From an uncultured Thermoleophilia bacterium (GTDB lineage: Bacteria > Actinomycetota > Thermoleophilia > UBA2241): a stretch of DNA of 37,344 nt. Under the pieces are notes generated by a model, which was not told where the DNA came from, did no database searches, and saw only the letters and a list, made by a program, of their open reading frames with translations. Positions 1 through 37,344 of this stretch are shown here, in pieces. The translations under genes were made by a program, and so were the position numbers. The number at the start of each line of letters is the position of its first letter. The first letter of the stretch is position 1. The DNA lies in NCBI GenBank assembly GCA_903862845.1, contig CAIOZS010000050.1, positions 1 through 37,344 on the forward strand, in the 5' to 3' direction.

Positions 1-290
1 CCCCAGTCGAACCCCAGCCAGCGCACGTCGGCCTCGATGGCGTCGATGTACTCCTGCTCCTCTTTCATCGGGTTGGTGTCGTCGAAGCGCAGGTGACAGC
101 GCCCGCCGAGCTCCGTGGCGATGCCGAAGTTGAGGCAGATCGACTTGGCGTGGCCGATGTGGAGGTAGCCGTTCGGCTCGGGGGGGAAGCGGGTGACGAC
201 GGTCTGGTGCCGGCCCTCGCGCAGGTCGGCGGCGACGATCTCGCGGATAAAGTCGCCGCGTTCGGGCGAGGATGGTGTCGGGGTGCTCAC
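1..290 (-). CDS. glnS: Glutaminyl-tRNA synthetase, N-terminal part (cut by the window edge)
   Basis: The first 96 residues of a class I aminoacyl-tRNA synthetase that charges tRNA-Gln in the cytosol. The nucleotide-binding start of the Rossmann fold reads [18 protein letters not shown], with the HIGH-type motif as HIGH. It is followed by RFDDTNP and an EEQEYIDAI...WLGFDW stretch typical of GlnRS and bacterial GluRS/GlnRS relatives. The FPPEPNG form and the run into [10 protein letters not shown] favour GlnRS over GluRS. The start is a GTG at 290, giving an N-terminus of [19 protein letters not shown], close to the usual GlnRS lead-in. The gene runs off the left edge, so the anticodon-binding domain and KMSKS loop are not visible. 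Confidence 0.9.
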
Positions 291-425
291 GAGGCCGAAG
301 GATAGCACAGGGCGGCGGCGGACGACCGGGCCGCGGACTGGGCGCGGGAGGCGCGGCGGGCGAGGAACTCGACCGCCGTCACTCAGCAAGCAGCGTGGAC
401 ACCGCGGCTGTGTGGCCCGAGCCGT

Positions 426-822
426 CTACGTTCGCTCGAGCCCACGCACGTACGGCCTGAGGTCCAGCGACCCCCAGCACTTCGCCGCCAGGTCACTTCC
501 CCGAGGCGGGAAGCCCGCGTGCAGCACCTTGCGACCCTTCGCGTTCAGGAGCTCCACGGCCGGGTCAAGTCGCGATCGGACGAAACGAGGACTGCCAATC
601 GTAGGCATCTTCCCAAGCGAGCTTGATCATGTCGGTGGCGATCGCTACATCGACGCCCTTCTCGTCGGTCAGCGAAAGTGGCACCCCAAAATGGCAGCAG
701 GTGCCGACGGGCCGATTCGTTGCGCTGAGCTGGGAGTTCCAGGAGTCGGCAAACACGCGGACTCGCTGAGGACGCAGAGCCTGTGCCACCGGCAAGTCCA
801 CGGTCACCCCCTTGGTCGACAA
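426..822 (-). pseudogene. Decayed NYN-domain (LabA-like) gene with two frameshifts
   Basis: Three minus-strand frames join into one NYN/PIN-like nuclease domain. The first holds RVRVFADSWN and EKGVDVAIATDMIKLAWEDAYD, the second continues LAVLVSSDRDLT, and the third continues PAVELLNAKGRKVLHAGFPP to LDLRPYV. Each break is repaired by adding one base to a short homopolymer (GATTGG to GATTTGG near 605; ACCCGG to ACCCCGG near 568), so sequencing error is possible. However, the stretch between the first Asp-bearing strand and EKGVDV is also much shorter than usual for NYN proteins, which favours true decay. Its start overlaps the stop of the response regulator by 19 bp. Family assignment is from motif memory. 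Confidence 0.6.
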
Positions 823-1472
823 TCGCCCCAGAGCCCGGTTTCCCAGGCCCAGGCGGCAATCTCGACGCGGTTGCGCACGCCGATCTTGTTCTGGATGCTG
901 GCGAGGTGGGTCTTGACCGTGCTGAGGGAGACGAAGAGCTCTCCGGCGATCTCGAGGTTGGTGCGACCCTTGGCGACGGCCCGTACTACCTCAATCTCCC
1001 GCACCGAGAGCGGCACAATGGGCTGGGCGTCGACCCACGCCTCGGCGGGCCTGAGGTGTTGAAGGAGACGAAGGGTCACGTGCGGCGAGATCAGTGCGTC
1101 GCCGGCGTGTGCGGCCCGAACGGCCTCGACGAGCATGGCGGGACCGGCGTCCTTGAGCACGAAGCCTACGGCGCCGGCCTGCAGGGCTCCGAAGACGTAC
1201 TCGTCGAGGTCGAAGGTGGTGACGATCACGACTCGAAGTGGGTCGGGCACGCCAGCGCCGGCGAGGGCGCGGGTAACCTCGATGCCGTCGCGGCCCGGCA
1301 TGCGGATGTCCACCAGACACACATCGGGCCGGAGTTGGCGCGCCAAGCGAATTGCTTCGGTTCCGTCGGCAGCTTCGCCGGCGACGATGATGTCGGGCTG
1401 GTTCTCGAGGATGAGGCGCAGCCCGCCGCGGATCATTGCCTGGTCGTCGGCGATGAGCACGCGGATCGTCAC
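804..1472 (-). CDS. NarL/FixJ-family response regulator with LuxR-type HTH
   Basis: A 222-residue cytosolic transcription regulator, partner of the histidine kinase encoded just upstream. The receiver domain (about 1-120) shows the acidic pair D9-D10, phosphoacceptor D55 in CLVDIRMPG, T85 and K107. The LuxR/GerE HTH (about 154-212) has PLSVREIEVVRAVAKGRTN and LSTVKTHLASIQNKIG. I chose the GTG start at 1472 because it forms a GTGA 4-bp overlap with the kinase stop and puts the receiver at residue 1; a longer upstream reading adds non-homologous sequence. The 4-bp overlap implies translational coupling. The regulated genes are unknown; the divergent CPBP protease at 2803 is a reasonable candidate by position only. 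Confidence 0.93.
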   Translation of the reverse strand: MTIRVLIADDQAMIRGGLRLILENQPDIIVAGEAADGTEAIRLARQLRPDVCLVDIRMPGRDGIEVTRALAGAGVPDPLRVVIVTTFDLDEYVFGALQAGAVGFVLKDAGPAMLVEAVRAAHAGDALISPHVTLRLLQHLRPAEAWVDAQPIVPLSVREIEVVRAVAKGRTNLEIAGELFVSLSTVKTHLASIQNKIGVRNRVEIAAWAWETGLWGDCRPRG

Positions 1473-2689
1473 GTCGCGGTCCTGGCCGTCAGGGGCAGCG
1501 CGGCGCGCACGATCCAACCGCCGTCGGGGCACGGCCCAGCGCTGAGCGTTCCGTCGAGGGCTTCGACTCGCTCGCGCATGCCGACGAGCCCGTAGCCGCC
1601 GCTATTGTCGAACCAGGACGGGCCCGTCGGGGCGTCATCAGTGACCTCGACGGTTACGCCGGAGCCCGTGTCGCTGACGATCACGGCGACGGTGCGCGCG
1701 GTCGGAGCGTGGCGCGCGACGTTGGTGAGGGCTTCTTGGACGACCCGGTAGACGGCTGTGGTCACCTCGGGCGGCCACGGGAGCTGGCTCGGGCTGCTGG
1801 GCAGATGAAGCTCGACGGTCGGGCCGTGATCTGCGAAGCGAGCCACGAGGTCGCTGAGTTGTTCGGGGCCAAGGGAGCGTCCGCCGGCGTCATCGCTGCT
1901 TCGGAGCAGACCGATCACACGCCGCATGGCGGCCAACGCGTCAGTGCCGGACGACTCGATCCCAGCCAAAGTGCTCGGGAGGGTCTCGGGGTGCTTGGCG
2001 CCTACGAGGCTTGCCGCCTGGGCCTGGATGACGACTGCCGTGATGTGGTGGGCGACGACATCATGGAGCTCTCGCGCCAGCTCCAGGCGCTCGTCCCGTC
2101 GGGCGGCGTCCACCGCGTCGCGGCGGCGGGCATCGAGGTAGCGCAGCCACAGCCCGACTCCGACCGCGCCGCCCCAGGACAGCACACCAAGGATCATCAG
2201 GGGGAAGACGGTCGGTCGGACGACGACCGCGCCAGCCACCACCACCGCTCGGCCGGCCACCATCACCGCCGCTCCGGCGAGGGCAACAGCCGCCGCGGGA
2301 AGGGGCGCAGCAGTCCGCATGCAGGCGGCTCCCAGCACGAGCAAGGCGACTGTGGCCGCGACGCCTGGCTGGGTAGGCAGGTCGGCTGCGCCTGCCACGA
2401 CTGCAGCCGCCCCGCTTGCCATCAGGCCCGCGACCGCGGCCCAGGTCCGGTTCCGGTTCCGCACGAAGGCCAAGGCACCGAGAATCCCGCCGACAGCCAG
2501 CTCGAAGGCCCAGTTGCCGCCGTGGGCGGCTACCCGGACGGCATCGGCCGCGAGGATCGCGGCGAATACCAGCCCCCATCCGATGTTCGTCGCGGTTGCG
2601 ACGCCGCCGATGCTTCGGTCAAAGAGGTTCACCGACTGCCATTCTACGCGGTGGCTATCACCTGAGGAATCGGCCGAAAGGACGGTCAT
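1469..2689 (-). CDS. NarL-family sensor histidine kinase (HisKA_3)
   Basis: A 406-residue membrane sensor kinase. Residues about 30-185 are strongly hydrophobic with five or six predicted membrane spans and little extracytoplasmic sequence, as in intramembrane-sensing kinases of actinobacteria. The HisKA_3 dimerisation helix carries the phosphorylated His in ELARELHDVVAHH (H209). The ATPase domain has the N box QEALTNVARHA and the G box GGYGLVGMRERV near the C-terminus. It overlaps the response regulator by 4 bp, so the two form an operon. The first 25 residues are not obviously membrane-bound, and the exact start is uncertain. The signal is not deducible from the sequence. Confidence 0.92.
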   Translation of the reverse strand: MTVLSADSSGDSHRVEWQSVNLFDRSIGGVATATNIGWGLVFAAILAADAVRVAAHGGNWAFELAVGGILGALAFVRNRNRTWAAVAGLMASGAAAVVAGAADLPTQPGVAATVALLVLGAACMRTAAPLPAAAVALAGAAVMVAGRAVVVAGAVVVRPTVFPLMILGVLSWGGAVGVGLWLRYLDARRRDAVDAARRDERLELARELHDVVAHHITAVVIQAQAASLVGAKHPETLPSTLAGIESSGTDALAAMRRVIGLLRSSDDAGGRSLGPEQLSDLVARFADHGPTVELHLPSSPSQLPWPPEVTTAVYRVVQEALTNVARHAPTARTVAVIVSDTGSGVTVEVTDDAPTGPSWFDNSGGYGLVGMRERVEALDGTLSAGPCPDGGWIVRAALPLTARTAT

Positions 2690-2802
2690 CGGCGAGCTCA
2701 GATCGTTCTATCGGTCGATGTCGGCCGCACGACTGTCGTCGAAGATGTCCTCATGAACGCCTCCACGCTCATCGTCGACGTGACCTGCTGGTCGCTGGGC
2801 CT

Positions 2803-3531
2803 ATGACAGTCACTCGCGCGCAGCTTGAGCTGGACCCGGTGCGCCTGCGCTGGCGCTCGATTGACGCGGTCATCTTCCTCGGCTACTACGGGCTCTTCAT
2901 GGCCTACAACTTCGTGGCGCGGGAAACGGAGCCGCTCCATTGGGTCAGCCTCGTGCTGTTCCCACTGGCCATTGTCTACGGGCTGACCAGGATGGTGTAC
3001 CGTGGCGATCTGGGCGACGCCCTCGCCTCGGTCGGCCTGAGGCGCGGCGCCTTGCGGTCAGGTCTGCTTCTGGCTGGTGCGGTCGGGCTTGGTCTCAGCT
3101 GCGTCCAGCTCTCTATCTCGGACAAGCGTCACGAGATCTGGCCGATCATCACCAGCGGCAAGGTCCTGCTCTACTTGCCGTTGGTCATCGTCCTGTTGTT
3201 CGTGGCGGCCGGCTTCACCGAGGAGCTCTTCTTCCGCGGCGTGCTCCAAACGCGGCTGGCCGCCTGGTGGGGGCATGAGGTCTGGGCGGCGATTGCCGCA
3301 GCCGTGCTCTTCGGCCTCTATCACTTCCCCTACATCTACTTCCTGAGTAGCTCCAACCTCCGGGGACACGCGCTGGGCGCTCTCGGTGAGTGCGGCATGG
3401 ATGCCTTGGCCGGCCTTGCCATCGGCTTGGTCTATTGGCGTTCTCGCAAGAACCTGCTCGCCGCCGTTGTGACGCACGTCCTTATCGGCGCTCTGCCAGC
3501 ACTCACGCTGATCCATTTCGGTCCGCGCTGA
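2803..3531 (+). CDS. CPBP-family intramembrane metalloprotease (Abi/CAAX-like)
   Basis: A polytopic membrane protein of 242 residues. It has the three CPBP motifs: EELFFR (EExxxR), FGLYH (FxxxH) and a late THVLIG in the position of HxxxN, where the usual Asn is replaced by Gly. Bacterial members are putative intramembrane proteases or bacteriocin-immunity proteins; the substrate here is unknown. The ATG at 2803 is preferred because the family N-terminus (LDPVRLRWRSIDAVIFLGYYG) starts soon after it, and the longer upstream reading is Arg-rich shadow sequence. It diverges from the two-component operon across about 110 bp, so shared control is plausible but unproven. Confidence 0.85.
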   Translation: MTVTRAQLELDPVRLRWRSIDAVIFLGYYGLFMAYNFVARETEPLHWVSLVLFPLAIVYGLTRMVYRGDLGDALASVGLRRGALRSGLLLAGAVGLGLSCVQLSISDKRHEIWPIITSGKVLLYLPLVIVLLFVAAGFTEELFFRGVLQTRLAAWWGHEVWAAIAAAVLFGLYHFPYIYFLSSSNLRGHALGALGECGMDALAGLAIGLVYWRSRKNLLAAVVTHVLIGALPALTLIHFGPR

Positions 3532-3535
3532 GGCC

Positions 3536-3733
3536 ATGGTCCAAGAGTCAGCGAGTTGGGCGCTCGTCGCCTACAGGGTCGAGGCCGACCACGTGAAGGT
3601 CTGGCAGACGGTCGGCAAGCTGCGCCGCCGGCACGGGCTCGTGATGAGCAGCGAGCCACGCGAGCCGGGCTACCGGGTCGAGGGCTGGACCTGGGAGGCG
3701 CGAAGGGTGAGGAGCTTGGTGCGGCAGGGGTAG
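3536..3733 (+). CDS. Hypothetical 65-aa protein ending in WTWEARRVRS tail
   Basis: A short reading frame 4 bp after the CPBP protease stop. It reads as a basic soluble peptide with no family I recognise. Its last 15 residues (WTWEARRVRSLVRQG then stop) recur almost unchanged at the end of another plus-strand frame at 6839-6886, with synonymous and conservative changes. That argues the segment was once translated. It may be an intact small gene or the 3' remnant of a larger one whose 5' part is lost. It sits at the lower-coordinate edge of the cassette-like gene array. Confidence 0.35.
   Translation: MVQESASWALVAYRVEADHVKVWQTVGKLRRRHGLVMSSEPREPGYRVEGWTWEARRVRSLVRQG
3686..3733 (+). repeat. WTWEARRVRS element, copy A
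   Basis: A 48-bp segment encoding WTWEARRVRSLVRQG plus stop. It matches copy B at 6839-6886 in the same strand and reading frame (shared core TGGGAGGCGCG...GGGTGAGGAGC). The two copies bracket the 3.8-6.6 kb cassette-like array. A third, weaker match (15 identical bases, GGGAGGCGCGGCGGG) lies at 346-360. Confidence 0.5.
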
Positions 3734-3816
3734 TCGGGAGCGTCAGAGGCGCAGGTGTTGCACTTCGGACTTGAACTTACGCGGCTCTCGGGCTGCGGCT
3801 GCGAGGCGGCGATACG

Positions 3817-4443
3817 TCACTGAAGTCGCCGGATTCCCGCCGTGCCAACGCCATCTTCCCAGGGCAGAATCTGGAGCCGAGGCCAGACCATGCTCCAGCG
3901 CTCGACCTTGGCGGCGTAGATGTCGGGCGTGATCTGCACCCTGTTGGGCCGGACGATGAGTTCGAGCAGATCGTCGGTGCTGAATGGCGCCTCGACTAGG
4001 AGGGTCCCGTTCTCTCGGCGGACACCGATCGCCGCAGCTGTCGTCGGCCAGGAGGCAAGCGCATCTTCGCACGAGGAGTAGGGCTGGATTTCGTAGCCGA
4101 AGCGGGAGGCGTACCAAAGATGGACACGTGCCTGGTTCTTGACGTCGGGGCGAAGAGGCAGATCGGAGAGTAGGTCGCGCACGCACGCCACCACCTCGTC
4201 CTCCGCGCGCGCAGACAGGTCCACGTCGAAGTAGGCGATGTCGAAATCGTCGATGCCCGTGGCAGCCGAGTTCCCGTGCGCCACGTTCCACACGGTCTGC
4301 GCGATGCAGCCGCCTCCGAGATACCAGTTCGGCAGGTCCAGCACGGCGAGGCGCTCGAGACACTCGCCCACGAGCTCGTTGCAGTCGAGGTCCCGCTGCA
4401 GACGCTCGGTGGCGATTGGCGCAGGTCGAGTATCGTCCTCCAT
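3817..4443 (-). CDS. Nucleotidyltransferase family protein (COG3575/NTP_transf_6-like)
   Basis: A 208-residue cytosolic protein resembling the PF06042-type nucleotidyltransferase fold. It has WYLGGGCIAQTVWN, corresponding to the G[G]x(n) substrate strand, followed by IDDFDIAYFDVDLS, which supplies the acidic metal-binding residues, and a C-terminal DIYAAKVERWSMVWPRL typical of the family. The biochemical substrate of this family is unknown. I chose the ATG at 4443; an in-frame TTG at 4473 would lengthen it without homologous sequence. It is the last gene of the minus-strand cassette-like array, and no convincing attC lies after its stop. Confidence 0.8.
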   Translation of the reverse strand: MEDDTRPAPIATERLQRDLDCNELVGECLERLAVLDLPNWYLGGGCIAQTVWNVAHGNSAATGIDDFDIAYFDVDLSARAEDEVVACVRDLLSDLPLRPDVKNQARVHLWYASRFGYEIQPYSSCEDALASWPTTAAAIGVRRENGTLLVEAPFSTDDLLELIVRPNRVQITPDIYAAKVERWSMVWPRLQILPWEDGVGTAGIRRLQ

Positions 4444-4468
4444 TGGGCACCGCCTCACATGCGACCTC

Positions 4469-4572
4469 GACAAACGCTAGTCCGTATGACGCCCGGCGCG
4501 TAGCCTGCAAACCACGGCTCCGCGCGCCTGCGGCTGCAGCTTACTGTCGGGGCCGTGGTTTGCAGGTTGACG
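4469..4572 (-). other. Degenerate attC-like palindrome
   Basis: On the minus strand the segment starts with CGTCAAC and ends with GTTTGTC. The conserved AAC and GTT triplets are kept, but flanking heptamer positions deviate from RYYYAAC/GTTRRRY. Inside is a perfect 15-bp inverted repeat, CCTGCAAACCACGGC and its complement (4504-4518 and 4552-4566), with a GCGT/ACGC extension beyond an internal loop. It lies where the attC of the HAD cassette should be. It could equally be a strong rho-independent-like hairpin without a U-tract; the arms are asymmetric relative to the heptamers. Confidence 0.4.
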
Positions 4573-5187
4573 CGCTTGTTCTACGGGCCGCTCACACAGG
4601 CCTTCCGCCACCAGGACGTCGCGGCAAGACCCGGGACTGTCGGCGAGATATGCCCGGATGCCGAGGTCGCGGGCGGCGTCGACACAGGTCGGCGAATCAT
4701 CGAAGAAGTAGGCCGCGTCAGGCTTGACCGCGAGCCGCTCGAGCACCATCTCGAAGACGTCGCGATCGGGCTTGATGCGCCCGAGGAGATGCGACGAGAA
4801 CGCGGCGTCGAAGTGCTCGGTGAATCCGCCGAACCGAGCCCAGTGGAGTTCGTTGCAGTTACTGAGGCAGGCGACCTGATGATGAGGACGTAGCTCGGCG
4901 ATCAGCGCGAGCGAGTCCGGCCAGAAGGCGCGCGGCCAGGTGACGAACTCGGCGAGGAACTCGCCCGGGGAGAGCGCGAGGTCCCATTCGGCGATGAAGC
5001 TCGCCGCAAAGGCGGCCGGGTCGCTGCGGCCGAGTTCGAAGGCGCGGACGGATTTGGAGGCAAGCCAGCGGTCCCGCGTCGCCCCGGCGTCAATGGGCTC
5101 GGGGAGAAGCTCGCCGAGCGCGCTGAGAGTGGCGTTCTCGACGAGAACGCCGCCCAGGTCGAAGACGATTGTCGGCGGTCGCTTCAT
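4477..5187 (-). CDS. HAD-superfamily hydrolase (YihX/HAD-IA-like phosphatase)
   Basis: A cytosolic phosphatase-like protein of 236 residues. Motif I is VFDLGGVL (nucleophile D10), motif II LSNCNE, motif III the Lys in GRIKPD, and motif IV FFDDSP. The FDLGGVL form is typical of the HAD-IA group acting on small sugar or nucleotide phosphates. The recognisable domain ends near residue 200. The last 35 residues are encoded by the palindrome at 4504-4566 and read like translated non-coding DNA, a common trait of integron cassette genes whose stop lies in attC. The start at 5187 lies only 7 bp from a GTTAGGC core site and has no Shine-Dalgarno, also cassette-like. Confidence 0.85.
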   Translation of the reverse strand: MKRPPTIVFDLGGVLVENATLSALGELLPEPIDAGATRDRWLASKSVRAFELGRSDPAAFAASFIAEWDLALSPGEFLAEFVTWPRAFWPDSLALIAELRPHHQVACLSNCNELHWARFGGFTEHFDAAFSSHLLGRIKPDRDVFEMVLERLAVKPDAAYFFDDSPTCVDAARDLGIRAYLADSPGSCRDVLVAEGLCERPVEQARQPANHGPDSKLQPQARGAVVCRLRAGRHTD

Positions 5188-5194
5188 GTGCTGT

Positions 5195-5254
5195 GCCTAA
5201 CGCGGTGCGGATATCCCGCGAGCACGGCGAGTCGGGTTGATCCGCTGGTTGGCG
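5195..5254 (-). other. attC-like recombination site between GNAT and HAD genes
   Basis: A 60-bp palindromic site. On the minus strand it runs from CGCCAAC (one AAC core, deviating from RYYYAAC at two positions) to a perfect GTTAGGC core in the common context GCGTTAGGC. Inner arms GCGGAT/ATCCGC and CCCG/CGGG pair with unpaired spacers between them, which is the L box/UCS/VTS arrangement of attC sites. It starts 10 bp after the GNAT stop and ends 7 bp before the HAD start codon, the usual cassette spacing. Confidence 0.65.
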
Positions 5255-5264
5255 GCCCTTGCAC

Positions 5265-5762
5265 TCAGAGAAACCGCTCCACGATGACCTCGGCAACGTA
5301 CCGGCCATCGACCTTGAGATGGCGCTCTGCCCTGCCCACGACACGGAATCCCTGCCCCGCGTAGGCGGCGAGTGCCGGCGGGTTGTCCTCCCGGATGTAG
5401 GTGAACAGCTTCTCGTAGCCCTTGACGCGGGCGGCGGCAAACGTCGCCGCGAAGAGTCGGGAGGCGACCTGCTGGCGGCGGCAGGCGGCGTCGACGTAGG
5501 TGCCGAGCACGCCGACGTGGTCGAAGAGACTCGTGTACGTGGCAAAGGGCTCCAGGCTCTGGAAGCCGACGAGCAGCCCGTCGCCGCGGCGTAGCGCAAC
5601 GTGAAACACGCCCCGGGAGGGGAAGCCGGCGATGTAGCCGCGCTCGTCTGACTCGGTGAGTGGAGCGTCGAACGCTACCGCCTCCGACTCGATGATGGGG
5701 TTCAGGACGCCGAGGACCGCGGCTGCGTCGTCTGCGCGTGCCTCACGGATGATGAGGTCCAT
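5265..5762 (-). CDS. GNAT-family N-acetyltransferase (phosphinothricin acetyltransferase-like)
   Basis: A 165-residue cytosolic acetyl-CoA-dependent acyltransferase. The order of segments matches the PAT/YncA subgroup: MDLIIREARADDAAAVLGVL at the N-terminus, VAFDAPLTESDERGYI, GFQSLEPF, a LGTYVDAACRRQQVASRLF acetyl-CoA loop, then FTYIREDNPPALAAYAGQGF and a VDGRYVAEVIVER end. Members acetylate small amines or toxic amino acids, but the substrate here is unknown. The ATG at 5762 with GGAG upstream is preferred to the ATG at 5819, which lies inside the adjacent attC. Flanked by attC-like sites on both sides, it is the best-delimited cassette in the window. Confidence 0.88.
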   Translation of the reverse strand: MDLIIREARADDAAAVLGVLNPIIESEAVAFDAPLTESDERGYIAGFPSRGVFHVALRRGDGLLVGFQSLEPFATYTSLFDHVGVLGTYVDAACRRQQVASRLFAATFAAARVKGYEKLFTYIREDNPPALAAYAGQGFRVVGRAERHLKVDGRYVAEVIVERFL

Positions 5763-5801
5763 CTGCCGCTCCGAGTCGAATCCTGCTACCGACGTTGGTC
5801 C

Positions 5802-5894
5802 GCCCAACGTGTTGCACATGAGCTGCAGGCCATCGCTGCCCTTACGTGCCGCATCATACCTGCGGGGCCTGTCTGCTCGATGTGCTTGTTAGAC
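5802..5894 (-). other. attC recombination site between phosphorylase and GNAT genes
   Basis: A 93-bp site with the full integron attC plan. Reading the minus strand: GTCTAAC (matches RYYYAAC), then GCACATCGAGC, a CAGGCC arm, a 30-nt centre, GGCCTG, GCTCATGTGC, and finally GTTGGGC (matches GTTRRRY). The L-type arms pair over 10 bp with one extra C (GCACAT-C-GAGC against GCTCATGTGC), as expected for the extrahelical base that sets recombination polarity. The stop codon of the phosphorylase gene lies inside the site. This is the strongest attC in the window. Confidence 0.82.
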
Positions 5895-6588
5895 CGCGCA
5901 TCGCTGCGACCCAGACGACGAGAACGTCTGCCAGGTGCGGGACGACTTCCTCGAGACTGGCGTGGAAGTCAGCCGCAGCGGTGGCATCGGCCGCGTCGGT
6001 GATGACGCGCAGCTCGACGAACCGTCGCCCGCTGAAGGCCGCCGCCCGCGCCGCTCCGGCTCCCTCCCAGGCCACGCAGAGCGCACCGGTCTCGGCGTGC
6101 AACTCGCCAGCCCTGGCGGAGTCGATGACGTCCTCGTCCCCGCTGGCGATGGGACCGCTCAGGATGCTGAAGCCGCCGGGCCAGTCGGAAGTCACGGCTA
6201 GGATCTCCCGCACCACACTTGGATCGGCTCTGTGGACGGGTAGCGGCTCGGCGACAAAGCGGAGCTTGTAGTCGTGCTCGACCGAACAGCTTCCAATGAC
6301 CACGTCACCCCACCGAGCGGTGGCGCTGAGGGAGCCCGCCCCCCCCGCGCAGACGACCGTCTGGACGTGCGGCAGCAGGTCGAGCAAGTGCTGGGTTTGC
6401 ACCGCAAGCTGGACCTTGCCGTGCCCTCCGACAGCCACGGCGAGTTCGAGTGCCTCCAGGAACGCGACGTCGAGCTGCCCTATGCGACGGACGGACTGCT
6501 CCTGGCCAAGTGCGCTCAGCGCAGCGAGGAGCGGTGCCGACTCATCGGCCTGTGGAACCATCACGAGTGTCTTGATCGTAGTGGTCAT
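5854..6588 (-). CDS. Purine nucleosidase/phosphorylase-like protein (PNP_UDP_1 fold, MTAN-like)
   Basis: A 244-residue cytosolic protein of the nucleoside phosphorylase-I superfamily, whose members split the N-glycosidic bond of nucleosides. Visible pieces are VAVGGHGKVQLA (start of the phosphate/base region), VVCAGGAGSLS followed by GDVVIG, and ETGALCVAWEGAGAARAA, which matches the ME-x-AAVA active-site helix with the usual Met-Glu written as Trp-Glu, then LRVITDAAD, the catalytic-Asp loop. It is probably an MTA/SAH-nucleosidase-like enzyme, though the substrate is not certain. The ATG at 6588 fits the family start (TIKTLVMVPQ); a longer reading passes through a core site at 6609. The C-terminal dozen residues are encoded by attC DNA. 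Confidence 0.78.
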   Translation of the reverse strand: MTTTIKTLVMVPQADESAPLLAALSALGQEQSVRRIGQLDVAFLEALELAVAVGGHGKVQLAVQTQHLLDLLPHVQTVVCAGGAGSLSATARWGDVVIGSCSVEHDYKLRFVAEPLPVHRADPSVVREILAVTSDWPGGFSILSGPIASGDEDVIDSARAGELHAETGALCVAWEGAGAARAAAFSGRRFVELRVITDAADATAAADFHASLEEVVPHLADVLVVWVAAMRGLTSTSSRQAPQV

Positions 6589-6608
6589 GGGTGGGCGTCC
6601 GATCGTCG

Positions 6609-6715
6609 GTCTAACTAGCATTCGGCAGACTGCGTAAGACCTTCAACGCGGCTGCTCCTTCCGCCCAAGACCATAGCACCCAACCTGACGAGGCGGCATA
6701 TCCAGACTGCGTAAG
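6609..6715 (-). other. Cassette-array boundary: lone core site plus 13-bp direct repeats (attI-like)
   Basis: Twenty bp upstream of the phosphorylase ATG the minus strand reads GTTAGAC (6609-6615), a perfect GTTRRRY core. No matching RYYYAAC lies within 130 bp upstream, so this is not a complete attC. Instead the 13-mer CTTACGCAGTCTG occurs twice on the same strand (6626-6638 and 6703-6715). A simple core preceded by direct repeats is the plan of an attI site, and the TTACGCAG word also occurs in attI1 as I remember it. No integrase gene is next to it, so the assignment is tentative. Confidence 0.35.
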
Positions 6716-6838
6716 CCCCAGGACTATTCACCCCTCCCAGCGCCCGCTGTCTACGCTGCCGCCGCGCACCAAGCGCAAGCATCGCAGCCTTACCACCTCT
6801 GCCGCAGCTGCGGCACCCCCGTCGCACTGGACCACTAC

Positions 6839-6886
6839 TGGACATGGGAGGCGCGGCGGGTGAGGAGCACGTTGAGGAGCGGGTGA
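6839..6886 (+). repeat. WTWEARRVRS element, copy B
   Basis: A 48-bp segment encoding WTWEARRVRSTLRSG plus stop, homologous to copy A at 3686-3733. Differences are mostly conservative or in third positions, and both end at a stop codon, so this is a coding-level similarity rather than a chance GC word. It lies just outside the upstream boundary of the cassette-like array. Confidence 0.5.
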
Positions 6887-6904
6887 GATCTTCTGGACTT
6901 CGAC

Positions 6905-6930
6905 CGAACAGGGCGAGGACTTCGCGTATC
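6905..6930 (+). promoter_or_regulatory. Candidate ECF-type promoter of the sigma operon
   Basis: CGAAC at 6905-6909 and CGTATC at 6925-6930 are separated by 15 bp, about 45 bp before the sigma factor start. This resembles the GGAAC-N16-CGTC pattern of many group 4 sigma factors, which often control their own operon. The match is imperfect (first G missing, spacer short). Confidence 0.3.
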
Positions 6931-6975
6931 TAAGTAGAGTGTGAGCAGAGTAGAGCAATCCGCGAAGGAGACGTC

Positions 6976-7572
6976 GTGGGTCGAGGCGAGGGAAGTGCGG
7001 CGGAAGCCGTGGTGCAGGTGGCTGTGATGGCCCCTGGGTCCGAGCCGGCAGACGCGCTGCTGCGCGCGGCCCGCAGAGGTGATCCTGACGCCTTCATGAA
7101 GCTGATTGCTCCGGAGCGCTCCCGCCTCGAATCACTCGCCTACCAGCTGCTCGACGACGGTGCCGACGTCGCCGACGTCCTGCAAGAGGTCTACCTCTCC
7201 GCCTACCGCGCGCTTCCGAAGTATCGGGGCGACTCACGCCTTGCCACCTGGCTCTACCGCATCACGTACAATGCCTGCCTTCGCCATCAGGCCAGTCGAC
7301 CGGAGACGGCTGACGCAGAGGCCGATCAGGGACGATCCTCGCCGGACCATGCCGCTTCGGTGGCTGAGCGCCTCGACCTCGAGGCCGCTCTGGTGGAGCT
7401 GCCCATCGAGCAGCGCGCCTTGGTGCTCATGATCGACCGCGACGGCTTCGACTACCGCGCCGCAGCGACGGCACTCTCCATCCCCCTGGGCACCGTGAGC
7501 TCGCGCCTCGCGGCCGCGAGGGCCAAGCTGCGCGACGCGCTCGCGCCCGATCACGAAAGGGGCGATGAATGA
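6976..7572 (+). CDS. ECF (group 4) RNA polymerase sigma factor
   Basis: A 198-residue sigma-70 family factor. Region 2 spans about residues 26-105 with ADVLQEVYLSAYRALPKYRG (the D-x-x-Q-E-V signature of sigma 2.1-2.2) and STWLYRI-like LATWLYRITYNACLRH. Region 4 spans about 125-190 with LEAALVELPIEQRALVLMI and GTVSSRLAAARAKLRDAL. There is no region 3, as expected for ECF factors. Translation starts at a GTG with AAGGAG upstream. It overlaps the next gene by 4 bp (ATGA), so the sigma factor is coupled to its likely anti-sigma factor. The stimulus is unknown. Confidence 0.93.
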   Translation: MGRGEGSAAEAVVQVAVMAPGSEPADALLRAARRGDPDAFMKLIAPERSRLESLAYQLLDDGADVADVLQEVYLSAYRALPKYRGDSRLATWLYRITYNACLRHQASRPETADAEADQGRSSPDHAASVAERLDLEAALVELPIEQRALVLMIDRDGFDYRAAATALSIPLGTVSSRLAAARAKLRDALAPDHERGDE

Positions 7573-8666
7573 ACCCGGACCAGAACGGACTCATCGACAA
7601 GCAGAGCCGCGATGTCGAGCTGGGCGCGGCGCTGGCCGCGCTGCCGCACCCCGAGCTGCGGGGCGACATGGACGCCCGGCTGCGGGCCGCGCTCGAGACG
7701 GAGCGTCGCCGTCGCCGCAGGCACCGGAGCGTCGCGACTCTCGGCCTCGCCGCCACGCTGGCGGCGCTCACACTCGGTGGCGCCGCCCTGGCGGGCGCCT
7801 TCAACTCGGACTCGCCCGCGCCGTGGCCTGAGCCACCGCTCCCGGCGAAGTCGGTCTATCCCACGAATGCCGCCGGTCAGACCTACGGAGGCCACAAGCC
7901 TCTTGTCGAGGCGCCAGACCTAATCGCGGTCTTGGCCACGAACGGGAAGCACGGCTACTGCCTGAACTCGGAATTCGAGCCGCCGCGGAATCCGCCGAAG
8001 ACGCCCGAGGAGGCCGAGGCGATGTCGGACCGCGCTTTCAGGGGCTACACGATCCCCGTCTATGAGTCCGACGGCGTCACCCAGATCGGCGTCTTCCAGA
8101 TGGGCGGTCCAGGCATGACGTCGTACGGCGGAACCGCTGACGGCGGCACGGTCACCAAGACCTCCGACGCCGACGGCAACATCATCACGACCACGGTGGA
8201 CCCGGATGGCGCCACGACCATCGAGACGAAGGCGCTTGACGGCAGGGTCACTACGAAGGCGCTGACCGCAGCCGAGGCGGCGCGCCTCAAGGAGACGCCG
8301 ACGCCTTCTCAGCAGCCGTCTCACAAGCCCGAGCCCGACACGCCGGAGGCCTGGCTGCTCGAGCGCATGTCCCAGCTCGCTGGCGATGCCGGCGACGCCC
8401 GAGCGACCGCATGGTGGGAGCTGCAGACGAGGCACTACCTTAAACCCATCGAGGGCGACAAGACGCCGGAGTCTCCGTACCAGCAGTGGGCGACCGTCTG
8501 GCTCATCATCCTGCACGGTGACTTCGCCGGAGGAGACTGGAGGTACTGGCTGCTCGACCAGGACTCGCACAATGTCCTCGCGTCCGGCCAGAGCGACACG
8601 CAGTTCGTCATGTCGGGCCCACAGCTCCCTCCGCCTCAGGGGCCCATCACGCTCGGCGAGAAGTGA
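7569..8666 (+). CDS. Membrane-anchored putative anti-sigma factor with extracytoplasmic repeat-bearing domain
   Basis: A 365-residue single-pass protein. Residues 1-50 are cytosolic and Arg-rich, one membrane span lies at about 52-73 (VATLGLAATLAALTLGGAAL), and the remainder is exported. The N-terminus lacks the His-x3-Cys-x2-Cys motif of zinc anti-sigma factors, so it would be a non-ZAS type if it binds the sigma factor. The role is inferred from the 4-bp overlap with the sigma gene. The outside part has a Thr/Asp-rich TADGGTVTKTSDADGN segment, then a C-terminal domain (about 255-345: AWLLERMSQLAGDAG ... WLIILHGDFAGGDW) also found in the next gene product. I do not recognise that domain. Confidence 0.75.
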   Translation: MNPDQNGLIDKQSRDVELGAALAALPHPELRGDMDARLRAALETERRRRRRHRSVATLGLAATLAALTLGGAALAGAFNSDSPAPWPEPPLPAKSVYPTNAAGQTYGGHKPLVEAPDLIAVLATNGKHGYCLNSEFEPPRNPPKTPEEAEAMSDRAFRGYTIPVYESDGVTQIGVFQMGGPGMTSYGGTADGGTVTKTSDADGNIITTTVDPDGATTIETKALDGRVTTKALTAAEAARLKETPTPSQQPSHKPEPDTPEAWLLERMSQLAGDAGDARATAWWELQTRHYLKPIEGDKTPESPYQQWATVWLIILHGDFAGGDWRYWLLDQDSHNVLASGQSDTQFVMSGPQLPPPQGPITLGEK

Positions 8667-8700
8667 TGTCGATGGCCGCGTGCGAAGGCGGAGATGCACC

Positions 8701-9434
8701 GTGGTGAAGAAGACCCTGCTCATCGAAATCCCCGTGGTCGTCGTGTTTGCCCTCGTGGCGGCGATCATCGCGCCTTCTCGCCTGGCGCACACCTCAGCCA
8801 TCGAGACGAAGGCCGTCGGAGTCTGGCAGGAGACCGACTCCCGGGAGGCCTACAAGCTCGTCATCCACGCCAATCCGGGCGCCGCCGAAGGCATCGCCTA
8901 CACGATGACGTACCCGCGTCCGTTCAAGTTGCCGTTCCCGGCCTCCCTGTCCGGCAATGAGATCCTCATCTGGGGCGAGAACACGGATGACATTGTGTGG
9001 ACCGTCGTCTACAACGAGCAGACCGACACGCTGGCCGTCAGGCCGCCCAACGGCAGTGAGACGCACACTCTCAAGCGCATCGCGGACCGAGAAGCACCGG
9101 CACCCAAGTGGCTCCTCAGACAGGCGCGCATCATGGCCGGGCAGGGCAAGGCCTCGAAGGCCTGGTGGACGAAGATCACCCTGGAGTTGGCGCTGCGCGC
9201 CGTCGAGCCGGGCACTGGCAGAAGCCCGGCGCGAACAACAGCCGGCCGACCTATCTGCTCATCGTGCACGGTGCGTTCACGCCGCGGTCGATCCGGATGG
9301 GCGCGTCTCCTGGGCCGGTTGCATGGGGATTCGAGGTCATCGATCCCGCCACGCACTTGGTCGACGAGTCGGGAGGGACCAACTCGTCACCGAGCACCGA
9401 GGGGCTGAGCTTGCACGAGATCGATCTCAAGTGA
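8701..9434 (+). pseudogene. Exported relative of the anti-sigma outer domain, frameshifted
   Basis: It begins at GTG 8701 after a GGAG, with a signal anchor VKKTLLIEIPVVVVFALVAAIIA. The reading continues to LELALRAVEPG near 9221, then the homology carries on one frame back as QKPGANNSRPTYLLIVHGAF to HEIDLK at 9434. Adding one G to the GGG near 9219 would restore a protein of about 244 residues. The C-terminal part (WLLRQARIMAGQGKASKAWW ... YLLIVHGAF) parallels the end of the upstream anti-sigma-like protein. It may be a sequencing error or a real lesion. Its position in the operon suggests it senses or carries out the envelope response. Confidence 0.6.
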
Positions 9435-9523
9435 CTCCTCGGCGTTGGGCAGTAGGCGCTCACGCCCCGTCCTCGTGCTGGGCTTCTGCGAGTCTGCTTG
9501 ACCGCCTGGTTAGCATCCCGGCC

Positions 9524-9811
9524 TCAGATGGCGACCTTGAGAGGCCCGACCGGCTCGGCCGGCCGGCTGCGCGCGAGATCGTGAGCGGTCTGCAGGTTGA
9601 CCCAGTACTCGGGCGTGGTGCCCAGCGCCTGCGCCAGGAGCCAGGCGGTCTCTGGCGTCACGCCGCGCTTGCCGCGCACCAGCTCGTTGACCCTCTGGAC
9701 CGGCACGCCGAGGTGCGCCGCCAAGGCCACCTGCGTGATGCCCAGCGGAGCGAGGAACTCCTGGGCCAGAATCACGCCGGGGTGGGTCGGAATGCGGTTC
9801 TCGGGGATCAC
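9524..9811 (-). CDS. higA: HigA-family antitoxin (XRE HTH)
   Basis: A 95-residue DNA-binding antitoxin. It begins IPTHPGVILAQEFLAPLGIT, the standard HigA/VapI lead-in, followed by the HTH QVALAAHLGVPVQRVNELVRG and the family end KRGVTPETAWLLAQALGTTP EYWVNLQ. It would neutralise the toxin encoded 13 bp upstream and repress the operon. The toxin-first gene order is typical of higBA and unlike most type II modules. The palindrome at 10135-10147 is the probable operator. Confidence 0.92.
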   Translation of the reverse strand: MIPENRIPTHPGVILAQEFLAPLGITQVALAAHLGVPVQRVNELVRGKRGVTPETAWLLAQALGTTPEYWVNLQTAHDLARSRPAEPVGPLKVAI

Positions 9812-9824
9812 AGCGAGCCTCCTT

Positions 9825-10115
9825 TCAGTGGTAGTCGGTGAGACGTACCTTGTGGGCGTCGTTGCCCTGCCAGCGGAAGATCAGCCGCCACTGGTCGTTG
9901 ACACGGATCGAGTGCCAGCCCTTCAGGTCACCTTTGAGCGTCTCGAGGCGGTTGCCAGGCGGTGAGCGCAGGTCGAGCGTTGAGGCCGCGCCGTTCAGCG
10001 AGTCCATCTTCACAAGGGCCGCGTCGACCGCGTCGCGCGGGAATCGCCGCGCGCGGGCAGTCGGCCGGCCGTGGTAGAGGTCTTCTGTCGCGCGGTCCCC
10101 GAACGCTGCGATCAT
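9825..10115 (-). CDS. higB: HigB-family toxin (RelE-like mRNA interferase)
   Basis: A 96-residue basic protein of the plasmid-maintenance/HigB family: MIAAFGDRATEDLYHGR at the start, LDLRSPPGNRLETLKGD in the middle, and HSIRVNDQWRLIFRW then VRLTDYH at the end. Family members cleave mRNA at the ribosome. All conserved blocks are intact, so it is probably functional. Its ATG lies 6 bp after a plausible -10 hexamer, so its mRNA may be leaderless. Confidence 0.92.
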   Translation of the reverse strand: MIAAFGDRATEDLYHGRPTARARRFPRDAVDAALVKMDSLNGAASTLDLRSPPGNRLETLKGDLKGWHSIRVNDQWRLIFRWQGNDAHKVRLTDYH

Positions 10116-10121
10116 GGAACT

Positions 10122-10150
10122 ACTTTACCGCTTACACGGTTACCGTGCAA
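10122..10150 (-). promoter_or_regulatory. higBA promoter with embedded palindromic operator
   Basis: On the minus strand TTGCAC (10145-10150) and TAAAGT (10122-10127) are separated by exactly 17 bp. The perfect 13-bp palindrome CACGGTAACCGTG (10135-10147) overlaps the -35 and spacer, with outer TT/AA bases also matching. Its position explains autorepression by HigA. The -10 ends 6 bp before the higB ATG. Confidence 0.6.
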
Positions 10151-10231
10151 GAGTGATAATCCCGCTGGGGGAGTGATGCTTACGCACCACACAGAACCTG
10201 TGCGGGCTACGGCCTAATGCTACTCGAGGAA

Positions 10232-10263
10232 GCGTAGGGCGCGTCAGGCTCTTGCGCCTACGC
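10232..10263 (-). terminator. Hairpin at the end of the 10244-10450 frame
   Basis: GCGTAGGGCGC (10232-10242) pairs with GCGCCTACGC (10254-10263) with one bulged G and an 11-nt loop. The TGA of the minus-strand frame ending at 10244 lies in the loop. There is no U-tract. Confidence 0.4.
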
Positions 10264-10450
10264 GACAGTACAACCTGCCACCCTTCGAGCCGCTCATGCG
10301 GCGCCGGTCGCCGTCGTCTGGATAGACCTGCTTGAAAGTCCCGAAGGCCACGACGAGACGCTCGATGAGCACGAGGGCCGTGCGTCCCCTCTCTTTCCAG
10401 TACCGAGGCACGGCGACCAGCCGCTTCATCGAGGCGGCCACGTCGGTCAC
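10244..10450 (-). CDS. Hypothetical 68-aa basic protein
   Basis: A small reading frame with a GTG start preceded by GGAG (7-nt spacing) and a hairpin across its stop, which together suggest a real gene. The product contains MKRLVAVPRYWKERGRTALV and KQVYPDDGDRRRMSG, is highly basic and has no membrane span. I do not recognise a family. Its position between a toxin-antitoxin module and a DinB-fold enzyme does not indicate a function. An internal ATG at 10429 is an alternative start. Confidence 0.35.
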   Translation of the reverse strand: MTDVAASMKRLVAVPRYWKERGRTALVLIERLVVAFGTFKQVYPDDGDRRRMSGSKGGRLYCRVGARA

Positions 10451-10489
10451 GCTGCGACTCCACAGGGTCGCTGCGACCTTCCCGCGTCG

Positions 10490-11071
10490 TCAGCGCGGCC
10501 GACGGCCCGTCAGCCCGAGCAGCCGGTCCTGCAGCGGCGCAGTCTCGGGCACCGTGATGGCCGGCCCGAACACGCCCATCTGCCGCCACTGCTCGGCGTC
10601 GGGGGCGATCTCGTCCCAGAGTCCCCGCACGAGATCGTCAGGCAGCGTCGTGTCGGCGCCGATGAACCTCGCGATGTCGTAGGCGCGCAGGCCGCGAAAG
10701 CTGGTGATGTGCTTGAGGTACTCGCGCGCCGGATAGTCGCCGTATGAGAGGTGCACGATCCGGTCGAGGTCGTCGAAGGCGCGCACGGCCAGCACCGCGG
10801 TCTCCACGATGCTGGCGAAGGTCAGCTTGGGGTGATCGCCCAGCAGGTCGCCGTCGTACTTGTCGCCGACCTCCGCGATAGTCCTGCCGGCCAGCACGTC
10901 CGGCACCCAGGCGTCGTCGTAGGCGTGGTGGTTGATGGTCTGCCGCAGCGTCGTGCCGGGCTTGCGGGTCATGTCGTCCGGCACTCGCTGCTCCCACTGG
11001 TCGTCGCGGATCTGGTCGACCACGCTCCTCAAGGCCTCGTCGGCCAGGATGAAGACGTCTATCTCGTTCAC
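10490..11071 (-). CDS. DinB-fold enzyme of the TIGR03086/MDMPI-like family
   Basis: A 193-residue four-helix-bundle protein. The N-terminal helix region holds TLRQTINHHAYDDAWVPDVL, the middle AVRAFDDLDRIVHLSYGDYP, and the C-terminus the family hallmark VFGPAITVPETAPLQDRLLG followed by LTGR. Relatives are mycothiol-dependent isomerases or metal-binding DinB proteins of actinobacteria. The GTG at 11071 has AAGGAGG five bases upstream, so the longer reading starting at 11161 is rejected. It is a single gene with a 77-bp gap to galT upstream on the same strand. Confidence 0.8.
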   Translation of the reverse strand: MNEIDVFILADEALRSVVDQIRDDQWEQRVPDDMTRKPGTTLRQTINHHAYDDAWVPDVLAGRTIAEVGDKYDGDLLGDHPKLTFASIVETAVLAVRAFDDLDRIVHLSYGDYPAREYLKHITSFRGLRAYDIARFIGADTTLPDDLVRGLWDEIAPDAEQWRQMGVFGPAITVPETAPLQDRLLGLTGRRPR

Positions 11072-11147
11072 GGTGTCCTCCTTCGTCCGCTCGAAGGTAC
11101 CCGGATGGGACGCCGGGAAATCGGGCCGCCCTGGAACCCGGCACCGC

Positions 11148-12221
11148 TCAGCCGTCGCCAAAGCCCGACCGCAAGGTCGCGGCGATCTCCTCCGGCGGGA
11201 TGAAGATGAGCTCGCCGCCGAGCTGCTTCTGCAGAAAGTAGTCGTCGGTGCGGTACTCGTGCTTGAACGCCGAGCGGGCGATGATGCGCAGCGTCACGGC
11301 ATGTCCCGCTGAGCCCGCGGCGAGCGGGCCGCCCGGGAGCGGCCCGCCCCCGAGCGTGAAGTTGAAGGCAGACAGGCCTTCACGCTCGTACCAGGCCAGC
11401 ACCTTGGAGAGACCGGCGGCGAGCGCCGCAACCTGCTCGCCGCTCAGCTCCGCGATGCGCCCGACGCCGGGCAGCACGGCGATGACCTCGCGGCCGCCGG
11501 AGGGAGCGAAGGGCGACAGCCACGTACAGCCGGCCTCGGCGGCGATGAAGCGCTCGCCGCGCGCGGTCTCTTCGTCCACGAGCGTCTGCCAGTAGGCAAC
11601 GCCGTGCTTGGCCTGGAACGCCGCAGCGCGCTCCCACATCAGACGCAGCAACCACGGCACGGCCGCCCCGCCGAACATCTGGAAGTGCGGATGCACCAGG
11701 CTGGCGCCGGCCGGCAGCATGTGGTTGCAGCACAGCTCCAGGTGCTCGAGGCCGCCGTAAGCGCGCTCGGCGCGGGCGGCGAAGTCGATCGCCGCGCCGA
11801 GCCCTTCCTCGAGCAGGTCGGGCGTGAACTGCGAGGGCCGCAGAAAGTGGAGGCCCGGGTACGTGACGACCGCGTGAAGGGCGGCCAGCGGGAACAGGTT
11901 GGGGAACACCAGCGCCCGCCCGCGCTGCAGACGCCCGCCAGCCACGAGGTCTTCGGGGTACCGCGGCGTCGTCGCCATCACCTTCTCCGGACAGAAGAAG
12001 CAGCCCTCGCGCGTCTTCCGCGCCAGCTCGTCGGCGTACTCCCAGTCGGTCGTGCCGTAGAACGTCTCCTCCTTGGTGGCGAGCTCGGAGGAGGCGACCG
12101 CCGTCATGCCGGTGAGCGGATCGCGGCGAACCTCGATGGTCTGCTCGGCCCACTCCATGCCGGCCAGGGGGCTGAAGAAGGCCGCCTTCTCGACGCTGCG
12201 TTCGAACCTGATGCGCTCCAT
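11148..12221 (-). CDS. GalT-like nucleotidylyltransferase (HIT superfamily)
   Basis: A 357-residue cytosolic enzyme of the galactose-1-phosphate uridylyltransferase superfamily. C74 and C77 in CFFCPEK are a zinc-ligand pair of the N-terminal half. NHMLPAGASLVHPHFQMFGG carries the HIT-type HPHFQ with the nucleophilic His (H179 by analogy) and following Gln. A second-half GIARS-like stretch contains IIARSAFKHEYRTDDYFLQ. Sequence outside the motifs is not close to textbook GalT, so it may act on another sugar or nucleotide (ADP-glucose phosphorylase-type relatives exist). The ATG at 12221 has GGAGG upstream; the GTG at 12233 is less likely. No galactose genes are nearby. Confidence 0.8.
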   Translation of the reverse strand: MERIRFERSVEKAAFFSPLAGMEWAEQTIEVRRDPLTGMTAVASSELATKEETFYGTTDWEYADELARKTREGCFFCPEKVMATTPRYPEDLVAGGRLQRGRALVFPNLFPLAALHAVVTYPGLHFLRPSQFTPDLLEEGLGAAIDFAARAERAYGGLEHLELCCNHMLPAGASLVHPHFQMFGGAAVPWLLRLMWERAAAFQAKHGVAYWQTLVDEETARGERFIAAEAGCTWLSPFAPSGGREVIAVLPGVGRIAELSGEQVAALAAGLSKVLAWYEREGLSAFNFTLGGGPLPGGPLAAGSAGHAVTLRIIARSAFKHEYRTDDYFLQKQLGGELIFIPPEEIAATLRSGFGDG

Positions 12222-12318
12222 GCGACCCTCCACGGCTGAGTGTGTGTCTCGGCGACGATGGTACGGCGGGAGGAGCGGGACGGCAACGGCAATGCCGCCG
12301 CCGACCGTCCCGGCGTCC

Positions 12319-12341
12319 TACAATGATGGTCTGAGCATCAT
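12319..12341 (+). promoter_or_regulatory. Candidate -10 and small inverted repeat before the 12374 gene
   Basis: TACAAT at 12319-12324 is a good -10 hexamer, 50 bp before the ATG. It overlaps the inverted repeat ATGATG-N7-CATCAT (12323-12341) near the expected start of transcription, a possible operator. No clear -35 is visible. Confidence 0.35.
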
Positions 12342-12373
12342 GACCCAGACGCTCGGGAGTGGGAGGTGCGGTC

Positions 12374-13003
12374 ATGAGCTGGAAGCTGTGGATTGTCGTC
12401 GGCTTCGCCGTGGTCTTCATGGTCGGAGTGGGCATGGCGGCACGCGCTCTCGTCACCGATGTATCCCGGAACGTGCGCGTCGCCGACGTGCTCAAGGACC
12501 ACGACGCCGAGCTGCGCAGCATCCCCGGCGTGCAGTCGCTGGGCACTCACTCCGGCGGCGGCGAGCCGGCCCACATCGTCGTGTACGTCGACAAGCTGAC
12601 GCCCTCGGTGAGGGCCGCGGTGCCGGCCACCCTCGATGGCTACCGCGTCGATGTCGAGGTGGAGCCTGTCCTGCCGCCCTCGCCGCCGATGCTCGTCGGC
12701 ATAGTCACGAACGTCACCATGGCAACGCCGGCGCAGACCGCCGCCGGGATCGCCGGCGTGCTGGCGATCGCGGGCGACCTCTACGCGGCGGGCTACGGCG
12801 AATCGGAGTCCGTCCCCCGCACCATGGAGGTGCGCGTGCCCACCGCCGTGCAAGTCTGGCGACCGCAGGGCGAAGGCAAGGAGCTCATCAGTCTCGCCGA
12901 CGTGCGCGTCGGCGAGACCGCCAACGCGACGCTGACGGCCGTGCCCAAGACCGGTGCGCGTCGCGCGACTGCCGCTGATCTGGAGGCCTACGGGCAGATG
13001 TGA
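12374..13003 (+). CDS. Hypothetical membrane-anchored protein with Nal1-like region
   Basis: A 209-residue protein with one N-terminal membrane span (WKLWIVVGFAVVFMVGVGMA) and the rest probably outside. The stretch IPGVQSLGTHSGGGEPAHIV followed by VYVDKLTPSVRAAVPATLDG and YRVDVEVEP resembles the strand pattern of trypsin-like/Nal1-type N-terminal domains, but no catalytic triad is evident. A Pro-rich VEPVLPPSPP precedes a C-terminal part I do not recognise. The ATG at 12374 has GGGAGGT upstream; the GTG at 12359 would include that Shine-Dalgarno and is rejected. Its last 16 bp overlap the convergent flavoprotein gene. Confidence 0.65.
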   Translation: MSWKLWIVVGFAVVFMVGVGMAARALVTDVSRNVRVADVLKDHDAELRSIPGVQSLGTHSGGGEPAHIVVYVDKLTPSVRAAVPATLDGYRVDVEVEPVLPPSPPMLVGIVTNVTMATPAQTAAGIAGVLAIAGDLYAAGYGESESVPRTMEVRVPTAVQVWRPQGEGKELISLADVRVGETANATLTAVPKTGARRATAADLEAYGQM

Positions 13004-13716
13004 GACCGGCGCGGCGCGGCGCCGACCTCTTGCCGACACTCGCCGGCCGGCGCCTCGCCGGCGTACACTCGCGCCTCGAGGTCGAGGCCCTGGGCACGAG
13101 CCGTCTTGCGCGTTCTCGCGTTCACGGTCCAGATCATCACCTTCAGAGGGATGGGGAACGGCGACCTGTCGCAGCGCGCCACTGTCTCTGCCGAGAACGG
13201 CCAGCCAGCTGCCATGTCGGCGACTACAAGCGGCAGGCATTTGCGCAGCTGCTTGGAGAACATGCCGGCCTCCTCGAGCGGCCGTCCGTCGATGGGCGAA
13301 GTGCCGCCGAAACCCACTCCGCCCTGCCACGGCCAGCCCATAGAAGCGGCGAAGAACTTCATGGTGCGCAGCTCGGCCTTGCGCTGTAGCGGCTCCGGGA
13401 ACCCCGAGTGGGCGATGCCGTAGAAGCGCGGCGCGGACTCGCCGAGCTCGTCGCGCCGCGCGTACAGACCCTCGAGCGCACGCTGCGTCACGGCCGGCAG
13501 CTCGTCCAAATAGACCGGTGCCACCAGCACCACGGCATCGCAGACGGCGAGCTTCGTCAGGGCCGCATCCAGGTCCTCCGGAGCGGCGCTCCAGTTGGGC
13601 ACGCGCCACAGATCGACGGTCGCACCGACGGCGACGAGCCGCGCCTCGAGACCTCTGGCGATCGTCCCTGTGTTGGACTTCGCCCGCCGGCTCCCATCGA
13701 TCACCAGGACGTTCAT
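12988..13716 (-). CDS. Flavodoxin-fold NAD(P)H-dependent oxidoreductase
   Basis: A 242-residue FMN-binding protein. The phosphate loop is MNVLVIDGSRRAKSNTGTIA. The second strand leads to CDAVVLVAPVYLDELPAVTQ, the usual FMN-contact segment of NAD(P)H-dependent FMN reductases, and YGIAHSGFPEP follows the pattern of the third flavin loop. The C-terminal 40 residues are not conserved in appearance. It overlaps the upstream flavoprotein gene by 4 bp and is the last gene of a TetR-led operon. It is likely a redox enzyme for an electrophile or quinone-like substrate sensed by the TetR protein (inference). Confidence 0.8.
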   Translation of the reverse strand: MNVLVIDGSRRAKSNTGTIARGLEARLVAVGATVDLWRVPNWSAAPEDLDAALTKLAVCDAVVLVAPVYLDELPAVTQRALEGLYARRDELGESAPRFYGIAHSGFPEPLQRKAELRTMKFFAASMGWPWQGGVGFGGTSPIDGRPLEEAGMFSKQLRKCLPLVVADMAAGWPFSAETVARCDRSPFPIPLKVMIWTVNARTRKTARAQGLDLEARVYAGEAPAGECRQEVGAAPRRSHICP

Positions 13717-14300
13717 CTGCGGAGCTCCAAAGAATCGAGCGCGCCTTCGAGCTCGGTGTGCATCTGAGCCGCATCGCCGTCCCGGAAGACGGCGGCGGCG
13801 TGCCGCGCGTCGATGTTCACGGCGAGACGGCCGACCAGGAAGCGGAAGGCGTCGCCCTCGGTCCGGTCGTCGTCCACTCCGGTCCCCGCCGCCTCCTGCA
13901 GCAGCCCGACGCCGAGAAAAGCCGGCAGATCGTACCTGCCGCGGAAGTGCATCTCTCCGTTCCGCACCACGTAGACGGGCATCATCAGCGGCTGAAAACG
14001 GTCGATAGCCTTCTTCAGCTCGGCGCAGTAGGAGCCGAAACGCACGGGCGTGGCGAGGACCAGCACGTCGCTCGCCACGATCTGCCGAAAGATCTCCTGC
14101 ATGTCATCTTTGACGACGCAGCGCCCCGGCGTCTTGAGGCCGCAGCTGCCGCAGCCGGTGCAGGGCGCCACGCGAGCGGCCGCGACGTCGACCGTGTCGA
14201 CGTCGTGCCCGCGCTCGCGCAATGCCGTCTCGACGGCCTCGAGCGCCGCCGGTCCATGCTCCTCGTCCACGGCCAACGCCGAGAGGACCAGCGCTTTCAT
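13713..14300 (-). CDS. Iron-sulfur flavoprotein-like NADPH-dependent FMN reductase
   Basis: A 195-residue flavodoxin-fold protein with the compact cysteine motif C47-x2-C50-x2-C53-x7-C61 (CTGCGSCGLKTPGRC), the [4Fe-4S] motif of ISF-type flavoproteins. It is followed by DDMQEIFRQIVASDVLVLAT and PVRFGSYCAELKKAIDRF for flavin and dimer contacts. ISF proteins pass electrons between ferredoxin-like donors and FMN. It overlaps both neighbours by 4 bp (tetR upstream, a second flavoprotein downstream), so all three are translationally coupled. A two-flavoprotein relay is possible but not shown. Confidence 0.85.
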   Translation of the reverse strand: MKALVLSALAVDEEHGPAALEAVETALRERGHDVDTVDVAAARVAPCTGCGSCGLKTPGRCVVKDDMQEIFRQIVASDVLVLATPVRFGSYCAELKKAIDRFQPLMMPVYVVRNGEMHFRGRYDLPAFLGVGLLQEAAGTGVDDDRTEGDAFRFLVGRLAVNIDARHAAAVFRDGDAAQMHTELEGALDSLELRR

Positions 14301-14944
14301 GAGGTCTGCCCTCCTTTGAAGGTGTCGACCAGGGCCTCGAGAAGTGCCCGGTGAAGGCGATCGTAGTCGGCCTCGAGGTGGCGCAGACGCGTCTGGCGCA
14401 GCACCGCGAGGCCGTGTACGAGCGCCCAGAGGTGGTACGCCATCTCGTCACGTCCGTAGCCCGGCCGCGGGTGGAACGCGCCCATGTCGATGCCCGTCTG
14501 CACAGCGGTCTGGGGGATGAGAAACGTTGTTGGTGCGTCCATGAGCTCCTCCCACGTGGCCTGCTCGATGGGCAGGGTGTTGAACAGCAGCGTGAACTGC
14601 GCCGGGTGCGTCTGCGCGAACTCGATGTAGCGCAGCCCCAGCTGCACGACGCGCTCGCCGGGCGGTACGTTCGCCGAAGCCATCTCGTTGAAGAACCCCC
14701 CGAAGACCGCCTCCACCTCGCGGCCGATCTGCCCGACCGCCTCCAAGAGAGCCGCCTTGCTCGGGAAGTAGTGGTAGAGAGCCATGGCCTCGACGTGCAG
14801 GCGCTGCCCGAGGGCGCGCATCGTCAGAGCTTCGAGCCCTTCGTCGTCGACGATCTCGAGGGCCGCGGCGACGATGCGTTCTTTGCTGAGCTGCTCGCGC
14901 GGCTCATCCGCCTGCCGACCGCTTCTCACCTGTTTGCTGGTCAC
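14297..14944 (-). CDS. TetR/AcrR-family transcriptional repressor
   Basis: A 215-residue regulator. The N-terminal HTH reads LSKERIVAAALEIVDDEGLE then LTMRALGQRLHVEAMALYHY FPSK, the standard TetR fold. The C-terminal ligand domain has the TetR_C-like PAQFTLLFN and MAYHLWALVHGLAVLRQTR. The GTG at 14944 has GAGGAGGG upstream; longer readings run into the operators. It heads an operon with two flavoproteins and diverges from a membrane protein gene. Three operator-like repeats lie in the shared intergenic region, so it probably represses itself and the divergent gene. Confidence 0.92.
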   Translation of the reverse strand: MTSKQVRSGRQADEPREQLSKERIVAAALEIVDDEGLEALTMRALGQRLHVEAMALYHYFPSKAALLEAVGQIGREVEAVFGGFFNEMASANVPPGERVVQLGLRYIEFAQTHPAQFTLLFNTLPIEQATWEELMDAPTTFLIPQTAVQTGIDMGAFHPRPGYGRDEMAYHLWALVHGLAVLRQTRLRHLEADYDRLHRALLEALVDTFKGGQTS

Positions 14945-14976
14945 GCACCCTCCTCGGGCCCATCGAGTGACTTGCG

Positions 14977-15042
14977 AACGACGTCGTTGACATCTTACAA
15001 CGTAAGGTCTACGCTCTTTACAACGTAAGATTACATCGTAAG
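14977..15042 (+). promoter_or_regulatory. TetR operator cluster and promoter of the divergent membrane protein gene
   Basis: Three copies of a 13-bp quasi-palindrome: CTTACAACGTAAG (14994-15006), TTTACAACGTAAG (15017-15029) and ATTACATCGTAAG (15030-15042), with centres 23 and 13 bp apart. A perfect palindrome AACGACGTCGTT lies at 14977-14988. A consensus -35 TTGACA (14987-14992) and a -10-like TACGCT (15010-15015), 17 bp apart, are interleaved with copies 1 and 2, so repressor binding would block the plus-strand promoter. Confidence 0.7.
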
Positions 15043-15066
15043 ACACCGCAAAGCAAGGAGCTGATC

Positions 15067-16062
15067 ATGAACGAGCAGACCACCAGCGCGCTGATCGCCC
15101 CGGGCGCTCGTCGGCCTCGTGGTCTACGCGGCACCGCGGTGAAGAGCCATACGGTGTCCGGGCAAGACCCCACCAGCACGACCGAGCACAAGGCAGTCTC
15201 AGAGCGGGCCGCCATCTGGCTGTGGCTCTCGATCGCGGCGGCCCTCTTGGCCGCGGCGGGCAGCGTGATCGCGCTGGCCGTAGACAGGATCTACGCCGGC
15301 CTTACCCCCTCGTTCCTGCCGCAGGCGCTGGCGCAGGACGTCGCCAATCTGGCGTTCGTCTCGCCGGCCTTGCTGCTGCTCGCGGCGCTGGCCCTGCGCG
15401 GCTCGCTGCGCGCCTACCTGCTCTGGCTGGGCGTGTTGACCTTCACCGTCTACAACTACGTAATCTACGCGTTCTCGATCCCCTTTGGGCCGCTGTTTCT
15501 GCTCTGGGTGGCGGTGCTCGGCATGTGCGCCTACTCGCTGATCGGCGGCGTGACGATGGTCGACCACATGGCGGTCGCAGCACGTTTCTCGCGCCGGCGG
15601 CCGGTCATCGTCGCCGCCTGGGTCCTGATCGTGACGGCGATCCTCTTCGGCCTGCTCTGGCTCTCCCAGGACGTGCCCGCCTTGCTGGCGGGCAAGACAC
15701 CGCAGAGCCTCATCGACATGGGCTTGCCGACCAACCCCGTCCACATTCTCGACCTGGGGTTCTTTCTGCCGGCCGTCATCGTCACCGGCGTGCTCCTACT
15801 CGCACGCCGGCCGCTCGCGTACACCCTGGCGCTGTCGTTCCTCGTCTTCCTTGTGCTGACCGGTCTGCCGATCCTGCTCACGCCCGTCGTGCAAGCGGCG
15901 CGCCGAGAGACGGCGGCGTGGGGCGCCGCCATCCCGATCGGCACGCTCACTGTGACCCTGCTCGTAGTTGTGGGCTGGCTGCTTTCGACGATGCGGACTC
16001 ACGAAGAGCCCGCTGCAGCACCGGGGTGGCGGGATAGATCCCGTAGCCAATGCAGGTGGTGA
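15067..16062 (+). CDS. Polytopic membrane protein, unknown function
   Basis: A 331-residue protein with a polar N-terminal tail of about 45 residues, then about eight hydrophobic helices (for example IWLWLSIAAALLAAAGSVIA, LWLGVLTFTVYNYVIYAFSI, PVIVAAWVLIVTAILFGLLW, TLTVTLLVVVGWLLSTM). No transporter motif is obvious. Shine-Dalgarno AAGGAG lies 8 bp before the ATG. It is controlled by a promoter embedded in TetR operators, so it is probably the main target of that repressor. The last 20 residues (WRDRSRSQCRW) look like read-through into non-coding DNA, so the original stop may have been lost. Confidence 0.75.
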   Translation: MNEQTTSALIAPGARRPRGLRGTAVKSHTVSGQDPTSTTEHKAVSERAAIWLWLSIAAALLAAAGSVIALAVDRIYAGLTPSFLPQALAQDVANLAFVSPALLLLAALALRGSLRAYLLWLGVLTFTVYNYVIYAFSIPFGPLFLLWVAVLGMCAYSLIGGVTMVDHMAVAARFSRRRPVIVAAWVLIVTAILFGLLWLSQDVPALLAGKTPQSLIDMGLPTNPVHILDLGFFLPAVIVTGVLLLARRPLAYTLALSFLVFLVLTGLPILLTPVVQAARRETAAWGAAIPIGTLTVTLLVVVGWLLSTMRTHEEPAAAPGWRDRSRSQCRW

Positions 16063-16070
16063 TGAAGCCC

Positions 16071-16098
16071 TCGACCCGGCCACTATCGTGCCGGTCGA
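16071..16098. terminator. Bulged hairpin between convergent genes
   Basis: TCGACCCGGCCAC pairs with GTGCCGGTCGA around a TATC loop, with two bulged C residues. It lies between the stop of the membrane protein (16062) and the stop of the nitroreductase (16114), so it can serve both strands. There is no U-tract. Confidence 0.45.
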
Positions 16099-16113
16099 CG
16101 GCGAAGGCGCGCC

Positions 16114-16890
16114 TCAGCCCTCAGGCGTCTGCCAGCGTTCGAGCCAGACCGCCACGGAGCGGTTCATCTCGCGGGCGAAGTCGGCCGCGTACTTGCGCGC
16201 GTACACGTCCTGACCGATGTTCTCGATGCCCGGTCCGAAGCCGCGCGGCGCGTGGAGCTGCGCGAGCTCGTCAGAGGCTTCGCGGAGCTCTTCGGCGCTC
16301 AGGCGGTAGTAGCGGTTCTTGTGCACCACATGCTTCTCGTAGTGCGGCGTGGGGCGGCGCGGCTTCGTCGGCCGCCCGAAGCACACCATCGCGATGGGCA
16401 GCGTGTGGTTGGGCAGGCCGAGCAGCTCCGCGTGCTCCTCGGCCTGCTCGAGGATGTCGCCGATGTAGCACGAGCCGATGCCCAGAGACTCGGCGGCGAT
16501 CACGGCGTTCTGCGCCGCGATCAGGGCGTCACAGCAGGCGTCCAGCAGGTCGCCGGGGCCGGGCGCGCCCCGGTGCGCCACGCCGTCGAGCTCTTCCACG
16601 CCCGAGACGGCGAACAGGTCGATCCACTTCTGGTAGTCGGCGACGAACACGAGCACCCAGGGCGCTTTGGCAATGAACGGCTGGTCGTCGCAGGTCACCG
16701 CCAGCCGGTCCTTGAGCGCCTGGTCCTCGATCTCGATGATCGAGTACAACATGAGGTTACCGGCCGTCGGCGCCCGCATCGTCGTATGCAGAATGGCCCT
16801 CTTCTCCTCGTCGCTCAGCGGCGCCGCGTCGTAGGCGCGCGTGGAACAGCGCGCGTTCATCAGCGCGATGGTCGGGTTAACCTGTGACAC
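16114..16890 (-). CDS. NfsA/FRP-like nitroreductase family protein
   Basis: A 258-residue FMN-dependent oxidoreductase. FMN phosphate and ring contacts appear in RCSTRAYDAAPLSDEEK and MRAPTAGNLMLYSIIEI. AAQNAVIAAESLGIGSCYIG is the central helix and strand, and LPIAMVCFGRPTKPRRPTPHYEKHVV the C-terminal flavin loop. The length and the CFGRPT-K-P end match the larger NfsA-type group. It reduces nitro compounds, quinones or flavins with NAD(P)H in the cytosol; the physiological substrate is unknown. It lies 10 bp after the metallo-beta-lactamase-fold gene on the same strand, so the two are co-transcribed. Confidence 0.88.
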   Translation of the reverse strand: MSQVNPTIALMNARCSTRAYDAAPLSDEEKRAILHTTMRAPTAGNLMLYSIIEIEDQALKDRLAVTCDDQPFIAKAPWVLVFVADYQKWIDLFAVSGVEELDGVAHRGAPGPGDLLDACCDALIAAQNAVIAAESLGIGSCYIGDILEQAEEHAELLGLPNHTLPIAMVCFGRPTKPRRPTPHYEKHVVHKNRYYRLSAEELREASDELAQLHAPRGFGPGIENIGQDVYARKYAADFAREMNRSVAVWLERWQTPEG

Positions 16891-16900
16891 CGCCGGCCTC

Positions 16901-17521
16901 TCAAGCCGGCTCGTCGAGCAGCCGCCGCAAAGCCGCCTTGGGATCGTCGACGAGGGGCACGCCGTGATCGAAGCACAGGACGCTGAACGGCAGGCCGAGC
17001 AGCTTGTGCACGCTGCGCCGCGTCTCCGCGGGATCCTCGTGAAACTCGGGCGGGACGAAGTGCAGCACGCCGCCGCCGGCGTGCATCACGAGGTCTGAAC
17101 AGAACACCACGCCGGTGTCGCCCTCGAGCAGCAGCGAATAGTGCGGCCACTCGGGGCCGGGCGTGCGCACGGCGACGAGGCCGCCGGGGAGCACGTCGCC
17201 GTCCGCGTAGCGGCGCTCGGGCTCCTCGTCGGCGGCCGAGGCGTCCTCCGGCAGCCACACCTCGATGCCGAGCTCGCGGCGGTAGCGCCAGGCGGCGCGC
17301 TGATGGCACCTGGCGGTCAGGACGATCGCCGTCGGACGCGGCAGCGACGCCATGGCGTCCTCTGCGAGCCGCACCGGATCGACGAGCACGCAGGCGTCGC
17401 CGGTCGCGAGGGCGTGCGAGCTCGAGACGTTGCCGCCGATGGCGCTGTTGTGGATCCGCCAGTGGTAGAGGCCCTCCACAACCTCCTCGACCTCTGACGC
17501 AGTCTCTCGTGGTTCACTCAT
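16901..17521 (-). CDS. Metallo-beta-lactamase-fold protein with degenerate metal site
   Basis: A 206-residue protein with the strand order of the MBL fold: GNVSSSHALATGDACVLVDP, then the motif-1 position TARCHQRAAW (69-78) where THxHxDH is expected, then VRTPGPEWPHYSLLLEGDTG in place of PGHTPG..., CSDLV, and a final FDHGVPL strand. Only one His of the HxHxDH motif remains, so classical dinuclear zinc hydrolysis is unlikely. The protein may be a pseudoenzyme or bind metal differently. ATG 17521 is preceded by GAGGGGGAGCG. It heads an operon with the nitroreductase. Confidence 0.72.
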   Translation of the reverse strand: MSEPRETASEVEEVVEGLYHWRIHNSAIGGNVSSSHALATGDACVLVDPVRLAEDAMASLPRPTAIVLTARCHQRAAWRYRRELGIEVWLPEDASAADEEPERRYADGDVLPGGLVAVRTPGPEWPHYSLLLEGDTGVVFCSDLVMHAGGGVLHFVPPEFHEDPAETRRSVHKLLGLPFSVLCFDHGVPLVDDPKAALRRLLDEPA

Positions 17522-17667
17522 CGCTCCCCCTCCGCGTACCTGTGGCGTGCTCGCCCCGGTCCAGCCTGAGGCCTTGCGCGCGGGCGGGTCAAGTGTTTTC
17601 TGCCTCGCCTGTGCGCGTGCTGCGTGATCGGCGAGGGCGGATCGGGGGATGATGTGTCACAGTAGAG

Positions 17668-17694
17668 AGGCGCGGCGCCAGGGGCGCCGCGCCT
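17668..17694. terminator. Perfect 12-bp GC hairpin
   Basis: AGGCGCGGCGCC, loop AGG, then GGCGCCGCGCCT. It is a very stable stem with no U-tract, lying in the 220-bp gap between the divergently oriented MBL operon and the small gene at 17744. It is either a terminator-like insulator or a structured 5' leader of the downstream small gene. Confidence 0.4.
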
Positions 17695-17743
17695 GACGGC
17701 CGCGCCGCGACCGTCGCGAAGCTGCCTTCAGGAGGCATTCGGC

Positions 17744-17872
17744 ATGACCGAAAGGCGCGTCCGCCGCGGCAAGTTGCTTTCGCCGCCCAGCCTTGTGGGA
17801 TTCGCCGCCGGCTGGACTGCGCATGACGCGCAGGACCTGCAGACCTCCATCGACAAGTACCGGATCGAGTAG
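17744..17872 (+). CDS. Small protein, 42 aa, unknown
   Basis: The ATG has a strong AGGAGG eight bases upstream. The product is MTERRVRRGKLLSPPSLVGF then AAGWTAHDAQDLQTSIDKYR IE: a basic start, a short hydrophobic middle and a polar end. I do not recognise a family. It ends 45 bp before the CPBP protease gene on the same strand, so the two may share a transcript. The good Shine-Dalgarno and non-random composition support translation. Confidence 0.45.
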   Translation: MTERRVRRGKLLSPPSLVGFAAGWTAHDAQDLQTSIDKYRIE

Positions 17873-17917
17873 GCTGAAGGCCGGCACAGGGGTGGCTGAC
17901 CAGGAACGTAGCCCATC

Positions 17918-18649
17918 GTGACCGCGCCCGTGCCGGGCTGGGCGAAGCGGTACCCGCTGGTCGTCGAGGTCGCCGCGGCTGCCGTCGTGCTGGCCTACGG
18001 CTATGTGATCGTCCGCATCGTCCCCGAGGCCGTGTACGTGCCGGTCAACCTGGCGGCCGCCGGCCTGGCGGTTGCCTTGGTGCACCGAAGCGGCGCGGGC
18101 TGGGACGATCTCGGTGTGGCCCGCGAGAACCTGGGTCGCGGTCTCCGCCTCGGACTGCTGACGGTCCTGCCGATCGCCGCCGTCGTGGCGACCGGCGTCG
18201 CGCTGACCGTGTCCCGCAGGTTCTTCGTCGAGGCGCGTTTCACCGATCTGGGCACTGCGCAGGTGCTGTACGAGCTGCTGATCCGCATCCCCCTCGGCAC
18301 GGCCCTGGCGGAGGAGCTGATCTTCCGTGGAGCGCTGCTCGGGCTGTACGGGCGCCGCCACACGTTCCTCAAGGCGGCGCTGCTCAGCTCACTGGCGTTC
18401 GGGCTATGGCACGTGGTCACGGCCATGGGCTCGGTGCAGAGCAACGCCGCCGGCGAGGTCCTCGCGTCTCCGGCGGCGCGGGCAGGCGGCGTGCTCGCGA
18501 CCGTGGTCGCTACCGGCGCGGCGGGCATGGTCTTCTGCTGGCTGCGGCGGCGCTCGGGGAGCGTCCTCGCGCCGGCCATCACGCACGCCGCTCTCAACGG
18601 ACTGGCCGTGGTCGGCGGCCTCGTCGTGGCGCGCTGGCTCGGCGGCTGA
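17918..18649 (+). CDS. CPBP-family intramembrane metalloprotease
   Basis: A 243-residue polytopic membrane protein. All three motifs are canonical: AEELIFRGALLGL (EExxxR), AFGLWH (FxxxH) and ITHAALNGL (HxxxN). It is therefore a better candidate for an active protease than the paralogue at 2803, whose last motif lacks Asn. The start is GTG 17918; the first span begins about residue 14. It is preceded by the 42-aa gene and followed by 230 bp without a clear gene. Confidence 0.88.
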   Translation: MTAPVPGWAKRYPLVVEVAAAAVVLAYGYVIVRIVPEAVYVPVNLAAAGLAVALVHRSGAGWDDLGVARENLGRGLRLGLLTVLPIAAVVATGVALTVSRRFFVEARFTDLGTAQVLYELLIRIPLGTALAEELIFRGALLGLYGRRHTFLKAALLSSLAFGLWHVVTAMGSVQSNAAGEVLASPAARAGGVLATVVATGAAGMVFCWLRRRSGSVLAPAITHAALNGLAVVGGLVVARWLGG

Positions 18650-18879
18650 GCGCGCTCGGCCGGCAGTCCACTCGCGTCGTCCGCCTCCGGGGGCATCTTG
18701 TCCCGGCAGATCGACAGGCCCACCGTCCCACCCGTGGTCATGCGAAAGTCCATGGTCTCCTCGCCGGCGTGCTCGAAGACGCACTTCTCGACCGGGAAGC
18801 CCTTCTCGATGATGATCCTGTGGGTCAGGGCGGAGAGGCTGGGGGGCGGCTCGGATTCTCTCGCCGAGGATCGATCACA
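18650..18879 (-). other. Gap with an open minus-strand frame, possible gene remnant
   Basis: No complete gene. The frame directly after the MFS stop stays open (no start codon near it) and contains RIIIEKGFPVEKCVFEHAGE then ETMDFRMTTGGTVGLSICRD, which has protein-like composition. It then runs on antisense into the CPBP gene without a stop, so its end is undefined. It may be a truncated gene or chance. Confidence 0.25.
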
Positions 18880-20109
18880 TCATCGCGCCGCGGCCACAAC
18901 CGAGGTACGCTCGCGCGCGCCGAAGGCCCAGAGCGCGAGAGAGGCCAGCCCGATGGCCAGGCCCAGCGCACACACGCCGTCCCAGCTCCAGCGCTCGTAG
19001 ACGAGGGCGGCCACGGCGGAGCCCGCCGCCGCCCCCGCGAAGCAAGCCGTCATGTAGAAGGCGTTGACGCGGCTGCGCGCCTCCGGCTGCAGCCGGAAGA
19101 TCTCGCTCTGGTTGGTGATGTGCACGCCGTTCCAGCCGATGTCGAGCACCACGACGCCGGCGAGCAGCGCGGCCAGCGACGAGCCTCCCAGCCAGAGCAG
19201 CAGATAGCCGACGAACAGCAGCAGTGCCGAGACGCCGGTGAGCCGGTGCGACCAGCCTTTGTCGGTGAAGCGTCCGACCACCGAGGCCGTGATGGCGCCG
19301 GCCGCGCCCACCAGTCCGAAAAGCCCGATCATGCCCTCGCTGTAGCCGTAGGGAGGACCAGAAAGAAGGAAGGCAAGCGTGGTCCACAGCACGCTGAAGG
19401 CGCCGAACGACAGCGCCCCGAACAGGGCGCGCCGCCGCACTACCGGCTCGGCGCGCGCGATCTTCAGCACCGAGCTCAGGAGCCGCGGGTACGTGAGGCC
19501 CACGTGCTGGCGGTACGTCGGCAGCTTGGCCCAGAGCAGAACGGCCTGCGCGAGCATGAGGATGGCCGCGACCCAATAAACGGTGCGCCACCCGGCAACC
19601 TGCGCGACGAGGCCCGAGATGGTGCGCGCCAGCAGGATCCCCAGGAGCAGGCCGCTCACGACCGTGCCCACCACGCGGCCGCGCTCGGCATCGGGCGTGA
19701 GCGTGGCGGCGAACGGCACCAGGATCTGGGCCATCACCGACGTGACGCCCACGAGGCCGGTCGCCGCCATGAAGAAGCCGGCGGACGGCGCCAGCGCGGC
19801 GGCTGCGAGCCCCGCCGCCGTGATGAGCGCGAGCGTCGTGATCAGGCGCCGCCGATCGAACAGATCTCCGAGCGGAAGCAGGAGGATGAGCCCGGCGGCG
19901 TAGCCGGCCTGGGCCGTGGTCACGATCAGGCCGGCGACGCCACTGCTCACGTGCAGCTCGTGGCCGATCGTGTCGAGCAAGGGCTGCGCAAGGTAGTTGC
20001 TGGCCACGGCCTGCCCGGTGGCGACCGCGAACAGGACGACGAGGCCGCGGCTCATGCCGAGCGGCCGCGGCGGCGTGTTGCCGGCAGCGGTCAGCCTGCG
20101 GCCTGACAC
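18880..20109 (-). CDS. MFS transporter (drug/sugar efflux type)
   Basis: A 409-residue, 12-span major facilitator protein. The loop between helices 2 and 3 has LLLPLGDLFDRRRLITT, the G-x-L-(a)D-R-x-G-R-R/K MFS signature in a form common in YnfM/YbcL-like exporters. The second-half equivalent is VVGRFTDKGWSHRL. Substrate is unknown. The GTG at 20109 has GAGGAG upstream and overlaps a possible 36-aa leader frame. An ATG at 20055 is an alternative that starts just before the first membrane helix. Confidence 0.88.
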   Translation of the reverse strand: MSGRRLTAAGNTPPRPLGMSRGLVVLFAVATGQAVASNYLAQPLLDTIGHELHVSSGVAGLIVTTAQAGYAAGLILLLPLGDLFDRRRLITTLALITAAGLAAAALAPSAGFFMAATGLVGVTSVMAQILVPFAATLTPDAERGRVVGTVVSGLLLGILLARTISGLVAQVAGWRTVYWVAAILMLAQAVLLWAKLPTYRQHVGLTYPRLLSSVLKIARAEPVVRRRALFGALSFGAFSVLWTTLAFLLSGPPYGYSEGMIGLFGLVGAAGAITASVVGRFTDKGWSHRLTGVSALLLFVGYLLLWLGGSSLAALLAGVVVLDIGWNGVHITNQSEIFRLQPEARSRVNAFYMTACFAGAAAGSAVAALVYERWSWDGVCALGLAIGLASLALWAFGARERTSVVAAAR

Positions 20110-20201
20110 GCGCGCTCCTCGGCGGTCAAGAGCGCCTTCTCGCCCGCGGTGACGACCATGCCGCCGCGGTTGACGGCTTGAATGGCCGGCTTTGTCGGCA
20201 T
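20091..20201 (-). CDS. Possible 36-aa leader peptide upstream of MFS gene
   Basis: ATG 20201 has AAGGAG six bases upstream. The product is MPTKPAIQAVNRGGMVVTAG then EKALLTAEERACQAAG. Its stop falls 19 bp inside the MFS reading frame, so ribosomes finishing it could re-initiate on the MFS GTG at 20109. It is either a coupling leader or chance. No family is recognised. Confidence 0.35.
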   Translation of the reverse strand: MPTKPAIQAVNRGGMVVTAGEKALLTAEERACQAAG

Positions 20202-20320
20202 GCCGCTCTCCTTGTGGTGGTCTGTCGAGGCGCCGGCGCCCATCGTCCTGCCAGGGGCATCCTACCGCCTGCTAGAATCCACTGCGCGACGGCCGGACAC
20301 GGCGAAGGGGGTGCGCTGCA

Positions 20321-20974
20321 GTGGAGTCCATCGAGTGCGCGCGGTGTGGCAGGCACGTGACGTCCGAGGCGCCACGGTGCCCTGAGTGCGGCGCCGATCC
20401 GCGCACCGGCATCGCGACGTTCCAGCGCGGCGAGCTGGACCGGGCGCGCATCTGTCAGGGCGTCTGGATCCGCTGCCTGGCGATCCTCATCGACTTCGTG
20501 GTCGTCGCTGCCGTGACCCTCCTCGCGTCGCTGATCGTCTACCTGGTGCTCCTCGGTGGCGGCGCCTTTGCCGAAGTGGGCAAAGGGCCGTCCTCCTGGC
20601 CCCTCTGGGTGGCGGCGCTGCTCGGCGCCTTCATCTACTTCTGGATGTGTGAGGCGGTGTGGGGGCGCACCCTGGGCAAACGCCTCTGCGACCTGCGCGT
20701 GGTCCGCCGCGACGGCGCCAGGCTGGGGACCGGCGGCGCCTTCGTGCGCAACCTGCTGCGCATCGTCGACTGGCTGCCGTTCTGCTACCTGCTCGGCGCG
20801 GCGCTCGTCTGGGCCACGCCGGGCAGCCGGCGCATTGGCGACATGGCCGCGCGTTCGGCGGTCGTGCGCACGAAGCTCGTGACGGTGAGCAAGCTGGACG
20901 ACGGCCTGCTCGCCGTCGTGCCGTGGTCGGCGGCCGCTACTTCCCGGCACGCACCGTCGCCACGTCGCCTTTGA
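20321..20974 (+). CDS. RDD-family membrane protein with N-terminal zinc ribbon
   Basis: A 217-residue protein. A zinc ribbon opens it (C6, C9, C20, C23 in CARCGRHVTSEAPRCPECG). The RDD domain follows, with the R of IRCLAILIDFVVV, the aspartate in that same helix, and GRTLGKRLCDLRVVRRDG between later helices, plus GSRRIGDMAARSAVV at the end. RDD proteins have two or three membrane spans and unknown or cation-transport roles. The GTG at 20321 has AAGGGGG upstream, and TAGAAT with an upstream TG (20270 region) could be an extended -10. Its 3' end overlaps the convergent CapA gene by 38 bp. Confidence 0.85.
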   Translation: MESIECARCGRHVTSEAPRCPECGADPRTGIATFQRGELDRARICQGVWIRCLAILIDFVVVAAVTLLASLIVYLVLLGGGAFAEVGKGPSSWPLWVAALLGAFIYFWMCEAVWGRTLGKRLCDLRVVRRDGARLGTGGAFVRNLLRIVDWLPFCYLLGAALVWATPGSRRIGDMAARSAVVRTKLVTVSKLDDGLLAVVPWSAAATSRHAPSPRRL

Positions 20975-22130
20975 TCACGACGCTCGTGCCGAGAGCCTTG
21001 GAGTACTGGCGCACGAGGCTGAGAATCGTGGTCGCGGCGCCGCCCGTTTGAACTGCCGGTATGCCGCTGCTCGAAACGTAGACCGGCACCAGGGTCGCCT
21101 TCACGCCGCCTGGGGTGAGCACGGCGTCGACCAGCACTGTCTGGCCGGTGGCGACGCTGAAGTGGTCGAAGACGAGGTCGCCGAGGCTGTAGGCGATCAG
21201 GCGGCCCTTATAGGCCTCGAAGCCCTGGAGCACGTGCGGGTGATGGCCGATCACGAGGTCGGCGCCGGCGTCGATGGCCGCGTGCGCTTCGCTGGTCTGT
21301 GCCTCCCAGGGGTAGTGCTGGTACTCGAGGCCCCAGTGGAAGCCGACGACCACGTAGTCGACCTTCTTGGCGAGCGCCCGGATCGCGGCCTTCACGCGCG
21401 GAAGGTCGGTGCGGCCCTCGGCGACGCCGGGCTGGCTCGTCGCCCGGTAGCCCGGCCACAGGACGTCGCTCCAGGCGAGAAAGCCGATGGTCGCGCCGCC
21501 CGGCGTCTCAATGATGGCCGGCGTCCAGGCGTCCTTGTCGTCGAGGCCGGCGCCGACGACCTTCACGCCGGCCTTCTCGAGCCGCTTGATCGTGTCCGCC
21601 AGGGCGACCTGTCCGTAGTCCACGGAGTGGTTGTTGCCCATGGTCACCAGGTCGATGCCGGCGGCGGCCAGCGCCTTGGCCATGCTCGGCGGACCCTCGA
21701 AGGTGTAGTCCTTGCCCGGATTGGGGCTTCCCAGAGTGGAGAGCGGCGACTCCAGGTTGACCCAGGCGGCGTCGCCCTTCTCGAGCTGCGGAGCGATGCC
21801 GCTCAGCACGGCGCCGGCGCCGTATGACCCGATGTAGCCCTTGACGACGCGGTCCGTCATGACGTCGCCGCCGGAGACGACGCGGACCGGCGACGGCTGT
21901 GCGGCGGGCGTCGCGCCCGCGGTGCCCGAGGCCGAATGAGCGGCAGTCTGGCCCGAGCCGTCCCGGGCGCCCGCCGGTGCTTGGCCGCGGCCGCCCGTGA
22001 GCGCTCGGGCCAGGGCGATCCCGCCCCACGCCACGAGCGCGACGATCACGGCGAGCGCGATGAGGCCGCGGAGGCGCGCTCGCCGGCGGCGGCGCCGTCG
22101 GGCGCTGGGGTCTGTGTGCGGCGCGCTCAT
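20937..22130 (-). CDS. CapA-family metallophosphatase-like protein
   Basis: A 397-residue exported protein. An Arg-rich N-terminus leads into one membrane span (LRGLIALAVIVALVAWGGIA), then an Ala/Gly/Ser linker of about 45 residues. The CapA (PGA synthesis) domain follows: VSGGDVMTDR, WVNLESPLS, VTMGNNHSVDYG, GFHWGLEYQHYP and GHHPHVLQGFE, the His/Asn metal ligands of this calcineurin-like fold. Some CapA proteins take part in poly-gamma-glutamate export or anchoring, others in unknown envelope processes. It is 9 bp downstream of the SGNH gene and probably co-transcribed with it. Confidence 0.9.
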   Translation of the reverse strand: MSAPHTDPSARRRRRRRARLRGLIALAVIVALVAWGGIALARALTGGRGQAPAGARDGSGQTAAHSASGTAGATPAAQPSPVRVVSGGDVMTDRVVKGYIGSYGAGAVLSGIAPQLEKGDAAWVNLESPLSTLGSPNPGKDYTFEGPPSMAKALAAAGIDLVTMGNNHSVDYGQVALADTIKRLEKAGVKVVGAGLDDKDAWTPAIIETPGGATIGFLAWSDVLWPGYRATSQPGVAEGRTDLPRVKAAIRALAKKVDYVVVGFHWGLEYQHYPWEAQTSEAHAAIDAGADLVIGHHPHVLQGFEAYKGRLIAYSLGDLVFDHFSVATGQTVLVDAVLTPGGVKATLVPVYVSSSGIPAVQTGGAATTILSLVRQYSKALGTSVVIKGDVATVRAGK

Positions 22131-22139
22131 CCCCGCCGG

Positions 22140-23048
22140 TTACTGCGCCGGGCGCCAGTCCCGCTTCATCGCCGCCCACACGGCATCGGCAATGCGCCAG
22201 GCGCCCTCGTTGGTGAAATGGACGCCGTCGCCGCTGCGCAGCGCGGCGATGAAGCCGCCCTTCTTCGTCGCAAGAAGGTCGTAGGTGTCCACGTAGACGA
22301 CCTTGGGGTGCTTTGCGGCTGCCGCCTCAAAGAGCTGGTTAAGGCGCTTCGCCTGGTTGGTCTGCCCTTTCTCGGGCATCACCGGGAGACCGACCCAGTA
22401 GACCCGCTTCACGCCCTCGTGCAGCATCATCAGCATGAGTCTCTCGGCGCGATGCTGGTATTCCTTGAGCCATGACCCTTTGGGATACGAGGTGAACGTG
22501 CCCTTGGCGATCATCGGCATGCCGGGATCGTTGATGCCGATCATGAACACGCCCACGTCGGGGTGGCCGGCGTCGAGCTGCGCCTGGAGGTGCGCCGGCC
22601 AATCGACAGGGTCGGGGTTGGTGAGGCGCGACGAGACCTGGTAGTCGGTGCGCACCTTCATGAGCCCGCTCTGCGCGCCGTGCTGCGCGAACAGGACGCC
22701 GGGCAGGCCGGCAAGCGAATCGCCGCCGAAGTACACGCGCAGCGGGTGCTTCTTGGTGGGCTTGTCGAGCGGCGGCTTGGTGGGGCTGGGCGACGGGCTT
22801 GGGGGCGGCGTCGCCGAAGCGGACGGCGCCGGCGACGCGGACGCCGCCGCGGGCGTCGCCTGGGCGAGCGGCGGGGTCCCGGTGCCGGTGGCCGGGCTGC
22901 GCCCGGCGAGCAGCACCACACCGGCGAGGGCGACCGCGGCCACGCCGAGGACGACCAGACCGATGATCAGGGACCGGCGGCGGCGGGCCTTCTGCTGCCG
23001 GCGCCGCCGCGCGCGCCGGTCATCACCTTCGAATCGCGCGTTCTCCAT
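22140..23048 (-). CDS. SGNH/GDSL hydrolase of the DUF459 type, membrane-anchored
   Basis: A 302-residue protein. A very basic N-terminus (ARRRRQQKARRRR) is followed by one membrane span (SLIIGLVVLGVAAVALAGVV), a Pro/Ser/Ala linker (about 55-95) and an extracytoplasmic SGNH domain. The serine block is VYFGGDSLAGLPG, the Asn block FMIGINDPGMP, and the C-terminal Asp-x-x-His block GDGVHFTNEGAW. DUF459 members are thought to add or remove O-acetyl groups on envelope polysaccharides. The architecture closely parallels the CapA protein encoded next, suggesting the pair works on the same surface polymer (inference). Confidence 0.88.
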   Translation of the reverse strand: MENARFEGDDRRARRRRQQKARRRRSLIIGLVVLGVAAVALAGVVLLAGRSPATGTGTPPLAQATPAAASASPAPSASATPPPSPSPSPTKPPLDKPTKKHPLRVYFGGDSLAGLPGVLFAQHGAQSGLMKVRTDYQVSSRLTNPDPVDWPAHLQAQLDAGHPDVGVFMIGINDPGMPMIAKGTFTSYPKGSWLKEYQHRAERLMLMMLHEGVKRVYWVGLPVMPEKGQTNQAKRLNQLFEAAAAKHPKVVYVDTYDLLATKKGGFIAALRSGDGVHFTNEGAWRIADAVWAAMKRDWRPAQ

Positions 23049-23167
23049 CGCTGCCGATTATGCCATCGACAGGTTCGCGACACGAACGCCGGGCGGGCTC
23101 CTACCCTGCAGGCCCGCCTCTTGGTATGGTCCGTCTCGACATGCCGTCGACGACACGAGGAGCGGGA

Positions 23168-24841
23168 ATGGACCCGACCAGGAAAGACGCGAGCCTGCCG
23201 GACTACGCGCTCGTCGAGCGCCGCGAGATGCTTCGCGGCATGGGCGACGGCGAGGAGACGCTCGCGCGGATCCAGGTCGGCGTGGTCAGTAGCTGGGGCG
23301 AGCTGAACCCAGCCGCTGCGCACCTCGACAGGGTGTCGCAGGCTGTGAAGGCGGGCGTGTGGGCGGCCGGCGGCACGCCGCGCGAGCTCGTCGTGAGCTC
23401 TCTGTGCACCAGCCTCGCCGGCGACGACCGCTACCTTCTGCCGTACCGGGACGTGGTCGCCGCCTACATCGAGACTATGGCTCGGGCGAGCCTCCTCGAC
23501 GCCCTGGTGCTGGTCCCGGTCTGCGACGACGTGATCCCCGCCCACCTCATGGCCGCGGCGCGGCTCGACCTGCCGGCCGTTGTGGTGACCGGCGGCTACA
23601 TGCGGCTCAACCGCTGGCGCGGCGCGCCGGTGGATCCGCTGCAGGTGGCCGCCGGCCATTTCGTGGATCACCAGGAGGGGCGCATCGACGCCGCCGAGCT
23701 CGCCGAGATCGTCGACCGCGGCTGTCCGGGCGGCGGCGCCTGCCCGGTCATGGGCACGGCCAACACGATGGCCGCGCTGGCCGAGGCGCTCGGCATGTCG
23801 CTGCCCGGCAACGCCGCGACGCCGGGCGCGGACTCGCGCCTGCTGCGCCTGGCTTTTCGGGCCGGACAGCAGGTCGTCGCGCTGCACCAACGCGGCGTGA
23901 CGCCGGCGCGAATCCTCACGCCGGAGGCGTTCGAGAACGCCATCCGCGTGCTCATGGCGGTGGGCGGCTCCACCAACGGCGTGCTGCATCTTCAGGCGGT
24001 GGCGGCCGAGCTCGGCCTCGCGCTCGAGCCCGAGCTCTTCAACCGCCTGAATGCCGGCACGCCGCTGATCTGCGACGTCGCCCCGTCGGGCTCCGGCACG
24101 CACTTCATGGCCGAGCTCGACGAGGCAGGCGGCGTGCAGGCGGTCATGAAGGAGCTCGAGCCGCTGCTGCACACGCAGGCGCTCACGGTCACAGGGGAGG
24201 AGCTGGGGCGGAGCCTCGCGGTCGCGCGGGTGCGCGACCGCGGCATCATCCGCCCGCTGGCCGACCCGCTGGCGCCCGAAGGCGGTCTGCGCTTCCTGCG
24301 CGGCTCACTGGCGCCGAGGGGCGCTCTCGTCAAGTCGTCGGCGGTGCCCGCCGCCATGCAGCGGCACCGCGGGCCGGCGCGTCTGTTTGCCCGCGAGGAG
24401 GATGCCGTCGACGCCCTCGCCGGCGGCCTGCTCGCGCCCGGCGACGTGGTCGTGCTGCGCTACGCGGGCCCGCGCGGCGACCCGGGCATGCGCCTGCAGC
24501 AGCGCTTTCTGTGGCAGCTCGCGGCGCGCGGGCTGCACGACCGCATCGCCTTCGTCACCGACGGGCGCATCAGCGGCACCAACAAGGGGTGCGCGGTCAC
24601 GCACGTGGCGCCGGAGGCGGCGGCCGGCGGACCCCTGGCGCTCGTGGAAGAGGGTGACCGCATCGCCGTCGACATCCCGGCCGGCACGCTGGAGCTCGAG
24701 GTGCCGGCCGCTGAGCTGCGCCGGCGCCGGGACGCCTGGCGGCCGCCGGCGCCGCAGACTCCCGGCGGCTGGCTCAGCGTGTACGCGCGCCTCGCGCGCT
24801 CGGCCGACGCCGGCGCCGCTCTGGACTACGGAGCCGAGTAG
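23168..24841 (+). CDS. IlvD/Edd-superfamily dehydratase with non-canonical active site
   Basis: A 557-residue cytosolic protein along the whole IlvD/Edd fold: VGVVSSWGELNPAAAHL, then PVCDDVIPAHLMAAARLDLP, GACPVMGTANTM, and near the C-terminus DGRISGTNKGCAVTHVAPEA and GDRIAVDIP. Two expected residues differ. The first Fe-S ligand Cys (TPCN in dihydroxy-acid dehydratase) is A49, and the carbamylated metal-binding Lys of CDK is D121. The other ligands C119 and C192 and the catalytic Ser (S469) are kept. The chemistry may therefore differ from ordinary sugar-acid or branched-chain dehydratases. The start at 23168 is supported by GAGGAG nine bases upstream. Convergent with a transporter/kinase operon. 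Confidence 0.85.
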   Translation: MDPTRKDASLPDYALVERREMLRGMGDGEETLARIQVGVVSSWGELNPAAAHLDRVSQAVKAGVWAAGGTPRELVVSSLCTSLAGDDRYLLPYRDVVAAYIETMARASLLDALVLVPVCDDVIPAHLMAAARLDLPAVVVTGGYMRLNRWRGAPVDPLQVAAGHFVDHQEGRIDAAELAEIVDRGCPGGGACPVMGTANTMAALAEALGMSLPGNAATPGADSRLLRLAFRAGQQVVALHQRGVTPARILTPEAFENAIRVLMAVGGSTNGVLHLQAVAAELGLALEPELFNRLNAGTPLICDVAPSGSGTHFMAELDEAGGVQAVMKELEPLLHTQALTVTGEELGRSLAVARVRDRGIIRPLADPLAPEGGLRFLRGSLAPRGALVKSSAVPAAMQRHRGPARLFAREEDAVDALAGGLLAPGDVVVLRYAGPRGDPGMRLQQRFLWQLAARGLHDRIAFVTDGRISGTNKGCAVTHVAPEAAAGGPLALVEEGDRIAVDIPAGTLELEVPAAELRRRRDAWRPPAPQTPGGWLSVYARLARSADAGAALDYGAE

Positions 24842-24842
24842 G

Positions 24843-24856
24843 GGCGGGACCCCGCC
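24843..24856. terminator. Short GC hairpin between convergent genes
   Basis: GGCGGG, loop AC, CCCGCC, immediately after the dehydratase stop and before the MFS stop. It is short and has no U-tract. Confidence 0.25.
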
Positions 24857-24867
24857 GCCTCCCGCGG

Positions 24868-26142
24868 TCAGACGCTCGTCGACTCTCCAACCGGCGTCGC
24901 GGCCGGCGCCGCGCCGGAGACGCCCGCGGCCGCCGGCGCGGCATCCTTGAGGCGCGACACCACCAGCGCGCCCAGCGCGAGTAGCACCGCGGACAGCAGC
25001 AACGACACGGTGAACGAGCCATCGGCGGTGCGCAGGGCGGCCATGATGTAGACGTAGACCACAGAGACCTGCCCGCAGAGCTGGATGAGCCCGTTGGAGG
25101 TGCCCTCCGGCGTGGGGTGGGTGATCTCCGCGGCGTATTGCATGCCGAGCGGGAGCACGGCGACGAGGAAGAAGCCCAGGACCGCGGCAAAGGCGTAGAG
25201 CAGCCAGATGGACGACACGAAGGCGATGCCCAGCATCCCGGGCACGGTCGCCACGAGGGCGATGACCAGGAAGCGGATGCGTCTTCCCCGCCGGTCGGAC
25301 AGCGCCGAGAGGACGACCGCCCCGATGATGCCGGCGAGCAGCATCACGGCGCCCATCACGCCGGCTTCGGTCGGGCTGAAGCCGCGCGGGTGGATGATCT
25401 GCTCGACCCAGGTGGTCACGCCGTTGAAGGCGCCCATGACAATGAAAGCGACGCCCAGCATGATCAGGAAGGGCCTGACGGTGAGCGCGTGCTTGAGGCC
25501 GTCGAGCATGAGGGCGCGCTCGTCCATGCCGGGCGGGCACGGCGGCGTCGCCGGCCTCTCCCGCGCCAGCGCCAGGAACGCGACCGCAGTGGCAGCGGCC
25601 AGCAGGCCGTACACGAGCTGCAGCGTCGCGATCGACATCATGTCGGCGAGGATCGGCGTGAGGACCATGCCCAGCGCGACGCCGAGCATGCTGGCCAGTG
25701 TGACCAGGCCGACGGCCGTCGCCCGCTGGCGCGGCGCAAACCAGTTGGCCGGGACCTTGGTCCACGAATCCAGCAGAAACGGCTGAGCGACGGCGATACC
25801 GATCGTGGTGAGCAGTACCAGCGTGAAGTTGGTGCCGACCAGGCCGCGGGCGATGCCGAAGACCGCCATCATCACGACGCCGAAGCCGACGGCGATGCGG
25901 AAGCCGCGCGTGTCGATCACCCAGGCGGCCGGCAACGACAGGGGGATGAAGGCGATCATGAACGTCATCGCCAGCAGGCCGATCCACAGGTCGGACACGC
26001 TGTAGTACTTGGCCGCGAGGCTGGTGATCGGCGCGTAGCTGATCCAGAGCATCTGGATGGTGACGTTCACCAGCATGAAGACGGCGAGAACCACCCAGCG
26101 GTAGCCGTACACGCGGTACTCGCTGCTCGCCGGCGCGCTCAC
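24868..26142 (-). CDS. MFS transporter co-transcribed with FGGY kinase
   Basis: A 424-residue, 12-span transporter. The helix 2-3 loop has SLPAAWVIDTRGFRIAVGFG, the D-x-x-G-(x)R MFS signature, and the second half has ALSDRRGRRIRFLVIAL. The overall pattern (APITSLAAKYYSVSDLWIGL near the N-terminus) is like FLVCR/DIRC2-type MFS proteins. It overlaps the FGGY kinase gene by 4 bp (GTGA), so it is the probable importer of the kinase substrate or a related compound. The last 25 residues are an Ala/Pro-rich tail. Substrate unknown. Confidence 0.88.
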   Translation of the reverse strand: MSAPASSEYRVYGYRWVVLAVFMLVNVTIQMLWISYAPITSLAAKYYSVSDLWIGLLAMTFMIAFIPLSLPAAWVIDTRGFRIAVGFGVVMMAVFGIARGLVGTNFTLVLLTTIGIAVAQPFLLDSWTKVPANWFAPRQRATAVGLVTLASMLGVALGMVLTPILADMMSIATLQLVYGLLAAATAVAFLALARERPATPPCPPGMDERALMLDGLKHALTVRPFLIMLGVAFIVMGAFNGVTTWVEQIIHPRGFSPTEAGVMGAVMLLAGIIGAVVLSALSDRRGRRIRFLVIALVATVPGMLGIAFVSSIWLLYAFAAVLGFFLVAVLPLGMQYAAEITHPTPEGTSNGLIQLCGQVSVVYVYIMAALRTADGSFTVSLLLSAVLLALGALVVSRLKDAAPAAAGVSGAAPAATPVGESTSV

Positions 26143-27764
26143 GTCGCCCCCCTTGCCTCGCCGGTCTTCACCGGCGCATCGCGGTTGAGGCGCCGGTAGA
26201 GAGGGCGCATCCGTTTGTGGATCTCGAGGAAGGTCTGATAGCGCTCATCGTACACCGCGCGATTGACCGCCTGTGGCTCGAAGACGCGCTCGAGCTCGAC
26301 CAGCTCGGGCACATCGGCGAAGCCGATCTCGCCGAGCCCCGCGGCGGCTATCCACGCGGCGCCGCGGGCGTTGCCCTGGATCGGGTCCTTCACCTGGTGC
26401 ACCGTCACGCCGAGCACGTCGGCGAAGATCTGGCACCAGACGGCGGAGCTCGCGCCGCCGCCCACCAGGTTGAGGGTCTCGATGGGCCGGCGGAGGAACT
26501 TCTGCACCGGCCCCATCAGCCAGCGCGTGTTGAGGGCGACGCCCTCAAGGAAGGCGCGCACGATGTCCGCGCGCGTGTGCTCGAGCGAGAGATTGTAGAG
26601 GCCGGCGCGCAGGGTGCGGTCGTCGACCGGCGCGCGCTCCCCCCAGATCCACGGCGTGTAGAGCACGCCGTTGCTGCCGGGCGGCACGCGCGCCGCCATC
26701 TGGTCGAAGATCTTGAAGACGTCGGGCTGCTTCTCTGCGGCGAGCAGCTCGTCCTTGTGGTACAGGATGTTGTCGCGCAGAAAGGTGAGATTGCCGCCGG
26801 CCGTGGCCTGCAGGGCGGTGAGCAGCCAGCGGCCGGGCACGGCGCAGGGCACCGAGGCCAGGCTGCGGAAGATGTCGGTGCGCTTGAACGGCACGTGTGC
26901 ACACACCCACGACGACGTGCCCACGTACAGGTGCGCCGCGTAGTCGGCCACCGCGCCGGCGCCCACGGCGGCGGCGGTGTTGTCGATGGCGCCGGCGACG
27001 ACCTGCGTCCCCGGCGCCAGCCCGAGTGCCTCCGCCGCCGCCGGCGTCAGCGCGCCGAGCACCTCCGTGCACTTGACGATCTCGGGCAGCTTGTCCGCGG
27101 CGATGCCGCAGTCCTTCACGAGGCCGGCGTCGTACCTGACGTCGTCGGCGTCGCGGTTGTCCGTCACCCAGCTCGTGAGGATCGAGTCGAAGGTGGCGAC
27201 GAAGCGGCCCGTCAGGCGCAGGTTCAGGTAGTCGAGCACGTTGAGGAACTTGAAGGTGCGCTCGTAGACCTCGGGAAAGGCGTCGCGCACGAGGAGCATG
27301 TGCGCCGCGGGGTCCTTGCCGGTAGGCGACGGCATGCCGCCGGTGAGGCGGATCCAGCGGCGGATGCGCGGCAGGCTCATGCCCTGCATGGTGGCGACGC
27401 CGCCGAACTGCCGGCGCAGGTGCGCCGCGCCGCGCATGTCCATCCAGAGGATGCAGGCCATGAGGGCGCGCCCCTCGCGGTCGACCGGCACGGTGCCCTC
27501 GCCCTGGGTGCTGCAGCAGACGGCGGCGACCGCGGACGTCGGACCGGCGTGGCCGGCGAGCAGTCGCCGCGTGGCGGCAACCAGCGCCCGCCACCAGTCT
27601 TCCGGCGCCTGCTCGGCGCCGCCGCCCGGAAGCACGTGCAGGGCGACAGGCTCGTTCTCCCAGGCGGCCACTCGCCCGTCGACGCCGATGAGCGCGACTT
27701 TCGCGCCCGACGTACCCAGGTCGACGGCCAGCACGTACTTCGCTGACGACGCTTTCGCCTTCAT
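26139..27764 (-). CDS. FGGY-family carbohydrate kinase (xylulokinase-like)
   Basis: A 541-residue cytosolic sugar kinase. The phosphate-1 loop is VLAVDLGTSGAKVALIGVDG at residues about 11-30. CSTQGEGTVPVDREGRAL follows, then WMDMRG, GAIDNTAAAVGAGAVADYAA with the catalytic Asp, TPWIWGERAPV and LNLVGGGASSAVWCQIFADV for the adenosine site. This order fits xylulokinase and related pentulose or polyol kinases, but the substrate cannot be read from sequence. The ATG at 27764 lies 6 bp after TATGCT, so the mRNA may be leaderless. It is the first gene of an operon with an MFS transporter. Confidence 0.9.
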   Translation of the reverse strand: MKAKASSAKYVLAVDLGTSGAKVALIGVDGRVAAWENEPVALHVLPGGGAEQAPEDWWRALVAATRRLLAGHAGPTSAVAAVCCSTQGEGTVPVDREGRALMACILWMDMRGAAHLRRQFGGVATMQGMSLPRIRRWIRLTGGMPSPTGKDPAAHMLLVRDAFPEVYERTFKFLNVLDYLNLRLTGRFVATFDSILTSWVTDNRDADDVRYDAGLVKDCGIAADKLPEIVKCTEVLGALTPAAAEALGLAPGTQVVAGAIDNTAAAVGAGAVADYAAHLYVGTSSWVCAHVPFKRTDIFRSLASVPCAVPGRWLLTALQATAGGNLTFLRDNILYHKDELLAAEKQPDVFKIFDQMAARVPPGSNGVLYTPWIWGERAPVDDRTLRAGLYNLSLEHTRADIVRAFLEGVALNTRWLMGPVQKFLRRPIETLNLVGGGASSAVWCQIFADVLGVTVHQVKDPIQGNARGAAWIAAAGLGEIGFADVPELVELERVFEPQAVNRAVYDERYQTFLEIHKRMRPLYRRLNRDAPVKTGEARGAT

Positions 27765-27768
27765 GGCC

Positions 27769-27784
27769 GCAGCATAGCACCGGC
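27769..27784 (-). promoter_or_regulatory. 16-bp promoter element, copy 1 (FGGY kinase)
   Basis: Minus strand GCCGGTGCTATGCTGC contains an extended -10 (TG-N-TATGCT). The hexamer ends 6 bp before the kinase ATG, which fits leaderless transcription. The identical 16-mer occurs upstream of the trans-sulfuration gene at 32653-32668. No TTGACA-like -35 is visible. Confidence 0.45.
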
Positions 27785-27890
27785 CTCGGCGCCGCCGGCC
27801 TCCTCCTCCTGCACTCTCATCAGACTCACAGGCGTCGTCCAGCAGGCTCTCAGCCACGGCGACTATGTTGCATCTCATGAGGAACGAATT

Positions 27891-28112
27891 GCTCATTCGG
27901 GACAGCGACCACCGGGGAACGCCTGCGGCCAGGAAGCCCTCGCGCGCGCAGCAGGTGGCCCTGCCCGCCCAGCACGAGGAGGCCGACATGACGACCGCGA
28001 TGCTCATTCGGGACGGTGACTGCCGAGAGGCGCTGCGCCCCGAGGGACCAGCGCCCGTCGTCGACGTGGTCCTGCCGGTCTACAACGAGGAGGCCGACCT
28101 CAGTCGCAGCGT
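27891..28112 (+). repeat. 111-bp tandem duplication at the start of the GT2 gene
   Basis: Copies 27891-28001 and 28002-28112 share GCTCATTCGGGAC at their starts and GAGGAGGCCGAC near their ends, with identical 111-bp spacing (37 codons) at both marks. The middle has diverged. In copy 2 the end segment encodes NEEAD of the glycosyltransferase; in copy 1 the same bases form the Shine-Dalgarno for the ATG at 27988. Confidence 0.65.
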
Positions 28113-29241
28113 CCTGCGTCTGCACGACTTCCTCGAGGGGCACTTCCCCTTCACCTACCGCATCACCATCGCCGACAACGCCAGTACCGACGAGACCTGG
28201 GCCGTGGCGTTGGGACTCGCGGCGAACGTGCCCCACGTCACTGCCTTCCACCTCGACGAGAAGGGCCGCGGACGCGCCCTGAAGGCGGCTTGGTCGCGCA
28301 GCGACGCCTCCGTGCTGGTCTACATGGACATCGATCTTTCCACGGACCTCGCGGCGCTTCTGCCGCTCGTCGCGCCGCTCGTCTCGGGGCACTCCGATCT
28401 GGCCATCGGAACACGTCTGACGCGCGCGTCGGTGGTCGCACGCGGGCCCAAGCGCGAGCTCATCTCACGCTGCTACAACCGGCTCACGCGCCTGGCCCTG
28501 CGCTGCCGTTTCAGCGACGCGCAGTGCGGCTTCAAGGCCATCCGCGCCGACCGCGCCCGCAGGCTGCTGCCGTGGGTCGAGGACGATGGTTGGTTCTTCG
28601 ACACCGAGCTGCTCGCGATCGCCGAGCGCGCCGGCCTGCGCATCCACGAGGTCCCGGTGGACTGGACCGACGACCCCGATTCGCGCGTGCGGATCGTCAG
28701 TACCGCGATCGCCGACCTCAAGGGCATAGCGCGGCTGCGCCGCGCCCTCGCGCAACATCGTCTGCCGCTGGCCGCGCTGGGCGGCGGGCGCGCCGCGGCG
28801 GCCGCCGCCCGCAGGCGCGGGCGGCTGCTCGGCCAGCTCGTCAGCTTCGGCCTCATCGGCGTGGCCAGCACGCTCGCCTACGCGGCGCTCTACCTTGTGC
28901 TGCGTGAGGTCATGCCCGCTCAGGCGGCCAACGCGCTGTCCCTGCTCGTGACCGCGGTCGCGAACACGGCGGCCAACCGGCGCATCACCTTCGGCGTGCG
29001 CGGCGCCGGCGGCCGGGTGCGTGTCCAGTCTCAAGGGCTCGTCGTCTTCGCCCTCGGGCTCGCCGTGACGAGCGGCAGCCTCTTCCTGCTGCGCCGCTTC
29101 GACCCTGCGGCGAGCCACGGCGTGGAACTGGCGGTACTGATCGCCGCCAGCGTGGTCGCCACTTTGCTGCGCTTCGTGCTGTTCCGCGCCTGGATCTTCC
29201 CTCAGCGGCGCCTGCGCACCACAACCACCAGCCTGCCATGA
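27988..29241 (+). CDS. Glycosyltransferase family 2 fused to GtrA-like membrane domain
   Basis: A 417-residue protein. The GT-A domain (about 20-260) has VVDVVLPVYNEEADLSRSVL, IADNASTDETW, VYMDIDLSTDL (DxD) and RFSDAQCGFKAIRADRARRL followed by WFFDTELLAIAERAG, a dolichol/polyprenyl-phosphate mannosyl or glucosyl transferase pattern. The C-terminal GtrA-like part has four membrane spans starting LVSFGLIGVASTLAYAALYL. GtrA helps move polyprenyl-linked sugars across the membrane. I prefer ATG 27988 because GAGGAGG lies five bases upstream; ATG 27865 would add a diverged duplicate. It overlaps the next gene by 4 bp (ATGA), supplying a lipid-linked donor to it (inference). Confidence 0.88.
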   Translation: MTTAMLIRDGDCREALRPEGPAPVVDVVLPVYNEEADLSRSVLRLHDFLEGHFPFTYRITIADNASTDETWAVALGLAANVPHVTAFHLDEKGRGRALKAAWSRSDASVLVYMDIDLSTDLAALLPLVAPLVSGHSDLAIGTRLTRASVVARGPKRELISRCYNRLTRLALRCRFSDAQCGFKAIRADRARRLLPWVEDDGWFFDTELLAIAERAGLRIHEVPVDWTDDPDSRVRIVSTAIADLKGIARLRRALAQHRLPLAALGGGRAAAAAARRRGRLLGQLVSFGLIGVASTLAYAALYLVLREVMPAQAANALSLLVTAVANTAANRRITFGVRGAGGRVRVQSQGLVVFALGLAVTSGSLFLLRRFDPAASHGVELAVLIAASVVATLLRFVLFRAWIFPQRRLRTTTTSLP

Positions 29242-31367
29242 ACGTCGACGGAGGAGACCCAGTGTCGATCGCGAGCACTCCGATGATGCCCGCCCGCACG
29301 GCGAGCCCGGCAACGACCTCTCGTTCCTGGCGGTCCCGGCTGCGGCGACTGGTGCGCGGGCGCCCCGCCGACCCCGTGTGGGTGCGCCCGGCGCTTCTCG
29401 CGCTGCTCGCCGGCACCGCGTTGCTCTACCTCATCGGCCTGGGCCGCTCCGGATGGGCCAACGCCTTCTACTCGGCCGCGGCCCAAGCTGGGTCCACGAG
29501 CTGGAAGGCGCTCTTCTTCGGCTCGTCCGACGCGGCCGGCTTCATCACCGTGGACAAGCCTCCGCTCTCCCTCTGGGTGATGGGCGTCTCGGCGCGGCTC
29601 TTCGGCGTCAGCGCCTGGAGCATCCTCGTGCCTCAGGCACTCATCGGGGTGGCGGCGGTGGGCGTGCTCTACGCGACCGTGCGGCGCTGGGCGAGCCCGG
29701 CCGCCGGCCTGCTGGCCGGCGCGGTGCTCGCCCTCACCCCGATCGCGACCTTGATGTTCCGCTTCAACAACCCCGACGCCCTGCTCGTGCTCCTCATGAC
29801 GCTCGCCGCCTACGCGACCGTGCGGGCGCTCGAGCGCGCCAGCTGGCGCTGGCTCGCGCTGGTCGGCGTGCTCATCGGCTGCGGCTTCATGACCAAGATG
29901 CTGCAGGCCTTTCTCGTGGTGCCGGTGTTCGCGCTCGTCTACCTGATCGCAGCGCCTACGACGCTGCGCCGCCGGCTCTGGCACCTGCTGCCGGCCGGCG
30001 TCGCTCTGGTCGTCTCTTCGGGGTGGTGGGTCGCCGTGGTCGAGCTCTGGCCCAAGGCGAGCCGCCCGTACATCGGCGGTTCGCAGACCAACAGCGTCCT
30101 CGAGCTCATCTTCGGCTACAACGGCCTCGGGCGCATCACGGGCAACGAGACCGGCAGCGTCACGCCGGGCGGCGGCACGATCGGCGGAGCCACCAGCGCG
30201 TGGGGCCCCACCGGCATCTGGCGCATGTTCAACGCCGCCTGGGGCGGCCAGATCGCCTGGCTGCTGCCGGCCGCTCTGGCCTTCCTGGTGGCGCTGCTCT
30301 GGCTCAGCCGGCGCTCCCCCCGCACCGACCGCACGCGCGCCGCCGCGCTTCTGTGGGGCGGCACGCTGCTCGTCACCCTTCTCGTCTTCAGCCTCGGCAA
30401 GGGCATCATCCACGAGTACTACGCGGTCGCCCTGGCGCCGCCGATCGGCGCCCTGGTCGGCATGGGCGCCCTCGCCCTCTGGACGCGGCGGGAGCACTTC
30501 GCCGCCCGCCTCACCCTGGCCGGCATCCTCGCCGGGACGGCAGTCTGGGCCTTCGTCCTGCTCGATCGCTCGGCCGACTGGTACCCCTGGCTGCGCTTCG
30601 CCGTCTTGGCCGCGGGCCTCGCCGTCGCGCTGCTCCTGGTCGTCGGCGAGCGGCTCGGCCGGCGCCTGACGCTGGTCACGGCCTGCGCCGGCGTCGTCAT
30701 CGCTCTCGCCGGTCCGGCGGCCTACTCGCTGCAGACTGCCGCCTCAGCGCACTCCGGCTCTCTGCCTTCGGCAGGCCCCACGGTCGCGAGCGCGGCCGGC
30801 GGCGGCCCCGGGCGCGGCTTCGCGCAAGACGGCGCCGGCGGGTTCGGCGGCCCTCCGGCCACCCTGACCGCGGGCAACGCCGGCGCGGCGCCTCCCGTCC
30901 TTCCCGCGGGCGGCTTTGGCGGCCAGGACGGCGCGCCTGCAGCCGGAGCGGGCGCGGGCCCGGGCGCGGGCGGCGGCGCGGCCGGCGGCCTGCTGGATGC
31001 CAGCCGGCCGAGCAGCGCGCTCGAGGCTCTGCTCAAGAAGGACGCGGGCAGCTACACCTGGGTCGCGGCCACCGTGGGCGCCCAATCGGCCGCCGGTTAT
31101 CAGCTCGCCACCGGCGACCCCGTGATGAGCCTCGGAGGCTTCAACGGCAGCGATCCGTACCCGACACTGGCGGAGCTCCAGGCCCTCGTACAGGCCGGGC
31201 GCGTGCACTACTTCATCGCCGGCGGCATGGGCGGCGGAGGCGGCGCAGCCGGAAGCAGCTCTATGAGCGCGATCACCACGTGGGTCACGAGCACGTACAC
31301 GGCGCAGTCGGTCGGCGGGGTCACGCTGTACGACCTCACGAGCCCGACCACGGCGTCTTCGAAGTAG
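29238..31367 (+). CDS. GT39-like glycosyltransferase (ArnT/YkcB family)
   Basis: A 709-residue integral membrane protein with a dozen or so helices. The first outer loop has GWANAFYSAAAQAGSTSWKA and FITVDKPPLSLWVMG, with the acidic residue used by lipid-linked sugar transferases. NNPDALLVLLM and GCGFMTKMLQAF follow. A Gly/Ala-rich stretch (about 515-580) leads to a soluble end, YTWVAATVGAQSAAGYQLAT then PVMSLGGFNGSDPYPTLAEL and VHYFIAGGMGGG, the conserved YkcA/B-type tail. It probably transfers a sugar from a polyprenyl-phosphate donor to a surface target. ATG 29238 overlaps the GT2-GtrA stop by 4 bp. Confidence 0.88.
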   Translation: MNVDGGDPVSIASTPMMPARTASPATTSRSWRSRLRRLVRGRPADPVWVRPALLALLAGTALLYLIGLGRSGWANAFYSAAAQAGSTSWKALFFGSSDAAGFITVDKPPLSLWVMGVSARLFGVSAWSILVPQALIGVAAVGVLYATVRRWASPAAGLLAGAVLALTPIATLMFRFNNPDALLVLLMTLAAYATVRALERASWRWLALVGVLIGCGFMTKMLQAFLVVPVFALVYLIAAPTTLRRRLWHLLPAGVALVVSSGWWVAVVELWPKASRPYIGGSQTNSVLELIFGYNGLGRITGNETGSVTPGGGTIGGATSAWGPTGIWRMFNAAWGGQIAWLLPAALAFLVALLWLSRRSPRTDRTRAAALLWGGTLLVTLLVFSLGKGIIHEYYAVALAPPIGALVGMGALALWTRREHFAARLTLAGILAGTAVWAFVLLDRSADWYPWLRFAVLAAGLAVALLLVVGERLGRRLTLVTACAGVVIALAGPAAYSLQTAASAHSGSLPSAGPTVASAAGGGPGRGFAQDGAGGFGGPPATLTAGNAGAAPPVLPAGGFGGQDGAPAAGAGAGPGAGGGAAGGLLDASRPSSALEALLKKDAGSYTWVAATVGAQSAAGYQLATGDPVMSLGGFNGSDPYPTLAELQALVQAGRVHYFIAGGMGGGGGAAGSSSMSAITTWVTSTYTAQSVGGVTLYDLTSPTTASSK

Positions 31368-31373
31368 CCGGGC

Positions 31374-31409
31374 GCGACGTGAGGGCGGCGCACGCCGCCC
31401 TCACGTCGC
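31374..31409. terminator. Perfect 17-bp bidirectional hairpin
   Basis: Arms 31374-31390 (GCGACGTGAGGGCGGCG) and 31393-31409 are exact complements with a 2-nt spacer. It fills the space between the GT39 stop (31367) and the convergent trans-sulfuration gene stop (31410). GC-rich, no U-tract. Confidence 0.7.
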
Positions 31410-32591
31410 TCAGGCGACCGCGAAGGCCTGCTCGAGGTCCCGCATCAGGTCGCCGGCGTCTTCGATGCCCACCGAATAGCGGATCAAGCCTTCGGGGATG
31501 CCCATGGCTGCGCGCTCCTCGACCGTGCACTCGACGTGGCTGGTGGTCGCCGGCACGCCGGCGAGCGTCTCCACGGCGCCGAGATTGGCGGCAAGGTGGG
31601 CGAGGCGCAGCCGCGGCAGGACGCGCTTGACCGCCGCGAAGCCGCCCTCCAGCGTGAAGCTGAGCATGCCGCCGTAGCCACGCATCTGCCGGGCCGCGAC
31701 GTCGTGGTGCAGGTGCGTCTCGAGGCCCGGGTAGTTGACGGCTGCCACAGCCGGCTGCTCCTCCAGCCAGCGCGCGATCGTGAGCGCGTTCTCGTTCTGC
31801 TGGCGCACGCGCAGGGCCAGCGTCTTCATGCTGCGGACCAGCAGGTAGGCGGCCATCGGGTCGAGCGACGCGCCGGTGATCTCGCGGTAGTGGTACACCT
31901 TGGCGATCAGCTCCGGAGCGCCGCACAGCACCCCTCCGAGCGCGTCGGCGTGACCGCCGAGGAACTTGGTCGCGCTGTGCAGCACCAGGTCGGCGCCCAG
32001 CACCAGCGGGTTCTGGTTGATCGGCGTGGCGAAGGTGTTGTCGGCGACGACGAGCGCCCCGGCCTCGTGCGCGGCCGCCGACAGCCGGGCGATGTCCATC
32101 ACCTTGAGCGTGGGGTTGGTCGGCGACTCCAGGTACACGAGGCGGCAGCCTTCGCCGATCGCCGCCTCGATCTGCTCGTGGTCGCTGGTGTCGCAGAGAT
32201 CCACCTGCACACCGATCCGCGGCAGAAAATCGACGAACATCTGGTTCGTCCCGCCGTAGGTGTCCTTGACCGAGACCACGCGGTCGCCCGGCGCAAGCAG
32301 CGCGAACAGGGTGTTGCTCACGGCTGCCATGCCTGTGGAGAAGCTGGTCGCGGCAGCGGCGCCTTCGAGGATGCGTACCTTCTGCTCGAAGGCGTGCACG
32401 GTCGGGTTGGTGTTGCGGCTGTAGATGTGGCCGGGTCTGCGCCCGAGGGCCACGTCGAGCCATGACTCCACGTCGGGGTAGCCGTAAGCGGCGCTGTACA
32501 CGATGGGTACTTGCGTCGCACCCTGCGCGAGGGATTCGCCCTCGCCTGCCCAAACGGAGAGCGTGGCGGGTGCAAGTTCAATGTCTTTCAT
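31410..32591 (-). CDS. Trans-sulfuration PLP enzyme (cystathionine gamma-synthase/lyase type)
   Basis: A 393-residue cytosolic PLP enzyme of the Cys/Met metabolism family. YSRNTNPTVHAFEQKVRILEG, the FSTGMAAVSNTLFALLAPGD cofactor loop, ESPTNPTLKVMDI, D184 in VVADNTFATP and the Schiff-base K209 in LHSATKFLGGHAD are all intact, as is the late SVGIEDAGDLMRDLEQA. The reaction could be gamma-synthase, beta-lyase or gamma-lyase, which motifs alone do not separate. The ATG at 32591 has AAGGAG seven bases upstream; an upstream frame extension to 32723 crosses the promoter and hairpin and is rejected. No methionine genes are nearby. Confidence 0.9.
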   Translation of the reverse strand: MKDIELAPATLSVWAGEGESLAQGATQVPIVYSAAYGYPDVESWLDVALGRRPGHIYSRNTNPTVHAFEQKVRILEGAAAATSFSTGMAAVSNTLFALLAPGDRVVSVKDTYGGTNQMFVDFLPRIGVQVDLCDTSDHEQIEAAIGEGCRLVYLESPTNPTLKVMDIARLSAAAHEAGALVVADNTFATPINQNPLVLGADLVLHSATKFLGGHADALGGVLCGAPELIAKVYHYREITGASLDPMAAYLLVRSMKTLALRVRQQNENALTIARWLEEQPAVAAVNYPGLETHLHHDVAARQMRGYGGMLSFTLEGGFAAVKRVLPRLRLAHLAANLGAVETLAGVPATTSHVECTVEERAAMGIPEGLIRYSVGIEDAGDLMRDLEQAFAVA

Positions 32592-32626
32592 CAAGAGGCT
32601 CCTTGTGTCAGTCGCGGGGGCGCACT

Positions 32627-32668
32627 CCGTGGCCGGGCTCCCGGCCACGGCGGCAGCATAGCACCGGC
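32627..32668 (-). promoter_or_regulatory. 16-bp promoter element copy 2 plus 11-bp leader hairpin
   Basis: The 16-mer GCCGGTGCTATGCTGC (minus strand, 32653-32668) is identical to that before the FGGY kinase and contains TATGCT at 32655-32660. Directly downstream, where transcription would begin, CCGTGGCCGGG and its exact complement (32627-32650) form a hairpin with a 2-nt spacer. It would cap the 5' end of the trans-sulfuration mRNA. Confidence 0.45.
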
Positions 32669-32733
32669 TCTCAGGCAGCGGGCTGCGATAGACTTGACCG
32701 CGGCAACGATACCGGCTCGGCAAGGAGGGTGAC

Positions 32734-33243
32734 GTGGACGTGTTCGAGGCGATCAGATCGCGCTACAGCGTGCGGGGATACAAGCCTGACCCAGTGAGCG
32801 ACGAGCTGCTCGACCAGGTGCTCGAGGCGGCGCGGCAGGCGCCGACCGCCGCCAACAAGCAGCCGTTTCGCATCGTCGTCGTCCACACCGAAGGCCGCGA
32901 GCAGGAGATGAGACGGTTCTACGACCGTTCGTGGCTTGCGGAGGCCCCGCTGGTGCTCGTCGTCGTGGTTGTGCCCGGCGAGGCCTGGCGCCGCCGGGAC
33001 GGCAAGCTCTACGACGAGGTCGACGCGACGATCGCCTTCGACCACCTGGTGCTTGCCGCGACCGCCGTCGGGCTCGGCACCTGCTGGGTCGCCGACTTCG
33101 ACACCGCGGCGGTACGCGAGCTGCTCGCCCTCCCCGACGACGTCACGCCAATCGCGCTCACGCCGCTCGGGTATCCCGACAAGGACAGGACCAAGACAGG
33201 GCGGCGCCCGCTCGACGAGCTCGTCAAGTACGAGCGCTGGTGA
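32734..33243 (+). CDS. Small nitroreductase-family protein
   Basis: A 169-residue FMN-binding protein of the short nitroreductase group. MDVFEAIRSRYSVRGYKPDP is the FMN phosphate loop (RSRYSVR), ARQAPTAANKQPFRIVVV the flavin strand, FDHLVLAATAVGLGTCWVAD the central helix and TPLGYPDKDRTKTGRRPLDE the C-terminal loop. The length and GYPD end match BluB/nitroreductase-like proteins, although BluB's special residues are not evident. GTG 32734 has AAGGAGGG upstream. It diverges from the trans-sulfuration gene. Confidence 0.88.
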   Translation: MDVFEAIRSRYSVRGYKPDPVSDELLDQVLEAARQAPTAANKQPFRIVVVHTEGREQEMRRFYDRSWLAEAPLVLVVVVVPGEAWRRRDGKLYDEVDATIAFDHLVLAATAVGLGTCWVADFDTAAVRELLALPDDVTPIALTPLGYPDKDRTKTGRRPLDELVKYERW

Positions 33244-33269
33244 GTGCGGCGGCGCGCCGCCGCACTCAC
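33240..33269. terminator. 30-bp perfect palindrome containing both stop codons
   Basis: GTGAGTGCGGCGGCG followed at once by its exact complement. The TGA of the nitroreductase (33241-33243) and the stop of the convergent fusion gene (33266-33268) are symmetric parts of the palindrome, so one hairpin ends both genes with no spacer. Confidence 0.65.
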
Positions 33270-35494
33270 GCCCCTTCGACGCTCGCGAGCACGCGCTCGA
33301 AGCGCTCGAGGGCGTCGTCGATGACCTCGTCGGTGTCGGCCATCGAGGTGTACATGCGCGAGCCGGCGAGGGTGATCATGCCGCTCGCCGCGTAGGCCGC
33401 GCCCATCTCTTCCATCATGTGTTTGCGCGGCTTGAGCGCTTTGGCCAGGCGCAGCGGATGCTTGAGGTCGAGGAGCATCACGCCCGCGGTCTCGAGGTGC
33501 ACGATCGAGCCCTGGTTGTAGGCGACGAAGGGCAGGCGGTAGCGGCGGATGATGTCGTTGAGGCCGGCGGTGAGACGGTCGCCGGCGCGGCCGGCGATCA
33601 CCGGCGCGTTGGTGCGCTCCATCTCGGTGATCGCGAAGTAGCCGGCGGCGCAGCTCAGCGGGTTGGCGCTCAGGGTGCCGCCGATGTAGGCGCGCTCGCC
33701 GCTCTTGCCGCCGATGCCCGAGGCGAAGCTCAGCATCACGTCGCGGCGGCCGCCGACGCCGCCGGCCATCGGGTAGCCGCCGGTGATGCACTTGCCGAAG
33801 ACGGTGAGGTCGGGGCGCACGCCGAAGTAGCCCTGCGCCCCGCCCAGGCCGAGGCGAAAGCCGGTCACGACCTCGTCGAAGATCAGCAGGGCGCCGAACT
33901 CGTCGCAGAGCTCGCGCACGGCGGCGTTGAACCCAAAGGGCACCGGCCGCGTGCCGCTCTCCGGCCCGATGGGCTCGACGATCACGGCTGCCGTGCCGCC
34001 CAGAAGCTTGTTCTGCTGCAGCTTGCGGCGCAGGGCGGCGAGGTCGTTGGGGAAGACCTCGCGGGTGCGCGCCGTGGCGCCGAACGGGATGCCCTTGGCC
34101 TCAAAGCGCCAGGTGCCGGGCACGTGCAGCCCGTAGACCATCTGGTCGCTCCAGCCGTGGTAGGCGCCGCCGACCTTGATGACCCACTTCTTGCCCGTGT
34201 GGGTGCGCGCCGCGCGGATGGCGGCCATCACGCTCTCGGTGCCGGAGCCGAGCATGCGAAACATCTCGCAGGAAGGCATGAGGCGGTTGACCAGCTTCGC
34301 CAGCTTGAGCTCGTACTCATGGAAGAGGCCGGTGACGGGGCCGCAGGCGGCCACGACCTCAGCGACCTTCTCGCGCAGCGGCGCGTAGTTGCTGCCGAGC
34401 ACGGTCGGCCCGCCGGCCTGAAGGAAGTCGATGTACTGATTGCCGTCGACGTCCCAGAGGTACGCGCCCTCGGCCTTCTCGATGGCCAGCGGGAACGGGT
34501 AGTTGAAGGCGAGGTTGTGCTGCACGCCGCCGGGGATGAGCTCACTGGCTTCGTCGGTGAGCTCCTTGCTGCGGCGGCACTGCGTCGCGAAGTACTCGAG
34601 GTACCCGCCCATGACGTCGCGCCGCACCGGGCGCAGCGGTTGCGCGACCAGCGCCTCGAGGCGTGCGTAGACGGCCGGCACGTCCGGGTAGCGGCTGATG
34701 GCGTAGCCGGCGATCTGAGCGCCGTCCGCCGCCGTCGCGCCGCCGGCCTCGACCGATCCCGCGCCCTCCGCCTCGGCCGACCCTGCCTCGGCCGCCTCGG
34801 CCGCCTCCCGGGCCGCGCGCGCCTCATCGACCTGCTGCGCGAGCTTCTTCTCGTCGGCGCGCAGCTTGGCGAAGGCGATCTCGCGGATCGGCAGCGGCAC
34901 CTTGTCGGCGCGGCCGTCCGTCATCAGCGCGAGCAGATAGTCGAGGGCGCACTTCTCGAGCAGCGCCATGTTGTGCACGGCCTGCCCGGCGTCGCCGCCC
35001 AGCACGAGCACGCCGTGGTTGGCGAGGATGAACGCGTTGGCCCCGCTCGCCACCTTCTTCGCGACGCCCTTCTTGAGGAACGACGTGCCCGACGGAGCGT
35101 ACGGGACGATCTCGACGGCGCGGCCCAGGTACCGCACCTGCTCGTCGAACAGCGCGGGGATGGGCCGCTTCACGAGCGCAAGAGCGCTCGCGTAGGGCTG
35201 GTGCGTGTGGATGATGGCGTGCACGTCCGGGCGCTGCGCGTACACGGCCGCGTGCATTCCCGACTCGATCGACGCCTTCATGCCGCCGAGCAGCCGCCGG
35301 CCCTCGGCGTCGAGCACGCAGATGTCCCCCGGTTCCATCTTCGCGTAGTCGTAGCTCGACGGCGTGATCGCGAACGCCGCCTCGCCGGGCACGCGCACGG
35401 ACACGTTGCCCTCGGTGGCTTTGAGGTAGCCGCGCTCGAGCAGCGTGCGGCACATGGTGACGACCAGCTCTCGTGACGCGGCGAAGCGGCTCAC
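33266..35494 (-). CDS. Class II aldolase/adducin domain fused to class III aminotransferase
   Basis: A 742-residue two-domain protein. Residues 1-210 are a fuculose-phosphate-aldolase-type domain: TEGNVSVR, E77 in SIESGMHAAVY, HTHQPYASAL (H96, H98) and LANHGVLVLG (H160), all zinc or catalytic positions present. An Ala/Glu linker lies at about 212-255. Residues 290-742 are a class III PLP aminotransferase like glutamate-1-semialdehyde mutase: GSGTES (416-421), YHGW, D540 in FDEVVTGFRLG and the Schiff-base K568 in FGKCITGGYPMAGG. Both halves look active, so an aldehyde made by one could be aminated by the other. Start GTG 35494 follows GAGGT of the previous stop. Last gene of a three-gene operon. 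Confidence 0.88.
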   Translation of the reverse strand: MSRFAASRELVVTMCRTLLERGYLKATEGNVSVRVPGEAAFAITPSSYDYAKMEPGDICVLDAEGRRLLGGMKASIESGMHAAVYAQRPDVHAIIHTHQPYASALALVKRPIPALFDEQVRYLGRAVEIVPYAPSGTSFLKKGVAKKVASGANAFILANHGVLVLGGDAGQAVHNMALLEKCALDYLLALMTDGRADKVPLPIREIAFAKLRADEKKLAQQVDEARAAREAAEAAEAGSAEAEGAGSVEAGGATAADGAQIAGYAISRYPDVPAVYARLEALVAQPLRPVRRDVMGGYLEYFATQCRRSKELTDEASELIPGGVQHNLAFNYPFPLAIEKAEGAYLWDVDGNQYIDFLQAGGPTVLGSNYAPLREKVAEVVAACGPVTGLFHEYELKLAKLVNRLMPSCEMFRMLGSGTESVMAAIRAARTHTGKKWVIKVGGAYHGWSDQMVYGLHVPGTWRFEAKGIPFGATARTREVFPNDLAALRRKLQQNKLLGGTAAVIVEPIGPESGTRPVPFGFNAAVRELCDEFGALLIFDEVVTGFRLGLGGAQGYFGVRPDLTVFGKCITGGYPMAGGVGGRRDVMLSFASGIGGKSGERAYIGGTLSANPLSCAAGYFAITEMERTNAPVIAGRAGDRLTAGLNDIIRRYRLPFVAYNQGSIVHLETAGVMLLDLKHPLRLAKALKPRKHMMEEMGAAYAASGMITLAGSRMYTSMADTDEVIDDALERFERVLASVEGA

Positions 35495-35499
35495 GTGTG

Positions 35500-35907
35500 T
35501 CAGACCTCGACGGCGATCAGGATGATGGTGAACAGTGCCAGCACGAGGCAGACTGCGGTCAGGACCCAGATCGTCCAGGCGTCGCCGGGCAGAGGTCGTT
35601 GCGCAGCGAGGGCGACGCGCACCCGCTGGGTGCGGTAGGCACCGGCGCAGAGAAGGAAGACGCCGAGGGCGCCGTAGCCGATCCCCAGCAGCCCGAAGGC
35701 GACGTGCGAGACATCGATGAGCGCCGGGAGCAGCCGGCCGACGGCGACGGCGAGGCCGAGCGCGCCGAGGCTCGTGCGGAGCCAGGCCAGATAGGTCCGC
35801 TCGGCGGCCAGCCAGGTGCGGCGCGGCGCGGAGTCCGCGCCGGCAGAGCCGGCCAGGGCGTCGGCCGATTGATTCGCGCTCACGTCTGGTGAGGCAAGGG
35901 AATCCAT
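35500..35907 (-). CDS. DUF202-family small membrane protein
   Basis: A 135-residue protein. A polar start is followed by LAAERTYLAWLRTSLGALGL, the DUF202 signature (R-T-x-L-A-x-x-R-T), and three membrane spans ending WTIWVLTAVCLVLALFTIIL. The function of the family is not settled. ATG 35907 is preceded by TACAAT (35917-35922), so a promoter may lie just before it inside the operon. Its stop is 5 bp before the aldolase-aminotransferase start and 41 bp after the upstream aminotransferase stop. Confidence 0.82.
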   Translation of the reverse strand: MDSLASPDVSANQSADALAGSAGADSAPRRTWLAAERTYLAWLRTSLGALGLAVAVGRLLPALIDVSHVAFGLLGIGYGALGVFLLCAGAYRTQRVRVALAAQRPLPGDAWTIWVLTAVCLVLALFTIILIAVEV

Positions 35908-35948
35908 GTCCGCTTCATTGTAGTGCACGCTCGATGGCCGGGACCCTG

Positions 35949-37103
35949 CTACCGGCGGAGGCCGCGCCCGCGGCCCTGCCGTTCGAGCCTGCGCAGGTAC
36001 GCCGAGATCGCCGCCAGCCCGCCCTCGAGGACCTCGCGAGCGCAGGCGTAGCCGAGGCGGAAGGAGTGCTCCTCGTCGAAGGCGGCGCCGGGCATCACGA
36101 AGGCGCCGCTCTCGTCGAACATCGCCTGGCACAGTTCGACCGACGGCACTGGGTACTCGTAGCGGATGAGCGTGGTGGTGCCGGCCCGCGGCCGCACGTG
36201 ATGAAGCCGCGGCTCCCCGGCCAGCCACTCGTCGACCACGGCGAGGTTGCCGCGCACCAGCTCGAGGTTGCGCGCGAGCACCACGTCGAGGTGCTCGAGG
36301 GCGAGCACGGCGAGCGCGTCGTCGAGCACGCCGCAGCTGATGGTGGTGTAGTCGCGCACCTCAAGGCAGCGCGCGATGAGGTCCGGAGGGCCGGCCAACC
36401 AGCCGGTGCGCAGGCCGGCCAGCGAGTAGCTCTTGCTCATGCTGCCGGTGCTCACGCCGCGCTCGTAGAGGTCGGCCACGGACGGCGCCGTGGTGCCCGG
36501 CGCGTGCTCGAGCCCGCGGTAGACCTCGTCGCAGTGCAACCAGGCGCCGTGCTCGCGGGCCACGGCGACGATCTCGCGGAGCAGCGGCTCGTCGATCAGA
36601 GCGCCAGTCGGGTTGTTGGGGTTGTTGAGGATGATGAGCCGGGTGGAGTCGTCCACGAGGCGGCGCAGCTCCTCGACGTCGGGCAGATAGCCGTCTTCCT
36701 CGCGCAGCGACAGCAGGCGGACCTGCGCGCCCAGAGCCGCAGGCACACTGTAGAGCTGCTGGTAGGTGGGCCTCACGCACGCCACGGAGTCGCCCGGCTC
36801 GACCAGCGCAAACAGCGCGAGGAAGTTGGCGCCGATCGCGCCGTTGGTCGTAATCACGTTGTCGGGGCCGATGCGCTCGCCGTAAAGCGCCGCGATCGCG
36901 GCGCGCAGCTCCGGCGAGCCGCTGATGTGCCCATAGGTCAGCTTGGTCGCGAGCAGGCGACGGAGCACTGCGTCGCCGTCGCCCGTCAGGTCCAGCAGTT
37001 CCTCAAGGCGCAGCGAATCGACGCAGGTCTCTGCGGTGTTCCAGGTGGCCGTCGTCTCGTGGGCGTTCATCCACTGCTCGACAGCGAAGGGCTCGATGTG
37101 CAC
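35949..37103 (-). CDS. Class I/II PLP aminotransferase
   Basis: A 384-residue cytosolic fold-type I PLP enzyme. GHISGSPELRAAIAALYGER, TTNGAIGANFLALFALVEPG, ILNNPNNPTGALIDEP, D192 and Y195 in HCDEVYRG, and the Schiff-base K224 in SMSKSYSLAGLRTGWLAG are intact, followed by RAGTTTLIRY. The N-terminus (IEPFAVEQWMNAHETTATWN) resembles capreomycidine-synthase-like and aspartate-type aminotransferases of actinobacteria rather than a well-named enzyme. GTG 37103 has GAGGAG upstream, so the longer reading from 37139 is rejected. First gene of the operon with DUF202 and the fusion protein. Confidence 0.88.
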   Translation of the reverse strand: MHIEPFAVEQWMNAHETTATWNTAETCVDSLRLEELLDLTGDGDAVLRRLLATKLTYGHISGSPELRAAIAALYGERIGPDNVITTNGAIGANFLALFALVEPGDSVACVRPTYQQLYSVPAALGAQVRLLSLREEDGYLPDVEELRRLVDDSTRLIILNNPNNPTGALIDEPLLREIVAVAREHGAWLHCDEVYRGLEHAPGTTAPSVADLYERGVSTGSMSKSYSLAGLRTGWLAGPPDLIARCLEVRDYTTISCGVLDDALAVLALEHLDVVLARNLELVRGNLAVVDEWLAGEPRLHHVRPRAGTTTLIRYEYPVPSVELCQAMFDESGAFVMPGAAFDEEHSFRLGYACAREVLEGGLAAISAYLRRLERQGRGRGLRR

Positions 37104-37344
37104 GGGCGCTCCTCTCGAAGACGCCGGCAAGCCTACCAAAGAGACGGACCTGATCTGCCAGCGGGCTCCTGTGCAGGCCCCACCCGTGTCTATCAGATTG
37201 GCGTGTGACGCCGCGTTTGAGTCACGCCTGCATCGCGCTGGCCGAAGCCTGCCCGCGGGGCTTTCCCCCTTGGCGCTTCCCCCGGGCGACTGACTCCTAC
37301 CGCGACCTTCCGACAGCCCTGCGTGTCGTGCGCAAGAGGCAATC
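37104..37344. other. Window-end gap without a recognisable gene
   Basis: No supported gene on either strand. It contains a rough inverted repeat (GGCGTGTGAC ... GTCACGCC near 37199-37228) and GC-rich sequence. The segment probably includes the promoter of the aminotransferase operon and the end of an off-window gene. Confidence 0.4.

Follow-up and report, generated by a model that had tools for sequence, protein, structure and literature searches.

The window analysed here, a DNA stretch of 37,344 nt corresponding to the whole contig C50 of the metagenome-assembled genome (MAG) G000 (4.38 Mb, 94% complete, 352 contigs, 2.6% contamination), very probably carries a chromosomal integron of the inverted type without an integrase gene of its own: an attI site (6609-6716) followed by four minus-strand cassettes, with intI lost. 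The original prediction had described a CALIN-like cluster, i.e. a cassette array without an integrase, and this description is formally correct, as at least two attC sites are present and no integrase is nearby; it understates the locus, however, since it leaves out the diagnostic attI with which the array begins.

Cassettes, attC sites and the attI site

The array consists of single genes of different families, all in the minus orientation as originally predicted, lying behind the attI and delimited by GTT boundaries, with one attC each except for the fourth cassette. Cassette 1 (5808-6614) carries a phosphorylase-superfamily gene, hereafter PNP (ORF 5854-6588, 244 aa; Pfam PNP_UDP_1, 1.9e-17), cassette 2 (5201-5807) a GNAT acetyltransferase (ORF 5265-5762; Pfam Acetyltransf_1, 5e-9), cassette 3 (4490-5200) a HAD hydrolase (ORF 4477-5187; Pfam Hydrolase, 6e-11), and cassette 4 (3817-4489) an NTP_transf_6 nucleotidyltransferase (ORF 3817-4443; Pfam NTP_transf_6, 5e-47). 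The first three end in attC hairpins; a far-end attC of cassette 4 could not be recognized, the covariance model described below giving no match below position 4484. Two C-termini are encoded by site DNA, as had been claimed: the PNP stop codon (5854) falls within the attC of cassette 1 (last 13 residues GLTSTSSRQAPQV), and the HAD frame crosses the entire attC of cassette 3 to a stop at 4477, its C-terminal 35 residues being attC-encoded. The PNP gene is also the one whose start was correctly said to lack a Shine-Dalgarno sequence (CGACGATCGGACGCCCACCC-ATG). Stop codons had been said to lie inside the sites or within 10 bp of them; that of GNAT, at 5265, is 11 bp away from the attC of cassette 2.

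The attC sites were sought with a covariance model (R1) built from 20 attC sites located on other contigs of G000 and in related genomes, none of them from the window. This type of model was used because a hand-made stem-plus-core scan, which was discarded, gave no separation from shuffled sequence, the latter scoring equal to real sites in GC-rich DNA. The arms of R1 pair in 87% of cells, compared with 23-37% when the partner is slid, and exhibit 39 double-changed cells, where shuffles give 15.6. R1 also matches sites downstream of intI in MAGs labelled Coriobacteriia, Aquicultor, Geobacter, Nitrospiraceae and Spirochaetales, which indicates that it recognizes attC sites in general. The covariance scan, which the original prediction had itself proposed as a check, identified three minus-strand sites: the attC of cassette 1 (5802-5894, R' GTTGGGC; 64.6 bits, E 9.3e-17), of cassette 2 (5195-5254, R' GTTAGGC; 50.5 bits, E 1.3e-12) and of cassette 3 (4484-4584; 32.9 bits, E 1.8e-7; a 19-nt inverted repeat, 95%), with the best score elsewhere in the 37-kb window being 13.9 bits. 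The two strong matches are the palindromes initially taken for attC; the third attC and the attI had been overlooked. R''/R' and L''/L' boxes and the extrahelical base are found in both strong sites; in 5802-5894 the arms read R'' GTCTAAC, L'' AAGCACAT-C-GAGC, L' GCTC-ATGTGC and R' GTTGGGC, with the predicted extrahelical C of the inner stem at the expected position. In the site at 4484-4584 the inner arms are intact, the outer cores are degenerate and the R boxes unpaired. Judging from their sequences, the attC sites of the window may be expected to recombine, with that of cassette 3 being probably poorly active.

The recombination half of the attI, TCTTACGCAGTCTGCCGAATGCTA-GTTAGAC (6609-6639, minus strand), scored 34.9 with a weight matrix (PSSM) derived from 10 attI sites, all outside the window, while the runner-up in the window scored 7.1 and the best site in 30 random 37-kb sequences 15.1; the attI sequence model R2 gave 21.3 bits (E 1.2e-5). 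An upstream integrase-binding-like repeat, CTTACGCAGTCTGGATA (6698-6716, minus strand), occupies the same place as the repeat found just past the intI stop in relatives. In those relatives that possess an intact integrase, a TTACGCAGACTGCATA-like motif lies within a few bases of the intI stop, and beyond it follow a second copy of the motif and a GTTRRRY core that opens the first cassette. The position of the motif directly past the intI stop implies that intI reads towards attI, an arrangement known from Treponema (PMC3607928). The window site agrees with the attI sites of this clade in its two repeats, its 9-nt spacing and its core, and such position and conservation suggest that it functions as an attI. 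Its crossover core, GTTAGAC, corresponds to 6609-6615 and the full site extends to about 6716; the originally proposed end of the array, 6615, is therefore the attI core and not the limit of the element.

At the far end of the array lies a dispersed repeat (3578-3790, plus strand), copies of which are found in G000, G001, G002, G006 and G007, several of them adjoining attC arrays. It is composed of a YRVEDWTWEARRVRS-type coding remnant, which matched no Pfam family, and GGGAGCGTCAGAGGCG...GTTGCAC..., and it occurs also at 6838-6868 of the window and at L200:2095-2219, L202:4245-4291 and L217:1-80. In several members of the genus it forms the far-end boundary of at least three attC arrays, often at contig ends, and it could be an array-end element.

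Integrase genes and the surplus of attI sites

As originally predicted, no intI match was found in the window, including the vicinity of its attI; of the parts of a complete integron, the attI heads the array and the adjoining intI is missing. One candidate for an eroded IntI C-terminus beside the window attI, RGGSVDSGRWEG followed by a stop at 6728, was rejected (rank 180 of 990). The search of the genome and its relatives suggested with the original prediction revealed no intact intI in G000, from which one could be missing because G000 is a 94% complete MAG in 352 contigs, and only C-terminal remnants on its contigs C128 (108 aa aligned, 77%), C39 (60 aa, 75%) and C208 (28 aa, weak), each of which adjoins an attI. 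Intact IntI proteins above the family cut-off are encoded by genomes of the same family (G005, G007, G009, G011 and G013) and by a few genomes of other families, and complete intI-attI-attC units are seen in relatives; all genomes compared are draft MAGs, and the intI counts are minima. G005 (Thermoleophilia bacterium Loclat_bin-16816, Actinomycetota) is of the same genus as G000, and its IntI (472 bits) is ~58% identical to a Treponema-labelled IntI; G009 (Thermoleophilia bacterium UBA2241, Actinomycetota) is of the same family. In a quick tree with modest support most Actinomycetota IntI sequences group together (3 label changes versus 7.4 expected), and the integron system therefore looks resident in the lineage.

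Several further observations concern integrase genes. In G004:C527 (L215:7925-8345) the middle of intI is deleted and residues 13-100 and 281-337 are kept. A BrnT toxin gene with its probable partner lies between the intI remnant and the attI of G000:C128 (L014:10630-11119). The first ~140 bases of the contigs C39 and C208, which adjoin the intI remnants, are identical (L016:1-140, L018:1-140); this probably represents an overlap in the assembly graph, from a multi-copy element located upstream of attI. In one MAG, JPNA_maxbin.176 (JAKPQH01), two IntI-like genes that differ considerably from each other are located on different contigs (L108, L133).

The attI model detected 10 places in G000 at E < 0.02, 9 of them with a same-strand attC within about 2 kb. 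When relatives are included, there are 30 attI-like places, some of which had served to train the model, and 21 of the 30 are followed within 2 kb by an attC in the same strand; of the remainder, several are situated at the end of a contig or are weak matches from other families. G011 has one intact intI and 13 attI-like matches, with E no higher than 0.5 and, for ten of them, no higher than 0.0036. Within the family, 14 of 15 genomes contain attC sites; elsewhere in the class few genomes do. Directly upstream of attI in G008, G009 and G011 there are short intI ends of 16-53 residues, and the survival of such ends by attI agrees with a scenario in which an intI-attI unit was copied repeatedly and intI was then lost. 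Most likely, an integron platform multiplied within the genome, and intI disappeared from the majority of its copies.

Applied to the window, this would mean that an Actinomycetota integrase of the 'inverted' type, transcribed towards attI, bound the attI and the folded attC strand, that circular cassettes were inserted singly at the GTT within the core of attI, and that the platform then lost its intI, like most copies in G000; to move the remaining cassettes, an integrase would have to act in trans. The window attI would accordingly once have had an intI beside it. Against this explanation stand the lack of a detectable intI remnant by the window attI and the lack of a far attC in cassette 4.

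Alternatively, the array could be a live node of a distributed integron, in which many attI sites are served in trans by a single integrase that occurs in some strains or was missed by the assembly, and cassettes are still exchanged. The attI places of G000 with their downstream attC sites, the single intact intI of G011 and the cassettes common to several species in differing order all agree with such an arrangement, but no intact intI was found in G000, and the degenerate third and absent fourth attC suggest decay; we consider a live node rather unlikely. A broader proposal, namely that deep-branching Actinomycetota possess a distributed integron of scattered attI sites with short arrays and at most one integrase acting in trans, an arrangement that would let capture sites increase in number without the enzyme, is put forward only tentatively, with doubt still prevailing. 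The missing intI remnant could also point to off-target insertion of cassettes at a chance genomic site (attG-type) without any platform, a known source of CALINs (PMC8618304, PMC12444791). This is very improbable, as the array opens at a site matching the clade's attI in repeats, spacing (9 nt) and core.

Cassette exchange between species and the host genome

Three of the four cassettes (PNP, GNAT and HAD) recur in other arrays, at other positions and with other neighbours. The PNP gene has one homolog in the 60 genomes searched (69% identity), within an attC array of G001. In G004:C527 the GNAT homolog (78%) occupies the first cassette position after an attI-like site and an intI remnant, and HAD homologs reside in attC arrays of G014 (59%), G011 (53%) and G010 (48%). 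The homology of the HAD cassette begins exactly at the GTT crossover: DNA identity to G014 is 83-84% below the GTT core and 58-59% above it, with 62 +/- 3 expected by chance. The corresponding values for GNAT and G004 are 67-72% below and 58-62% above the GTT. Two other cassettes are shared between arrays of the genus, one with a carboxypeptidase-regulatory-domain gene (G000:C39 and G002:C246) and one with an unnamed gene (G000:C128 and G005:C65). The third cassette of G000:C128 (L014:8134-8511) is an Arr-type rifampin ADP-ribosyltransferase (PF12120, 5e-41), a family that is also a cassette gene in clinical integrons. In G005:C135 (L247:1501-1611) an attI-like match overlaps an attC end, perhaps a hybrid site within an array.

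Neither of the two outcomes named at the outset as fatal to the cassette interpretation was obtained: the covariance matches are strong, and in place of a fixed gene order in relatives without the palindromes, cassettes recur reordered beside attC sites. Collinear genes with palindromes between them could also represent an ordinary operon, in which intergenic hairpins (terminators or REP-like repeats) mimic attC, but this can hardly be credited given the covariance matches, the core boxes, the attI, the genes ending inside hairpins, the recurrence of the same cassettes and sites in other arrays, and an Rfam scan of the window in which no family was matched.

The window flanks are 82% identical to G005 across 1.76 kb and form collinear blocks of 80-91% identity with G001. 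These matches to same-genus Actinomycetota genomes confirm the predicted actinobacterial host and show that the contig belongs to G000 and is no contaminant. A misbinned proteobacterial contig, conceivable in a MAG with 2.6% contamination, has next to no probability in view of these flanks and of the same attC and attI types on further contigs. No clean empty allele of the array was seen in the two genomes compared, G001 and G005, where other genes adjoin the sigma factor at this locus; the flanks are common and the differences exceed the array.

Relation to known integrons

The original prediction called integrons unusual in actinobacteria. This agrees with a survey of complete genomes, in which Actinobacteria yielded one In0, a few CALINs and not a single complete integron (PMC9024848), but not with the intact intI, attI and attC common across the host family; a review lists Actinobacteriota among the integron-bearing phyla (PMC8618304). 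Outside class 1, attI sites have been described as poorly known, and because they go undetected there, software would label the window array as a CALIN (PMC9024848). Pseudogenes make up almost one third of intI genes, and one host in five carries multiple intI copies (PMC2426708); intI loss is one accepted source of CALINs (PMC8618304). In the open-access literature we found no description of integrons of Thermoleophilia or Coriobacteriia, nor of a genome with ~10 attI-led arrays and no or one integrase.

Integrons are native to the host family, and since this applies to a whole actinobacterial family, in which the attI can be defined, the system forms a separate lineage within the phylum and is not a matter of rare imports. 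The window array stands in a phylum where integrons were believed nearly absent. The family's attI set provides a basis for an attI model and for re-reading 'CALIN' calls elsewhere, and the excess of attI over intI raises the question: could landing sites spread or persist without an adjacent integrase, with capture in trans?

The sedentary chromosomal integron of Treponema denticola, with its inverted intI (PMC3607928), resembles the window in attC hairpins and single-gene cassettes on one strand, and differs from it in that here the host is an actinomycete-phylum (Actinomycetota) bacterium, the arrays are short, and there are many attI sites per genome, most of them without intI. Integrons of archaeal MAGs (PMC9668308) were likewise reported from a lineage presumed integron-free, being mostly CALIN-like, with attI downstream of intI; they belong to another domain, and the available part of that report does not note repeated attI sites per genome. 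CALIN elements (PMC9024848, PMC8618304) share with the window at least two attC sites and the lack of a nearby intI, whereas the window array has a recognizable attI at its head, which the CALIN definition ignores. The dispersed CALINs of Xanthomonas (PMC12444791) are similar in forming cassette clusters at several loci, away from a single intI; in the accessible text they are described without attI, whereas most of the clusters found here open at an attI.

Follow-up and report, generated by a model that had tools for sequence, protein, structure and literature searches.

An IlvD/Edd subfamily in which three of the four Mg2+ ligands of canonical dehydratases are replaced

Published work on the IlvD/Edd family regards the Cys-Asp-Lys (CDK) motif and a Mg2+ site with a carbamylated lysine as family-wide and considers the metal to be essential (PMC5770437, PMC9314677). 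The window analyzed here, a stretch of 37,344 nucleotides from an uncultured Thermoleophilia bacterium, encodes a homologue in which this motif reads Cys-Asp-Asp (CDD). A first-pass annotation of the DNA had pointed to the loss of two key positions, the first cluster cysteine (A49) and the carbamyl-lysine (D121), and had proposed a new subfamily using another metal site or another reaction. We asked whether this gene is a degraded copy, an artifact of alignment, or a member of a distinct group, and which chemistry its residues would permit.

Gene, fold and family assignment

The open reading frame was translated into 557 amino acids without an internal stop (Table 1). Position 23168 is taken as the start, because the N-termini of homologues agree with it and a GAGGAG sequence lies five bases upstream; the in-frame upstream ATG at 23060 is less likely. 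The protein matched both Pfam domains of the family, ILVD_EDD_N with 330 bits and ILV_EDD_C with 209 bits (cut-offs of 27 and 27.7, respectively). An AlphaFold2 model built from 40 sequences had a mean pLDDT of 94.2 and a pTM of 0.94; an earlier model, based on 15 sequences, had been of low quality around the active site. The predicted fold matched solved dehydratases over the full length, the best match being M. tuberculosis (Mtb) IlvD (6OVT, TM 0.93–0.94). By fold and homology, the window protein is a full-length member of the IlvD/Edd superfamily. It is not one by PROSITE motif 1 (CDK-x2-P-[GA]-x3-[GA], as quoted in PMC5770437), which was present in 29 of 30 CDK rows and in none of the 25 CDD rows.

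None of the curated NCBIfam cut-offs for named dehydratases was reached, the best score being 531 bits. The protein remained below the cut-offs of the TIGR00110 IlvD equivalog (528 bits against 618), Edd (179 against 708), L-arabinonate dehydratase (407 against 882), and YjhG/YagF D-xylonate dehydratase (210 against 808). Its identity to canonical members (e.g., RlArDHT, Mtb IlvD, and the paralogue from its own genome) was 37–45%. This paralogue, one further IlvD/Edd member (L055), has CDG, CDK, and PGMPE, i.e., a complete canonical metal site.

Table 1. Positions of the gene and of its key residues in the window
Feature	Position	Strand	Basis
CDD-type IlvD/Edd homologue, coding sequence	23168..24841	+	557 aa plus stop
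GAGGAG, ribosome-binding-site-like	23157..23162	+	sequence; five bases 5' of ATG
A49 codon, place of the [2Fe-2S]-type first Cys (TPCN)	23312..23314	+	alignments
C80 codon, putative Edd-type (CDG) third cluster Cys	23405..23407	+	alignments; role inferred from PMC5770437
T81 codon, replaces Mg2+ ligand Asp/Glu	23408..23410	+	alignments; PMC9314677
C119-D120-D121 codons (family CDK motif): cluster Cys and Asp ligand kept, carbamyl-Lys replaced by Asp	23522..23530	+	alignments
C192 codon, cluster Cys kept	23741..23743	+	alignments
L443 codon, replaces Mg2+ ligand Glu of PGMxE	24494..24496	+	alignments
S469 codon, catalytic base Ser kept	24572..24574	+	alignments
C475 codon, invariant in the subfamily, nearly absent elsewhere	24590..24592	+	alignments

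Mg2+ site and cluster residues

Residues were assigned by alignments against 6OVT, 8EJ0, 6NTE, and 9EVV (RlArDHT). These agreed with the first-pass annotation in placing A49 on the cysteine of TPCN and D121 on the lysine of CDK, with C119, C192, and the catalytic serine kept. Misalignment at A49 and D121 was rejected, since pairwise and multiple alignments gave the same result.

The Mg2+ ligands of the family are Asp/Glu, Asp, carbamyl-Lys, and Glu (PMC5770437, PMC9543379, PMC9314677), the last residue belonging to the PGMxE motif 26–27 residues before the catalytic serine. According to published numbering and our alignments, the four positions are occupied in the window protein by T81, D120, D121, and L443. 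Position 81 was Thr in 22 of 22 subfamily rows vs. Asp or Glu in 29 of 29 canonical ones; position 121 was Asp in 23 of 23 vs. Lys in 30 of 30; position 443 was Leu in 23 of 23 vs. Glu in 30 of 30. With the filter used, only fifteen positions separated CDD from canonical rows so cleanly, and the three replaced ligands were among them. Three canonical enzymes became almost completely inactive when the first ligand, equivalent to T81, was replaced by Ala (PMC9314677). Judging by the residues compared, the site formed by Asp/Glu, Asp, carbamyl-Lys, and Glu would be missing from the window protein. The loss of the carbamyl-lysine had been recognized correctly but understated, as T81 and L443 were overlooked and three of the four ligands are in fact gone. 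C80 was considered as a direct stand-in for the metal-binding Asp and rejected: in the alignment, which has no gaps from E73 on, T81 pairs with Asp/Glu and C80 with the preceding residue, as in the CDG motif.

The missing cysteine of TPCN is a different matter. In earlier work, this residue was associated with [2Fe-2S] enzymes and the lack of it with [4Fe-4S] enzymes (PMC9543379); the Cys of the Cys-Asp-Gly motif was proposed as the alternative cluster ligand in Edd (PMC5770437). Position 49 was Ala or Gly in 22 of 22 subfamily rows, and the 30 Lys-bearing relatives had Gly (25), Cys (4), or Ala (1) there. Position 80 was Cys in every subfamily row covering it and in all other relatives lacking the Lys. 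Among the 30 canonical rows, 25 had Cys80; the five exceptions included the four that carry Cys49, and E. coli IlvD has neither residue. The window protein does not have the TPCN cysteine that defines the [2Fe-2S] DHAD/DHT class, and the combination of A49 with C80 is the arrangement of the [4Fe-4S]/Edd-type class. Because C80 occupies the CDG position, the simplest reading is an intact cluster of the Edd type. The absence of the first Cys, although assigned to the right residue, is not supported as a sign of an altered cluster; the replacement residue, C80, had escaped notice. The cluster cysteines, S469, and the DGR-x-SG loop in which it sits were invariant in the subfamily. A further cysteine, C475, lies six residues past S469 and shows the same invariance, being nearly absent from the rest of the family.

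Together with IlvD (Mtb 6OVT, E. coli), the window protein has the full-length fold (TM 0.93 to 6OVT), both Pfam domains, C119, C192, D120, and the catalytic Ser; it differs in the three replaced Mg2+ ligands, in the score below the IlvD cut-off, in the presence of C80, and in the lack of the TPCN Cys of the Mtb enzyme. As in Edd, the putative third cluster Cys occupies the CDG position rather than TPCN, a placement associated with [4Fe-4S]; however, the Asp of CDG is Thr, CDK is CDD, identity is 29%, and the score is far below the Edd cut-off. L-arabinonate, D-xylonate, and galactonate dehydratases (5J84, 5OYN, 7M3K) have the fold and the SGT after the catalytic Ser in common with it, whereas in the L-arabinonate and D-xylonate enzymes the TPCN Cys is present and the Mg2+ site consists of Glu/Asp/Kcx/Glu. 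Homologues of the CDN, CDS, and CDE types resemble the CDD type in the replaced Lys, the kept C80, and the absent PROSITE motif 1. They differ from it in that the CDN type mostly keeps the Glu of PGMxE and has Gly at position 81, while in the CDE type Asp81 is retained and position 443 is Cys.

Distribution, phylogeny and gene neighborhood of the subfamily

Six peptide patterns were scanned against 84,980 species genomes and revealed about 20 CDD-type loci at 60–92% identity (L003–L022 and the fragment L042). Their hosts were Thermoleophilia and other Actinomycetota, Desulfobacterales and Syntrophobacteraceae (Desulfobacterota), Lysobacterales and other Gammaproteobacteria, and one Bacteroidetes MAG. 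Searches of whole genomes found the CDD type in 6 of 299 genomes of the class to which the window belongs. In a Desulfobacterales sample it occurred in 7 of 341 genomes, including one intermediate, and two of the seven were new; no new members were detected either in the order sample around L016 or in a Desulfobacterota sample of 395 genomes, where only the center genome had it. The subfamily is rare and patchy, widely scattered, and conserved.

Within the same 14 genomes, scores inside the subfamily were 995–1079 bits vs. less than 570 bits outside; later additions were two nearly identical rows (G1050) at 954 bits and one intermediate (G1187) at 668 bits. In the maximum-likelihood tree, the 22 CDD rows formed a monophyletic clade with a support of 100/100. 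This clade and the score gap support the proposal of a new subfamily. The intermediate L085 adjoined the clade (94/74), and a pair of the CDE type was its sister (100/98). The larger group lacking the Lys (CDN, CDS) was placed on a separate branch, so that the carbamyl-lysine may have been lost more than once in the family; the root and the long branches (Edd, YagF) of the tree are unsure.

The dN/dS values between the window gene and four near relatives were 0.13–0.24, which disfavors a decaying copy. Chance and a single degraded copy were rejected on these values and on the clade-wide occurrence of the residues (D121, and A or G at position 49). Single in-frame stops were seen in a CDD homologue (TAA; L059, 836-2503, and L006) and in a CDE homologue (TAG; G299:C1:3226072-3227676); both have intact relatives elsewhere, and either decay or an assembly error is possible.

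Outside Actinomycetota, a GABA-transaminase-like gene was located within about 3.6 kb at 9 of 18 CDD loci, and the two such genes that were checked exceeded the TIGR00700 cut-off. A gene for aldehyde:ferredoxin oxidoreductase was found immediately upstream at 7 of these 18 loci, and one or both genes at 12. Succinate-semialdehyde-dehydrogenase-like genes (three loci), agmatinase-like genes (two), and MttB methyltransferases (two) also occurred there. At 18 canonical loci there was no oxidoreductase and one strong GABA-transaminase-like match; since the flanks were mostly shorter, the comparison is descriptive, without a statistical test. In the cultured Desulforhopalus singaporensis DSM 12130 (L015:6001-7650), the CDD gene was preceded by a TRAP carrier and an enoate-reductase-like flavoprotein. 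None of the Thermoleophilia loci had GABA-transaminase or aldehyde oxidoreductase genes adjoining the CDD gene. The immediate neighbors of the window gene, convergent with it, encode a galactonate-like MFS carrier and an FGGY kinase; they were rejected as a pathway because the arrangement is kept only within the genus.

Several other features of these regions were recorded. Two MttB-family genes, L079:12770-14293(-) and L076:1533-3017(+), were interrupted by an in-frame TAG at GG*GDSK, as is the case in pyrrolysine-containing trimethylamine methyltransferase; they lie in a run that also comprises the CDD dehydratase, GABA-transaminase-like, and aldehyde:ferredoxin oxidoreductase genes. A second homologue of D. 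singaporensis lacking the Lys has CDD, yet falls within the CDN group; its run (L044:2774-10492) also encodes a flavoprotein of the OYE type, an enolase-superfamily protein most similar to 2PS2/4MGG, and a DUF1638-hydantoinase fusion. Aconitase X genes adjoined IlvD/Edd members lacking the Lys at L025, L033, L048, L049, and L085:229-1458(-), with 30–33% identity to the L085 copy, thus bringing two Fe-S dehydratase families side by side. At L095:14722-15099(+) and L029, genes for an enamine deaminase of the RidA type and for a dihydroorotate-dehydrogenase-like Fer4 protein stood next to the CDE-type sister genes. In the window, a single ORF (33266-35494(-)) combines a class II aldolase domain with a class III aminotransferase, and the sister species also has an aminotransferase related to it near its dehydratase.

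Putative function

We give about an even chance to the window protein being a working Mg2+-independent [4Fe-4S] hydro-lyase of a distinct IlvD/Edd subfamily. A [4Fe-4S]-type cluster would be held by C80, C119, and C192, and the canonical Mg2+ site would most probably be absent, with T81, D121, and L443 in place of three of its ligands. By analogy with the family mechanism, the beta-hydroxyl would leave after binding to the cluster iron, and S469 would abstract the alpha-proton. In canonical enzymes, two waters on Mg2+ are thought to be displaced by the carboxylate and C2-hydroxyl of the substrate (docking, PMC9314677; PMC5770437; PMC9543379). As the metal holds these groups there, the substrate in our case would not be a 2,3-dihydroxy acid bound via Mg2+. 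Of the two suggestions of the first-pass annotation, another reaction appears likely and another metal site possible.

Such a metal site could have been rebuilt for Fe2+, Mn2+, or Zn2+ from D120, D121, and H126 or other residues, the chemistry staying near that of the family. D120 is kept and D121 is acidic; H126 is invariant in the subfamily and also present in the CDE sister group and in L085, canonical members usually having Met. We nevertheless consider this rather unlikely: Thr and Leu at the other two ligands leave a poor site, the short Asp lacks the reach of carbamyl-Lys, and in the model H126 lies five residues further along a helix starting at 122. Lower still is the probability that the protein is an ordinary dehydratase of sugar acids or dihydroxy acids, with Mg2+ bound weakly or via waters and the substrate. 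The identity to canonical members and the sugar-type neighbors in the window agree with it, but these neighbors are not kept in the clade, the scores lie below every cut-off for named dehydratases, and canonical enzymes do not tolerate Ala at the position of T81 (PMC9314677). If the protein were a paralogue without catalytic activity, serving a structural or regulatory role, the loss of residues essential in relatives would be explained; this is very improbable, given the invariant cluster cysteines, S469, and DGR-x-SG loop, strong purifying selection, and the operon-like linkage to catabolic genes in several groups.

For the Mg2+-independent hydro-lyase, a nitrogen-bearing hydroxy acid is a tentative candidate substrate, suggested by residue chemistry and by the gene order at the 12 loci described above. 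The D120/D121 pair might take a positively charged group (amino, guanidino, or methylated-ammonium) at the spot vacated by the metal. Outside Actinomycetota, the enzyme might act with the GABA-transaminase-like enzyme and the aldehyde oxidoreductase to degrade a hydroxylated compound related to GABA or betaine. The scheme as a whole, in which a Mg2+-independent [4Fe-4S] hydro-lyase accepts the charge of an amino- or ammonium-bearing hydroxy acid in the metal pocket and works with these two enzymes in an undescribed pathway, is possible rather than probable; the MFS carrier and FGGY kinase next to the window gene would suit a sugar-type substrate and count against a nitrogenous one.

We found no paper on the CDD subfamily in the open-access literature, where most subscription journals are absent, and searches there on carbamylated-lysine loss, IlvD and carnitine, genome neighborhoods of the family, and the D. 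singaporensis dehydratase gave nothing relevant. By fold and homology, these proteins belong to a known superfamily, yet by their residues they fall outside its signature motif and metal-site definition. Two easily confused things are set apart here: the missing TPCN cysteine, which is common, and the lost metal site, which is uncommon. The clade also flags proteins that would be automatically annotated near dihydroxy-acid dehydratase but are probably doing something else. A natural, selected clade in which three of the four ligands are absent at once constitutes a built-in test of the role of the metal in the family.
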